Of a stretch of DNA of 51,875 nucleotides, positions 1 through 51,875 are shown piece by piece (within the stretch, counting starts at the first letter, position 1; the number at the start of each line of letters is the position of its first letter). The position numbers and the translations under genes are program-made. The stretch comes from Treponema denticola (GTDB lineage Bacteria; Spirochaetota; Spirochaetia; Treponematales; Breznakiellaceae): contig DYPP01000002.1 in NCBI GenBank assembly GCA_020719845.1, positions 35,260 to 87,134 on the forward strand, read 5' to 3'. A model generated the notes under the pieces. That model ran no database searches and was not told the origin of the DNA. It was given only the letters and a program-made list of their open reading frames with translations.

Positions 1-2
1 TC

Positions 3-3000
3 ACCATCGACGGCACCCCCGCGCTGGTCATCTACGAAAAAGGGGCTTTTTCGCCCTTCGAGCGGCTGGGCCGCTACGCGGCGGCTTCCGGCGGCGACGC
101 CTCCCTGGTGCGCGCTTCCACCGGAGACGTGGTGCGGGGCTACGAAGTATTGCCCCTGGCGGAGGCGTCCGCCGCCCAGGACCCGGTCCTGGCGGACGCG
201 GACCAGACCACCCTGGGGCACTACGAAGTCCTGCCGGAAAGCGGCGCGGCGGACCGCCGTTCCGCCCTGAGCCGCTGGCCGCTGCTCGCCCTGGCCCCGG
301 AAGCCTACCTGCCCGGCGCCCGGAGCGCCAACGCGGACCTGGCGCTGCGGTTTACCCGCTACGGGGCGGCCGGAGCCTACAGCATCGGCACCGACGCCAT
401 CGCCGGGTCGGTGCAGGTGTTCCGGAACGGCATCCTGGACCCCCTGGCGCGCTACGATGCGGAAAGCGGCACCGTCCTGCTGTCCACCCCGGCCTCGGCC
501 ACGGAAACGATCCGCATCAGCTACCTCAAGCGCGCCGACGAGCGCCGCTTCGGCAGCGTCGCCGCCGGACTGGGCGCGGAGTACGATCCCGACGGGCCCT
601 TCAGCGCCGCCGCGGCGCTGGGCGTCCGCTGGAACGTGGCGGCGGAAGCCTATTCGGAGGAAGGATCTCCCAACCCCGGCAGCGTCGGCTTGGGCGGCCG
701 GCTGGCCTGGGACCGGGAAAACCTGCGCGCCGGCCTTACCCTGGGCCTCGGCTATGAACAGACGGACACCACCGGCCTGTACCGCGCCGCGGGCATGGAA
801 GGCGCCGAACTGGCCCTGGACTTTCCGGAGACGGGCTTTTTCATCTCCGAAACCCCGACCAGCTTCAATAGCGAATTTTCTACCAACCTGTCTGCGGCGA
901 ACCGGGCGCCCCTGGTCTACCGCAACCATACCGTCACCGACCTGCTGGGCATCACCGGCCTCAAGCCGGTGGAATACGACGCCTCCGTCGTCTCCGGCGA
1001 ACAGGGGCCCTACCGGGTAGCGGACGAGGCCATCGACAGCCCGGTGCTGGTGGCCGAATTTGCCCTGGACGCCGCAGATGCCTGGACCGGGTTCCAGGTG
1101 CCCCTGGACGCCGCGGCCGGCGCCCTGGCGACGGCCAAGGAAATAAAGGTGCCCTTCCGGTTCTACGATTTCACCGCCGACGCGGAATTTAAGGTCTATG
1201 TCCAGTTCGGCGCCCTGGCGGAAGAAGGCAGCGGCGGTACCGAGAACGCCGCTCTGGTGGTTTCCAGGAAAATTTTTGATTCCTCAACCGACGGTACGCC
1301 GCCTGCCGCCTGGTCCCTGGCGACGGTCAGCCTGAACGACGACGACCGCCGGCGGTTGGGGGACGCGGACTACCTGCGGCTCATCGTCCACCAAACCGGA
1401 ACCCCGGGCAGCGTGTCCGGCCGGGTTCTGCTGGCGCCGCCGGTCGCGGTGGGCGCCCGCTTCCGGCCGATCGTCGTCGACGGCGACGCCATCGCCGCGG
1501 CGCCGGACGGAGCGTCCGCCGGCGTCGCCACCCTGGAGACCCTGGATTCAAGCCTGCGGTCCGCCTTCCCCGACCTGATCGACCGCCTGCACCCGGGCAG
1601 CGCGTCCCAGCGGGTGCTGCAAGTAGCTTGGGCGGGTCAGGTCTCCGGCCAAGCGGCCGGCGCCGACGGCCGCACCGGCGCCCTCCCTTTGGGGGACTAC
1701 CGGAAGCTTTCCTTTTTCGTCAAAGGTCCCAACCCGGCCCCGCCCGCAGATTCGACGCTGCGCTTCCTCGTGGCCCGGGAACCCGCTTCCCTTGAAGCCG
1801 AAAACGCAGCCGACGAAGTCTTCCTGGACGTCCGCGTCCCGGCGGCGGCGTTCAGTCCCGGCCGGTGGTCCCCGGTGACCGTCGACTACGCCGGGACCGA
1901 CCCGGGGGTCGACGTGGACGGCGACCGGGTCGCTGCGGCCACCCTGGACTATCGGCCTCTGGCCCTGGGGGAGGCGCCGCCCTCCTACGCGGCGGCTTTT
2001 CTGGTCCCCGCTTCGGGGTCCCTGCCGGACGGGACCTTTTCACTGGATGAAATCCTCCTGGAAGACCCCGCCCCGTCCTACCGGGCCAACCTGGGCGGGT
2101 CCGTGGCCTGGAAAAACAAGGGGCCCCTCGTTTCCTACCGGGGCTTTCCGCTGCTGGCCGACGTCGCGGCGGAAGCGGTGCTGGAATCCGCCCTGCAGGG
2201 CGATCCCACGATACCCCAGGCGTCGCCCTACGCCCAGGCCGCCGGCCGTACTTCCTTTTCCGCGGCGCTGATCGGCGCCCGGATCGGCGGCGACCTCAGC
2301 CTGAGCGCCGACCGGGACGACACGGCCTGGAGCGCGGGACACCGCGTGGAGCTGCCCCTGGGTCCCTTCTCCCTGAAAGACGAATTTTCCACCGCGCCGG
2401 AAAATTTCGACCTGCGCCACCTGGTCCGGACCGCTCTGGCCCTGCCCGTGGACACGACGGCCACGGCGGAAATGGACTACGCCGCCGAAACCCTGCGCCG
2501 CGCCTGGGGTCTGTCCCTGGCCTACTCCTCCGCCGACCGGGACGGGGCCCTTCCGTTCAACCTGACGGCCGGCGCGAACGCCGCCTGGACCGAAACCGAC
2601 GTTGAGCCGGAAACCTGGGCCGCCGATTACGGTACCCACTGGGTAAAAAGCGGGGAACGGCTGGTCCCCGATCTGGGCGCGGAGGCCGCCCGGCGGGACG
2701 CGGATTGGTCTTTGAGCGCGGCGGTTCCGACCCGGCCCCTGGGTCTGGACCTGTCGCTCACCGGCGAATCTGCGGTGGCCCGCGCCGCAGGCACGGAAAG
2801 CGCGACCACCGGCGCCGTGCTGGCTTTTCCCTTCGAACTGTCGGCCTGGAAAATCCGGCTGCAAGCCGAACGCCGGATCAACCGGGTGCTGCTGGCGCCG
2901 GACGCGGATTTCCGCGACGACCTGCGGCGCTACGCCGAGAGCGTGGTCGACTATACGGACCTCTGGTTGACCGTCCCGGGGTACACCCTCGGGGACGCGC

Positions 3001-3788
3001 GCCTGGGCGCCACCCTGGACCAAGCCCTGCTCGCCTCCGGTTCCGGCGGATCAACCGAAACGCTCCTGTTCAGCGACGGCCTGGCGCTGGACGTTCAACT
3101 GCCCCGCCAGGATGGTCCGCAAGCCCTGGTCATTCCCGGTGCCCTCAACATCACTGCCGAACGCCGGCTGGAACGCAAGCTGGACACCCTCGCCGACACC
3201 CTCGGCGCCGGCGGAAGCCTGGATTTTTCGGCCATCAACCTGTTCGGCGCCTTCGGCAGCCACCCGCTGGCGGCCTGGTACCAGAGCGATGAATTCTCCC
3301 ACCGCCTGGAGTGGACGGGTACCTTTCCCCGGGACGCGGCGGCGGAGTGGAGTCTCCGGGCCGGCCAGTCCCTGGCTTTCTTCGGGTTTCTCGGTTCCCG
3401 GCTGGGCATCACCCATACCTTCGCCTGGACGGCCGGAACCTGGACGGACAGCGCCGCCCTGGACTGGACCGCGCCGGCGGAAAAAAGCCTGCTGGGCGTC
3501 ATCTACGACGCGGCGACGGCCAAATTCGACGCCAGCCGGACGTCGCCCGCGCTGGCCGAACTGGCCGCCGGCCCCACCGAGCGGCTGCGCAAAGAAACGA
3601 TCCAGACCAGCGTCGATCTGAGCGGCGAAGGCGTCTACGCGCTCAGCCTGGGACACGAAGCGATCGTCAGGATCCCCGGCCGCCTCTACCTTTCCGCTTT
3701 TGCCGTGTTCGGCCTGGACCAGAACGTCGCCCTGCGGACCCTCACCTTTACCGGCTCCGTCGGCACGACGCTCAAGATAACCTACTGA
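3..3788 (+). CDS. Large beta-rich envelope protein, 5' truncated
   Basis: The reading frame is open from the first bases of the window, so the gene starts upstream; 1261 residues are visible. I do not recognise a named family. The protein is dominated by alternating polar/hydrophobic stretches rich in Ala, Gly, Leu, Asp and Thr, with no visible cysteine and no long hydrophobic helix. The last ~500 residues look like successive amphipathic beta strands, and the chain ends with a strand finishing in an aromatic residue (LKITY), a pattern typical of outer-membrane beta-barrels. A short motif YEVLP occurs twice about 35 residues apart near residues 45-85. It is followed after 55 bp by a secreted CsgG-like gene on the same strand. 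My best inference is a surface or outer-membrane protein of a spirochaete; the family and exact role are unknown. Confidence 0.8.
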   Translation, partial: TIDGTPALVIYEKGAFSPFERLGRYAAASGGDASLVRASTGDVVRGYEVLPLAEASAAQDPVLADADQTTLGHYEVLPESGAADRRSALSRWPLLALAPEAYLPGARSANADLALRFTRYGAAGAYSIGTDAIAGSVQVFRNGILDPLARYDAESGTVLLSTPASATETIRISYLKRADERRFGSVAAGLGAEYDPDGPFSAAAALGVRWNVAAEAYSEEGSPNPGSVGLGGRLAWDRENLRAGLTLGLGYEQTDTTGLYRAAGMEGAELALDFPETGFFISETPTSFNSEFSTNLSAANRAPLVYRNHTVTDLLGITGLKPVEYDASVVSGEQGPYRVADEAIDSPVLVAEFALDAADAWTGFQVPLDAAAGALATAKEIKVPFRFYDFTADAEFKVYVQFGALAEEGSGGTENAALVVSRKIFDSSTDGTPPAAWSLATVSLNDDDRRRLGDADYLRLIVHQTGTPGSVSGRVLLAPPVAVGARFRPIVVDGDAIAAAPDGASAGVATLETLDSSLRSAFPDLIDRLHPGSASQRVLQVAWAGQVSGQAAGADGRTGALPLGDYRKLSFFVKGPNPAPPADSTLRFLVAREPASLEAENAADEVFLDVRVPAAAFSPGRWSPVTVDYAGTDPGVDVDGDRVAAATLDYRPLALGEAPPSYAAAFLVPASGSLPDGTFSLDEILLEDPAPSYRANLGGSVAWKNKGPLVSYRGFPLLADVAAEAVLESALQGDPTIPQASPYAQAAGRTSFSAALIGARIGGDLSLSADRDDTAWSAGHRVELPLGPFSLKDEFSTAPENFDLRHLVRTALALPVDTTATAEMDYAAETLRRAWGLSLAYSSADRDGALPFNLTAGANAAWTETDVEPETWAADYGTHWVKSGERLVPDLGAEAARRDADWSLSAAVPTRPLGLDLSLTGESAVARAAGTESATTGAVLAFPFELSAWKIRLQAERRINRVLLAPDADFRDDLRRYAESVVDYTDLWLTVPGYTLGDARLGATLDQALLASGSGGSTETLLFSDGLALDVQLPRQDGPQALVIPGALNITAERRLERKLDTLADTLGAGGSLDFSAINLFGAFGSHPLAAWYQSDEFSHRLEWTGTFPRDAAAEWSLRAGQSLAFFGFLGSRLGITHTFAWTAGTWTDSAALDWTAPAEKSLLGVIYDAATAKFDASRTSPALAELAAGPTERLRKETIQTSVDLSGEGVYALSLGHEAIVRIPGRLYLSAFAVFGLDQNVALRTLTFTGSVGTTLKITY

Positions 3789-3807
3789 ACGCCCGGGGCT
3801 CCGCGTC

Positions 3808-3843
3808 TTGCGCGTTGGGGAATATGGTTATATAGTTCTGGAT
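3808..3843 (+). promoter_or_regulatory. Predicted promoter, leaderless start for the CsgG-like gene
   Basis: A TTGCGC hexamer (3808-3813) lies 17 nt upstream of TATAGT (3831-3836). Only 7 nt separate the -10 from the ATG at 3844, and no Shine-Dalgarno is present. The predicted transcript would begin at or next to the start codon. The -35 is weak (TTG plus three mismatches). Confidence 0.5.
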
Positions 3844-4725
3844 ATGAATAAAGCCAGACTTGCCGTCCTGCCCCTGCTGGTGTTTTCGACGGTGCTGGCG
3901 GTGCTTAGCCCCGCCCAGGAAACCAAGCCGGTCATCGCGGTCCTGCCTTTCACCTTTTCCGGCATCGCCCAGGAAGAAGTCCGGCCGATCGAAAACCTGG
4001 TGCAATCCTATATTTCCGAGACCGACGCTTTCCGGCTGACCGCCACCGCCGACCGGGACCGGGTGCTTTCCGAATGGGAGTTTTCCGCCTCCGACGTGGC
4101 CAAAGAAGCGGCCATCGGCAAATTGCTGAGCGCCGATTTTCTGGTTTCCGGCTCCATCGGCGCGGTGGGCGACAACCGCGTGCTGACCCTGGAAATCGTC
4201 AAGGTTACCAGCGGTGAAAAAAGGAGCCAGTCCTCCATCAACGGCAGCATGAGCGATCTGGCCCTCGGGGCCCGGGATCTGGTGCTCAAACTGCTGGATC
4301 AGGGTTCTCCGGCGGCGACGGAAAGCGCGACGACGGCGGAAGCCATGGACGAAGAACGGATCGTGGGTACCTGGCGGGGGGACAAGGGCACCGAACTGGT
4401 CCGCCTGTACCGCGGCGGCAGCGGCATCGCCATTCTGTCTTCGGGCATCCGGATGGATCTGGCCTACACCATCACCGGCTCCACGCTGCGGGTGGTTCAA
4501 ACTTCACCCAATACCGAACGGTTCTATCATCCCGTACCTTACAGCATCGCCCGGCAGCTCATTGCCCTGGCCAAGCCGATGGAATGGGAATTCCAGCTGT
4601 TCGCCAAAGGAACCGTGCTCCGGGGCCTTAAAAGGTCCACCGCCGTCCGCTACCAGGGAGACACCATTCAGGAACTGTCCCACAGCCGGGAGCGGGAGGC
4701 CGAATGGGCCAAGACCAGCCGCTGA
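3844..4725 (+). CDS. Secreted CsgG/TolB-N-like protein with lipocalin-like C-terminus
   Basis: 293 residues. I start it at the ATG at 3844 because the next 20 residues form a clean signal peptide (MNKARLAVLPLLVFSTVLAVL) with a likely cleavage after SPA; an upstream in-frame start would put unrelated residues before it. There is no lipobox cysteine. Residues ~30-170 resemble the CsgG/LpoB/TolB-N fold used by periplasmic proteins: a KPVIAVLPF strand, a helix with a degenerate active site, and a GADYLVSGSI-like strand (here SADFLVSGSI). Residues ~180-275 begin with IVGTWRGD, as in lipocalin-like beta-barrels that bind small ligands. A job in the periplasm or at the outer membrane is likely, but the ligand is unknown. 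The stop is 12 bp from the end of the convergent division gene. Confidence 0.75.
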   Translation: MNKARLAVLPLLVFSTVLAVLSPAQETKPVIAVLPFTFSGIAQEEVRPIENLVQSYISETDAFRLTATADRDRVLSEWEFSASDVAKEAAIGKLLSADFLVSGSIGAVGDNRVLTLEIVKVTSGEKRSQSSINGSMSDLALGARDLVLKLLDQGSPAATESATTAEAMDEERIVGTWRGDKGTELVRLYRGGSGIAILSSGIRMDLAYTITGSTLRVVQTSPNTERFYHPVPYSIARQLIALAKPMEWEFQLFAKGTVLRGLKRSTAVRYQGDTIQELSHSREREAEWAKTSR

Positions 4726-4737
4726 GCGGCGGGTCGT

Positions 4738-5169
4738 TCATTTCCGGTTTTTTTTGCCCGAAGGCCTGAGGCTGATGAACACCGCCAGGCCGACCAGGAT
4801 GGAGATGATGCGCAGCGTGCTCGTGGGCAGGGCTTTGCCTTGGGAAGGGACCAGCAGGTTTCCGGCGCTGACCCGCTGTTTGCCGGACACGGGCAATCCG
4901 ACGATCCGGATGAACCGTTCGTCCTCCCGGCCGTAACCCAGTTCCCGGGCGTAGACGGAAAGCGTGTCCGGATCGTAGCGCAGAGCATCCAGTTCGCCGC
5001 CCAGTTCTACGTTGATGCGTTGGAGTTCTTCCATATTGGCCGACAAGCGGTCCCGTTCCGCGCGCAGCCGTTCCATGGCCAGCACGCCGGTGGACCCCAA
5101 GACAAAAGAGGACAATGAATAGCAGACGATGGCGGTCCACAGGGCGGCGATAAACTTGAGATAGCTCAT
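4738..5169 (-). CDS. FtsB/DivIC-like septum formation initiator protein
   Basis: 143 residues. The order is: an N-terminal transmembrane helix (about residues 4-28), a coiled coil (about 30-60, MERLRAERDRL and following), then the DivIC-type segment RYDPDTLSVYARELGYGREDERFIRI (about 64-90), which matches the 'peTIEeiAReeLGyvkpgE' pattern of FtsB/DivIC. FtsB-type proteins form the periplasmic FtsQ-FtsL-FtsB scaffold of the divisome. Unusually, a second hydrophobic segment (about 117-134) follows and the chain ends in a basic tail, so the protein may be anchored at both ends; classical FtsB has one helix. It is transcribed divergently from the acidic 672-aa protein, with a triple-hairpin module between them. 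No Shine-Dalgarno is evident. Confidence 0.75.
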   Translation of the reverse strand: MSYLKFIAALWTAIVCYSLSSFVLGSTGVLAMERLRAERDRLSANMEELQRINVELGGELDALRYDPDTLSVYARELGYGREDERFIRIVGLPVSGKQRVSAGNLLVPSQGKALPTSTLRIISILVGLAVFISLRPSGKKNRK

Positions 5170-5278
5170 TACTACGATTTACGGAGCAAGGCCGGCAATC
5201 CTTGAGCCTTTTGCCGGAGTCGGCGTTGACAACACGCAAATCGCCGGAGTAGGATTTTCGGGTTGAAACGATTGGATG

Positions 5279-5381
5279 AGTCCACTCTAAAAACCGGTTG
5301 TTTTTAGAGCGGACTTAAGCAATTCCTTACAGGAATTGCTTTTTTATCGGTACAAATCTAAAAACTGATGTTTTTAGATTT
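5279..5381. repeat. Triple-hairpin module, copy A
   Basis: Three consecutive inverted repeats fill most of the 306-bp divergent gap 5170-5475. Hairpin A1 has arms 5279-5294 and 5300-5315 (AGTCCACTCTAAAAAC and GTTTTTAGAGCGGACT, one non-Watson-Crick pair, loop CGGTT). Hairpin A2 has arms 5317-5327 and 5331-5341 (AAGCAATTCCT/AGGAATTGCTT, loop TAC). Hairpin A3 has arms 5354-5365 and 5370-5381 (AAATCTAAAAAC/GTTTTTAGATTT, loop TGAT). The whole unit recurs in reverse orientation at 12436-12539. A2 followed by T residues resembles a terminator on the plus strand, but no gene on that strand ends here. The rest of the gap (5170-5278) shows only an 8-bp repeat, GCCGGAGT at 5213-5220 and 5243-5250. Confidence 0.9.
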
Positions 5382-5387
5382 ATCTCA

Positions 5388-5417
5388 TTGGATGTTTCGG
5401 GAAAAAAAGTCTATACT
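5388..5417 (+). promoter_or_regulatory. Predicted promoter of the acidic-protein/DUF115 operon
   Basis: TTGGAT (5388-5393), an 18-nt spacer and TATACT (5412-5417) lie just downstream of hairpin A3. This would give a leader of about 50 nt before the ATG at 5476, which carries a GGGAG Shine-Dalgarno at 5464-5468. Confidence 0.45.
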
Positions 5418-5475
5418 ATCAACGAAGCTGCGCCGATATTTGCGATACGAGTGTTATACCGAATGGGAGTGGGCA

Positions 5476-7494
5476 ATGGCAATCGATAAGGATCCATCGA
5501 TATACCGCGATCGCGGCACGATCGGAACAAGCGATGAGCTTGATGAATACGGGGTCTGGGTAAAGAGCGAGCCGCAGGATGTTCCGCCCGCAAGCGGTGT
5601 CGGCGATGAATCCATCGAACCGGCGTTGCCGGATATTGAAGATTTGCCGGATCTTGAACTCGATTCGGATTTTGACATGCCCCTGGACGCGGCGCCCAGC
5701 GTCGTTCCCGGTCCCGTTGCGGAAGACTTGCCGGATTTCAGCGACATGGGCCTGGAAGTCGAAGAGCTGGAAGCCGACGGCGCCGCCCTGCCTTCCTTTG
5801 AAGAAGTCGAAACCTTTGCGGACGACGCCCTCGAAGAAATCGAGGAATCGGCGGAAGCTTCTTCCGGCGGCGAGTTCACCGAATTGTCGATGGACGATTT
5901 TCTGGATGGCGAAACGCTTTCCACCGAACTTGAATCCAAAACGGAAACCCGGGAAGAAGAAGACGTCCTGGACATGGATCTGGCTTTTGATGAGGTTCCC
6001 GAAATGCCCGCCGCCGGCGACGATTCCGAAAAGAACCCCGATATGCGGCTCGAAGGCGTTTCCGACTTTGACGATTTCCTCAGCGACCTCGATTCGACCC
6101 CCGTCGCCGCCCTGGACCAAGCCGACGACGGAGCATCCGCGCTGTCCCTTTCCGAGGAAGAAGAATTCGGCGTGGCCCTTTCGGCCTCCGGAGGTTCGGT
6201 GGAAGCCGAAACCGCGCCTCTTGAGGACGAAGCGGCGTTGCGGCCGGAGATGCGGCAGCCCAAAGGTTCCGCTTCGCCCTCCCCGTCCGGGCAAGTCGAT
6301 TTGTCCACCCAGCTGTTGATGCGGATCGCCGAAGAGCTTTCGTCCATCAAAACCGAACTGACCAGCCTGAAACAGGAACTCGCGATCCTGAAGTCGGATG
6401 CCCGGGAAAAACCCCAGGCCGAGCCCTCCGCCGAAGACGGCGCCAAGGGATTTTTTGACGAGGAAGACGACGAAAAAATCGCCCTGACCGGGGATGAACT
6501 GGACAACATCCTGAACAGCGCCGACTTTACCGAAGAAGCCGGCTCGGACGCTACGGAAGAGGATAACCTGACGCTGGATTCGGAGGAATTCATTCCCCTG
6601 GAAGATAGCGAAGAACCGCTTGAATCCGAACCCCTGGGGGACGAATCGGAAGAGGTGGAATTTCTTTCCGACATCGGCAACATACTGGAATCCGAAGAGC
6701 TGCGGGAATTGCAGGAAAATGGGGTTACTCCCATGACCGAAGCGCCCGAGGATACCAGCTATCTGGAAGCCGAAACCATGGACCTGGACCATCTGGATCT
6801 GACGGATGCGGTCATCGATGAACCCGACCTGGGCAACATCATCCTGGAAGAAGCGCCGGTGGAAGAGCCGGCCATCGATTCCATCCATATCGACCTGGAT
6901 ATGGAAGAAGCCCTCCACGTCGAAGACTCGGGACTTGGGCTTTCCGTCGAAGACAGCGGCGGGGCGGAGCTGGAAACCGGAGAAATCGAGCTGACCGTCG
7001 ACCAGAGCGCTCCCTTCGACCTGGAAGAAGAATTGCCGGCCGACGATATTTCCGCAGAAGCCGTGTTTGGGGAAACGGAGGAAGAAGAAGTTCCGTTGCC
7101 GCCCATTGAAGCCGAAGGCGTTCCCGCCTTCAACGAAGAAGAACCGCTCATCCTGGAAGAAAGTTTTGCCGAGGTGATGCCCGAAGGTTTCGTGGTGGAG
7201 CCCGAGGGATCGGAAGAACCTTTTGCCTACGCCGGGAGCCTTCCGGAAGCCGAAGAAGTCGTCGAGACGCTGGACGAAGGAGGCCTGCTGGAAGTACCGG
7301 AGTCCGCAGAGCCTTCCGAAGACGCGTCCCCCGTCGCGCCCCTGCCGGGCAATCTGAAACAAGAAGTAAAAGCCGTTCTTTCCTACATGGATCAGCTGCT
7401 GGAATCGCTTCCGGAAGACAAGATCGAGGAATTTGCCCGTTCAGAATACTTTGAAACCTACAAGAAGCTCTTCGAGGAATTGGGTCTCGTGTAA
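5476..7494 (+). CDS. Large acidic low-complexity protein, first gene of the DUF115 cluster
   Basis: 672 residues, extraordinarily rich in Glu and Asp, with no cysteine visible and a single early tryptophan. I chose the ATG at 5476 (MAIDKDPSIYRDRG) because GGGAG lies 8 nt upstream; an in-frame start at 5368 would sit inside hairpin A3 and add unrelated residues. A short predicted coiled coil (LLMRIAEELSSIKTELTSLK, about residues 279-298) sits mid-chain. The last ~50 residues (EVKAVLSYMDQLLESLPEDK onward, ending YKKLFEELGLV) are helical and of normal composition, and look like the conserved functional part. The long acidic stretches are probably disordered. Its stop overlaps the next start (TAATG), so it is co-translated with the small protein and two DUF115 proteins. 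The function is unknown; a scaffold or regulator linked to motility is an inference from context only. Confidence 0.8.
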   Translation: MAIDKDPSIYRDRGTIGTSDELDEYGVWVKSEPQDVPPASGVGDESIEPALPDIEDLPDLELDSDFDMPLDAAPSVVPGPVAEDLPDFSDMGLEVEELEADGAALPSFEEVETFADDALEEIEESAEASSGGEFTELSMDDFLDGETLSTELESKTETREEEDVLDMDLAFDEVPEMPAAGDDSEKNPDMRLEGVSDFDDFLSDLDSTPVAALDQADDGASALSLSEEEEFGVALSASGGSVEAETAPLEDEAALRPEMRQPKGSASPSPSGQVDLSTQLLMRIAEELSSIKTELTSLKQELAILKSDAREKPQAEPSAEDGAKGFFDEEDDEKIALTGDELDNILNSADFTEEAGSDATEEDNLTLDSEEFIPLEDSEEPLESEPLGDESEEVEFLSDIGNILESEELRELQENGVTPMTEAPEDTSYLEAETMDLDHLDLTDAVIDEPDLGNIILEEAPVEEPAIDSIHIDLDMEEALHVEDSGLGLSVEDSGGAELETGEIELTVDQSAPFDLEEELPADDISAEAVFGETEEEEVPLPPIEAEGVPAFNEEEPLILEESFAEVMPEGFVVEPEGSEEPFAYAGSLPEAEEVVETLDEGGLLEVPESAEPSEDASPVAPLPGNLKQEVKAVLSYMDQLLESLPEDKIEEFARSEYFETYKKLFEELGLV

Positions 7495-8360
7495 TGGGTC
7501 TGCTGGATAGAGCCGCGGCAAGAAGCGGCAGCGCCCCTACGGCGGGCCTACTGCACCGAGCGGCGGCGGTCCAGCCCCGGGAGGAACCTGCGGTCGACGC
7601 CATGGCGGTGGCGTTGATCGACCGTATTCAGCGCTTGCCCCCGGGGGACACCACCGCCTACACCGCGCTTTCGCTGATCAAGACCTACGCCAATTTTGCC
7701 GCCGGTCTGTGCGTCCACCTGCGTGGCCCGGGCCACCAGGGGTACGCGACGATCGGTCTGGGGTCGAGCGACGACCCCTTGTCCATCAAAACGCTATCCC
7801 TCTCTGCGGCGGAGCCTTCCCTTATCGGTACCGTCCAGGACCTTTCGCTGCCCGGGCTGGACGCCGGTCTGCGCGTTTGGGCGTACGCTCTGGATGAGCT
7901 TGAGCCGACGGACAACGCGGTGCTTCTGGTAGAGGACGGGGACTACCCTTTGCCCCTGGCCGATCTGACCGCCATTTTCAGGGCTTGCAGAAAGGCCTTT
8001 GCCCCCCCGGTCAGAACAGCCCCGGCGACGGCCGGGAACGCGGACCTGGCCACTTTTTTAAGGGAGCGGTACGCCCATAACGGAGAACAAACCCAATCCC
8101 TGGCCATCCTGGATCAAGACCCGCTTGTGGCTGCGGCCGGCGCATTCCCGGAACGGGCGGCGTCGGCTATCGGGGCCTTGGGTAGCGTGTTCCCCCTTTC
8201 ATCCCGCCGGGCGCTCGTTTTCTTCATTCAGCCCCGGGACACGGAACTGCTTGTACGCCAACTGACCAAAAGCCTGGGTGCCCAAGTTGTCCTCTCTTTT
8301 GAAGCCCCGAACGCGGATTCGGCCCTGGATGCCATCGGTTCCCTAACCGGACATGATTGA
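7494..8360 (+). CDS. Conserved-looking hypothetical protein in the DUF115 cluster
   Basis: 288 residues; I do not recognise the family. The start overlaps the previous stop (TAATG) and the 3' end overlaps the next gene by 8 bp, so translation is coupled on both sides. The N-terminal ~35 residues are Ala/Arg/Pro-rich and may be a linker. The rest is globular: a helical segment (VALIDRIQRLPPGDTTAYTA), strands typical of a PAS- or GAF-like sensor fold (YATIGLGSS, DAGLRVWAYALDE, AVLLVEDGDY), and a C-terminal alpha/beta part that ends at ADSALDAIGSLTGHD. No signal peptide, membrane helix or cysteine cluster is seen, so it is probably cytoplasmic. The sensor-fold idea is weak. Confidence 0.75.
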   Translation: MGLLDRAAARSGSAPTAGLLHRAAAVQPREEPAVDAMAVALIDRIQRLPPGDTTAYTALSLIKTYANFAAGLCVHLRGPGHQGYATIGLGSSDDPLSIKTLSLSAAEPSLIGTVQDLSLPGLDAGLRVWAYALDELEPTDNAVLLVEDGDYPLPLADLTAIFRACRKAFAPPVRTAPATAGNADLATFLRERYAHNGEQTQSLAILDQDPLVAAAGAFPERAASAIGALGSVFPLSSRRALVFFIQPRDTELLVRQLTKSLGAQVVLSFEAPNADSALDAIGSLTGHD

Positions 8361-9852
8361 GCGGCTCTCCGTAACCCGCAGCGGATGGCCGACGGTATGC
8401 GTAGATTCGCGGTGCCTCCATTCCCGCTATGATCCGCGTATGGAAGCGGAGAAATACGTTGAATCCCTGACCATTGCCGGTGCACCCCGTTGTTTTGTTC
8501 TGGTTGAACCAGGTCTGGAATACCTGGTACCCGGCTTGGGTCGACGTTTTCCTGAAGCCCGGATTCTCGCCGTGCATTGTTCCCCGTTCCTGAGAACGCC
8601 CTTGGCCGATCAGGAGCTGGCCGCGTTGCCTCCGGAGCGGCGCTGGTTTCCGGACGCGACGGAAAGCCTGGCGGCGTTTCTGGAACGCACGATTCCCGAA
8701 ACGGAGCTGCCCGGGGTGCAGGTCATAGAATGGCGCGCCTCTTTGGAAGTTTACGGACCGCTTCTTTTGCCCATCTGGTCGCAGATCGCGGACTTTCTCA
8801 AACGGGGCCACGCCAACCTCCGGACCGTCCAGGCCTTCGGCCCACGGTGGCTCAAGAATGCGATCCGCAATGTCGGGTTGTTGCGCCGGGCTCTGGCTTT
8901 TGAAGCCGGGGACCAACCGGTGGTGATTGCCGGCGCCGGGCCTTCCCTGGCCACCGTTTTGCCCCTGTTGAAAAAAGCCAAAGGGGAAAATGCCTGCACC
9001 CTCGTCGCCGTTTCCTCCGCCGTTCCGGCCTTGCTGGCTTCCCGCCTGGTTCCGGACCTGGTTATCGCGACGGATGGCGGCTTTTGGGCCCGCTCCCACC
9101 TGACGGATTACCTCCGCCGGGCTTCCGGAAAAAACGCGGTGCCCTTCGCCGCAGCGCTTACCGCTTCCCTGCCCTCCCAGTTAGCTACCCAGGACGCGCT
9201 GATCCTGGCCGACGCCAGTCTATGGCAAACCGCCCTGCTGCGGGCCCTGGACCTTCCCTATTTTTCGGCGCCCCAGCGGGGGACGGTCACCGCTACGGCG
9301 CTGGACGTCGCCCTGGGCCTGACCACCGGAACGGTCTATCTGGCCGGTTTTGATCTGGCCCACCGGGATCTGCTGACCCACGTCACCCCCTACGCCCTGG
9401 ACCGGCTGATCGACGAACGGGCCAACCGCTTTCAGCCCGCGTACGCCCAGAGCTTTTCCCGGGCCTCCCAGCTAGAAGCCGGCGGCGCCCTGGGGGTATA
9501 CGCGGCCTGGTTCAAAGATCAGCTGCCCCGCCACGCCGGAAGGCTCAAGGCGCTTCCGGGCATACATCCCGGACTTTCGTTTCTGCCCCGGGCGGACCGG
9601 ATCGCCGCCGCCGCGAACCGTCGGGCGCCCCGGTTTTTTGCCGCCGCGCCCGACGGGGATCCGGGCAACGCCGGACTGGCCCGGTCTGGGGTAGCGCCGG
9701 CTTTTTTCAGGCTTCTCGATGACCCGTTGGCGGGTGCCGCCATAGCGGAAGAACTGGGCGCATTGCTGGGTCTGGCTCCGACGGAACGGACGGGAATGAC
9801 GCTTCGGCGAAGATTGGCTGATCTGTGCGGCACCGCCGCGGGAGTGGTATAG
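8353..9852 (+). CDS. DUF115 / MptE-like protein 1 (motility accessory factor family)
   Basis: 499 residues. The central part carries the DUF115 core: GPRWLKNAIRNVGLL, then PVVIAGAGPSLATVLPLLKK (about residues 193-212) and PDLVIATDGG, followed by LTTGTVYLAGFDLAH. This is the glycine-rich nucleotide-sugar-binding-like fold shared by archaeal MptE (6-hydroxymethylpterin pyrophosphokinase) and by Campylobacter/Helicobacter/Aeromonas Maf proteins, which put nonulosonic acids on flagellin. The start overlaps the upstream gene by 8 bp, and the second DUF115 gene begins 1 bp downstream. In a spirochaete without folate-type pterin neighbours here, a role in flagellar filament glycosylation is more likely than pterin synthesis. 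The acceptor and donor cannot be told from sequence. Confidence 0.8.
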   Translation: MIERLSVTRSGWPTVCVDSRCLHSRYDPRMEAEKYVESLTIAGAPRCFVLVEPGLEYLVPGLGRRFPEARILAVHCSPFLRTPLADQELAALPPERRWFPDATESLAAFLERTIPETELPGVQVIEWRASLEVYGPLLLPIWSQIADFLKRGHANLRTVQAFGPRWLKNAIRNVGLLRRALAFEAGDQPVVIAGAGPSLATVLPLLKKAKGENACTLVAVSSAVPALLASRLVPDLVIATDGGFWARSHLTDYLRRASGKNAVPFAAALTASLPSQLATQDALILADASLWQTALLRALDLPYFSAPQRGTVTATALDVALGLTTGTVYLAGFDLAHRDLLTHVTPYALDRLIDERANRFQPAYAQSFSRASQLEAGGALGVYAAWFKDQLPRHAGRLKALPGIHPGLSFLPRADRIAAAANRRAPRFFAAAPDGDPGNAGLARSGVAPAFFRLLDDPLAGAAIAEELGALLGLAPTERTGMTLRRRLADLCGTAAGVV

Positions 9853-9853
9853 C

Positions 9854-11518
9854 TTGGAAAACCATTTCTTTTTTGAACGCAATCTGCTGGCCTTGGCCCG
9901 CTCCGATGCCCCGCTCTGCGCCCGCCTGTCCGCCGCGCTGACCACCCGGGGTACGTATAAATTCCTTGTTTCCCGTTCGGGAGCGCCCGTTCCGGCTTTT
10001 GTGGACCGGGCGGGCAGCGCCCATCCCCTGCACTCGCTGGTCGATCCCCACCGGGAAGCCCAACGGCTGCTGGCCACCATCCAGGACGGCGGATTTCTGC
10101 TGTTTTTGGGCTTGGGCGGCGGCTACGCCCTAGAAGCCGCCCTGTCGCGCCCGGATGTCCAGGGCGTCACGGTCATAGAATACGGCATCGACGGGGTGGC
10201 GGAATTGTTGGCCTCGATGGAGTACCTGCGGGCGCTGAGCGATCCCCGTTTTGTACTGTTGGTGGATCCGGGTGCGCAAACCCTGCGGGACCACATCCTG
10301 TCCGCGTACCGGCCCGCCCTGTCGGGAGGCATCAGCGTCATACCCCTGCGGACCCGGGTGGATCAGGATCCGGAGGCTTTTGAAGCGGCGACCCGTACCG
10401 TCCGCGCGGCCATCAATACGGTGTCCGAAGACTACTCGGTGCAAGCCTATTTCGGCAAGCGCTGGTTCGCCAATACGCTGCGCAACCTGGATCCCGCGTC
10501 TGCGGCGCCTTTTGCCATACCGCCGGAGAGACGGATCATCGTCACCGCCGCGGGGCCTTCCCTGGACCTGCACCTGCAAACCCTGCGTACGGATACTGCC
10601 AAACGTTACCTGATCGCCACCGACACATCCTTGCCGGCGCTGCTGGCCGCAGGGGTCCGCATCGACGCGGTAGTTTCCATCGATTGCCAGCACATCAGTT
10701 ACTATCATTTTATGGACGGCCTGCCCGGGGAGATTCCCCTCTTTCTGGATTTGGCCAGTCCGCCGGTGCTCGCCTCCCGCTCCCGGATGCCGCGCTTCTT
10801 TTCCGGGGGACATCCGCTGACCCAGTACATCTCCCGGCACTGGCGGCCCCTGCCCTTGATCGACACTTCCGGCGGCAACGTGACCTACGCCGCAGTTTCC
10901 CTGGCCGACGCGCTGGGGGCAGATCGAATTGAATTATACGGGGCCGATTTTTCTTATCCCGAAGGCGACGCCTACGCCAAGGGAACCTATATCCACCCCT
11001 ATTACCAACGGGCGCAAACCAGGCTCGCGCCGTTGGAGGCGCTTTTTGTCGCCTTTCTTTTCAGGAACGAAACCCTGGAGCGCCGCGAGTCGGACGGAAC
11101 CTGGCGCTACGAGACCAAACCCTTGGCGGGTTACCGGGAACGGCTGGAAAACCTATCCCCTACCCTGCGGGCCGAACTGGTCGTCATGCCCGGAAGAGGC
11201 GCTCCGATCAAGCTCAGGCCCGGAAAGCCCGCCCCGCGAACGATCCCGCTGTTCTCATCCGGCCGGAGCGGCATCCGGGTTCCCGAGTTCCTGGCTCTCT
11301 ATCGCCGACGCATCGCCCGGATACCCCGTCTGCGGGGTTCCGTGGCTTCCTACCTGGCGGAGTTGAACGCCGAAGACCGGGACGTGCTGACCACCCTGCT
11401 GCCCAGCGCCGCTGCGGTCCGCCGCCGGGAAGCGACCAAATCCGCGGCGGAAACCCTGGAAGCGGTTCGTTCCTACTGCCTGGACGAAATCGACCGGGTG
11501 CTCGGATCCATGGGCTGA
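9854..11518 (+). CDS. DUF115 / MptE-like protein 2 (motility accessory factor family)
   Basis: 554 residues, starting with a TTG codon 1 bp after the upstream stop. The DUF115 core is clearer than in its neighbour: LFLGLGGGYALEAAL (about residues 79-93), AYFGKRWFANTLRNL, the glycine motif IIVTAAGPSLDLHLQTL (about 229-245), YLIATDTSLPALLAAGVRID and then IDTSGGNVTYAAVSLADALGADRIELYGADFSYPEG. The SGGNV and GADFSY segments are typical of this family. The two copies are clearly divergent and not a recent duplication. Two different DUF115 proteins side by side suggest two acceptors or two sugars. The gene ends convergent to amrB with a 33-bp gap that shows only an imperfect 9-bp inverted repeat. 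Confidence 0.85.
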   Translation: MENHFFFERNLLALARSDAPLCARLSAALTTRGTYKFLVSRSGAPVPAFVDRAGSAHPLHSLVDPHREAQRLLATIQDGGFLLFLGLGGGYALEAALSRPDVQGVTVIEYGIDGVAELLASMEYLRALSDPRFVLLVDPGAQTLRDHILSAYRPALSGGISVIPLRTRVDQDPEAFEAATRTVRAAINTVSEDYSVQAYFGKRWFANTLRNLDPASAAPFAIPPERRIIVTAAGPSLDLHLQTLRTDTAKRYLIATDTSLPALLAAGVRIDAVVSIDCQHISYYHFMDGLPGEIPLFLDLASPPVLASRSRMPRFFSGGHPLTQYISRHWRPLPLIDTSGGNVTYAAVSLADALGADRIELYGADFSYPEGDAYAKGTYIHPYYQRAQTRLAPLEALFVAFLFRNETLERRESDGTWRYETKPLAGYRERLENLSPTLRAELVVMPGRGAPIKLRPGKPAPRTIPLFSSGRSGIRVPEFLALYRRRIARIPRLRGSVASYLAELNAEDRDVLTTLLPSAAAVRRREATKSAAETLEAVRSYCLDEIDRVLGSMG

Positions 11519-11551
11519 AGGATCCGGCGACGCAGCCCGGTGCGACGCCCC

Positions 11552-12376
11552 TCAGGACGGCCAGATCAACGCTGCGTAGCCGACAAAGGAAGCTGCGGGA
11601 CGGCTGTCCGCGCTGGTGCCGTACGCCAGCAGCCGACCCGGCTGGTCCGTCGTGACCGAGGCAAAGCCCATGGCCGCCGCGACGGCTCCGGCGGAACAGG
11701 CGGACTGATCCGCTTCGGACCGTTCGATCACCCTGGCCGGATCGCCAGAAAGGACGGCGGACAGAAATGCCGCGTCGTTCACCTGGCGTACCCAATCCAG
11801 CGCCCTATCCCCCCCGCCGACGGGCATAAAATCATAATTGGGACCATAGTGGGTAAGGTCGGTGGACCCGACCAACACAGATATCCGGCCCAGACGGCGG
11901 CTGATCCCGGCCAGGAGCTTGCCCGTTTCAAAAGAGGCGATCTCCGCGGGCAAGCGCAGCCACAAGAGGCGGGCCCGGGAAAAATAATGATGGACGAAGG
12001 GCAAGAGAATTTCCACCGTATTGTCCTGGCAGCGGTCCGGAGCGCAGTCGAGGTCCGCAGTCAGGGCGGAACGGAATTCGTCGTCCATCATCAGCGGCCC
12101 CTGGGGCGTATCCACCCCGGTTTCTTCCGCGACCAGCGGCCGGGACCCCTTGGGCAGATGGCCGCCGACCACGATGACGGTTTGGGCGCTTGAATCCAGC
12201 GCCGCTATCGCCTGGACCGCGATTTTTCCCGAATACTCCCATCCCGCATGGGGTGCGACGCAGGCCAGCGCGGCGCCCGGCCCGGACGTTCCGGGGAGCC
12301 CGCCGATAAAGCTGTCCACCTGGGCCTGCGTCTGGGGATACCACGGCGGAGGAAGCTGACGTTTGCGGATGGTCAT
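11552..12376 (-). CDS. amrB: AmrB, MEMO1-family protein (AmmeMemoRadiSam system protein B)
   Basis: 274 residues, the normal length for the family. The signature is APHAGWEYSGKIA (about residues 41-53), followed by VIVVGGHLP, the DNTVEILLPFVHHYF block and a C-terminal DQSACSAGAVAAAM segment. MEMO1 proteins have an extradiol-dioxygenase-like fold with His/Asp/Cys residues in a pocket. In bacteria AmrB usually sits with AmrA (AMMECR1) and a radical SAM protein AmrS, and together they appear to modify a still-debated substrate. Neither partner is adjacent here. A strong Shine-Dalgarno (GGAAGGAG) precedes the ATG. A perfect TATAAT on the minus strand at 12427-12432 could be its -10, just beside hairpin B1. 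Confidence 0.85.
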   Translation of the reverse strand: MTIRKRQLPPPWYPQTQAQVDSFIGGLPGTSGPGAALACVAPHAGWEYSGKIAVQAIAALDSSAQTVIVVGGHLPKGSRPLVAEETGVDTPQGPLMMDDEFRSALTADLDCAPDRCQDNTVEILLPFVHHYFSRARLLWLRLPAEIASFETGKLLAGISRRLGRISVLVGSTDLTHYGPNYDFMPVGGGDRALDWVRQVNDAAFLSAVLSGDPARVIERSEADQSACSAGAVAAAMGFASVTTDQPGRLLAYGTSADSRPAASFVGYAALIWPS

Positions 12377-12426
12377 CCTATTCTCCTTCCGACGGTCGTC
12401 GCGGCCAATCGGCCAAATCTCCGGGA

Positions 12427-12432
12427 ATTATA
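12427..12432 (-). promoter_or_regulatory. Predicted -10 element of amrB
   Basis: TATAAT on the minus strand, about 50 nt upstream of the amrB start. No good -35 is present: the expected position falls inside hairpin B1 (12436-12465). The hairpin could therefore influence RNA polymerase binding, or promoter use may depend on an activator. Confidence 0.4.
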
Positions 12433-12435
12433 AGT

Positions 12436-12539
12436 CAACTCTAAAAACTTCAGTTTTTAGAGTTGTTCCGCTTAAAACGCAATTCCTGTAAGGAATTGCT
12501 TAAGTCCGGTCTAAAAACAACCGGTTTTTAGACCGGACT
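12436..12539. repeat. Triple-hairpin module, copy B
   Basis: Reverse-oriented relative of 5279-5381, in the divergent gap between amrB and the degenerate GGDEF gene. Hairpin B1 has arms 12436-12448 and 12453-12465 (CAACTCTAAAAAC/GTTTTTAGAGTTG, loop TTCA). Hairpin B2 has arms 12479-12487 and 12491-12499 (GCAATTCCT/AGGAATTGC, loop GTA). Hairpin B3 has arms 12503-12518 and 12524-12539 (AGTCCGGTCTAAAAAC/GTTTTTAGACCGGACT, loop AACCG, perfect). B2 through B3 differs from the reverse complement of A2-A1 at only a few positions, all in the upper stem of B3. The spacers between the first and second hairpins share a CCG-x-T-x-AAAA core. Confidence 0.9.
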
Positions 12540-12546
12540 CATTATT

Positions 12547-12582
12547 CTAGCACGCCGCCGTAAAACCGTATATAATCGAAAC
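12547..12582 (+). promoter_or_regulatory. Predicted leaderless promoter of the degenerate GGDEF gene
   Basis: A perfect TATAAT (12571-12576) ends 6 nt before the ATG at 12583, with no Shine-Dalgarno. A poor -35 candidate, CTAGCA (12547-12552), lies 18 nt upstream. Transcription would start at about the A of the ATG. Confidence 0.55.
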
Positions 12583-13671
12583 ATGCGAGCTAAATATTCC
12601 ACTGTCATCGCCCTTTTTTGCGCGGGTGTTTATCTTGCGTCCGTCGGTCTGGCCGCCCAGCGGGTCATGACCGGAATCCGGGAACGCCGGGACGCCGCGC
12701 AGCAGGAATTTAAGGATATGACCGACCGGGCTTCCGCCGCGGCGGTACTCGGTTTTATGGAACAGCCCTTCCGGGAAGCCGTGCGGGATTCGCTCTACGC
12801 TTCCGGAACCATGACCGGCGTCATCGTTTCCGGCCCCGACGGCGTGGAATTCGCGGTTGAACGCGAAAAGGGCGCCCTGGAATGGCTGGACGGGAGTCCG
12901 CGCTTCAGCGCCGATTCCGGACTGACCAGGGAACTGTTCTTTGCGCCCCTGCGGGTTGACGGCGTCAGGAACGCTACCATCAGCGCCACCGCCGAATACC
13001 TGGATCGGGAACGATTCCATCCGATCCTTTGGCGCACCCTGGCTGCGGTGCTGGCCGCTCTGGCGATAGCCTTGATCACCCTGGCCTGGGACGGCGCCCC
13101 GGCGGCAAAGCAGAAAACGCCGCCGCCCGCCGCCGCCCGGGACGTAGCCACGGGCCTCTATTCTCCCCACGGAAACGTGAGTTGGCAATCCTATACCCGG
13201 GACCGGCTGGATTCGGAGTTGCACCGCTGCGCATCCTTTGAACAAGATCTGTGCTTTCTGCTGGTCGAAACGACCAATGAGCCGGGCTGGGACGGCGCCT
13301 TCAAGGAATTCGCCGAAATCGCGGTATCTTCCTTTACCTTCCGGGACCTGATTTTTGAACGCGGCACCCGGGGAATCGCCGTCATCCTGCCCAACGTCGA
13401 CCTGGACCACGGCTTCAGCATGACCGGAGAGTTCATCCGCAAGCTCAAACTCAGCCCTTCGATCCCCGGATCGGCGCTGGGTAAAATCAGGGCCGGCCTG
13501 ACCAGCCGCTCGGGCCGCCTGGTGGACGCGGAGCGCATCATCGTGGAAGCGGAACAGGCGCTCCTCAAAGCCATCCGGGAAGCAAGTTCAGAAATCGTCG
13601 CCTTCAAAAGCGATCCGGAACGCTACCGGGCTTTTATCCGGACGTCGCAAAAAAATAATCCCGCCCTCTGA
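12583..13671 (+). CDS. Membrane protein with degenerate GGDEF domain
   Basis: 362 residues. An N-terminal transmembrane helix (about 6-26), a ~120-residue extracytoplasmic sensor region, and a second helix (about 148-170) precede a cytoplasmic domain from about residue 188. That domain begins like a diguanylate cyclase (TGLYSPHG in place of LTGLYNRRY, then RDRLDSELHRCASFEQDLCFLLVE) and ends like one (GLTSRSGRLVDAERIIVEAEQALLKAIREA). The catalytic GGDEF loop is absent: RGTRGIAVILP stands where R-GGDEF-vllP should be, and the metal-binding Asp after the second strand is missing too. It should therefore not make c-di-GMP; it may sense a signal and bind a partner. The 3' end overlaps the convergent DUF4340 gene by 38 bp. 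Confidence 0.75.
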   Translation: MRAKYSTVIALFCAGVYLASVGLAAQRVMTGIRERRDAAQQEFKDMTDRASAAAVLGFMEQPFREAVRDSLYASGTMTGVIVSGPDGVEFAVEREKGALEWLDGSPRFSADSGLTRELFFAPLRVDGVRNATISATAEYLDRERFHPILWRTLAAVLAALAIALITLAWDGAPAAKQKTPPPAAARDVATGLYSPHGNVSWQSYTRDRLDSELHRCASFEQDLCFLLVETTNEPGWDGAFKEFAEIAVSSFTFRDLIFERGTRGIAVILPNVDLDHGFSMTGEFIRKLKLSPSIPGSALGKIRAGLTSRSGRLVDAERIIVEAEQALLKAIREASSEIVAFKSDPERYRAFIRTSQKNNPAL

Positions 13672-14617
13672 GCAGCCGTTCCAGCGTCCAGGCAGCCAGG
13701 GCGTACACGTAGCGTGAGTTGGACAGCGTCGCGATCCCGTTGCCCGGACCGGCGGGTCCGTCCATTTCCGTCGGGCCGGAGATCGCGATGCTCACGGTTT
13801 TGGTATCCCCCAGTTCGACGGTGATCAGACTGCCCCGGGCGTCCACCGTGGCCGCGTCGGCGGAGACCACGTCCTCGGCCTCGGCTTCCACGATGGCTTT
13901 AAGGTAGGATTCCGCTTTGAGAACGTCCACTTTGCGGTCCGCCGCGCCTTCGATGATCCAGCGGCGGGAAGCGTCCCGGGCCAGGATATAGGAAGCGCCC
14001 TCATGCTGCACCAGCACCCGCTGAATCTTGTCCGCCGTCAGCCCTTGCTGCCGGCTAGGCGGAAAAAGGTGCAGCTCGGCCCACTTGTTGTCCCCATCCT
14101 GCAGGTAAGCCGAAAACAGGACCGGACCGGACCGCGTCGTGTCATCTCCGGCGCGGCGCAGGTACGTTTCTTGCCCTGCGGAATCCCGGTCGCCGACCAG
14201 CAGGGTCAATAGCGGCGCCGTGCCGGCGGCGGCGTACAGACTGATCTGCGGCGCGTCCTTTTCGCCCAAACCCAGTTTTTCGTGGGCCTGGGCCCTCCTG
14301 GCCCGCAGCGGATAATTCGCCTTGGTCGACAGCAGGGTAAGCAGATCCGCCACGCGTTCCTGTCTGGCGGGATATTCCACCCCGTTCCGGACCAGCCACC
14401 AGGCGTCGTTCTTGCGCGCCAGGACGACGGTCCGGGCATTCTCGCCCCCCGGGACGACGAGTTCGATCCGGGAAACGCGACCGACGCTAGCCGCGTCCAG
14501 CCAGAACGACGCCTCCCCCGCGCGGCGGTGGGGATCAAACAGGAACGTGCCGCCGTAGGCCACGGCCAGCAAACCGATCAGCATCAACAGGCGCGCGCGG
14601 CGCGATTTATACGACAT
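13634..14617 (-). CDS. DUF4340 protein, last gene of the GldAFG-type ABC operon
   Basis: 327 residues. One N-terminal transmembrane helix (about 9-27) is followed by an extracytoplasmic region of repeated beta-rich units, as in DUF4340: ISRIELVVPGG...WWLVRNGVEYPARQERVADLLTLLSTKANYPL, then a second similar unit near RWIIEGAADRKVDVLKAESYLKAI. DUF4340 proteins regularly follow GldF/GldG-type ABC genes and are thought to act with that exporter at the cell surface. The start overlaps the end of the GldG gene by 11 bp and has a GGGAGG Shine-Dalgarno. The C-terminus overlaps the convergent GGDEF-like gene by 38 bp. Confidence 0.8.
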   Translation of the reverse strand: MSYKSRRARLLMLIGLLAVAYGGTFLFDPHRRAGEASFWLDAASVGRVSRIELVVPGGENARTVVLARKNDAWWLVRNGVEYPARQERVADLLTLLSTKANYPLRARRAQAHEKLGLGEKDAPQISLYAAAGTAPLLTLLVGDRDSAGQETYLRRAGDDTTRSGPVLFSAYLQDGDNKWAELHLFPPSRQQGLTADKIQRVLVQHEGASYILARDASRRWIIEGAADRKVDVLKAESYLKAIVEAEAEDVVSADAATVDARGSLITVELGDTKTVSIAISGPTEMDGPAGPGNGIATLSNSRYVYALAAWTLERLLRGRDYFFATSG

Positions 14618-16217
14618 GGGCGGCCTCCCGGCGCGATTTCCCCCGACGCCGCGCCCGATAGCGCACCAGGCCGATGACGCCGGTCAAGAGGGGAATAAAT
14701 AGCAGGTTTACCGATTGCGCGAATCCCGCCGCCCGGGCCCGCTGGACGGGGTCGCTGATCTTGTCCAGACGACCGCTGCCCCGGGCGCGGTTGTGGATGC
14801 CCAGGATATCGTCGTCGTTGCCGAGCCAGTCGGCGCACTCAAGCAGAAAGTCAAGATTGCGTTGACTTTGGGTATACTGGATCAGCCCGGTGGCCAGGTC
14901 GCTGTCCCCGATCACGAGCACCCGGCTTTCCTGAGCCTGAACTGGCCTTTCCGGCAATGATTCCGACGAACCCGGGCGGGTCGGCTGGGGCCGGTCCGCA
15001 AACCAGTCGGGAAAGCGGCCCGACAAAGCCGCCGCCAGCACCGCAGGGCCCTTGGTCTGGGCTTCTTCCCGGCTGAACAAAAGGGACGCATCCGGATTGG
15101 CGACAAAATCCTTGGTCATGCGCCAGGCTTCGGCGGTGCTGGAGGCCAGAATCTCCGCCTGGACGCCCGCAGGAGGGTCCAAAAGCAGGGGACTGGGCCA
15201 AAAAAGGTCCAGACCGCCGAAATTGGCGCTGACCGGATGGTCCTGATTGCCGTTTTTGTCCAGCACCGCTACCCAGTGGGGATAGCGGACCAGGCGAACC
15301 TGGCTGCCTCCGCCGGGAGTCGACGACCGGTAAGGGATGGTCAGCGCCGCCTTGTCCAGGACCAGCTTCGGTTCAACCCGCACGCCCCAGGCGGCCAGCA
15401 GGGACAGCAGGCCGGCGTCATTCATCGGGCGGGCGGCGAGATCGGCGCGGGAATCGATAAAAACCCCGTCCACCGCAAAAAGCGCCTTCCCCCCGGAAAG
15501 AACGTAGTGGTTGATGCGGTACAGGGCCCAGTCGTCCAGTTCTTCGACGCCGCCGAAAACGAACAGGAGCGGCAGCGTGTCCGGGATTTCCGCGCCCCCG
15601 GGGATTTGCCGGATGCGGTAGCCGGCTTGGACGAAGGTCTGTTCCAGGTAGTTGAAGTCTTGGGACCAGTTCTTGTCCGCCGCCGCGACCAGCACGCCTA
15701 CTTCGCGCTCCCGACCCCGCACCAGAGCCCGGATTCGGGAGGTCAGATCGTATTCCAGCGATCCCGTAGAAAACACGATCGGCAGCACGTCGGTCTGGTT
15801 GAGATATTCGATCACGAGGCCGGTATACACCGTGGCTACGCTGGCCTGGTCTTTTTCCATGGTCTGAATCTGCTGGGGCAGCACCCCGAGACGTTCTGCG
15901 GCGGCCACGGTGGCGGATTTGACGGGGTCCTGGATCACCAAACGGATTCGACCCCGGGAATGGGAGCTGAATTCCTGGAGCAGTTCCCTGATTTCCCCCG
16001 GCACCGGGTGTATCCTGGTCAGTTTTTCCGACAAATAGTAGGTGATGGTGACCGTTTCGGGGATTTCCCGGTACAAGTTCCGCGCCACTTCGGATAGGGT
16101 ATAGGCTTGGTTGCGGCTGAGGTCCAGCCGAAACCAGATCCGGCTGGAGACCAGCATGCCCAGGATGATGGCGCCCAGCGCCAACAGCGTGATGACGGTG
16201 GTCTGCTTTTTGTCCAT
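14607..16217 (-). CDS. gldG: GldG-family ABC transport auxiliary protein
   Basis: 536 residues. I start at the ATG at 16217 (MDKKQTTVITLL) because GGAG lies at the right distance; a GTG at 16229 would overlap the previous stop. An N-terminal transmembrane helix (about 7-26) is followed by RIWFRLDLSRNQAYTLSEVARNLYREIPETVTITYYLSEKL, the standard opening of GldG/IftG 'ABC-type uncharacterised transport' proteins, then a long extracytoplasmic domain, and a C-terminal transmembrane helix (FAQSVNLLFIPLLTGVIGLVRY) with a basic cytoplasmic tail. In Bacteroidetes GldG works with GldA/GldF in gliding. Outside that phylum these modules are common without gliding and the cargo is not known. It follows the permease gene with a 2-bp gap. 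Confidence 0.85.
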   Translation of the reverse strand: MDKKQTTVITLLALGAIILGMLVSSRIWFRLDLSRNQAYTLSEVARNLYREIPETVTITYYLSEKLTRIHPVPGEIRELLQEFSSHSRGRIRLVIQDPVKSATVAAAERLGVLPQQIQTMEKDQASVATVYTGLVIEYLNQTDVLPIVFSTGSLEYDLTSRIRALVRGREREVGVLVAAADKNWSQDFNYLEQTFVQAGYRIRQIPGGAEIPDTLPLLFVFGGVEELDDWALYRINHYVLSGGKALFAVDGVFIDSRADLAARPMNDAGLLSLLAAWGVRVEPKLVLDKAALTIPYRSSTPGGGSQVRLVRYPHWVAVLDKNGNQDHPVSANFGGLDLFWPSPLLLDPPAGVQAEILASSTAEAWRMTKDFVANPDASLLFSREEAQTKGPAVLAAALSGRFPDWFADRPQPTRPGSSESLPERPVQAQESRVLVIGDSDLATGLIQYTQSQRNLDFLLECADWLGNDDDILGIHNRARGSGRLDKISDPVQRARAAGFAQSVNLLFIPLLTGVIGLVRYRARRRGKSRREAAHVV

Positions 16218-16219
16218 GC

Positions 16220-16951
16220 CTAGCTCCACTTCCGGTAGACGAGCACCCGGGTATTGAGCAACAACAGCATCAGGGTGGTCAGGGTAAAATAGGCTACGTC
16301 CCGGGTATCGACTACGCCTCGGGAAAAAGCCTCAAAATGGAAAGCCAGGGACGCATAATTGACGCCCGCCGCCACCGACGCCGGCAGATCCAGCAGCACC
16401 GTGACCTGGTTGATCGTCGTGAGCACCAGCAGGAAAACGACGCTCCCCAGAAAGGCGCCGACCTGGCTGGAAGCCAGGCTGGAAAGCAGCAAGCCCCCGG
16501 AAACGGCGGCGGCGGCCAGCAAGCCCGCGCCCAGGTACTCGCCGAAGATGGACCCGGCGTCGAAGGCACCCAACAGGGACAGGGTCAGCGGTACGGGCAG
16601 GGTCAAGCCCAGCACCGCCAGGACGACCGTGTAGGCAGCCAGAAATTTAGCCAGCACCAGTTCCCATTCGGACAGGGGCAGGGTCAGCAGCAGTTCGTCG
16701 GTGCCGACTTTCCGCTCTTCCGCCCAACTTTTCATGGTCAAGGCGGGCACGACGAAGGTGAAAGCCACCGGAAAAACCGCAAAATACGGCCGGAGGCTGG
16801 CCGTATCCAGGACGAAAAAGCGCTGCACAAAGAAAAGCCACAGCCCGGTGAACAAAAGGAAAAAGATGCCGACGCCGTAGGTGGCCGGCGAATTGCCGGC
16901 GGAAAACAATTCCTTTTTGGTCAGGGCCAACACCCGCCTACCGTTCAACAT
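16220..16951 (-). CDS. ABC-2 type permease, GldF-like
   Basis: 243 residues with six predicted transmembrane helices and the ABC-2/GldF organisation: RVLALTKKELFSAGNSPATYGVGIFFLLFTGLW at the N-terminus, VVPALTMKSWAEERKVGTDELLLTLPLSEWELVLAKFLAAY in the first cytoplasmic region (the E-x-G-T-x-E-LLLTLPL motif is typical), and hydrophobic helices to the end. It forms the channel for the upstream ATPase and pairs with GldG and DUF4340. A strong Shine-Dalgarno (GGGAGAAGG) lies inside the end of the ATPase gene, which it overlaps by 14 bp. Confidence 0.85.
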   Translation of the reverse strand: MLNGRRVLALTKKELFSAGNSPATYGVGIFFLLFTGLWLFFVQRFFVLDTASLRPYFAVFPVAFTFVVPALTMKSWAEERKVGTDELLLTLPLSEWELVLAKFLAAYTVVLAVLGLTLPVPLTLSLLGAFDAGSIFGEYLGAGLLAAAAVSGGLLLSSLASSQVGAFLGSVVFLLVLTTINQVTVLLDLPASVAAGVNYASLAFHFEAFSRGVVDTRDVAYFTLTTLMLLLLNTRVLVYRKWS

Positions 16952-17912
16952 CGCGTCCTTCTCCCTCGGTGGTCAGTTTGACAAAGATATCTTCCAGGCT
17001 GAGGCGTTTTTTTTCCATCCCGATCAGCTTCAGATTGTGGGCCACCACCCAGTCAAAAAGGGCTTCCCCATCCGCTTGTTCCCCATCCGGTCCGGGTGCG
17101 CGGGCCAACAACCGGAGCGCCGTAGTGCGCTGATCGATTATTTCCAGACCCGCCGGAGCAAACGACGGCGCCAAAGCCGCCAGCCGTTCGGGAATATCCG
17201 CCGGGTCGGCCCCCCGGAGCACCAATTCCCAGGTGTCGCCGCCCTTCATGCCGGCGGCGATTTCTTCAACCCTGCCCTGGGCGACGATCAGGCCTTCGTT
17301 CAGGATCAGCACCCGGGAACAAACCGCTTCGACTTCCTGCATGATGTGGGTGGAAAGGATGACCGTCTTGCTTTTTCCCAATTCCCGGATCAGGGCCCGT
17401 ATTTCCAGAATCTGGTTCGGGTCCAGGCCGGAGGTCGGTTCATCCAGAATGAGGATGGGCGGATCGTGCACGATCGCCTGGGCCAGGCCCACGCGTTGCC
17501 GATACCCCCGGGACAGGGTTTCGATGCGCTTCTCTGCCACTTCCCGCAACCCGCAGGAATCCAGCGCCGAATCGATGCGCCGGGCCCGGTTTTCGGGAGC
17601 CATGTTCCTGACTTCAGCCAAAAAAGAAAGATACTCCCGGGGGGTAAAATCGCCGTACAAGGGCGCGTTTTCCGGAAGGTACCCGACCCGCTTCTTGACC
17701 TCCACCGGATCGTCGGTTACGGAAATACCGTCGACCCTGGCCGTGCCGGCGCTGGGAAAATGATAGCCCGTGAGTATTTTCATGATCGTCGTCTTGCCCG
17801 CCCCGTTGGGGCCCAGCAAGCCGACGACCTGGCCGGCGTCGACGCCGAAGGATACGCCTTTTACCGCCGCGGCATCGCCGTACCGTTTAAAAAGCTGGAC
17901 GACTTCGATCAT
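16938..17912 (-). CDS. ABC transporter ATP-binding protein, GldA-like
   Basis: 324 residues. Walker A GPNGAGKT (about residues 34-41), Q-loop equivalent VGYLPENAPLYGDFTPREYL, signature LSRGYRQRVGLAQA (about 134-147), Walker B ILILDEPTSGLDPNQ and switch His in ILSTHIMQE are all present, so this is an active ATPase. The last ~100 residues form the regulatory domain usual for CcmA/NatA/GldA-type proteins. It powers the GldF/GldG-type system encoded directly downstream. GAGGT precedes the start and 10 bp separate it from rnz, so the two are probably co-transcribed. Confidence 0.9.
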   Translation of the reverse strand: MIEVVQLFKRYGDAAAVKGVSFGVDAGQVVGLLGPNGAGKTTIMKILTGYHFPSAGTARVDGISVTDDPVEVKKRVGYLPENAPLYGDFTPREYLSFLAEVRNMAPENRARRIDSALDSCGLREVAEKRIETLSRGYRQRVGLAQAIVHDPPILILDEPTSGLDPNQILEIRALIRELGKSKTVILSTHIMQEVEAVCSRVLILNEGLIVAQGRVEEIAAGMKGGDTWELVLRGADPADIPERLAALAPSFAPAGLEIIDQRTTALRLLARAPGPDGEQADGEALFDWVVAHNLKLIGMEKKRLSLEDIFVKLTTEGEGRDVER

Positions 17913-17922
17913 GGACCGTACC

Positions 17923-18852
17923 TCAATCTATATATTCGATGGGAAATACCGCCCGGTCCCGGGACAGAACGGTATCGGGGAAGATGGCCTGGGCTTCTTT
18001 CAACAGTTGTTTCAGATTATGTTCGGTATAGCGGGGACTGTAATGAATCAGGGCCAATTTTTTGACGCCCCCTGCGGCGGCGGCGATCCGGGCGGCTTGT
18101 TCGGCGGTCATGTGTTTCTTTTCCCGGGCGCCGGCCTCCAGATCCCGCTCGAACATGCCCTCGCATACCAGCAGGTCCGACCCGGCGACCTGGGCGGAAA
18201 TTTCCGGAAAGGCCAGCGAATCCGTCACGTAGGAGAATTTCCGTCCCGAGCGCATTGCGCCCATAACCTGTTCGGGGCGAATTTCGTTGCCGTCCAGCGC
18301 CCGGACGGATTCACCGGACTGCAGGCGGGACCAGAGCGGTCCCCGGGGCACGCCCAAGCTTTCCGCCATTTCCGGGTGGAAGGCGCCGGGACGGGAATCT
18401 TCCTCAAAAACGTAGCCCAGGCAGGGTTTGGTATGCCGCAGAAAAAAAGCGCGCACCCGGAATCCATCGCCCTCGTAGACGATTCCCTCCTCGTTGATTT
18501 CCTTGACGATGATTTCGTAGTTGATGTACATATCCAGCACCCGGCGGCTGCTTTCAATGTATTCGGCGATGCGCGGCGGTCCGACGATGACCAGGGGATC
18601 ATCCCGGTCCACCTGGGAAGACAGCATCAGGATTCCGGGCAAACCGGTTACATGGTCCGCATGGGTATGGCTGACGAAGATGGCGGATATTTTTTTCCAG
18701 CGCAGGTTCAGCTTGCGCAAGGACACCTGGGTCCCCTCGCCGCCGTCGAACAGAAAGAGTTCACCTTCCCGCCGGAGCAGTACGGAAGTGAGATGCCGGT
18801 TGGGCAGGGGCATCATGCCGCCCGTACCCAGGATGAAAGCTTCTAGGTTCAT
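17923..18852 (-). CDS. rnz: Ribonuclease Z
   Basis: 309 residues, normal for the short form. It matures tRNA 3' ends by endonucleolytic cleavage. The metallo-beta-lactamase motif SHTHADHVTGLPG (about residues 60-72) gives the Zn-binding HxHxDH. RHTKP, TDSLAFPE and LALIHYSPRYTE supply the further metal ligands expected of RNase Z (the H-[FY]-S-x-RY motif is diagnostic). The N-terminal LGTGGMMPLPNRHLTSVLL is the usual substrate-side opening. It heads the operon with the GldA/F/G-type genes. It has no Shine-Dalgarno; a good promoter ends 8 nt before the ATG, which predicts a leaderless message. Confidence 0.92.
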   Translation of the reverse strand: MNLEAFILGTGGMMPLPNRHLTSVLLRREGELFLFDGGEGTQVSLRKLNLRWKKISAIFVSHTHADHVTGLPGILMLSSQVDRDDPLVIVGPPRIAEYIESSRRVLDMYINYEIIVKEINEEGIVYEGDGFRVRAFFLRHTKPCLGYVFEEDSRPGAFHPEMAESLGVPRGPLWSRLQSGESVRALDGNEIRPEQVMGAMRSGRKFSYVTDSLAFPEISAQVAGSDLLVCEGMFERDLEAGAREKKHMTAEQAARIAAAAGGVKKLALIHYSPRYTEHNLKQLLKEAQAIFPDTVLSRDRAVFPIEYID

Positions 18853-18889
18853 AGTGAGCGAGTATACCGATCCGGGATAAAAGGATCAA
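18853..18889 (-). promoter_or_regulatory. Predicted leaderless promoter of rnz
   Basis: On the minus strand TTGATC (18884-18889), a 17-nt spacer, TATACT (18861-18866), then 8 nt to the ATG at 18852. There is no purine-rich Shine-Dalgarno. Confidence 0.65.
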
Positions 18890-18892
18890 CGC

Positions 18893-19980
18893 TCAGGCGT
18901 TGCCGGACCGGGGCCGAAAAGCCCTGCGCGCGCTGCGTACGCCCTTGCGCAGCGCTTCCGCCAGCGTGAACAGCCGGGACAGGCACGGCCGGTAGCTATA
19001 GTCCCAGCTGCCGCTACGGTGCCGGATTTCACCCCCGAATCCGGTCTTGAACCGGTATAGTCCGGCCATGGGGTGGGCCGGGTCTTCCCGGGGAGGAATG
19101 CCGAAAAGGTCGTAGCCCGCGCACCCTGCGGCGGCGGCATCCTGCAGGGCCTGCCACTGCAGCGCGTAGGGGGCCATCAGGTTCCGCTTGTGGTCCGCTG
19201 ACGCGCCGTAGAGATAGGTGGCTTCCGTGCCCCGAATCAGCATGATCAGCGCCGAAATCGCCTCGCCCTCATGCTCGGCGATATACAGGCGCAGGTCCTG
19301 CAGTCCCTCCCGATATTCACGGGCGTGGGCAAAAAGGGCCTGGTAGTAGCCCGCAGCGTGGACGGCGATTCGGTCGCGCCGGGCGGTCTGGGTGTACAGA
19401 CGATAGAAGGCTTCCAAACCGGCTTCGTCGACGCGGCGCACCGTGACCCCGTGTTTTTCCGCCAGGCGGATATTGTAGCGCCATTTCGGCTTCATCCCCG
19501 CCAGGATCGCCTCCGGAGGCCGGGATACGTCCACCACCACCGTGTCCGGCGCCTGGATGTCCGCGCCGGCCCGGCGGAAACGGCCGGATACGCGGGGGGG
19601 GGCGCCGTCGGCGCCCCGGGTAAACCAGGGGGGATCGAAGCGTACAAAAACCGTGTCATGGGGCAGCTGGGATTTCAGGGCGGCGGCCAGGGCTTCCAAC
19701 TCCGCGCTCCGCAGGGCATCGTCTTCCGGAAAGTCCACCGGCAATTCGGGTCCCCAGGGCAGGTAGGCAAAAGAAACGCCGGGACCGAGCCGGCGCCGAA
19801 TGACCAGCAGGGGTATTTTACCCCCCTGGCCCCAATCGGCCAGGAAGGCGCGGGCGTTCCAGCCGAACCGGGCCTTGAAGCTGCCCCAAAAACCGGACTG
19901 CAGAAAAGACGCGGCGGCATCGCAACGGGAAAGATCGGTCGGGGCCAGCCCGCGGAACGCCGGTTTCCCGGGAATCGGCA

Positions 19981-19981
<1 letters not shown>
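18893..19981 (-). CDS. FemAB-family peptidyl transferase (GNAT-like double domain)
   Basis: 362 residues. The ATG at 19981 overlaps the metG stop (TGATG) and GAGGT sits at Shine-Dalgarno distance; a TTG one codon earlier is also possible. The FemAB pattern is visible: FLQSGFWGSFKARFGW near the start, FAYLPWGPEL, MKPKWRYNIRLAEKHGVTVRR (about residues 164-184), a coiled middle with RRDRIAVHAAGYYQALF, then YLYGASADHKRNLMAPYALQWQALQDAAAAGCAGYDLFGIP and FKTGFGGEI. FemAB enzymes transfer amino acids from aminoacyl-tRNA to the peptidoglycan stem peptide. The gene is translationally coupled to metG, so an aminoacyl-tRNA link is natural. The exact amino acid and lipid target cannot be read from sequence. 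Confidence 0.85.
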
Positions 19982-22227
<2,246 letters not shown>

Positions 22228-22263
22228 GATGCCCACTATAGGTATGGCATCCTGACGTGTCAA
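22228..22263 (-). promoter_or_regulatory. Consensus leaderless promoter of metG
   Basis: On the minus strand TTGACA (22258-22263), 17 nt, TATAGT (22235-22240), 7 nt, ATG at 22227. This is the best promoter in the window and there is no Shine-Dalgarno. A 6-bp inverted repeat (GATGCC at 22228-22233, GGCATC at 22246-22251) flanks the -10. Confidence 0.75.
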
Positions 22264-22273
22264 GGCAAACCGG

Positions 22274-24157
22274 TCAACAGCCGACGCTCAGCCGGTAGAC
22301 GGTTTCCCAGGATTCTTCCGGGGCCAGGATGACGGATTTGATGGGCATGATGCAGGTGGACTGATAGGCATCGGTAATTTTTCCGTCCAGGCGGCAACGG
22401 GTGCGGATGGGCAGCACCCAGGCGTCGAAGGCCAGGTCGGAGGTCAGGGAAAGGGGCAGATCGTTGGCCAGGTCCTCCAGGATCAGCTCATCCAGATCCC
22501 GTAGATCCAGGTTGTCCAGCGCCAGCGTCTGCGTGCCGCCGGACCGGGACGCCAGGATGCGCTGCTGCGCCGACGAATCGCCGGCCAGGGAAAGATCGAT
22601 CTGGGGCGCAAAGTTGAAGCGCTCCGGCCGGGTTCCCCGGTTGGTCAGCCGATACTTGACGCTGAGGGTGTTCTTTTTAAGCTGGTAGCTCTTCAGGATT
22701 TCGATGCCCGCGTAGGGGCCTGCGGCGAGGGGGCTGGCCAGGAACACCGCTTCATGGTGCACCCGGTTGATTTCCGCCGGCTCGTACCGTTCGTGCACGC
22801 AGAATCGGGAGCCATCCAGACGATTTTCCAGCGCGTCCTTGAGGGTTCGATCCGGAGCCAGCAGGCGGTCGATGAAGGCGGACCGCCGATAGTCGTCTTC
22901 TACCGGCAACCCGGTGTCGTAGGCTTCTTTCCGCCGCGCCAGCGTATCCAGGTAATTCCAGGGTTTGGGCAGGTAGTCCAGCTCAAATACGCCGCCGCCT
23001 TCGATTTTTACGTAGCAATTGAGCTCCGTACCCTGAAAAAGGAACTCCTTTTCGCCGTCCAGGTCAAAATCGAAGGCCACCACCGAGGGAATGAACACGC
23101 CCCGTTCCCGGGTTATCCGTTCCGCGTCCAGCAACGCGCCGTAGACCGCCTTGCGTACGTTGTTGCGGTACACGCCGCCTTCATCAAGATGTTGAAAGCT
23201 GTCGCAGCCCTGGGCTTTCCATAATTCTTCCCGGGCGGTTCTCTTACGGTATTTGTCGCCCCGCAGCTGGTTGATGAGGATGTGGGTATACATCATCTTG
23301 CAGTAAATGCCGTTGGATTCCGGATATTTGACCAGAAACTGCCGGGGATGGGCGCCGCAGGAAAAATACGCCTTTTCCGTGAACCGGCAGTTTTTCAAGG
23401 TACGGGACGGGGTGGTCAGTTCCAGGTCGGCGTCCATGCGGCTCAGGGTCGCCAACACGCGGCAGATGCCCTCTTCCTGGGCTTGGTCGTTGTCCGCTTC
23501 GGGGGCGTAGGATTCGGGGAATATGCTGATGAAGCGCTCCGGCCCGGATGAAGCTTCGGCGATCAGTCTACCGAACAGCGCGCCGGGTTCGGACCACCCG
23601 ATTTCTTGCCCCAATCGGGTCGCGATGGGAAACACAAAGACGGTCTTGCCCTGGTCTTCGGTCACGAAAGGCCGCTCGCCGGCGGCTCCGGTCAGGCCGG
23701 CGGCCCGGAACTGCCCGTCTTCCAGAAAAACGTAGTCCATACCGCAGGTCTGCAGCGTACCCGCCAGGCTCTGTTCCCAGACCGTCGCGGGCAACCAGCA
23801 GCCCCGGGGGCGTTTTCCGAATTTTTTGCGCAGATAGGTGGTCAGCAGCTCCACCTGGCCGATTTTATCGGTCAGGGGCAACAGGGGCATCATCGGTTCG
23901 TAAAAACCGCCGCCCAGCAACTCTACCTGCTTGCGGTTGACCAGCTCATCCACCAGCATGACGAATTCGGGATGGTGTTTTTCAATCCACTGCAGCAGAA
24001 CTCCGGAATAGTGCAGGGTCGCGGGAACCTTGGGATACTTGTACAACGAGGCTATAAAGGGTTTGAGGCGGATTCCATAGGCTTTTTCGAATTCCTCATC
24101 GCTTGACCCGAATGGAATATGATTGTGGGAACCAAGCAACAACTTGACATTATTCAT
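22274..24157 (-). CDS. GH57-like protein, apparently lacking both catalytic residues
   Basis: 627 residues. The frame of a GH57 4-alpha-glucanotransferase/alpha-amylase is clear: HNHIPFG (residues 11-17, conserved region 1) and GGGFYEPMMPLLP (82-94, region 2). Region 3 reads GCWLPATVWEQ (119-129), where the family has WLAERVWEP; the nucleophile Glu is Ala124 here. Region 4, expected as DDGE around residue 214, reads ISIFPESYAP, so the catalytic Asp is also absent. The C-terminal half keeps the DUF1925/DUF1926-type beta domains (FEHYEP-like VHERYEPAEI, then a long beta region). It may bind glucan or be a regulator or chaperone rather than an enzyme. It follows the rnf genes by 97 bp and is the last gene before metG. 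Confidence 0.8.
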   Translation of the reverse strand: MNNVKLLLGSHNHIPFGSSDEEFEKAYGIRLKPFIASLYKYPKVPATLHYSGVLLQWIEKHHPEFVMLVDELVNRKQVELLGGGFYEPMMPLLPLTDKIGQVELLTTYLRKKFGKRPRGCWLPATVWEQSLAGTLQTCGMDYVFLEDGQFRAAGLTGAAGERPFVTEDQGKTVFVFPIATRLGQEIGWSEPGALFGRLIAEASSGPERFISIFPESYAPEADNDQAQEEGICRVLATLSRMDADLELTTPSRTLKNCRFTEKAYFSCGAHPRQFLVKYPESNGIYCKMMYTHILINQLRGDKYRKRTAREELWKAQGCDSFQHLDEGGVYRNNVRKAVYGALLDAERITRERGVFIPSVVAFDFDLDGEKEFLFQGTELNCYVKIEGGGVFELDYLPKPWNYLDTLARRKEAYDTGLPVEDDYRRSAFIDRLLAPDRTLKDALENRLDGSRFCVHERYEPAEINRVHHEAVFLASPLAAGPYAGIEILKSYQLKKNTLSVKYRLTNRGTRPERFNFAPQIDLSLAGDSSAQQRILASRSGGTQTLALDNLDLRDLDELILEDLANDLPLSLTSDLAFDAWVLPIRTRCRLDGKITDAYQSTCIMPIKSVILAPEESWETVYRLSVGC

Positions 24158-24254
24158 ATATCAATATTCCGCCGTGACTTCAAACTAATGCCCTCATTCT
24201 AGACTATATTCCGCTCCCTGAAAAGCATTCTTCAAAAAAATGGGCGTATTTAGG

Positions 24255-24806
24255 CTACATTAAAGCGAGGGTCATCAGAATCGCCGCCGCCTGGGCGGCC
24301 AGCAGGGACAAGAGCCCCAGGGAAATCAACAGCAAAGGCATGCCCCGCAAAAAGGAGGGGACCGCTTCGTGGGCGGACCGTTCGTAGATCCGGACTAAAA
24401 GGGCGGTCACCAGCACGTGGCCGAGGGCAAAGAAGAAGGTGACGATCAAAGCATCCACCAGCCGGACCGCCAGGTTGAGGGCCAGCAAAGCCGCCATGAC
24501 GTTCAACCCGAGGTACGACGGGTGCGGCCGGAACGTCCCGCTCAGGCGTTCCATGCTCCGGTTGGCCAGGTAGACGGCGGGGAAAAGGAAAAAGAGCTCC
24601 AGAAAACCCAGGGCCAGGGGCGTGATGATCCAGGTGATCAGGCACCAGATCGAGAACGAAGTACCGAACATGGCCAGGGCCTGGAGCCAAGAACCCGATT
24701 CTTGCCGGGAAGGAACGAGCGTCAGGTCGCGTATCCCCAAGCCGAACTGCAGAAGGGCGTTGAGCGCGACGCCCGACAGAAGGGCCAGACTGATCAGGTA
24801 GCTCAT
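24255..24806 (-). CDS. rnfA: RnfA-type subunit of Rnf complex
   Basis: 183 residues with six transmembrane helices, in the Rnf/Nqr D-E family. Recognisable parts are the opening LISLALLSGVALNALLQFGLG, the middle ALGFLELFFLFPAVYLA and LLLISLGLLSLLAAQAA at the end. RnfA and RnfE are antiparallel homologues that form the ion-translocating core and, in characterised complexes, hold an iron-sulphur centre between them. The Cys residues expected in both halves are scarce: only one Cys is visible (FSIWCLITW). The start overlaps the end of the preceding RnfE-like gene (ATGA). It is the last rnf gene; no rnfB follows. The sequence is divergent from textbook RnfA, so the A/E assignment rests on gene order. 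Confidence 0.65.
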   Translation of the reverse strand: MSYLISLALLSGVALNALLQFGLGIRDLTLVPSRQESGSWLQALAMFGTSFSIWCLITWIITPLALGFLELFFLFPAVYLANRSMERLSGTFRPHPSYLGLNVMAALLALNLAVRLVDALIVTFFFALGHVLVTALLVRIYERSAHEAVPSFLRGMPLLLISLGLLSLLAAQAAAILMTLALM

Positions 24807-25444
24807 TCACGGCTCCCGGGAGCCGCCTGGTCGGCCACCAGATTGCGCAAAGACCGAAAGAGCGCGACCAGGTATCCCAGCAAGATCAGGGCTCCCGACG
24901 TTCCCGCAAAAAGACGCACCGCCGCGCCGGCGGCGAATTCGGAACCGAAAACTTCCCGGACCCCCTGGGCATCCGGAACGGACAGACAACCGAATCCCAG
25001 GGGCTCGCGGATCAGGGCGAGGGCGACCAGGATCAAACCCAGGATCACCCCTTCGTACAGCACCCGGGCCAGCGCCGGCCCCAAGGAAGCGCCCTTGAGG
25101 CGGGAGCAGACGCCGGAGGTGATGAAGGCGATGGGTACCAGCAGCAGGGGGATGGTCATTTCCAGCGCCATGATCGGCGACAGCAGCGTAAGGGCCAGCA
25201 GAAATAGGACGAAAAAAAACGTAGCCAGCAGCACCAGCACCACGGACCGGCCCCGTTTGGGCAGGGCGGCGGCCAGAAGAAAAGCGATCAGGCTGGTCCC
25301 CATGGCCACCCAGATATACGCCGCCGCGCTGACCAGGGCAAAGGCCATCCTTCCGGAAGCCAACAACACCAGACCCAGGCTGGCCAGGGATGTGAGCGGG
25401 CTGTCCTTGCCCCAGAAGGGGTGGGACGCTAGTCGTTCCGTCAT
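24803..25444 (-). CDS. rnfE: RnfE-type subunit of Rnf complex
   Basis: 213 residues with about six transmembrane helices, in the Rnf/Nqr D-E family. Segments that recall it are NPLT-like DSPLTSLASLGLVLLASGR, IPLLLVPIAFITSGVCSRLKG (equivalent to the IPLIVVNCAIIGRAE-type loop with its Cys) and LIREPLGFG. With RnfA it should form the membrane core through which Na+ or H+ and electrons pass. Genes upstream and downstream overlap by 4 bp each, which indicates a single translationally coupled operon. Identity rests on size, topology and order. The sequence is far from the E. coli and Clostridium proteins. Confidence 0.65.
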   Translation of the reverse strand: MTERLASHPFWGKDSPLTSLASLGLVLLASGRMAFALVSAAAYIWVAMGTSLIAFLLAAALPKRGRSVVLVLLATFFFVLFLLALTLLSPIMALEMTIPLLLVPIAFITSGVCSRLKGASLGPALARVLYEGVILGLILVALALIREPLGFGCLSVPDAQGVREVFGSEFAAGAAVRLFAGTSGALILLGYLVALFRSLRNLVADQAAPGSRE

Positions 25445-25896
25445 TTTACGGCCTCCCGGAGACGGGATTCGGCCAATTCGATGCGCCGGACGTAGCCGGC
25501 GCCGATTCCGGGCAGGCCGGTCTTGAGGATCTGGGCCGAATTTTTACTGAGCGGCAGGTAGCGGTCAACCCGGCCCCGGCTATCGACCTGGGCCAGGCAG
25601 AGGGCCGAAGCGCCGTTGTTCAGCAGAAGAAAAACGACCGCCGTATCCTTCGATTTGCGTATTCCGAACCGCTCGCCGACGCTTGCAGCCCGGCCGGCGG
25701 CACCCGCCTGGAGCGGTAGATGCGCGTCCAGGCGGATTTTCTCCCCCGAAGTTTCCAGATAGGCGTTGATGGTCTGGACCAGCAGCCGATTTCTGACCGG
25801 CAGGGCAAGGTACCAGACCAGAGCCCCGAGCAGGACCACGACCAGGATCCAGACGGCCAGGATACCCGTGTCCTTGAGGGCGGCGTTGCTGTTCAT
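25441..25896 (-). CDS. RnfG-position protein without a visible FMN-attachment motif
   Basis: 151 residues, with one N-terminal transmembrane helix (about 13-31) and an extracytoplasmic remainder, in the slot between rnfD and rnfE where rnfG always sits. RnfG is normally about 200 residues and carries a D-x-x-[ST]-[GS]-A-T motif whose Thr binds FMN covalently through ApbE/Ftp. No such motif is present: the closest segment is DRYLPLSKNSAQILKTGLPG. The short C-terminus GIGAGYVRRIELAESRL recalls the end of FMN-binding domains. I infer a reduced or replaced RnfG; it may still dock with RnfD without carrying flavin. The gene overlaps its neighbours by 4 bp on each side. Confidence 0.55.
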   Translation of the reverse strand: MNSNAALKDTGILAVWILVVVLLGALVWYLALPVRNRLLVQTINAYLETSGEKIRLDAHLPLQAGAAGRAASVGERFGIRKSKDTAVVFLLLNNGASALCLAQVDSRGRVDRYLPLSKNSAQILKTGLPGIGAGYVRRIELAESRLREAVK

Positions 25897-26948
25897 GGTC
25901 GGCTCCCGTGGCGATATAAAAGCCTGGTCTCAACGCTGCGGATCAGGGGAGTCAGCGCGTTGACGAGGCCGACGGCGATGAAGGCGCCGTAGGCGTCCAG
26001 TCCAAAAAAACGGCAAATAAAAGCCAGCAGGGCGGAAGCGACTACCGCTGCCAGGGTGCCCGGATCCGATTTGGGACCCGTGGCGGGGTCGGCGGACAAA
26101 AGAAAAGCCGCCGCCAGGGTGCCCCCGGTGAGCAGGGCAAAGAGCATATCCCCGTTGCCGACGCTCCCGCCGAACGGCAGGGCGCCGAAACCGCGGACCA
26201 GGGCAAGAAGCACCCCCAGATAGACGGCGGGAATCCAGGCTCGGGAAGAACGGAAGGCGGTCAGGACCAGGGTCCCCAGCAGCAGGGCAAAAATACCCCG
26301 GTCGGCGATGATGCCCGGACCGCTGATCGAAAACAAGTCGATATATCCCCCGGGCAATTCGGCGCCCAACCGGGAAAAGAGACTGTTGTTGAGCGCTGCC
26401 GTCAGGACGCCGTCGGAAGCTCCGGCTTTGTAGGCGGAGATTTTCAGCAGCGCCAAGGGCGAGCCCGACGGATCGGTCAGGCCTTTGGCCACCGCCTGGC
26501 CCACCCCGTCCAGGGGGGATCCGGCCAAGGCCCGGGCAAACGCGTCGGGCCAGGAAAAGCGGACGAACAGCCAGCCCCCCACCGCAGGGTTCAACCAGTT
26601 GGCTCCCAGACCGCCGAAGCTGTGCTTGATGATGAAGACCCCGAAGAGCGCCCCCAGCGCGGCGATGACCGGATGAATCTGGTTGGGCAGCAGGAGTACG
26701 TAGACCAAGGCCGAAGCCACCGTGCTGCCGTCCCGGATGGTATGTTTGCCCGAACCGGCGTTGACGACCAATTCGGCGGCCACGGCGAACACTACCGCCG
26801 CCGCCGCGACCGACAGGGAAGCAAAGGAATCCCCCCACGACGACTGGAGCACCGCCAGGCCGGCGCAGGAGGACACCAGCCACATGCGCGTCGCCGTAGA
26901 GCGCGCCAGGTGGATGAAGGGAATCCGGGGGATGGTCATTTTGTTCAT
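25893..26948 (-). CDS. rnfD: RnfD-type membrane subunit of Rnf complex
   Basis: 351 residues with many transmembrane helices (RnfD/NqrB family). I take the ATG at 26948, which overlaps the rnfC stop. Family landmarks are YVLLLPNQIHPVIAALGALFGVFIIKHSFGGLGANWLNPAVGGWLFVRFSWPDAF (the loop with F-GG-G-N-NPA-G is characteristic) and LLAFICRFFGLDAYGAFIAVGLVNALTPLIR near the end. The FMN site is expected as [ST]-[GS]-A-T-P-L; here it reads DPSGSPLALLK (about residues 159-169), so Ser replaces the flavin-binding Thr. Covalent FMN attachment is therefore doubtful. It forms the membrane domain with RnfA/E and receives electrons from RnfC. Confidence 0.8.
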   Translation of the reverse strand: MNKMTIPRIPFIHLARSTATRMWLVSSCAGLAVLQSSWGDSFASLSVAAAAVVFAVAAELVVNAGSGKHTIRDGSTVASALVYVLLLPNQIHPVIAALGALFGVFIIKHSFGGLGANWLNPAVGGWLFVRFSWPDAFARALAGSPLDGVGQAVAKGLTDPSGSPLALLKISAYKAGASDGVLTAALNNSLFSRLGAELPGGYIDLFSISGPGIIADRGIFALLLGTLVLTAFRSSRAWIPAVYLGVLLALVRGFGALPFGGSVGNGDMLFALLTGGTLAAAFLLSADPATGPKSDPGTLAAVVASALLAFICRFFGLDAYGAFIAVGLVNALTPLIRSVETRLLYRHGSRP

Positions 26949-28261
26949 CCGCGTTCGCCGCCTCCGCGGATGGCCATGGTCTGAATGGCGGTGCTGAGGG
27001 GCAACCGGGAAGGACACACCAGCTCGCAGCAGGCGCACCCGTGGCACGCGGCCGCCCGCTCGGCCATGGCTTCGGCGTCTTTTCCGGAAATGGCCATTTT
27101 ATACAGGCGTTCGGGGTCAAGTCCCACCGGGCAGACCGCCCGGCATTCACCGCAATTGATGCAATCCTGGATGACCGTACCGCCGATCTGGCTTTCCGTC
27201 AGGGCAAAAACCGCGAAGGTGGTCTTGGTTATCGGCTCATCCAGGTCGGATACGGTTTTGCCCGACAAGGGCGACCCCGTACCGATCCGCTTCGGTTCAT
27301 CGATGAATCCGCCGCATTCGGCAAAGACGTCGCCTATTCTGGTGCCGATGCGCACCCGCAGTACCTGGGGGTCCTTTACCGCGCTTCCGCCGACCGCGAT
27401 GTAGCGTTCCAGCGGCGGCTTGTTGAGTTGTACCGCGTCATAGACCGCGGCCAGGCTGGCGGGTCCGAAAAATATCAATTCCCCGAGATGGGCGTTCCCT
27501 TTTTTTTCATACCCCCGGAGGACCAGCTCCAGTTCCCGGCCGTTCCGCTGGGGGTACCGGTTGCTCACCGAGACGACGTCGATGGCCAAGCCCTGGCTGA
27601 CGGCCACGCTGCCCAGCGCGGCGGCCAGCGCGGTTTCGGCCCGGGAAATGGCCAGCAGCGCCTTTTTGGCGCCCGCAGCTTTCAGCACGATCCCGGCCCC
27701 GCCCACGACCGCCTCGGCCCGGTCCCGGCAGAGCACGTAGTCGGCGGCCAGCCAGGGATCGTCAAAAACGCAGCGGATGACGACGGTTTTTTCGGTATCC
27801 GTAGATCGCGCGGCTTGCAGCATCTCCGCGATCGGCCGCCCGGCGTCGTCCATTTCCACGACGCCCTTTTCGGTGATCACCCGTTGCAGATCGTGCACCG
27901 AGAGCCCTTCCCAGGGAAACTGTTCTTCCCGGCGCCCCAGTTTCTCAAAGGATCCTTCCAATCGAATGACCAGAGCGTCCGTCCGGCGCCCGTCGCTCAT
28001 GTTCCAGGATACGGTCCGAATGATCCGTCCCGGTACCGTGGCGTGCACGTTGGCCTGCCCCGCTCCCCGGCCGCGGCCGAGCAGCATGCCTTCCCGAACC
28101 TGGTCGCCCACGGAGACCACCGGATCTGCGGCGTCGCCGCGGTGCTGGATGAAGGGAATGACCGAAATGGCGGGCAAAAAGGCTATCCGGGAGCTGGTCC
28201 TGGCCGGTGCAGCGGGGTCGCTGTACTCCAGCCCCCCCTGGGGAAAAGTATACGTTTTCAC
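26945..28261 (-). CDS. rnfC: RnfC, soluble flavin/iron-sulphur subunit of Rnf complex
   Basis: 438 residues, the normal RnfC core length. The N-terminus has the barrel-sandwich part (VGDQVREGMLLGRGRGAGQANVHATVPGRI), the middle the Rossmann-like FMN/NADH domain, and the C-terminus two [4Fe-4S] motifs, CINCGECRAVCP (Cys367, 370, 373, 377) and CHGCACCELVCP (Cys406, 409, 412, 416). All eight ligands are intact. RnfC sits on the inner membrane face and exchanges electrons with NAD(H). In the standard complex it takes or gives electrons via RnfB, which is missing here. ATGA overlaps both the preceding membrane-protein gene and rnfD. Confidence 0.92.
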   Translation of the reverse strand: MKTYTFPQGGLEYSDPAAPARTSSRIAFLPAISVIPFIQHRGDAADPVVSVGDQVREGMLLGRGRGAGQANVHATVPGRIIRTVSWNMSDGRRTDALVIRLEGSFEKLGRREEQFPWEGLSVHDLQRVITEKGVVEMDDAGRPIAEMLQAARSTDTEKTVVIRCVFDDPWLAADYVLCRDRAEAVVGGAGIVLKAAGAKKALLAISRAETALAAALGSVAVSQGLAIDVVSVSNRYPQRNGRELELVLRGYEKKGNAHLGELIFFGPASLAAVYDAVQLNKPPLERYIAVGGSAVKDPQVLRVRIGTRIGDVFAECGGFIDEPKRIGTGSPLSGKTVSDLDEPITKTTFAVFALTESQIGGTVIQDCINCGECRAVCPVGLDPERLYKMAISGKDAEAMAERAAACHGCACCELVCPSRLPLSTAIQTMAIRGGGERG

Positions 28262-29703
28262 GCGGCTACCCGCTTATCATTCGGTGCGGTCATCAGGTTT
28301 TTCCCTTTTTTGGTGAATACGTGCTTTTGCGCCGCCGCGATGACGATCAGACCGCTCAGTCCCGCAGCGGCCAGTTCGCCCCAGGGATACCCTACGGGTC
28401 GGAGGGCAGCTTCGTCGGACCACAGCAACGCTTCCAGCGGGGGCAGCCGGCTGGTGTCGTAGGCCGGATCCGCCACCGGCGCGGAGGCGGCGGCGACCAG
28501 CCCGTCCGCGTCCAGGGCGTACTGCCGGTAGACCGGCGCCCCGGGCCGGCCGGCCCCGCCGACTTCGTCGCCCGTCTGGGCGCTGACCGAAAATGCCGCC
28601 TGATGCTGCAGGTGCCGGTGGTAATCCGACGTGGAGAGGGACACGCCGATGCTCTGCAGAGCCGCCTGGGCCGCGTCATCCCGGGATCCGGGATGAAAAC
28701 CGGTCAGCAGCAGAAAGGCGATCATGGCCGCCAGAAACAGCGGCAGCCCAGGGGAAAAAAAGCCGCCGGACATGAGGGGTTCCCGGCGCAGCGCCAAGGG
28801 CAAAAACCGGACGTGGCCCCGCCTCCGCTCCAGAATGGCCTCGTACCAGAGGCTGATCCAGGTCAGCGCCGCGTAGCTGAGGATGGCCGGCAGGACGACC
28901 GCCGGCGGCACCGCGCCCAGCAAGACCGCCGTCAAGCCGATCCCGGCGGCGCCGATCCCGGCGACGAACAAACCCCGGTCCAGGCCGCTCCGGGGAGCGG
29001 AGCGCCGGGCGTATCGATTGCGGATGAATTCGCGGATGTGGTCCTGAAAAAGGCGCTGCATCGCGTACAGCAGGGCGGCCAGCGTAAATCCCAAGGCGCC
29101 CGCCGGGGCCAGGGCGCCGAGGGCAGGAAGCGAAAAGGCCGTTATCCGTCGGGAACCGGCCCTGAATACCAGGACCAGCGCGGCCAGGCCGAACAAGACC
29201 AGGTAGGGCAGCGCCAGGTTTGCGCCGCCGAACGACTGGACCACCGGCGAATACCCCTCCAGCGCAGTGTTGATCCGTTTGAGCAGGGTTTCGCCGTACC
29301 GCCAGAAGGGTTGCATTCCGGCGGGGATGAAAACGCGCCGGAAGCCCCGGGAAGCAAAGACTTCCGCAAGCCGGGCTGCATAGGCGTCGTTGCGCAGGTC
29401 GAAGGGGGCGATGCGGGCGGAGAACTGATTGAGCGGGACCCGTTCAAGAGCGTCGAAACCATCCACGTATACCCATTCATCGGCAGAAGAAATCACGTTT
29501 TGGATACCCGATTTTCCCAGCAAGCCCAGCAGGTCCGCTTCCGGCAGCGCGTCCGGGACGGACAGCACGGCAAAAGAGAGGGAACCGCGTCCGGATGAAT
29601 GCCGGAACGCCGCCAGCGTAGCCCCCGCGCAGAGGAGGAAGGAAAGCAGCAGGGAAAGCAGCAGAATCGTGTGGATTGCCCGTAGCCTGCGTTGCTCCAT
29701 CAC
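28258..29703 (-). CDS. Unknown multi-helix membrane protein upstream of rnfC
   Basis: 480-481 residues; the start is GTG 29703 or ATG 29700, both preceded by AGGAA. An N-terminal helix (about 12-34) leads into an extracytoplasmic domain of ~130 residues (SFAVLSVPDALPEADLLGLLGKSGI and following). Then come about six hydrophobic segments (LALPYLVLFGLAALVLVF, LGALAPAGALGFTLAALLY, VAGIGAAGIGLTAVLLGAVPPAVVLPAILSYAALTWISLWY, PLFLAAMIAFLLL), a second exposed loop, a final helix and a basic tail (KHVFTKKGKNLM). I do not recognise the family. It ends on the rnfC start (ATGA), so it is co-translated with the Rnf complex and is a candidate accessory or extra subunit. Confidence 0.75.
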   Translation of the reverse strand: MMEQRRLRAIHTILLLSLLLSFLLCAGATLAAFRHSSGRGSLSFAVLSVPDALPEADLLGLLGKSGIQNVISSADEWVYVDGFDALERVPLNQFSARIAPFDLRNDAYAARLAEVFASRGFRRVFIPAGMQPFWRYGETLLKRINTALEGYSPVVQSFGGANLALPYLVLFGLAALVLVFRAGSRRITAFSLPALGALAPAGALGFTLAALLYAMQRLFQDHIREFIRNRYARRSAPRSGLDRGLFVAGIGAAGIGLTAVLLGAVPPAVVLPAILSYAALTWISLWYEAILERRRGHVRFLPLALRREPLMSGGFFSPGLPLFLAAMIAFLLLTGFHPGSRDDAAQAALQSIGVSLSTSDYHRHLQHQAAFSVSAQTGDEVGGAGRPGAPVYRQYALDADGLVAAASAPVADPAYDTSRLPPLEALLWSDEAALRPVGYPWGELAAAGLSGLIVIAAAQKHVFTKKGKNLMTAPNDKRVAA

Positions 29704-29711
29704 CGCTTTTC

Positions 29712-30197
29712 CTACAGCAAGGCAAAAGCCGCGGCGATGAACAGACCCAGGAGCGAACCTATCAATACTTCCAGCGGCGCGTGTCCCTGGATTTCCTTGA
29801 CCGCGTGGTACTCAAAACCAAGGCGTTGCCCGACGGTTTTACCCAAAATATTCAGCGACTTGGCTTGAATGCCCGAAGACCGCCGGACGCCGACCGAATC
29901 CCGGATCACGATCAGCGCCAATCCCAAGGTAACGATGAACAGGTTGGAACCAAGGCCTTCCTTGAACCCCACCGAAACGGCCAGCGCGGTGACCAAGGCG
30001 GAATGGCTGGAAGGCATGCCGCCGGTTTTCCAGAGCAGGGTCAGGGCGATATCCCGGGCGGACCGGCGGCGACCGCGGCTCAGAACGATAATCGCTTTCA
30101 GCAATTGCGCCAAAAAGAGACTGGAGACGGCGGAGAGAAAAACGGGATTTTCAAGAAGCAGCTGAAATTCGCTGGTTCGGGGTATAAACGCCGACAT
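29712..30197 (-). CDS. Divergent PAP2 / DUF212 family membrane protein
   Basis: 161 residues. The family motif is clear: AQLLKAIIV near the start, then WKTGGMPSSHSALVTALAVSVG (about residues 56-77) and LNILGKTVGQRLGFEYHAVKEIQGHAPLEVLIGSLLG (about 114-150), with four predicted helices. DUF212 proteins are distantly related to acid phosphatase/vanadium haloperoxidase (PAP2) enzymes; the GMPSSH segment corresponds to the PSGH core and GHAPLEV to the last catalytic His region. A lipid phosphatase role is possible, but no substrate is established. It heads the rnf operon (8-bp gap to the next gene) and has no Shine-Dalgarno. Confidence 0.85.
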   Translation of the reverse strand: MSAFIPRTSEFQLLLENPVFLSAVSSLFLAQLLKAIIVLSRGRRRSARDIALTLLWKTGGMPSSHSALVTALAVSVGFKEGLGSNLFIVTLGLALIVIRDSVGVRRSSGIQAKSLNILGKTVGQRLGFEYHAVKEIQGHAPLEVLIGSLLGLFIAAAFALL

Positions 30198-30232
30198 TGC
30201 TTTACAATCCCCTAGGCAGACCCTTTTGTCAA
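30198..30232 (-). promoter_or_regulatory. Predicted leaderless promoter of the DUF212-rnf operon
   Basis: On the minus strand TTGACA (30227-30232), 17 nt, GATTGT (30204-30209), 6 nt, ATG at 30197. The -35 is perfect and the -10 poor. Its -35 overlaps the TTGTCA -35 of the divergent pseudouridine synthase promoter (30226-30231). Confidence 0.5.
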
Positions 30233-30260
30233 GGGCGTCGATCTGCTACAGTTCCAGACC
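30226..30260 (+). promoter_or_regulatory. Predicted leaderless promoter of the pseudouridine synthase gene
   Basis: TTGTCA (30226-30231), a short 15-nt spacer, TACAGT (30247-30252), 8 nt, ATG at 30261. There is no Shine-Dalgarno. Two promoters that share -35 bases should compete with each other. Confidence 0.4.
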
Positions 30261-31238
30261 ATGCCCCTCGACTTGATTATCGGTCCGAATGACGAAGGCC
30301 GTCGCCTGGACCGGGTGGTACGCAAAGCCCTGGACAAGCTGCCGCTTTCCGCCCTTCATCGGCTCTTCCGTAAAAAGTCGATCCTGCTGGATGGGGTTCC
30401 GGCGCGGGTCTCCGACCGGGTCAGGGCGGGAGCGCGCCTGACCCTGCTGATCGACGGCGACATTTCCGTCCAGCGGAGCCCTGTTCCCGCCCTGCCCGTG
30501 GGGAAGGAGCCGGAAAAATCCGAAATTCTCTGGGAGGGCGCGGGGCTCTTGATCGTCAACAAACCCGTAGGGCTCGCCGTGCACGGACCGGACAGCCTGG
30601 AAGACCGCGTGCGTACCCACCTGGCGCCGACCCTGGCGCCTTCCTTGTCCTTTCGGCCCGGTCCGCTGCATCGGCTGGATCAGCCTACCAGCGGCATCGT
30701 CGTCTTTTCCCGGGACATCGACGGCGCCCGGCTCTTCAGCGCCGCCCTGCGGGACCGGCGGCTCCGCAAGCGTTACCTGGCGATTCTGGACGGCGACCTT
30801 GCCCTGCCGGAGCTTTGGGAAGACAGCCTGGTGCGGGACCGGAGCCGGGGCCGGAGCCGCGTCGCCGAATCGGAGGGGCCGGCGGGAAAGCGCGCCGGCA
30901 CCCGGGTCTACCCCCTGGCCCGTTGCGCGGCGCACACCCTGGCTTTGGCGGAAATCGAGACCGGCCGGACCCACCAGATCCGTTCCCAGGCGGCCGGCCA
31001 CGGCCACCCCCTGGCGGGAGACCGCAAGTACGGCGGTTCGGACCAGCGTGAAGGCTTGCTGCTGCACGCGTATGAGCTGGTCTTTCCCCGGGACTTCGCC
31101 CTTGCGGTTCCCCAGGTCATCCTGGCACCTCTACCCGGGTCCTTCCTCCGGCGCGTCCGGGAATTATTCGGAGAAAAAAAAGAAGCTTCTTTTCGGGATT
31201 CTCCGCCCACCGACACCCTGCTTGGTGCTATACTTTAA
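30261..31238 (+). CDS. RluA/RluC/RluD-family 23S rRNA or tRNA pseudouridine synthase
   Basis: 325 residues. An N-terminal S4 RNA-binding domain (SALHRLFRKKSILLDGVPARVSDRVRAGARLTL, about residues 31-63) precedes the catalytic domain. The catalytic Asp lies in HRLDQPTSGIVVFSRD (about 135-150), the RluA signature. KRYLAILDGDL and ETGRTHQIRSQAAGHGHPLAGDRKYGG complete the family pattern. It isomerises uridine in structured RNA. The exact site (23S helix 69 or others) cannot be assigned. The final residues run into a possible -10 of the next gene. Confidence 0.9.
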   Translation: MPLDLIIGPNDEGRRLDRVVRKALDKLPLSALHRLFRKKSILLDGVPARVSDRVRAGARLTLLIDGDISVQRSPVPALPVGKEPEKSEILWEGAGLLIVNKPVGLAVHGPDSLEDRVRTHLAPTLAPSLSFRPGPLHRLDQPTSGIVVFSRDIDGARLFSAALRDRRLRKRYLAILDGDLALPELWEDSLVRDRSRGRSRVAESEGPAGKRAGTRVYPLARCAAHTLALAEIETGRTHQIRSQAAGHGHPLAGDRKYGGSDQREGLLLHAYELVFPRDFALAVPQVILAPLPGSFLRRVRELFGEKKEASFRDSPPTDTLLGAIL

Positions 31239-31240
31239 AA
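31229..31240 (+). promoter_or_regulatory. Possible leaderless -10 for the P-loop/Asp23 gene
   Basis: TATACT (31229-31234) ends 6 nt before the ATG at 31241 and overlaps the last codons of the upstream gene. No -35 of quality is seen. The downstream gene has no Shine-Dalgarno and begins 2 nt after the upstream stop, so simple reinitiation is an alternative. Confidence 0.3.
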
Positions 31241-32107
31241 ATGCTCCCCTTGTTCAGCGACCTTTTGTGGATTCTCAAAGGCGTAAAAATTTTTGCCCTC
31301 GTCGGAGAAAGCGGCACCGGAAAAAGTTTCCGGGCCAAATTGGTAGCCCAAAAGTACGGCATTGAACTGATCATCGACGACGGTCTCTTGATACGGAACA
31401 ACCGCATTCTGGCGGGGCACTCGGCTAAAAAGGAAAAAACCTTCCTGGCCGCCGTCAAAGTAGCCCTGTTCGACGACAAAGGACACCGGGATGAAGTCGC
31501 GCGGCGCCTGCAGAGCGAACACTTCAAGCGCATCCTCATCCTGGGCACGTCCATCAAGATGGTCAACAAGATCGCCGCCCGGCTGCAGCTTTCGCAGCCC
31601 TCCAGGATCATCAAAATCGAAGAAATCGCCACGCAGGAAGAAATTGAAAAGGCCATCCGCAGCCGCAAGATTGAGGGGAAGCACGTCATTCCCGTGCCGT
31701 CCATCGAAGTCAAGCGCAATTATCCGACCATTTTCTACGACGCGGTGCGCGTCTTCCTGAAACGCGGCGCCCCCTCCCCCATCGGCGGCGCGCCCAAAGT
31801 ACACGAAAAATCGGTGGTGCGGCCGGAGTACTCCAAACGGGGCAAGGTCGTCATTTCTGAAGCCGCCCTGAGCCAGATGGTCATTCACTGCGTCGATGAG
31901 TTCAACCAGGACGTGCGCATCAAAAAGATCCTGGTCAAGGACGATGGTCAGGGATACCGTCTGGTCATCACCATCGACGTCCCCTACGGGACGCAGTTGG
32001 CGGGCAACATCCATGAACTGCAGCAGTACCTGATCGACAACATCGAACGCTTTACCGGTATATTGATTGAGGAAGTCAATATCATCATCGATAAGATAAC
32101 CCAATAG
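31241..32107 (+). CDS. P-loop NTPase fused to an Asp23/Gls24-like domain
   Basis: 288 residues. Walker A GESGTGKS is at residues 22-29 in a compact nucleotide-binding domain that goes on with an unusual middle (RSRKIEGKHVIPVPSIEVKRNYPTIFYD). Residues ~203-288 look like Asp23/Gls24: VVISEAALSQMVIHCVDEF, VPYGTQLAGNIHELQQYLIDNIERFTGILIEEVNIIIDKI. The typical order 'isxxvl...A...v.Gv.......v...yG..i......vq..v...ve..tGl.v..vnv.v' is reproduced. I know of no biochemical role for the fusion. It may couple nucleotide state to envelope-stress or cell-shape assembly, but this is inference. Followed after 10 bp by a secreted TPR protein. Confidence 0.7.
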   Translation: MLPLFSDLLWILKGVKIFALVGESGTGKSFRAKLVAQKYGIELIIDDGLLIRNNRILAGHSAKKEKTFLAAVKVALFDDKGHRDEVARRLQSEHFKRILILGTSIKMVNKIAARLQLSQPSRIIKIEEIATQEEIEKAIRSRKIEGKHVIPVPSIEVKRNYPTIFYDAVRVFLKRGAPSPIGGAPKVHEKSVVRPEYSKRGKVVISEAALSQMVIHCVDEFNQDVRIKKILVKDDGQGYRLVITIDVPYGTQLAGNIHELQQYLIDNIERFTGILIEEVNIIIDKITQ

Positions 32108-32111
32108 GAGG
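32106..32111 (+). promoter_or_regulatory. Shine-Dalgarno that decides the start at 32118
   Basis: AGGAGG lies directly against an ATG at 32112 but 6 nt from the ATG at 32118. The second is therefore the likely start and begins an intact signal peptide. Confidence 0.7.
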
Positions 32112-32117
32112 ATGCAG

Positions 32118-33284
32118 ATGAAAGCGAGCTTTTTGGCCCTGGCTCTGGCGGCGACCATTGGGGGCGTCGCCGCAGCCGACACGGAGGCCGTCTCCGCGCA
32201 GGGGTTGCGGTACGAGATACGCGGCGATTCCACGGCGGCGGAGGCGACGGCGTTGGCCCGGGAGATGGACCTCCGGTTCGAAGTATACAACCGCTTGTTC
32301 CGTTTCGACGCTGCCCGCCTGGCGGGAAAACTGCGGGTGCGCTTGATCCCGGACAAATCCGCCTACGACGCCTACGTCGGCGAACGGTTGGGGTCCCTGC
32401 GGGACGGCGCGGTCTACCTGCACTACAACCAGGCGGACAAGTGCGAACTGATCGTGAACCGTCAAAACCAGGCGGCGGACCGCATCTTCGCCCATCAGGC
32501 GTTCATCCAGTTTCTGCGGGCTTTCATCCCCAACCCGCCGACCTGGATGCGGGACGGCTTCGCCGTCTACTTCAGCACCCTGGATTATGACCGGAAGGCG
32601 GACGAACTGGTCTACGAAGAAAACCTGGCCTGGCTGCCCACCGTCAAAGGCTGGGCGGCGGCGGCGCCGTCCCTGGCAACCGTACTTTTTGCCGACCTGG
32701 ACGCCGCCGGCCTTGATTCCGGAAAGATGCAGGGCGCTTCCTGGTCGCTGGTCTCGTTTCTGCTGAACGCGGAAAACGAGGACTACCGCCGGACGCTTTT
32801 TGAAACCTTCATGGTCCTGTCGCCCACGGCGTCAGCCGGGGAGAACACCCAGGCGGTGGCCGCCAGAGCCGGTCCCTGGATCGATCCGGAAACTGCGGTC
32901 GTAGAGTATCAAGCCTACATCGCCTCACGGCGGACTTTTACGGAATTGGTCGAAGCGGGCCGGTCCGCCTACGGCGCCAAGAACGGCGCCCTGGCGGAAC
33001 AGCTGTTCCTCGGCGCCCTGGATCTGAAGCCCGAGCATTACGCCCCCTACTATTACCTGGGCTTGCTGGCCTACGGGAGCAAAAACTTCGCCATGGCCGA
33101 AAACCACTACCGCTCGGCGCTGCAGTACGGCGCGGACACCGCCCTGGTGAACTACGCCCTCGGCCTCAACGCGGTAGCCCAGGGAAGCAGGGAAAGCGCC
33201 CGGGCGTACCTGCAGAAGGCCGCGGCGGCGGCTCCCGACCGATACCGGGTGCGCACGCAGGAGCTGCTGGAACGCCTCAAGTAG
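32118..33284 (+). CDS. Secreted TPR protein with degenerate gluzincin-like domain
   Basis: 388 residues. A signal peptide MKASFLALALAATIGGVAA is followed by a domain like bacterial peptidase-MA/DUF1570 proteins: LRVRLIPDKSAYDAYVG, then DRIFAHQAFIQFLRAFIPNPPTWMRDGFAVYFS. The zinc-ligand motif HExxH expected before 'PxWxxEGxAxY' reads HQAFI, so the general base Glu and the second His are missing and the domain should not be a protease. From about residue 265 there are at least three TPR units (AEQLFLGALDLKPEHYAPYYYLGLLAYGSKNFAMAENHYRSALQYG and following). It is probably a periplasmic adaptor. It overlaps the convergent pcnB by 8 bp. Confidence 0.75.
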   Translation: MKASFLALALAATIGGVAAADTEAVSAQGLRYEIRGDSTAAEATALAREMDLRFEVYNRLFRFDAARLAGKLRVRLIPDKSAYDAYVGERLGSLRDGAVYLHYNQADKCELIVNRQNQAADRIFAHQAFIQFLRAFIPNPPTWMRDGFAVYFSTLDYDRKADELVYEENLAWLPTVKGWAAAAPSLATVLFADLDAAGLDSGKMQGASWSLVSFLLNAENEDYRRTLFETFMVLSPTASAGENTQAVAARAGPWIDPETAVVEYQAYIASRRTFTELVEAGRSAYGAKNGALAEQLFLGALDLKPEHYAPYYYLGLLAYGSKNFAMAENHYRSALQYGADTALVNYALGLNAVAQGSRESARAYLQKAAAAAPDRYRVRTQELLERLK

Positions 33285-34500
33285 AGGATTCGCGCTCCTG
33301 GCCCACGACACTCGGGCGCCGCCTTCGCCGGCGGCGCTTTTTTTTGGTCCCTGCTTCGGCCCCCGGATCGGCGGCGAACCCGTCGGATTCCTTTTTGGCC
33401 GCTTCGCCGCCGGTCCCCGGCAGGCTTTCCATGTTGCGCCCCTTAATGGTCCGGGCCTTCTTGACCGCCACGCCGTGTTCCCGGAACAACAACCGGACGG
33501 CGTTCTCCAGCTCCACCCGGGGCGGGTTCATCGGCAACACGAAGGTCCGGCAGGCCGCCAGGGCGGCGCGGTAGCTTTCCAGGGGTTCGGCGCTCCAGTC
33601 CACGACCCGGTCCAGATAGTCCTTGATCAGATAGGAAATGATCCGGCCCGAAACCGGCGTTCCCTCGGAGCGCAGTTTGGCGTCCAGCTCCGCCAGACTG
33701 GCAAGGTACTTTTTTTTGAACTGCGGTTCGGTCTTCATCAGCAGGGCTGCCTGATTCTGGATGTGCTCGTATAAATTCAGGCTCTGCATTTTTTCCACGA
33801 TCAGCGCCGCGTGGGCGGAATTGATGATTTTGAAGATCTCTTCCGTCAGCCGGGAAGGCGATACCGGGGCCAGGAGGCGGGATTCCTTTTTAATCCGCCA
33901 CTTGAGCGGCAGCGGCAGCTTGAATCCCGTAATGGCGGCGTACTTGGCGGCCCGCAGCATGCGTACCGGATCGTCCTTGAAAATGACCGCCGGCGGTATG
34001 ACCGGCTGTATCCTGCGGGCTTTGATATCCTTCATGCCGTTGACGTAGTCCACCACCACCTGTTCCTGGGGATCGTAGAACAGGGCGTTCAGGCTGAAAT
34101 CCCGGCGCAGAACGTCCTCTTCAATCGTGCCGTAGGTGTTGCTGGTCGGACCATCCTTGAGGGAGCGGAAGGTGGAAACCTCAAAAATCTTGGGCCCAAA
34201 GAAAACGTGCACCAGCCGGAAGCGCCGGCCGATGATCCGGGAATTCCGGAACACCTTTTTGATTCTCGACGGCGTCGCGTCGGTGACGATATCAAAGTCC
34301 TTGGGTTTTTTGCCGACCATCAGATCCCGCACCGCACCGCCGACGATGTACGTTTCGTGGCCGTTGGCTTTCAGGCGCTCTACGATGCGGACCGCATCGG
34401 CGTCCACGTCCGCCAGGTCGATACCGTGCTCGTCGGGGGTATACACGTAGGCTTTTTGTACCGGATGTCCGTTTACAACGGTGGAATAACGAATGCGCAA
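33277..34500 (-). CDS. pcnB: Poly(A) polymerase / nucleotidyltransferase (PcnB family)
   Basis: 407 residues, starting with TTG preceded by GAGG. The class II nucleotidyltransferase head is present: GHETYIVGGAVRDLMVGKKPKDFDIVTDATPSRIKKVF (about residues 48-85), where DFD carries the catalytic carboxylates, then RRFRLVHVFFGPKIFEVSTFR. PAIKPDDPVRMLRAAKYAAITGF-type segments mark the neck domain. The N-terminal extension (YSTVVNGHPVQKAYVYTPDEHGI) is like that of bacterial PAP I. The C-terminus is very basic (KKKRRRRRRRPSVVGQ), probably an RNA-binding tail. CCA-adding activity cannot be excluded from sequence. Confidence 0.88.
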   Translation of the reverse strand: MRIRYSTVVNGHPVQKAYVYTPDEHGIDLADVDADAVRIVERLKANGHETYIVGGAVRDLMVGKKPKDFDIVTDATPSRIKKVFRNSRIIGRRFRLVHVFFGPKIFEVSTFRSLKDGPTSNTYGTIEEDVLRRDFSLNALFYDPQEQVVVDYVNGMKDIKARRIQPVIPPAVIFKDDPVRMLRAAKYAAITGFKLPLPLKWRIKKESRLLAPVSPSRLTEEIFKIINSAHAALIVEKMQSLNLYEHIQNQAALLMKTEPQFKKKYLASLAELDAKLRSEGTPVSGRIISYLIKDYLDRVVDWSAEPLESYRAALAACRTFVLPMNPPRVELENAVRLLFREHGVAVKKARTIKGRNMESLPGTGGEAAKKESDGFAADPGAEAGTKKKRRRRRRRPSVVGQERESST

Positions 34501-34533
34501 GGATGCCTCGCAGGTTTTAGATGAAGACCGTTT

Positions 34534-35496
34534 TCAACGAAACGGAGCTTTCGCTACATGTGCTTCAATCCAGGAGAGGAGATTGTCCATCACCTCTTCC
34601 CGGTTGGTCTCGTTCAGGGTTTCGTGCCGCGCTTCCGGATACAGGATAAAATCCAGGTCTTCGATGCCCTGGCGCCGGTAGGCTTCGACCAGGGCGGTAG
34701 GACTGGATCCCATCTCGCCGACGGGATCGGCGGAACCGGAAAAAATGAGGATGGGAAGGTTCTTGGGAATGCGGCGCAGCGATTCTTCACGGTGAATTTC
34801 CCGCAGGCCCGCGGTCAGATCGCGGTAAAAAGCCACCGAACACTCAAATCCGCAGCGCGGGTCGGCGGCGCAGGCGTCCACCGCCGCTTCATCCCGGGAC
34901 AGCCAGTCGAAGGACGTGCGGTTGGGGCGGAAGGGCTTGTTGTAGGGCCCCTCGGCCAGGGAAAACACCAGGGGCGAAAACCGCCGCCCCCCGCGGACGG
35001 CGGCGATCAGGGTAGCGATCAGGTGCCCCGCCAGGACATCCGGGCCTCCGGGCCCCCGCGTCCCGGAAAGGATGCAGCCCGCCAGACCGGCGGCGGAGCG
35101 CTCGATATACATCTGCGCCAGAAAGGAACCCCAGGAATGGCCCAGCAGGAAGAGGGGCACGCCGGGCCGGGCGGCGGCAAGATGGGCGCTCACCATTTCC
35201 AGATCCTTGACCACCCGCAAAAAACCGTCCCGGTCGGCGCTGTGCCCCAAAAGGCCGCCTTTGTCCACCGGGTTCCGGGCCGGATCCGCGGTCAGGCCGT
35301 GCCCGCGGTGGTCATCGGCCCATACCTCAAAACCCGCCGCGCAGAGCCGGTCCGCCAGTCCTGCGTAGCGGGCCGAATGCTCGCCCTTGCCGTGGACGAT
35401 CTGCACCAGGGCCCGGGGCCGCTCGGCCGGCGACCAGCGGCGCACAAAAAGCCGGACATCATCATCGCATCCCAGCCACTCGGTGGTTTCAGTCAT
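34534..35496 (-). CDS. Alpha/beta hydrolase, monoacylglycerol lipase-like
   Basis: 320 residues. It belongs to the serine aminopeptidase S33/lysophospholipase group. The nucleophile elbow is GHSWGSF (Ser about residue 120), the acid lies in SGSADPVGEMGS and the catalytic His in ARHETLNE, which completes a Ser-Asp-His triad. VQIVHGKGEHSARYAGLADRLCAAGFEVWADDHRGHG is the usual N-terminal oxyanion region. It should cleave a lipid ester in the cytoplasm. It has no Shine-Dalgarno and a good leaderless-type promoter; a 33-bp gap separates it from pcnB, so the two may be co-transcribed. Confidence 0.85.
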   Translation of the reverse strand: MTETTEWLGCDDDVRLFVRRWSPAERPRALVQIVHGKGEHSARYAGLADRLCAAGFEVWADDHRGHGLTADPARNPVDKGGLLGHSADRDGFLRVVKDLEMVSAHLAAARPGVPLFLLGHSWGSFLAQMYIERSAAGLAGCILSGTRGPGGPDVLAGHLIATLIAAVRGGRRFSPLVFSLAEGPYNKPFRPNRTSFDWLSRDEAAVDACAADPRCGFECSVAFYRDLTAGLREIHREESLRRIPKNLPILIFSGSADPVGEMGSSPTALVEAYRRQGIEDLDFILYPEARHETLNETNREEVMDNLLSWIEAHVAKAPFR

Positions 35497-35531
35497 GCGC
35501 TGATTGTACCCCTATACCACTGTTCTGGCAA
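35497..35531 (-). promoter_or_regulatory. Predicted leaderless promoter of the alpha/beta hydrolase gene
   Basis: On the minus strand TTGCCA (35526-35531), 17 nt, TACAAT (35503-35508), 6 nt, ATG at 35496. There is no Shine-Dalgarno. It lies back-to-back with the rlmD promoter. Confidence 0.65.
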
Positions 35532-35550
35532 TCATGTTATAGTCGGGGCG
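35514..35550 (+). promoter_or_regulatory. Predicted leaderless promoter of rlmD
   Basis: TATAGT (35538-35543) ends 7 nt before the ATG at 35551. The best -35 candidate is ATACCA (35514-35519) with an 18-nt spacer, which is poor. The 5' part overlaps the divergent hydrolase promoter. Confidence 0.45.
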
Positions 35551-36720
35551 ATGGCTGTGGGTGATATTTTTACCGCTTCCGTGGAGCGTATCGTTTCCGG
35601 CGGGGCGGGAATGGCGCGATACGATCAAAAGCCCGTGTTCATGGAACGCACCGCCCCGGGCGACCGCGTCGCCGGACGCATCGTCGAAGACCGGGGCTCC
35701 TGGGCCCGGGCGGAACTGCTGGAATGCGTTGAAGCTTCCCCCTGGCGCGTGCCGCCGCCCTGTCCCCTGTACGGCGAATGCGGCGGTTGTTCCCTCCAGC
35801 ACCTGGCCTATAGCGCCCAGCTGGACCAGAAACGGGACATCGTCGCCGACGCGTTCCGGCGGATCGGCGGCTTTACGGACCTGCCGGAGATCAGGGTCGT
35901 GCCCTCTCCCCCCTTTGAATACCGTAACCGGATGCAGTTCCACCGTCTGCCGCGGCCGCAAGCCGGCAAGCCCGGCGTGGGCTTGAAAAAGCGGCAGAGC
36001 GACACGATCCTGGCGGTTCCCGACTGTCCCGTAGCCGATCCCGGCATCCGCCGCGCTTTGGCCGCCGGCGGCCTGGCGCCGCCGCCGGCCCTGGACCGTT
36101 TCAACGTCTATTCCCGGTCTGATACCTTTCTGAGCGAAGGCGGCAACCACCGGGGGAGCATCAATCTGCTCGGAAAAAAAATCATCCTGGACGCGGCTTC
36201 TTTCTTTCAGAGCAATGCCATAATGCTGGAACAGCTGTTGCCGGACCTGTTGGCCGTAACCCAACAAGCGGAGGCGTGCCTTCCGGCGGCGGACCTGTAT
36301 TGCGGTGTAGGAACCTTTTCCATCTTTCTGGCGGACCGCTTCCCCCGCTTGGACCTGATGGAACAGAACAAGACCGCCCTGGCGCTGGCCGCCGAAAACG
36401 TCCGCGGTCCGGGCATCCGCCACTTTGCGCTCAAGGACGACGACTGGGTGCGCAACATGACCCGGGACACAAAGCATGCCGGGTATTCCTTCGTGGTTCT
36501 GGACCCGCCCCGGCAGGGCTTGTCGCCTATCCTGCGCCGCTGGCTGGCCGAGCGGGGCCCGCCCCTGCTGGCCTACGTTTCCTGCGATCCGGCTACCCTG
36601 GCCCGGGATGCCCGGGAACTGGTCGCCGCGGCCTACCGGCTCGAGAGCTTGACCATCTACGATTTTTATCCCCAAACCGCGCACATTGAGACTATGGCCG
36701 TGTTCGGCAGGCCGCTTTGA
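35551..36720 (+). CDS. rlmD: 23S rRNA (uracil-5-)-methyltransferase, RumA/TrmA family
   Basis: 389 residues. An N-terminal TRAM-like beta region (VASVERIVSGGAGMARYDQKPVF-type) is followed by the [4Fe-4S] cysteines CPLYGECGGCSLQHL (Cys71, 77 and 80, with a fourth probably in PDCPVADP), then the SAM domain (DLYCGVGTFSIFLADRF), DPPRQGL, and SCDPATLARDARELVAAAYRL with the catalytic Cys. The TRAM plus Fe-S layout matches E. coli RlmD/RumA. The exact site (U1939 or U747) cannot be fixed, because some phyla have a dual RlmCD. The start at 35551 is set by the promoter and by the N-terminal domain; the frame is open further upstream but shows no homology. Confidence 0.88.
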   Translation: MAVGDIFTASVERIVSGGAGMARYDQKPVFMERTAPGDRVAGRIVEDRGSWARAELLECVEASPWRVPPPCPLYGECGGCSLQHLAYSAQLDQKRDIVADAFRRIGGFTDLPEIRVVPSPPFEYRNRMQFHRLPRPQAGKPGVGLKKRQSDTILAVPDCPVADPGIRRALAAGGLAPPPALDRFNVYSRSDTFLSEGGNHRGSINLLGKKIILDAASFFQSNAIMLEQLLPDLLAVTQQAEACLPAADLYCGVGTFSIFLADRFPRLDLMEQNKTALALAAENVRGPGIRHFALKDDDWVRNMTRDTKHAGYSFVVLDPPRQGLSPILRRWLAERGPPLLAYVSCDPATLARDARELVAAAYRLESLTIYDFYPQTAHIETMAVFGRPL

Positions 36721-38393
36721 TCCACTTTTTACTGGTCTTCGCGGGAATAGTGGTCGTATGGAGCCTCCCTGCCCAGACAAGCCGGTCCGAATCCGGCGGC
36801 GCCCAGGCCACGTGGCGTCAGGCCCTGGGCGCGGAAGTGATCGGCGTCCCCGCCGCCCAGGCCGGGTCGGTGGCCGTGGTCTGCGACGACGGCACGCTGC
36901 GGACCTTCAGCAGCCGCGGCGCCCCGTTGTGGACCTACGATGCCGGCGCCAGGCTGGGCCCCTACCTCAGCCGGTCCCGGGAAGGGACCAGCTATATCGG
37001 GCGCCGGGACGGCGCCCTGGTCGCCGTCAACCGCTCCGGCCGGGAACTGTGGCGCCGCGACCTGGGCAAGCCCCTGGTCGCCCCGGTGCTCGTCGGCTGG
37101 GACGGACGCCTGTTCGTCGCCCAGGAAACCAGCCTCTCTTGCTTTACCGCGGCGGGATTCCCGCTTTGGCGGCGGGAATTCCCCGAGGTCTCGCGCCTGG
37201 GCCCGGTCCCGGACGGCCGGGGCGGCGCGGCCATGGTCTGCGGCAGCGCGCGGCTGTTCCTGGTCGACCAGTTCGGCACGGTATCCGGACAGGAGCTGGC
37301 CGCCGAGCCGACAGCGTTGGCTCCTTATCCCCGCGAAGCACCGGCCATCGCCGTAGTCGTCGCCTACGTGGACGGCCGGGTTGAGTTGCGGGACCGCAGC
37401 GGTCTCCTCCAATCGCTGGGAACCATGCCGGACCGACCCGTCGCGGTGGCCGTCCGGGACGGGCAGGTCGCCGCAGTCGGCAAAAACGGTACGGTTTCGC
37501 TCTTGACCCCGGATGCACCGCTGCCGCTCTGGAACGGCGCCGGTCCGGCGGCCGGCGGTCGGGGCACGGCCCTCCTGTTCGACGAACGGGGCGTCTACGC
37601 GCTGGCCGAATCCGGCGCGGCGGGCTTTTCCGTCGACGGCCGGCGCCTGTGGAGCCTGCGCGTGCGCGGCGCGGCCACGGCGCCGGCCTTCAGCGACGAC
37701 GGCCTCGTTTTCTCAGGCGGCACCGACTGGATCCTGTACGCCTATCGCGTCGAAGACCGGGTCCGGGCCACAAAAACCGCCCTGTACGGTCCGCTGCCGG
37801 AAGGATCCTACGGACTGGGCCGCCCCGGGGACTCTTCCTGGGCGACTGATCCCTTCGCTCTGGAAGAAAACACCGTCCTGCTCCGGCTCCAGGCCGTCGC
37901 AGAAGCGATCGAAAAACGGGAGGTCGGGGAACGGGAACCCGATTTTATCGCTTCCCTGATGGAGATCGCCGGCAGCGAACGCTTCAACGTTTTGCCCCGG
38001 ACCCGGCCGGCGGTGTTGCCCCACCTGCGGGTGCGCGCGACGACGCTGCTGGCCAACCTGGGATCCCGGGAAACCATCCCCTTCCTGGCGGATCTTTTTA
38101 TCCGGGATCGGGAGATTCTGGTGCAGACCGCGGCGGCCGCGGCCATCGGCCGCATCGGCGTCGACCCGGAAGGTCTGGCGCTGGCCGCTTTTTCCCGCCG
38201 GATCCTACCCCCCGGAGCCAGCCGGGATGAACGCCTGCTGACCGCGCTGGCCGCCGCCACGGGCGCCCTCTGCCGTTTTTCCGGCCCGCCCCTGAGCGAG
38301 GCGGGCATCGCGCTGCTGGTGCGCCTCAGCGCCGATGACCAGCCCACGCCGGTGCGGCGTCAGGCGCTGGCGGAAATCGCCGCCCTGCGGTAA
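36717..38393 (+). CDS. Secreted PQQ-type beta-propeller with C-terminal HEAT repeats
   Basis: 558 residues, starting with TTG that overlaps the rlmD stop (TTGA). A signal peptide (MIHFLLVFAGIVVVWSLPAQ) is followed by an eight-bladed-like PQQ/BamB region with repeats such as DDGTLRTFSSRGAPLWTYDAG, RDGALVAVNRSGRELWRRDLG and DGRLFVAQETSLSCFTAAGFPLWRREF. The motif G-x-[LV]-x-A-x-[DN]-x-x-G-x-x-x-W is repeated about five times. From ~420 there are HEAT-like helices (RVRATTLLANLGSRETIPFLADLFIRDREILVQTAAAAAIGRIG). It is probably a periplasmic protein-interaction platform. I know of no assigned function for this fusion. Confidence 0.75.
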   Translation: MIHFLLVFAGIVVVWSLPAQTSRSESGGAQATWRQALGAEVIGVPAAQAGSVAVVCDDGTLRTFSSRGAPLWTYDAGARLGPYLSRSREGTSYIGRRDGALVAVNRSGRELWRRDLGKPLVAPVLVGWDGRLFVAQETSLSCFTAAGFPLWRREFPEVSRLGPVPDGRGGAAMVCGSARLFLVDQFGTVSGQELAAEPTALAPYPREAPAIAVVVAYVDGRVELRDRSGLLQSLGTMPDRPVAVAVRDGQVAAVGKNGTVSLLTPDAPLPLWNGAGPAAGGRGTALLFDERGVYALAESGAAGFSVDGRRLWSLRVRGAATAPAFSDDGLVFSGGTDWILYAYRVEDRVRATKTALYGPLPEGSYGLGRPGDSSWATDPFALEENTVLLRLQAVAEAIEKREVGEREPDFIASLMEIAGSERFNVLPRTRPAVLPHLRVRATTLLANLGSRETIPFLADLFIRDREILVQTAAAAAIGRIGVDPEGLALAAFSRRILPPGASRDERLLTALAAATGALCRFSGPPLSEAGIALLVRLSADDQPTPVRRQALAEIAALR

Positions 38394-38433
38394 TAAGGTG
38401 CCGCCGGCGACGCGCCGGTCCGGGTAAAAATGC

Positions 38434-38480
38434 TTTATAGGTTCCGTTAAATGGGCTATAATCAAAGCTATCGTAGGAGA
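38434..38480 (+). promoter_or_regulatory. Promoter and Shine-Dalgarno of the P83/100 gene
   Basis: TTTATA (38434-38439), 17 nt, TATAAT (38457-38462), then AGGAGA (38475-38480) 7 nt before the ATG at 38488. This start unit has an ordinary leader, in contrast to the leaderless ones. Confidence 0.6.
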
Positions 38481-38487
38481 ACCATCG

Positions 38488-40077
38488 ATGAAACAGAACC
38501 GCGTCGCCCAGGGGCTATCATCCGTCTTCCTTTGCGCTCTTTTGCTGTCCCTGGCCGCCGGAACCGACCTGGCGGCTCAGGGTGTCGACCGGGTAGAACT
38601 GGAAAAGAGCAAATCCGCCAAAATCCTCTTCATCAACTATGAAGGACCCTACGCCCGGATCGAAAGCCGGGAGGACATCCGGGGCATCGGCCTGGCCCTC
38701 GGCCGGGCGATCAAGGCCGGCGCCCGCCGCGCCGGCGCGGCCAACCGCTATTTCGCGGTACACCCCGCAGCCGTCGCCGATCAGGAACGCCTGAATGCCG
38801 ATATCTTCGGTTTGGGCGTGGACGCGGGGGTGGACCACATCGACAACCTCCGGCTGATCCTGCAGGGATACCTCGAAGGCGCCTACGACTATTCCGCCGG
38901 CGACGCGGCTTTGTTGGCCGAATTCATCACCATCTACAACGCGGTGTACCGCGGCGATTGGGATTATTTTACCCGACGATACCAGCAGGCAGCGCTGGAC
39001 GAACTCTCCGCCGACAAAGCCGGCCTATCCATCCGCTTCGATGAGTGGCCCGGGCGGGCTTTGATCGTCATTCCCCTTGCCACCGCGACGCCGGGGACGC
39101 TGAGCGCGGTGGACACCACGTCCATCACCGAAGAAAAGGTCGTGGACGAAATGCGCAAGGAAGGCGACAGGGGGGTGGAACAGCGCAAGGAAATGGTGGA
39201 TCTCAAGGAACGGGAGGCCGCCGCCGCCGAACAGAGCGCGGACCTGCAGCGGGAAGCCATAGCCGAAGAAGAAGCCAAGCTGGCCGCAGAAAAGGCTAAG
39301 CTGGAGGCGGATAAAGCCCAGGCCGCGGCGGATCAGGAAAAGGCGAAGCAGGCCGAAGCCGCCGGCGAACCCTCCAGCCCCGGCGAGAAACAAGCCCAGG
39401 CGGAACAGCAACGGGAGCTGGCGCAGCGGGAAGCCGAAGTTACGGAGAAGGAAGCGGCCCTGGACGCCAAAAAGGAAGAAGCGGCGGCCACGGAAGCCTT
39501 TGCGGAACAAAAAGCCCAGGAAGCCAAGGAAGACCGCAAAGATATCGCCGCAGACCAGCAGGATCTCATCGCCGAACAGGAAGCCCGGCAAACCGCGCCG
39601 GAAGGCGTGCTGGGGATGCGCCTGACCGGACCGGACGCGCCGCTGGGCAACCTGGTCATCCTGGACGCCGCCGACTACGCCGAATTGTCCGCTTCCGCCA
39701 TGAACACCATCAACGGACGCACCGTGACCGTCCTGGACGGCGCGATCTTCGCCGTCGCCGGTCGGGCCCAGGGCAGCGGGGCGATCAGGCTGGTGCGCCT
39801 CGATCCGAAGACGCTGGAATCGACCAGACAGGGGGAAGACGACATAACGCCGGAAAGCCTGTTATGGCTGAACGGAAAAGACCTGTACGCCCTGACCCTG
39901 GTCGGGGGCAAACGGCATCTGGCGCGCTTCGACGCGGAACTGACCCGCAAAGCCCGCTCTTCGGTGGAAGCCCACCCCTACGGGACGCCGATTTTCAGCG
40001 ACGGCCTGGTATTGACCCAGCGGGCGGACGGTTCGGCCCTGGTGCTCAACGCCGGGGATCTCACGGAACGCAAGTAA
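38488..40077 (+). CDS. P83/100-family antigen, secreted coiled-coil protein
   Basis: 529 residues. A signal peptide (MKQNRVAQGLSSVFLCALLLSLAAGTDLAAQ) precedes a globular N-terminal domain of about 150 residues with the pattern SKSAKILFINYEGPYARIESREDIRGIGLALGR and DHIDNLRLILQGYLEGAYDYS, which matches spirochaete P83/100 (Borrelia p83/100, T. pallidum homologue). A very charged coiled coil (about 215-365) consists of E/K/A repeats such as LAAEKAKLEADKAQAAADQEKAKQAEAA. A C-terminal beta-rich, propeller-like domain (LGNLVILDAADYAEL..., LVGGKRHLARFDAEL) closes the protein. It is exported and probably periplasmic or surface-exposed; its function is not established. A strong terminator follows. Confidence 0.85.
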   Translation: MKQNRVAQGLSSVFLCALLLSLAAGTDLAAQGVDRVELEKSKSAKILFINYEGPYARIESREDIRGIGLALGRAIKAGARRAGAANRYFAVHPAAVADQERLNADIFGLGVDAGVDHIDNLRLILQGYLEGAYDYSAGDAALLAEFITIYNAVYRGDWDYFTRRYQQAALDELSADKAGLSIRFDEWPGRALIVIPLATATPGTLSAVDTTSITEEKVVDEMRKEGDRGVEQRKEMVDLKEREAAAAEQSADLQREAIAEEEAKLAAEKAKLEADKAQAAADQEKAKQAEAAGEPSSPGEKQAQAEQQRELAQREAEVTEKEAALDAKKEEAAATEAFAEQKAQEAKEDRKDIAADQQDLIAEQEARQTAPEGVLGMRLTGPDAPLGNLVILDAADYAELSASAMNTINGRTVTVLDGAIFAVAGRAQGSGAIRLVRLDPKTLESTRQGEDDITPESLLWLNGKDLYALTLVGGKRHLARFDAELTRKARSSVEAHPYGTPIFSDGLVLTQRADGSALVLNAGDLTERK

Positions 40078-40088
40078 CGCTCGGGTAC

Positions 40089-40129
40089 CAAGAAAAAGAC
40101 CGCCGGCAGAACCGGCGGTCTTTTTCTTG
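40089..40129. terminator. Bidirectional rho-independent terminator
   Basis: Perfect 18-bp inverted repeat, CAAGAAAAAGACCGCCGG (40089-40106) and CCGGCGGTCTTTTTCTTG (40112-40129), with loop CAGAA. The GC-rich half is followed by T-run CTTTTTCTT on one strand and the mirror on the other. It separates the convergent P83/100 gene and glgA. Confidence 0.92.
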
Positions 40130-40132
40130 CAT

Positions 40133-41629
40133 TCACTCTTTCAGCAAGTCTTCGTAGAGGGCGATGTATTTCTGCGCCGACCGTTCCCAGGAAAAGTCGA
40201 TGGCCATGCCCCGCTGGCGCATGGCCAGGATATGTTTCGGACGGTTGTAGTAGGCCCACACCGCCCAGCCGACGGTATCGTACACCGCCCGGGGCGTCAG
40301 GTCCTCGAACATGAAGCCCGTACCCGCGCCGGTCTCCTGGTCGTAGTTCTCCACCGTATCCGCCAGCCCCCCCGTCCGCCGGACGATGGGCAGGGTGCCG
40401 TAGGCCAGGGAATACATCTGGTTGAGACCGCAGGGTTCGTAGCGGCTGGGCATCAGGAAGAAGTCGCTGCCCGCCTCGATCAGGTGGCTGAGGCGTTCGT
40501 TGTAGCCGATCACGGCCTTGAAGTTGGGCAAGCGGGAAGTCAGGCTGCGCAGTTCGTTTTCGCACCATTTTTCACCCGATCCCAGCAGGACCAATTGCAG
40601 CTTCATATCGGTGCAGATCGACCAGGCGGAACCGTAGCTGGGACCGAACAGTTCGCCCACGCCCTTCTGCTCCGTCAGCCGGGTGACCATGCCGATCACC
40701 GGCAGCTCCGGATCGATCGGCAAGCCGAACTCTTTCTGCAGGGCCGCCTTGGCCGCCGCCTTGCCGGCGACGTTTTTTGGTCCGTAGGTTTCCGGGATAT
40801 AGGCGTCCTTGGCGGGATTCCACACTTCATCGTCGATGCCGTTGAGGATGCCCGTGTACGCTTCCGACCGGGCACGGAGAATGCCGTCCATCCGGAAGCC
40901 GTAGGCGTGGGTCCTGGTCTCTTCCGCGTAGGTGGGAGAAACGGTGGTCAAGCGGTCCGCGCAGGTCAGGCCGGCCTTGAGCAAATTCATGCGGTCCCAA
41001 TCCTCAAAGCCCGCGCTCCGGAACAAGTCCCAGCCCAACCGGGAATAGGAGTAGGAATCCTTGCCGTAGACCCCCTGGTACCCCAGATTGTGGATGGTCA
41101 GCACCGACACCGTACCGGCGAAGGGACCCTGCCGCTCGCCGTGCTTCAGGAATACCGGCACCAGGGCCGTCGGCCAGTCATGGGCGTGGAGCACCTGGGG
41201 ATACCAGCCGATTTTGCGGCAAAGCTGAAAAGCGGCCCGGGAAAAGAAGGTAAAACGCCGGGGATTGTCGCCGAAGTCGGGTTCGGCGGGGGTGCCGTAG
41301 ATGCCGTCCCGGCCAAAATATGCTTCGTGGTCGATGAAGTAGACCCGCACCGGCTGATCGGCATCGCTGCCGGGCAACACCGACCGGTAGACGGCGCACC
41401 ATTCTTCGCCTAGGCCTGCAGGCCAGCCTCCCGGCCCGCCCACCGGCACGCCCATCGGGCCGTCCAGCAGTTCGAGGCCTTGCTTGTCCACCGAATAGTA
41501 GCGGGGCATGACCACCCGGACGTCGTGGCCCAACCGGGAAAGGGCGATGGACAAGGCGGAGACCGCGTCGGCGAGTCCCCCGGTCTTGGCGTAGGGGACC
41601 GCCTCGCTGGCGGTCATCAGTATGTTCAT
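40133..41629 (-). CDS. glgA: Glycogen synthase (ADP-glucose)
   Basis: 498 residues. The N-terminal KTGGLADAVSALSIALSRLGHDVRVVMPRY (about residues 15-45) is the diagnostic ADP-glucose-binding opening of GlgA. It continues with HAHDWPTALVPVFL, the C-terminal GT5 core (VTRLTEQKGVGEL), and SRYEPCGLNQMYSLAYGTLPIVRRTGGLADTV, where EPCGL contains a catalytic Glu. It elongates alpha-1,4-glucan. The ATG overlaps the ACT gene stop (TGATG) and has no strong Shine-Dalgarno, so it is coupled to the ior/paaK operon. It may link carbon storage to 2-oxoacid use. Confidence 0.93.
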   Translation of the reverse strand: MNILMTASEAVPYAKTGGLADAVSALSIALSRLGHDVRVVMPRYYSVDKQGLELLDGPMGVPVGGPGGWPAGLGEEWCAVYRSVLPGSDADQPVRVYFIDHEAYFGRDGIYGTPAEPDFGDNPRRFTFFSRAAFQLCRKIGWYPQVLHAHDWPTALVPVFLKHGERQGPFAGTVSVLTIHNLGYQGVYGKDSYSYSRLGWDLFRSAGFEDWDRMNLLKAGLTCADRLTTVSPTYAEETRTHAYGFRMDGILRARSEAYTGILNGIDDEVWNPAKDAYIPETYGPKNVAGKAAAKAALQKEFGLPIDPELPVIGMVTRLTEQKGVGELFGPSYGSAWSICTDMKLQLVLLGSGEKWCENELRSLTSRLPNFKAVIGYNERLSHLIEAGSDFFLMPSRYEPCGLNQMYSLAYGTLPIVRRTGGLADTVENYDQETGAGTGFMFEDLTPRAVYDTVGWAVWAYYNRPKHILAMRQRGMAIDFSWERSAQKYIALYEDLLKE

Positions 41630-42045
41630 CAGAAGGAATCCAGCGTGGAAAGTCCGTTCTCCCGGATGATCTTCAAGCCGTGCTCGACGTCTTCAACCTT
41701 GAAAATCACCACCGCTTTGCCGGTCTCGCCTTCCAGGGAAGCGTACAGGTATTCGATATTGACGGCGGTCTTCTGGAAAATCGCCATGATTTTGGCCAGG
41801 CTGCCCGGTTCGTCCGGGATTTCGACCGCCAGGACGTCGGTCATCCGGGCGGTAAAGCCCGCATTGGCCAAAGCGGCCATGGCCAGGTCCGGTTGGTCCG
41901 CGATGATGCGCAGGATGCCGAAGTCGGCGGTATCGGCGATGGAAATGGCCCGGATATTGACTTTGGCCGCGGCGACGATCCGCGTTACCTCCGCCAGTCG
42001 CCCGGCGTTGTTTTCCAGAAATACCGAAATCTGTTTGATCTGCAT
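41629..42045 (-). CDS. Two-ACT-domain regulatory protein
   Basis: 138 residues made of two tandem ACT domains: QISVFLENNAGRLAEVTRIVAAAKVNIRAISIADTADFGILRII, then MTDVLAVEIPDEPGSLAKIMAIFQKTAVNIEYLYASLEGETGKAVVIFKVED. ACT pairs bind amino acids and often act as sensors. This type of free-standing double ACT protein commonly sits next to paaK and iorAB, and may sense the aromatic or branched-chain amino acid whose 2-oxoacid the operon uses. A perfect AGGAGG lies 7 nt upstream. Confidence 0.88.
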   Translation of the reverse strand: MQIKQISVFLENNAGRLAEVTRIVAAAKVNIRAISIADTADFGILRIIADQPDLAMAALANAGFTARMTDVLAVEIPDEPGSLAKIMAIFQKTAVNIEYLYASLEGETGKAVVIFKVEDVEHGLKIIRENGLSTLDSF

Positions 42046-42056
42046 GGCTGTGCCTC

Positions 42057-43358
42057 CTACATCTTCCGCTTGTCGATGACCCGCTTGGCTTTGCCGATGG
42101 AGCGCTCGATCGTTTTCGGCTCCACCAGCTTTACTTTGAGCGTGATGCCCAGCTTGGAGCGCATCACGTTTTCCACCTTGGTCCGCAGGGCTTCCAGGGT
42201 GCGGGTTTCATCCCCGAACAGTTCCTTCTTGACTTCGACCTGCAATTCCACCTCGTCCAGGTGCGTCGGTCCGCGGTCCACGACGATCAGGTAGTGGGGG
42301 TCCGTACCTTCGATTTCGATCAGCGCGTTTTCGATCTGGCTGGGGAAGACGTTGACTCCCCGGATGATGAGCATGTCGTCGGTGCGGCCGAACAGCCGAT
42401 TCATCTTGACCGTGGTCCGTCCGCAGGAGCACGCCTCGGGGTGCAGGAAGGTGACGTCCCGGGTCCGGTAGCGCAACAGCGGGGTGCCTTCCTTGACCAG
42501 GGTGGTAAAAACCAGTTCACCTTTTTCCCCGATGGGCAGCACCCGTCCGGATTCGGGGTCGATGATTTCGGGGTAGAACAGGTCTTCGTTGATGTGCATG
42601 CCGTGCTTGGCTTCGCATTCAAAGGCCACCCCGGGGCCGGTGATCTCGGTCAATCCGTAGATGTCGTAGGCGTCGATGCCGAACTTGGCTTCGATCTCCC
42701 GGCGCATGTTTTCGCTCCAGGGTTCGGCGCCGAAACAGCCGGCCTTGAGCTTCATGGCCTTGAGGTCGTAGCCGGTCTCGCCGGCTTCTTCGGCCATGAA
42801 CAGGGCGTAGGACGGCGTGCAGGTCAGGATGGTGGAGCCGAAATCCCGCATCACCATCAGCTGCTTCTGGGTATTGCCCGAAGACATGGGGATGATGTTG
42901 GCCCCCAGGCGTTTGGCGCCGTAGTGCACCCCCAGCCCGCCGGTGAAGAGGCCGTAGCCGTAGCAGTTCTGCACCGTATCGTTGCGGCTGCCCCCGGCTC
43001 CGGCCAGGGTGCGGGCCATGGCTTCTTCCCAGGCTTCCACGTCGGCACGGGTATAGGCATCCACCACCGGGACGCCGGTGGTGCCCGAGGACATGTGGAT
43101 TTCTTCGATTTCCGACTGCGGACAGGCCAAAAGACCGTAGGGATAGGTTTCCCGCAGGTCTTCCTTGGTGGTGAAGGGCAGCTTGGCGATATCCGCCAGA
43201 CTCTGGATGTCCCGGGGATGCACGCCCGCGGCGTCCAGCTTTTTCCGGTAGAACGGCACGTCGGCGTAGACCTTTTCGACCAGGTTCTTGAGCCGGGCGA
43301 ACTGCAGGGCTTGCCGGGCGCCTGAGTCCATCGCTTCGTATTCGGGGTTGAAGATCAT
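42057..43358 (-). CDS. paaK: Phenylacetate-CoA ligase-family protein, copy 2
   Basis: 433 residues. Adenylation motifs are intact: [21 protein letters not shown] (AMP-binding P-loop, about residues 88-110), [68 protein letters not shown]. The enzyme makes an aryl-acetyl-CoA from the acid, ATP and CoA, or runs backward to make ATP. With iorAB upstream it completes a fermentation path from aromatic amino acids. It follows copy 1 by a 9-bp gap with a clear AAGGAG Shine-Dalgarno. The two copies are divergent in sequence, so they may differ in substrate. Confidence 0.9.
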
Positions 43359-43367
43359 ATCCGCTCC

Positions 43368-44681
43368 TTACACGTCTCTGGGCCGTGAATCCACTACCCG
43401 TTTGGCTTTTCCCTCCGAAACCGGCAGCGCGCCGCCTTCGTGCAGCTCCACCCGGGGGCTGATGGAAATGGACGCCTGCAAAGCGTGGCGTATGCGTTCC
43501 CGGAGCGCGTTGAGCGGCCGGGCGTCATCCATGAAGATATCCGGCCCCACTTCGGTCTTGACCGTCAAGCGGTCCAGGGCGCCGTCCTTTTCGACCACGA
43601 TCAGGTAGTTGTTGCCTACTTCCTTCATCGACATGATGACTTCTTCGATCTGGCTGGGGAAGACGTTGACCCCGTTGATGATCAGCATGTCGTCGGTGCG
43701 GCCGGTGATGCGCCGGATGCGCCGGTGCGTCCGGCCGCAGGCGCAGGGTTCGGTATAGAAGGCGGTCAGGTCCCGGGTCCGGTAGCGGAGCATGGGCGTG
43801 GCGTCCCGGCAGAGGATGGTCAGCACCAGCTCGCCCACCGTGCCCTCCGGCACGGGCTCCAGGGTATCCGGATCGACGATTTCGGCGATGTAGCCGTCTT
43901 CCCACAGGTGCATGCCGTCCTTGGCCTGGCACTCGAAGGCCACGCCCGGACCGTTCATCTCCGAAAGCCCGTAGGAATTGTAGACGTCCATGCCCCAGAG
44001 GGCCTCGATGCGCCGGCGGGTGTCTTCCGAATAGGGCTCGGCGCCGGCAAACGCCTTTTTGAGCTTGAGGTCCTTCCGGACCACCCCTTCTTCGGCCATT
44101 TTGGTCTGCAGGTGCAGCAGGAAACTGGGCGTGGCGTGGACCACGGTGGTGCCGAAGTCCCGCATCAGCCGGAATTGCCGGGCCGCGTTGCCCGGGCCCG
44201 AGGGTATGACCATCATGCCCACTTCCTCGGCGCCGCTGTGCAGGCCCAGCCCGCCGGTGAACAGGCCGTAGGTGATCATGTTCTGGAACACGTCCTCTTT
44301 GGTGCAGCCCGTGGCGTACACGGATCGCGCCACGTAGGAAGCCCAGCGGGCCAGGTCCTTGCGGTTCAGGTAGATGGTGGTGGGCACGCCCGTGGTGCCG
44401 CTGGAGGCGTGCAGGCGCACCACGTCTTCTTTCGGTATGGCCAGCATGCCGTAGGGAAACGCCGACCGCAGATCGTCTTTAGTCGTAAACGGAATCCGCC
44501 GCAGATCGGCCAGCGACCGGACGTCCTCGGGATCCCGGATGCCGACTTCCGCCAGGCGCGGGCCGTAGAAGGTGGTGCCCAGGGCGCGGCGGATCTGTTC
44601 CCGCAGCAGTTGCAGCTGCGCCGCCTCCAGTTCCGGCCGGGGCAACGTTTCCAGTTCCTTGTCCCAGTATTGATAATCCAT
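43368..44681 (-). CDS. paaK: Phenylacetate-CoA ligase-family protein, copy 1
   Basis: 437 residues. Adenylation motifs are [69 protein letters not shown] and [23 protein letters not shown], all as in PaaK. It begins 2 bp after the iorB stop, with GGGAG as Shine-Dalgarno. Two PaaK-type genes in tandem after iorAB are known from several anaerobes and suggest either a heteromer or two substrates (for example phenylacetate and indoleacetate). Confidence 0.9.
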   Translation of the reverse strand: MDYQYWDKELETLPRPELEAAQLQLLREQIRRALGTTFYGPRLAEVGIRDPEDVRSLADLRRIPFTTKDDLRSAFPYGMLAIPKEDVVRLHASSGTTGVPTTIYLNRKDLARWASYVARSVYATGCTKEDVFQNMITYGLFTGGLGLHSGAEEVGMMVIPSGPGNAARQFRLMRDFGTTVVHATPSFLLHLQTKMAEEGVVRKDLKLKKAFAGAEPYSEDTRRRIEALWGMDVYNSYGLSEMNGPGVAFECQAKDGMHLWEDGYIAEIVDPDTLEPVPEGTVGELVLTILCRDATPMLRYRTRDLTAFYTEPCACGRTHRRIRRITGRTDDMLIINGVNVFPSQIEEVIMSMKEVGNNYLIVVEKDGALDRLTVKTEVGPDIFMDDARPLNALRERIRHALQASISISPRVELHEGGALPVSEGKAKRVVDSRPRDV

Positions 44682-44683
44682 GC

Positions 44684-45259
44684 TCAGGCTCCCGCGGCGG
44701 CGCGTCCAAGCCGGAACGCTGCCTTGTTGGCGTCCACCACCGCGGGTTCCTTGGCGGCGAACAGTTCGCAGATCGTGGCTTCCAGCTCATCCGCCGAAAC
44801 CGGCAAAAAGGGGCTGGCCGCGCCGACCATGACCATGTTGACCGCCCGGGCCAGTCCGGCCTGTTTGGCCAGCGCCTGGGCTTCCACCAGCCGGAAGACC
44901 GGAAAGCGGCGGATGGCGTCCAGGATGACGCCGATGTCCGGGTAGTCGGGAATGTTGACGAAGGGCTCGACGGCGCTGACCAGGGCGCCTTCCGGAGACA
45001 GCCAATCGACGTAGCGCAGGCTTTCCACGGGTTCCATGGAAATGATCAGGTCCGCGCCGCCGGAGGGCACCAGGTCGGAGGCGATGGGCCCGTCGGCGAT
45101 GCGCAGGTGGGCCAGCACCGCCCCGCCCCGCTGGGCCATGCCGTGCACTTCGGACTGCCGCACCGTCAGCCCCCGGGCGACCGCCGCCTTGGCGATGATG
45201 GCGGCGATGGACAGCACCCCTTGGCCGCCGACGCCGGCTAGAATTACGTCCCGCTTCAT
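44684..45259 (-). CDS. iorB: Indolepyruvate oxidoreductase subunit beta
   Basis: 191 residues. The start at 45259 ([26 protein letters not shown]) is set by GGAGGAG and the ATGA overlap with iorA, although the frame is open further upstream. GVGGQGVLS is the family motif of the gamma/beta 2-oxoacid oxidoreductase subunit. EVHGMAQRGGAVLAHLRI follows and is also diagnostic. It pairs with IorA to oxidatively decarboxylate aryl pyruvates to aryl-acetyl-CoA. Confidence 0.92.
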   Translation of the reverse strand: MKRDVILAGVGGQGVLSIAAIIAKAAVARGLTVRQSEVHGMAQRGGAVLAHLRIADGPIASDLVPSGGADLIISMEPVESLRYVDWLSPEGALVSAVEPFVNIPDYPDIGVILDAIRRFPVFRLVEAQALAKQAGLARAVNMVMVGAASPFLPVSADELEATICELFAAKEPAVVDANKAAFRLGRAAAGA

Positions 45260-46911
45260 GCTTCTCCTCCGTCCCGGCAGGCGGGCGCCGCGTTCCGGGC
45301 GGCTTCCAGCTTGCGGCGCTTTTTGATCGCCTCCAGACACTCGCGCTTGAAGATGACCACCGACAGCCCGGAATGCACGATTTCTTCCCGGAGCCGCGCC
45401 ACGTTGGCCGCCAGGTTGGGCCGTTTGGCTTCCAGCTCGACCACGTGGGCCGGGTCCGCGCCCAGGCCAAGAATGATCTGGGGAATGCGGGTGGAGGGCA
45501 GCATGGTGTCCTGGCAGCCGGTCATGGCGACGCTGGCATTGTCCAGGATGCACAGCGTCATGGGCGTGTCGGCCCGGATGCCGTCGATCAGGGGCGTGAT
45601 GCCGGAATGCAGAAAGGTGGAATCCCCGATGACGCCGACGGCGTGCCGGATGCCCGCGTCGGCGGCGCCCTTGGCCATGTTCACCGAGGCGCCCATGCAA
45701 ACGATGGTCTCGGGCACGTCGTAGGGCGGCAGGGCGCCCAGGGCGTAGCAACCGATGTCGGACGTGACGGCCACCGATTCCAGGCCGGCGACGGCCTGCT
45801 TGATCGTTTCGTAGCTTTCCGCGTGGGGACAGCCGGAACACAGCTGGGGCGGCCGGCCGGGCAGGCGGGGAATTTCCACCTTGACCCCCGGCTTGGGCGC
45901 CAGGCCCAGGGCGGCGCGGACCTTGTCCGGGTCCAGCTCGCCCGAGCGGGCCAGGGTCCCGTCCAGCTTGCCGGATATGACGACGTTTTGGGGCAGTAGG
46001 CCTTTGAGCCGTTCTTCCACCAGGGGCTGGCCTTCTTCGATCAGCACTACCCTCTGGGCTTGCCTGCACAGCTTGCGGATCGAATCCAGGGGCAGCGGAT
46101 AGGCGCCGATATGCAGCCGGGCGGGCAGCGCGCCGCTCCGGGACGCGGCGTAGTCGGCCAGGTTTTCTTCGTAATAATTGCCCCCCAGGCCGGTGGTGAT
46201 GTACGCCAGGGACGGATCCCGGCCGTCCAGCTCCAGCTTGTTCGCCGGATGGGCGCCGGACCAGGCTTCCATCGCTTCCTGCTTGGCCAGCAGGGCGTCG
46301 TAGCGCCGGCGGGCGTAGGCGGGCAGCAGCATCCACTCCGTCTTGTCCGTGGCTTTGGCGACCGGATTCTGGGCCCGGGGGGAAAGCAGGCGGACGCCGG
46401 CCCGGGCGTGGGAAAGACGGGTCACCAGGCGGATCATGACCGGCACGTGCAGGCGTTCGGAAAGGTCAAAGGCTTCCCGGGTCATGTCGTAGGCTTCCTG
46501 CTGGCTGCGGGGCTCCAGGCAGGGGATCAGGGCGAAGGCGGCGTAGAAGCGCGAGTCCTGTTCGTTCTGGGAACTGTGCATGCCCGGATCATCGGCGACG
46601 GCCAGCACCAGACCGCCCTTGATGCTCAAGAGCGCCCCGTTGACGAAGGGGTCCGCGGCGACGTTGAGCCCGACGTGCTTCATCGTCACCAGCGTGCGCC
46701 GGCCGGCAAAAGAAACGCCCAGGGCGGCTTCCAGCGCGGTTTTCTCGTTGGTGGACCACGCGGCCAGGGGGCCGCCCGCTTCGTATTCGGCGATCAGCCG
46801 TTCCATGATTTCCGTCGACGGCGTACCGGGATATCCGTAGGCCGCGCTGAGGCCCGCGTGGATCGCTCCCAGGGCGACGGCTTCGTCTCCGAGCAATGCT
46901 TCTTCGTGCAT
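45256..46911 (-). CDS. iorA: Indolepyruvate oxidoreductase subunit alpha, no ferredoxin domain
   Basis: 551 residues. The N-terminal [30 protein letters not shown] and [37 protein letters not shown] are typical pyrimidine-binding segments. [39 protein letters not shown] is the TPP-Mg site. [14 protein letters not shown] gives one Cys pair. The standard IorA ends with a ~60-residue domain holding two [4Fe-4S] clusters; here the chain ends at [34 protein letters not shown] without any CxxCxxCxxxCP. Electrons from the reaction must leave some other way, or by a separate ferredoxin. It heads the operon and has a leaderless-type start. Confidence 0.88.
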
Positions 46912-46947
46912 GCAACCTACTGTACCGTTCTTCTGAAAATCTGTCGA
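46912..46947 (-). promoter_or_regulatory. Predicted leaderless promoter of the iorAB-paaK-glgA operon
   Basis: On the minus strand TCGACA (46942-46947), 17 nt, TACAGT (46919-46924), 7 nt, ATG at 46911. There is no Shine-Dalgarno. A divergent promoter for the GT4 gene starts 27 bp away. Confidence 0.65.
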
Positions 46948-46974
46948 GTGGAATTTGTACGATACCGGGAGTCC

Positions 46975-47021
46975 TCGACTAATAGCGAAAAAAATGGCAT
47001 ACTCTGCGGGTCAGCAAGGAG
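46975..47021 (+). promoter_or_regulatory. Predicted promoter and Shine-Dalgarno of the GT4 gene
   Basis: TCGACT (46975-46980), 17 nt, CATACT (46998-47003), then AAGGAG (47016-47021) 7 nt before the ATG at 47029. Confidence 0.45.
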
Positions 47022-47028
47022 AACCGCC

Positions 47029-48180
47029 ATGCGCATCGGCATTTTCAGCGATACTTACCCGCCCCAGGTCAACGGGGTGGTCACCGTCATCCGCACCCTC
47101 AAAGCGGAAATGGAAAAACGGGGCCACCTGGTATTCGTCTTTACCGTACAGCATCCCGACGCCCAGCCCGAAGACGGGGTCTACCGCATTCCGTCGATCC
47201 AGTTTCCCAATGAACCCCAGCACCGCATCGGCCTGTTTTTTGAGCCCCGGGTAGTCAAGATCGCCCGGGACCTAAACCTGGACATCATCCACAGCCACTC
47301 CGAATTCAGCCTTTACCTGGCGGCCCGGATGGTCAGCCGGAAGCTGGGTATACCTTCGGTCCATACCATGCATACCTATTATCAAGATTATCTATACTAC
47401 GTGCCTCTGGTGGAAATGTTCCTCAAGCGCAATCTCCCGGCCTTTTTCAAGCACATCCTGCGCAGCCAGCGCTGCGTCATCGCCCCGTCGGTCAAGATCC
47501 GGGATTTCCTGCTGAACAACGGCTTCGACCACCCCATCCGCATCGTACCCAACGGCATCGATCTTTCGCGTTTCTACGAGCGGAACGAACAGATCATCCG
47601 GGACGCGGCGGAAATCCGCAACCGGTTCCGCATCGAGCCGGACCACGAATTGATCGTTTTCGTCGGCCGGCTGGGGATGGAAAAGAATATCGCCACCCTG
47701 CTGGGCAATTTCAAAAAAATCCACGAGCAACGCCCCCAGGCCCGGCTGATGATCGCCGGCGACGGACCGGATCGGCGCGCCCTTGAATCCCACGCCGCGG
47801 ATATCGGCATCAGCCAAACCGTGGTCTTTACCGGCTATCTACGCTGGCCGGACGAAATCAAACTGGTCTACGCCGCGGCGGATTTGTTCATGAGCGCGTC
47901 CCACAGCGAAGTCCACCCCATCACCTTCATCGAGGCCATGGCGTCGGGACTGCCGGTGGTGGCCGCGGCGGACCCGAGCATCAGCGACATGATCCTGGAC
48001 GGCCAGAATGGCTGGGCGGTGCCGGACGACAAACTGCTGTGGGAAAAGGCGGTAGCCGTCCTGGCGGACAAAGCCGGGCGCAAAAAAATGGGCATCCGTT
48101 CGGAAGAACTGTCCCGCAACTATTCGGTGGAACGCTTCATCGACGCCATGCTCGCGGTGTACGAAGAATACCGTAAATAA
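47029..48180 (+). CDS. Glycosyltransferase family 4 (diacylglycerol glucosyltransferase-like)
   Basis: 383 residues. [33 protein letters not shown] is the GT4 N-terminal acceptor loop typical of glycolipid transferases. The C-terminal nucleotide-sugar half has [49 protein letters not shown], with the E-x7-E motif ([11 protein letters not shown]). Similarity to 1,2-diacylglycerol 3-glucosyltransferase and to phosphatidylinositol mannosyltransferase (PimA-like) is the likeliest; spirochaete membranes contain glycosyl-diacylglycerols. It acts on the cytoplasmic face of the membrane. AAGGAG with a 7-nt spacing fixes the start, although the frame is open far upstream. Confidence 0.88.
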
Positions 48181-48191
48181 CCAGGATAGGC

Positions 48192-49373
48192 ATGAAATCC
48201 TTCAATGAACTCGGCATCGCTCCGCTCCTGATCGAAAAACTGGCGGCCAAGTCCATCCGGGAACCGACGGCCATCCAGGCCGCCGTCATTCCCCGGATAC
48301 TGGCGGGTCATAACATCCTGTTCCGGTCCGCCACGGGTACGGGAAAAACCTTTGCCTACCTGCTGCCCCTGGTCCAGCGTCTGTTCGAGTCCACGGAACG
48401 CGTCAAGAATCCGGCCCTGCTGATCTGCGCGCCCACCTATGAACTCTGCGCCCAGATCAAGAAGGAAGCCGATTTTCTGCTGGAAGCCGGACCGCTCAAG
48501 GCCATCCTGCTGACCGGCTCGGCCAACATTTCCCGCCAGATCGACACGATCAAGAAAGACAAACCCGCCATCGTCGTCGGCAATCCCGGCCGCCTGGCCC
48601 AGCTGGAACGGATGGGCAAGCTGAAGCTGCGGGACATCCGCTACCTGGTGCTGGACGAAGCCGACCGGCTGGTGGCGGATGAACTGTACGACGAAAGCGC
48701 CGCCTTCCTGCGGCAGCTGCCGGCCGACCGGCATACCATAGCCTGTTCCGCCACCTTTACGCCCCGGGGACGGGATCGCCTGTTGCCCTTGATGGGCAGC
48801 GAACCGTTCCGGGAAGAACAGGACGACAACACGGTGCTGAAGGAAAAAATCGAACACTGGGCCTTCTACAGCGAAGGTCGCCGGAAAATCGCCACCCTCC
48901 GGTCGCTGATCGTCGCCGCCGAACCGTCCAAGGCCCTGGTGTTCATCGACCGCGCCGGTCAGGTCGGCAACATCGCCGGCCAGCTGCAGCACCACAAGCT
49001 GCCCGCGGCGGCGTTGTTCGCGGACATGCAGAAACAGGACCGCAAAAAAGCCATCGACGACTTCCGGGCCGGACGGGCGCGCATCCTGGTCACCAGCGAC
49101 CTGGCCGCCCGGGGTCTCGACGTGCCGGACATCACCCACGTCATCGCCCTGGACGTGCCCCAGACCGCGGACGCCTACGCGCACCGGGCGGGGCGCACCG
49201 CCCGGGCCGGGCGGCATGGCGTGATGGCCACCATCGGCGACGACGTCGAACTGCCCCGGTTGGCGATGCTGGAAAAGAAACTGGGCATAGCCGTCTACCC
49301 CAAGGAGCTTTTCCGCGGGACGATCCGGGCGCCCGAGCCCTTTGATCCCGAAGATGACGGACTGCGCGACTGA
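48192..49373 (+). CDS. DEAD-box RNA helicase
   Basis: 393 residues. Q motif F..LGI.P.L...L....I.EPTAIQ (residues 4-29), motif I ATGTGKT (47-53), motif II DEAD (155-158), motif III SAT (186-188), ARILVTSDLAARGLDVPDITHVI and motif VI HRAGRTARAG. This is a minimal core without the long C-terminal tails of CsdA or SrmB. It unwinds RNA duplexes with ATP, probably in ribosome assembly or decay. AGGATAGG serves as Shine-Dalgarno. Its last 20 bp overlap the radical SAM gene. Confidence 0.92.
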   Translation: MKSFNELGIAPLLIEKLAAKSIREPTAIQAAVIPRILAGHNILFRSATGTGKTFAYLLPLVQRLFESTERVKNPALLICAPTYELCAQIKKEADFLLEAGPLKAILLTGSANISRQIDTIKKDKPAIVVGNPGRLAQLERMGKLKLRDIRYLVLDEADRLVADELYDESAAFLRQLPADRHTIACSATFTPRGRDRLLPLMGSEPFREEQDDNTVLKEKIEHWAFYSEGRRKIATLRSLIVAAEPSKALVFIDRAGQVGNIAGQLQHHKLPAAALFADMQKQDRKKAIDDFRAGRARILVTSDLAARGLDVPDITHVIALDVPQTADAYAHRAGRTARAGRHGVMATIGDDVELPRLAMLEKKLGIAVYPKELFRGTIRAPEPFDPEDDGLRD

Positions 49374-51875
49374 CCGACGGGAGGACCCGTCCTGGCGCCT
49401 GAAGACCGCGGCGCTCTACGCCGAAGCCCAGGCGCTGGGCTTCGACAACCCCCCTTGGTCCGACGCGTCGCTCCGGCTCCTATTTCTGCGCCTGTCTCCC
49501 TGGCAGGACGCCAACCGATCCACGCCCCACCTTTTTTTGTACGCCCTGATGCGCTCCGTCTTGGGACCGTCGGCCTACGGCGACTTTGCCTTTTTTCCCT
49601 CCCGGAGCGATCGCGGCCTGCTGGACGCGGCCCGGCGGCCCTCTATTTCCGCCACCGCCTCCCGCCGGGAGGCTGCGGAATTCGACGCCCTGCTCATTTC
49701 CTGTTCCTACGCCCTGGAATTGGTCAACCTGCCCCTGCTGCTGCTCCGTTCCGGCATTCCGCTCCGCTCATCCCTCAGGCGCACCCAGCTCAACGCCGAC
49801 GGCGGCCCGCGGTGGCCGCTGATCATCATGGGCGGATCCAACAACCTGGCCGGTCAGGGTGCCGTCTTCGGCGACGGCGATTCCTTCGTGGACGGCCTCT
49901 ATCTCGGCGAAGCCGAAGACGGCGGGGCGGCGTTTTTCCGGACCCTGGACGAGACCCGGGGCCAAGCTGCGGCGGAACGGCTGCGGCTGCTGGAAGAACG
50001 CATTCCCGCCTTCTGGGCTGCCGGCTGCGGACCGCCGGACGGACCGCGCCCCGACGGAAGGCGGCGGCGGGTCGTACCCGGCCGCAGCGCCGCCGGCGGC
50101 GGACCGGAACCCTTCCTGCCGCTAAAATACCCGCTGCTCAATTCACCCGAAGCCTCCACGGTGCGCCTGCAGATCGCCTGGGGGTGCCCCTCGTTCTGCA
50201 GCTTCTGTTTTGAGGGCTGGGAGCGGAAACCCTACCGGGAAGTGCCGGCGGAGCGCGTCCTGGCCGCCGCCCGGGAGCTGGCCCGGAATACCGGCGCTTC
50301 CACCGCCGAGGTCTACGCCTTCAACTTCAACACCCATGCGGACATCCTGGGCCTGATCCTGGAGTTGAACCGCGTCTTTGACCGGGTGAACATGATGAGC
50401 CAGCGGGCGGACATCCTGCAAAAAACGCCGGGCATGCTGGCCTGCGAGCTGGCCGGTGAAAAACGCTCCTTCACCATCGGCGTCGAAGGAATTTCCGCCG
50501 CCATGCGCGCCTACTACGCCAAAGGCCTGAGCGACGCCGACCTGTGGCCCCTGCTCGGCCGCCTGATCCAGGAGAACGTCCGGGAGTTGAAGCTCTTCTT
50601 CATCATCGCCGGCATCGAAGCAGCCGCGGACCTGGCGGAATTCGAGGTTTTCTGCGTTCGGCTACGTGCCCTGATCGACGCCCGCCGGGGCGGAACCCGG
50701 GTGGTGTTTTCTGCGGGCTACCTGGTCCGCATGCCCTTTACGCCCCTGCGGGCCGCCGCGCTGGCGCTGGACCGCAAAAAAATGCGCTCCCTGGCCCAGG
50801 CGCTGGAAAAAAGCGCCGCCGCTGCGGGTTTTGAATTCCGGGTGGCCATGGACTGGGACGAATACGTGGCGGACCAGCTGCTGGTGGCCGGCGGCTACGG
50901 CCTGGCTGAAGGACTGGAAGCGGCGGCCCGCTCCGGCGCCGCCTACGACGGCGGCATCGAGGGCAACCTGGCGGGACCCCTGATCGCCGCGCTCCGGAAA
51001 ACCGGCGAACTCGACCCGCCGTCACCGGGAGACGACGGCTTGCGGGGGCGCCTGCTTGGAGAGAAGCCGCCGGGTCACGTCTACCCCCTGGATTTTGTCC
51101 AGAGCGGCGTCCCGGGTTCTTTCCTCGACGCGGCTTACGCCGACGCCCTGGATCGGCGCGATCCGAGCAGCTGCCTGGGCTCCGACGCCGGGGACGGACG
51201 CTGCCTGGGCTGCTCGGCCTGCGCGGACAAGGGGGAGCGCGGTTTCTTGACCCGCCACCGGGTAGCGCCGGCGCCGGGAATGGCCCTGGCGGAAAAGATA
51301 GCCGCCCTGATCGCGGAAAAGCGGCGCAGCCGCCCGGTTTTCGTGCCCGTGGTTTTGCCCGCTGCCCTGGGCGGGGCGACGGAGGCGTTCCTGTCCGCCT
51401 ATCTGCTGGGCCGCCTGCTGTCCGCCGCGCCCGAACTGATCGGTCGTCTGTTCCGGATCGAAGAAGCCCTCTGGACCAGCCCGGTCTGGCGGGACCGGAT
51501 CGGCGGCGGCGGCACGGGACAGACCGTGCTGGCGCTCTACGGCATCGGCGGACAAACCGCCTCCGGCGATCCCCGGCTGTCCGCGGCGGACGCCGAACGG
51601 ACCGCCGCGCTGCTGCGCATGATTTTAGCTGGAGCCGTAGCCGGCACCGCAACCGGCACCGATATGGCCGGCGGCGACGCGGCGCAGGACGGCTTTGATC
51701 CCGCCGCCGCCGTTCCCGGCCTGGTGATCGTGGAGTTTTCCGTGCCCGACCGGGAAACGGCGCTGCGCCGCATCCGGTCCTGGCTGGCCGGCTGCAGCCT
51801 GGCCTTTACCGAGCGCAGGCCTCCGGAAACGGGAGCCGCCGCCCCGGAAACGAACGCCGGCCGGGTATTCGAGAT
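49354..51875 (+). CDS. Radical SAM protein with B12-domain-like N-terminus, 3' truncated
   Basis: At least 840 residues are visible; the gene runs out of the window. It overlaps the helicase gene by 20 bp. Residues ~100-190 resemble a B12-binding Rossmann fold (FDALLISCSYALELVNLPLLLLRSGIPLRS, PLIIMGGSNN, VDGLYLGEAEDGG), although the cobalamin DxHxxG is not seen. The radical SAM cluster motif is CPSFCSFC (Cys278, 282, 285). A second Cys group, Cys607/617/620/623 (C-x9-C-x2-C-x2-C), may hold an auxiliary [4Fe-4S] cluster. GC-rich Gly/Pro/Arg linkers (about 230-260) and an Ala-rich tail are notable. I recognise the superfamily but not the reaction. Confidence 0.8.
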   Translation, partial: MTDCATDRREDPSWRLKTAALYAEAQALGFDNPPWSDASLRLLFLRLSPWQDANRSTPHLFLYALMRSVLGPSAYGDFAFFPSRSDRGLLDAARRPSISATASRREAAEFDALLISCSYALELVNLPLLLLRSGIPLRSSLRRTQLNADGGPRWPLIIMGGSNNLAGQGAVFGDGDSFVDGLYLGEAEDGGAAFFRTLDETRGQAAAERLRLLEERIPAFWAAGCGPPDGPRPDGRRRRVVPGRSAAGGGPEPFLPLKYPLLNSPEASTVRLQIAWGCPSFCSFCFEGWERKPYREVPAERVLAAARELARNTGASTAEVYAFNFNTHADILGLILELNRVFDRVNMMSQRADILQKTPGMLACELAGEKRSFTIGVEGISAAMRAYYAKGLSDADLWPLLGRLIQENVRELKLFFIIAGIEAAADLAEFEVFCVRLRALIDARRGGTRVVFSAGYLVRMPFTPLRAAALALDRKKMRSLAQALEKSAAAAGFEFRVAMDWDEYVADQLLVAGGYGLAEGLEAAARSGAAYDGGIEGNLAGPLIAALRKTGELDPPSPGDDGLRGRLLGEKPPGHVYPLDFVQSGVPGSFLDAAYADALDRRDPSSCLGSDAGDGRCLGCSACADKGERGFLTRHRVAPAPGMALAEKIAALIAEKRRSRPVFVPVVLPAALGGATEAFLSAYLLGRLLSAAPELIGRLFRIEEALWTSPVWRDRIGGGGTGQTVLALYGIGGQTASGDPRLSAADAERTAALLRMILAGAVAGTATGTDMAGGDAAQDGFDPAAAVPGLVIVEFSVPDRETALRRIRSWLAGCSLAFTERRPPETGAAAPETNAGRVFE

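Follow-up and report, generated by a model that had tools for sequence, protein, structure and literature searches.

The two three-hairpin modules that face each other in inverted orientation in the window (the whole 51,875-nucleotide stretch of DNA analyzed here) are very probably copies of a non-autonomous, gene-free DNA transposon (MITE), which is the best overall explanation of the data. A dispersed MITE-type family, one of the identities proposed in an earlier note on this DNA, is strongly supported by the large number of copies, the inverted ends, target-site duplications (TSDs) and empty sites. REP-like identity, another of its proposals, is not supported: TSDs are present, and Y1/RAYT genes do not track the copies. 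A mobile regulatory element, the third proposal, is putative, the one feature in its favor being a hairpin that resembles a terminator in one direction. No previous description of the element in treponemes was found in the literature searched, with subscription journals outside its scope.

Two inverted copies in the window

The copy pair is by far the longest inverted repeat of the window, with 113-nt arms that are 88% complementary in the inverted-repeat scan. All three hairpins are present in both copies and on both strands, at z-scores around -10 (-9.3 to -11.5), and none of 200 shuffles was equally stable, which bears out the inverted pair of modules claimed in the earlier note. The places assigned to the modules there were right, but their ends were 1 to 5 bases short; the true element is 109 bp. 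The CTAAAAAC..GTTTTTAG core occurs four times in the window, compared to zero expected occurrences. No Rfam covariance model matched positions 4800-13100 of the window at E<=1. The features of the two copies are as follows.

5278..5386, plus strand: element copy 1 (subfamily A), 109 bp, G000:C186:40537-40645 (inverted-repeat scan, fold)
5271..5277, no strand: left TSD of copy 1, ATTGGAT, 6-7 bp (sequence; family-level statistics)
5387..5393, no strand: right TSD of copy 1, ATTGGAT (sequence)
5278..5316, plus strand: H1 of copy 1, at the very left end of the element, with loop CGGTT and its outer arm forming the left terminal inverted repeat (sequence, covariation, fold)
5317..5345, plus strand: H2 and T-run of copy 1, terminator-like on the plus strand only (terminator scan, fold)
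5355..5386, plus strand: H3 of copy 1 (loop TGAT) and right end (sequence, fold)
12432..12540, minus strand: element copy 2, 109 bp, G000:C186:47691-47799 (inverted-repeat scan, fold)
12541..12545, no strand: TSD of copy 2, ATAAT in minus-strand reading, adjoining the left end (sequence)
12427..12431, no strand: TSD of copy 2, ATAAT in minus-strand reading, adjoining the right end (sequence)
12479..12499, minus strand: H2 of copy 2 (GCAATTCCTTACAGGAATTGC), followed by GTTTTAAG (sequence, fold)

The flanking gene calls confirm that both copies lie in divergent gaps, between genes at 4738-5169 (minus strand) and 5476-7494 (plus strand) for copy 1, and at 11552-12376 (minus) and 12583-13671 (plus) for copy 2. 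The neighbors include DivIC-like and Memo-like proteins. A promoter-like match 5' of copy 1 at 5226-5255 (a consensus match only) would place this copy in a leader.

Hairpin architecture

From the left, the element consists of H1, H2 with its T-run, a linker, H3 and the right end TTGACTC. H1, located at the very left end, is GAGTCCGGTCTAAAAAC-CGGTT-GTTTTTAGACCGGACTT; H2 is GCAATTCCTTACAGGAATTGC, followed by G/TTTTT; the linker between H2 and H3 is either AAGCGGAACA or ATCGGTACAA; and H3 is ACTCTAAAAAC-TGAA-GTTTTTAGAGT. Like other MITEs, the element has terminal inverted repeats (GAGTCnnnnCTAAAAAC / GTTTTTAGnnnnGACTC), and this repeat, GAGTC...GACTC, is made up of the H1 and H3 outer arms. At either end, the terminal repeat pairs with an inner arm as a near-perfect hairpin, so that the element consists of two end-hairpins flanking a middle one. 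Between the window copies, both the stem and the loop of H3 differ (TGAT versus TGAA in the loop), as reported in the earlier note, but H1, described there as almost identical, also differs, with a stem mismatch in copy 1. In many subfamily-A copies, including copy 2 of the window (12432-12442, minus strand), TTGACTC at the right end looks like a -35 box that faces outward.

Across a set that was anchored on the loops and had been filtered for pairing and in part for the loops themselves, 88.9% of the stem cells are paired in 81 unique H1 sequences and 93.5% in 79 unique H3 sequences, compared to 40-60% when one arm is shifted by one or two positions. The variable stem positions of H1 and H3 show several pair types, with covariation between lineages. 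The genome scan demanded CCGGTTG and CTGAAG, so that loop conservation is overstated; the H1 loops of the G037 and G027 copies differ from the CGGTT type.

Copies and subfamilies in the genome

In this genome, an exact pattern matched at 22 places, and a covariance model based on 11 of the copies identified approximately 53 distinct places, 19 of which are full-length and closely alike. The latter count was derived from 109 rows by merging opposite-strand and overlapping rows by hand and includes weak places that were not inspected individually. The copies are small (38 to 144 bp), non-coding and present at these approximately 53 places, in keeping with a MITE.

Six copies (L042, L043, L045, L049, L051 and L052) form a second subfamily with ends of the GGG...CCC type. 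The H2 hairpins of the two subfamilies of this genome, which have different ends, are identical at 19 of 21 positions, with one compensating change. Shortened forms comprise two 83-bp copies that lack H2 (L046 and L047), with an identical junction at two sites, and six single hairpins of 38-39 bp (L003, L250, L254, L256, L263 and L264). Two of these 39-bp forms, L254 and L256, have perfect TSDs and were initially taken as self-mobile; however, a full copy that loses the segment between its repeated GTTTTTAG arms once inserted yields the same product, and the single-hairpin forms may be either mobile or deletion products of full copies. The shared H2-less junction of L046 and L047 is better evidence for movement of a shortened form. 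L011/L044 (G000:C147) is a hybrid copy in which the first hairpin is swapped for the unrelated CTGTCCCGTAACTCCCTGAGTTACGGGACAG.

Target-site duplications and empty sites

To assess duplications, we compared the six bases outside GAGTC...GACTC in copies with both flanks. For the 25 intact copies of this genome, 103 of 150 positions match (z 6.9), compared to a mean of 68.7 and a highest value of 87 among 2000 shuffles, whereas other TSD lengths (2-5 and 7-9) gave z of 2.3 or less in the same copies. The target consensus in this genome is the AT-rich AWNNWT, and examples of the duplications are AATCAT (L032), ATTAAT (L037) and AAGCAT (L256). The window copies are off the strict 6-bp register: the match spans 7 bases in copy 1 (ATTGGAT) and 5 in copy 2 (ATAAT).

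Copies with other ends have duplications of other lengths: 4 bp for GAGC-ended copies (65 of 96 positions versus 31.6, z 7.9) and 3 bp for GGG/GGAC-ended copies (48 of 78 versus 29.7, z 4.7), although these z values are optimistic given the grouping by end sequence, the motif-set right boundary and the post hoc dropping of odd rows. An unanchored scan produced the same 4- and 3-bp signals, less sharp.

Insertion polymorphism, another hallmark of MITEs, was found between G037 and its sister species G040. When the joined flanks of ten G037 copies were compared with G040, empty sites were apparent for about six (L073, L286, L291, L297, L318 and L322), with the flanks joined at approximately one copy of the 3-bp target; the L273 site is supportive but ragged, and L279, L288 and L294 are uninformative. 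These duplications were read by eye on pairwise alignments, and the empty sites pertain to relatives with 3-bp TSDs, not to the window copies. L073 is inserted about 15 bp upstream of the start of a gene that, judging from its first residues, looks like ptsH.

Gene context and the middle hairpin

According to a simple purpose-made gene caller, as opposed to standard annotation, 9 copies in this genome lie in divergent gaps, 9 between tandem genes opposed to the element, 1 between tandem genes in the same orientation, 4 in convergent gaps and 1 inside an ORF, with 1 unresolved; in other genomes, 11 are divergent, 19 opposed, 12 in the same orientation, 11 convergent and 2 inside genes. The element thus favors no particular position relative to genes within intergenic DNA. 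The divergent location of the window copies is therefore not a rule of the family, in which every gene arrangement is seen. Neither of the outcomes that the earlier note regarded as fatal to a dispersed family, a lack of further copies or their confinement mostly to the 3' ends of genes, was encountered.

It is very unlikely that the modules belong to a family of regulatory RNA leaders or attenuators of the host that spread by duplication rather than transposition. Such leaders would fit the RNA-like stems, the one-way, terminator-like H2 and the location of both window copies, each of which precedes a gene of its own orientation. However, copies are found beside all gene arrangements, and the TSDs and empty sites point to transposition.

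TTTT follows H2 within nine bases in 76 of the 96 family members, and AAAA precedes it in none of the 96, the space on that side being short. The sequence thus has the stable hairpin and T-run of an intrinsic terminator, although in copy 2 the run is just TTTT, behind a G, and this copy is absent from the terminator-scan list. From these features, we infer that H2 may act as a terminator or an attenuator, a terminator role being plausible; the middle hairpin with its T-run would then stop transcription in one direction only.

Quasi-palindrome correction can perfect inverted repeats without selection, and the stem-pairing data could also stem from this process. A MITE whose palindromes are kept by such correction (template switching) rather than by selection on the hairpins, with H2 functionless, would depart from the best explanation in nothing but what the hairpins do; we consider this possible, if somewhat unlikely. 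A working terminator should bias the orientation of the copies, and such a bias is weak, the excess of opposed copies being 9:1 in this genome (p 0.02) and not clearly repeated elsewhere (19:12, p 0.28). Conversely, lineages that differ in H2 sequence have retained the T-run behind this hairpin, and the run never occurs on the opposite side, where, however, the space next to H1 is short.

Distribution of the element

When copies were sought beyond this genome, as the earlier note had proposed, matches were detected in 30 of the 58 relatives searched, the highest raw count for a single genome being 53. In a phylum-wide sample, 15 of 198 genomes matched, all within the order of the host. A pattern scan of named genomes yielded at least 113 stretches; all of those listed come from MAGs with the label Treponema, Spirochaetaceae or Spirochaetales, except for a single Sphingomonadales match (L112), which has no hairpins and was dismissed as chance. 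Because the named-genome figure is only a minimum, the outer range of the family rests on the 198-genome sample. In our reading of the isolate names, most of the named-genome carriers are termite-gut MAGs. The element was not found in viral contigs. In G036, a member of another family, subfamily-A copies are present (L053), one with the perfect 6-bp duplication ATGCTG, reflecting either horizontal transfer or contamination.

Search for the mobilizing enzyme

Under the MITE explanation, a DDE-type transposase encoded elsewhere would recognize the ends of the element, cut with a short stagger and insert the element at AWNNWT sites. An autonomous parent IS is usual for MITEs, yet for described MITEs it is often unknown. 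Among the families searched (Y1_Tnp, PF01609, PF13586 and PF13359), we found no parent IS sharing the ends of the element; MAG assemblies often lose repeated IS. Transposases of PF01609, PF13586 and PF13359 were not detected in this genome and do not track the copies in relatives, and none of the inverted repeats around PF01609 matches resembles the element ends. Outside the known copies of this genome, the end pattern matches about as often as the reversed pattern used as a control, with no transposase bearing matching ends, and clustering of the ORFs beside copies (113 loci) revealed no shared transposase-like gene.

In G027, an IS of about 1.65 kb encoding DDE_Tnp_1_2, with ends GGGCTTCCTGAAAA, is present in 18 near-identical copies (L332, L339, L344 and L347). 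This 18-copy IS (ends GGGCTTCCTGAAAAAC, 6-bp TNNNNA TSD) was not accepted as the parent: its ends bear only a loose similarity to those of the element, and its target rule differs.

Recurring-loop hairpins, solo and composite forms and intergenic sites would also be expected of REP/BIME-like palindromes moved by a Y1 transposase (RAYT, TnpA-REP) that recognizes single-stranded DNA hairpins. Nevertheless, this origin is extremely unlikely: the family has fixed-length TSDs (6, 4 and 3 bp), and to our knowledge HUH/Y1 enzymes make none. Nor does the distribution of Y1_Tnp follow the copies; G026 has 61 Y1 matches and no element, whereas G005, G016, G018, G042, G027 and G037 have elements and no Y1 match. 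Mobilization by IS200/IS605 or RAYT was rejected on the TSDs and Y1 distribution combined. Y1 transposase matches number 61 in G026 and 28 in G022, where there are no element matches or one weak match.

Comparison with known repeats

Like the bacterial MITEs reviewed previously, such as Correia elements and MITEAba12 (PMC10969869), the treponeme element is short and gene-free, with terminal inverted repeats, target duplication, intergenic location and many copies; unlike these, it combines an order-wide three-hairpin scaffold with three TSD lengths, and no parent IS was found among the families searched. In layout, the nearest system is BOX of Streptococcus pneumoniae, which we do not claim as a homolog: it shares a modular organization (boxA-boxB-boxC) with a variable or absent middle, inverted ends, TSDs and an RNA-like fold, but may repeat its middle module, whereas the middle of the treponeme element is one hairpin with a T-run, or deleted (PMC3049150). 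The nearest in terminator resemblance, again with no claim of homology, is SPRITE of S. pneumoniae, which is dispersed and Rho-independent-terminator-like; SPRITE is enriched near gene 3' ends and has no demonstrable TSD (PMC3049150), whereas the treponeme element has TSDs and shows no preference for 3' ends. The REP/BIME repeats with RAYT are likewise intergenic palindromes, alone or composite; the treponeme element differs in having TSDs and no Y1 association.

A possible relative was found in G053, where a 129-bp element with ends CAGGTTGTTGAAAAA / CAGGGTGTTGAAAAA and 4-bp YTAR duplications, perfect in 13 of 14 copies, is present about 185 times (L348-L377, L378-L386). It resembles the treponeme element in its three-hairpin layout and CCGGTTG in H1 but differs in its CAGGKTGTTGAAAAA ends and perfect 4-bp YTAR TSDs, which we take to be as in IS5-type insertions; a common origin is possible. 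At the single-ended sites examined in G053, no transposase of an autonomous copy with CAGGKTGTTGAAAAA ends was recognized by eye. One 348-bp variant of the 129-bp element is also present (L386).

A persistent scaffold with changing ends

The scaffold is shared over an order, but the lineages differ in its outermost sequence and in the length of the duplication (6, 4 or 3 bp), which suggests that different resident transposases may have mobilized it. This homologous interior with different ends and TSD lengths is the most unusual point of the family. Gradual change of one transposase lineage explains the differences in ends and TSDs as well as an enzyme switch does. Recognition of the hairpins by a transposase is possible, and the fuller proposition, that an old three-hairpin scaffold was kept across the order while switching transposases, with the hairpins themselves being recognized and not only the end sequence, is tentative and, in our judgment, unlikely.

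Treponemes, including species with closed genomes, thus gain a dispersed mobile element, the insertion of which puts a hairpin cassette with a putative terminator into intergenic DNA. A persistent scaffold with changing ends and TSD length would make the acquisition of new transposases by gene-free elements testable.
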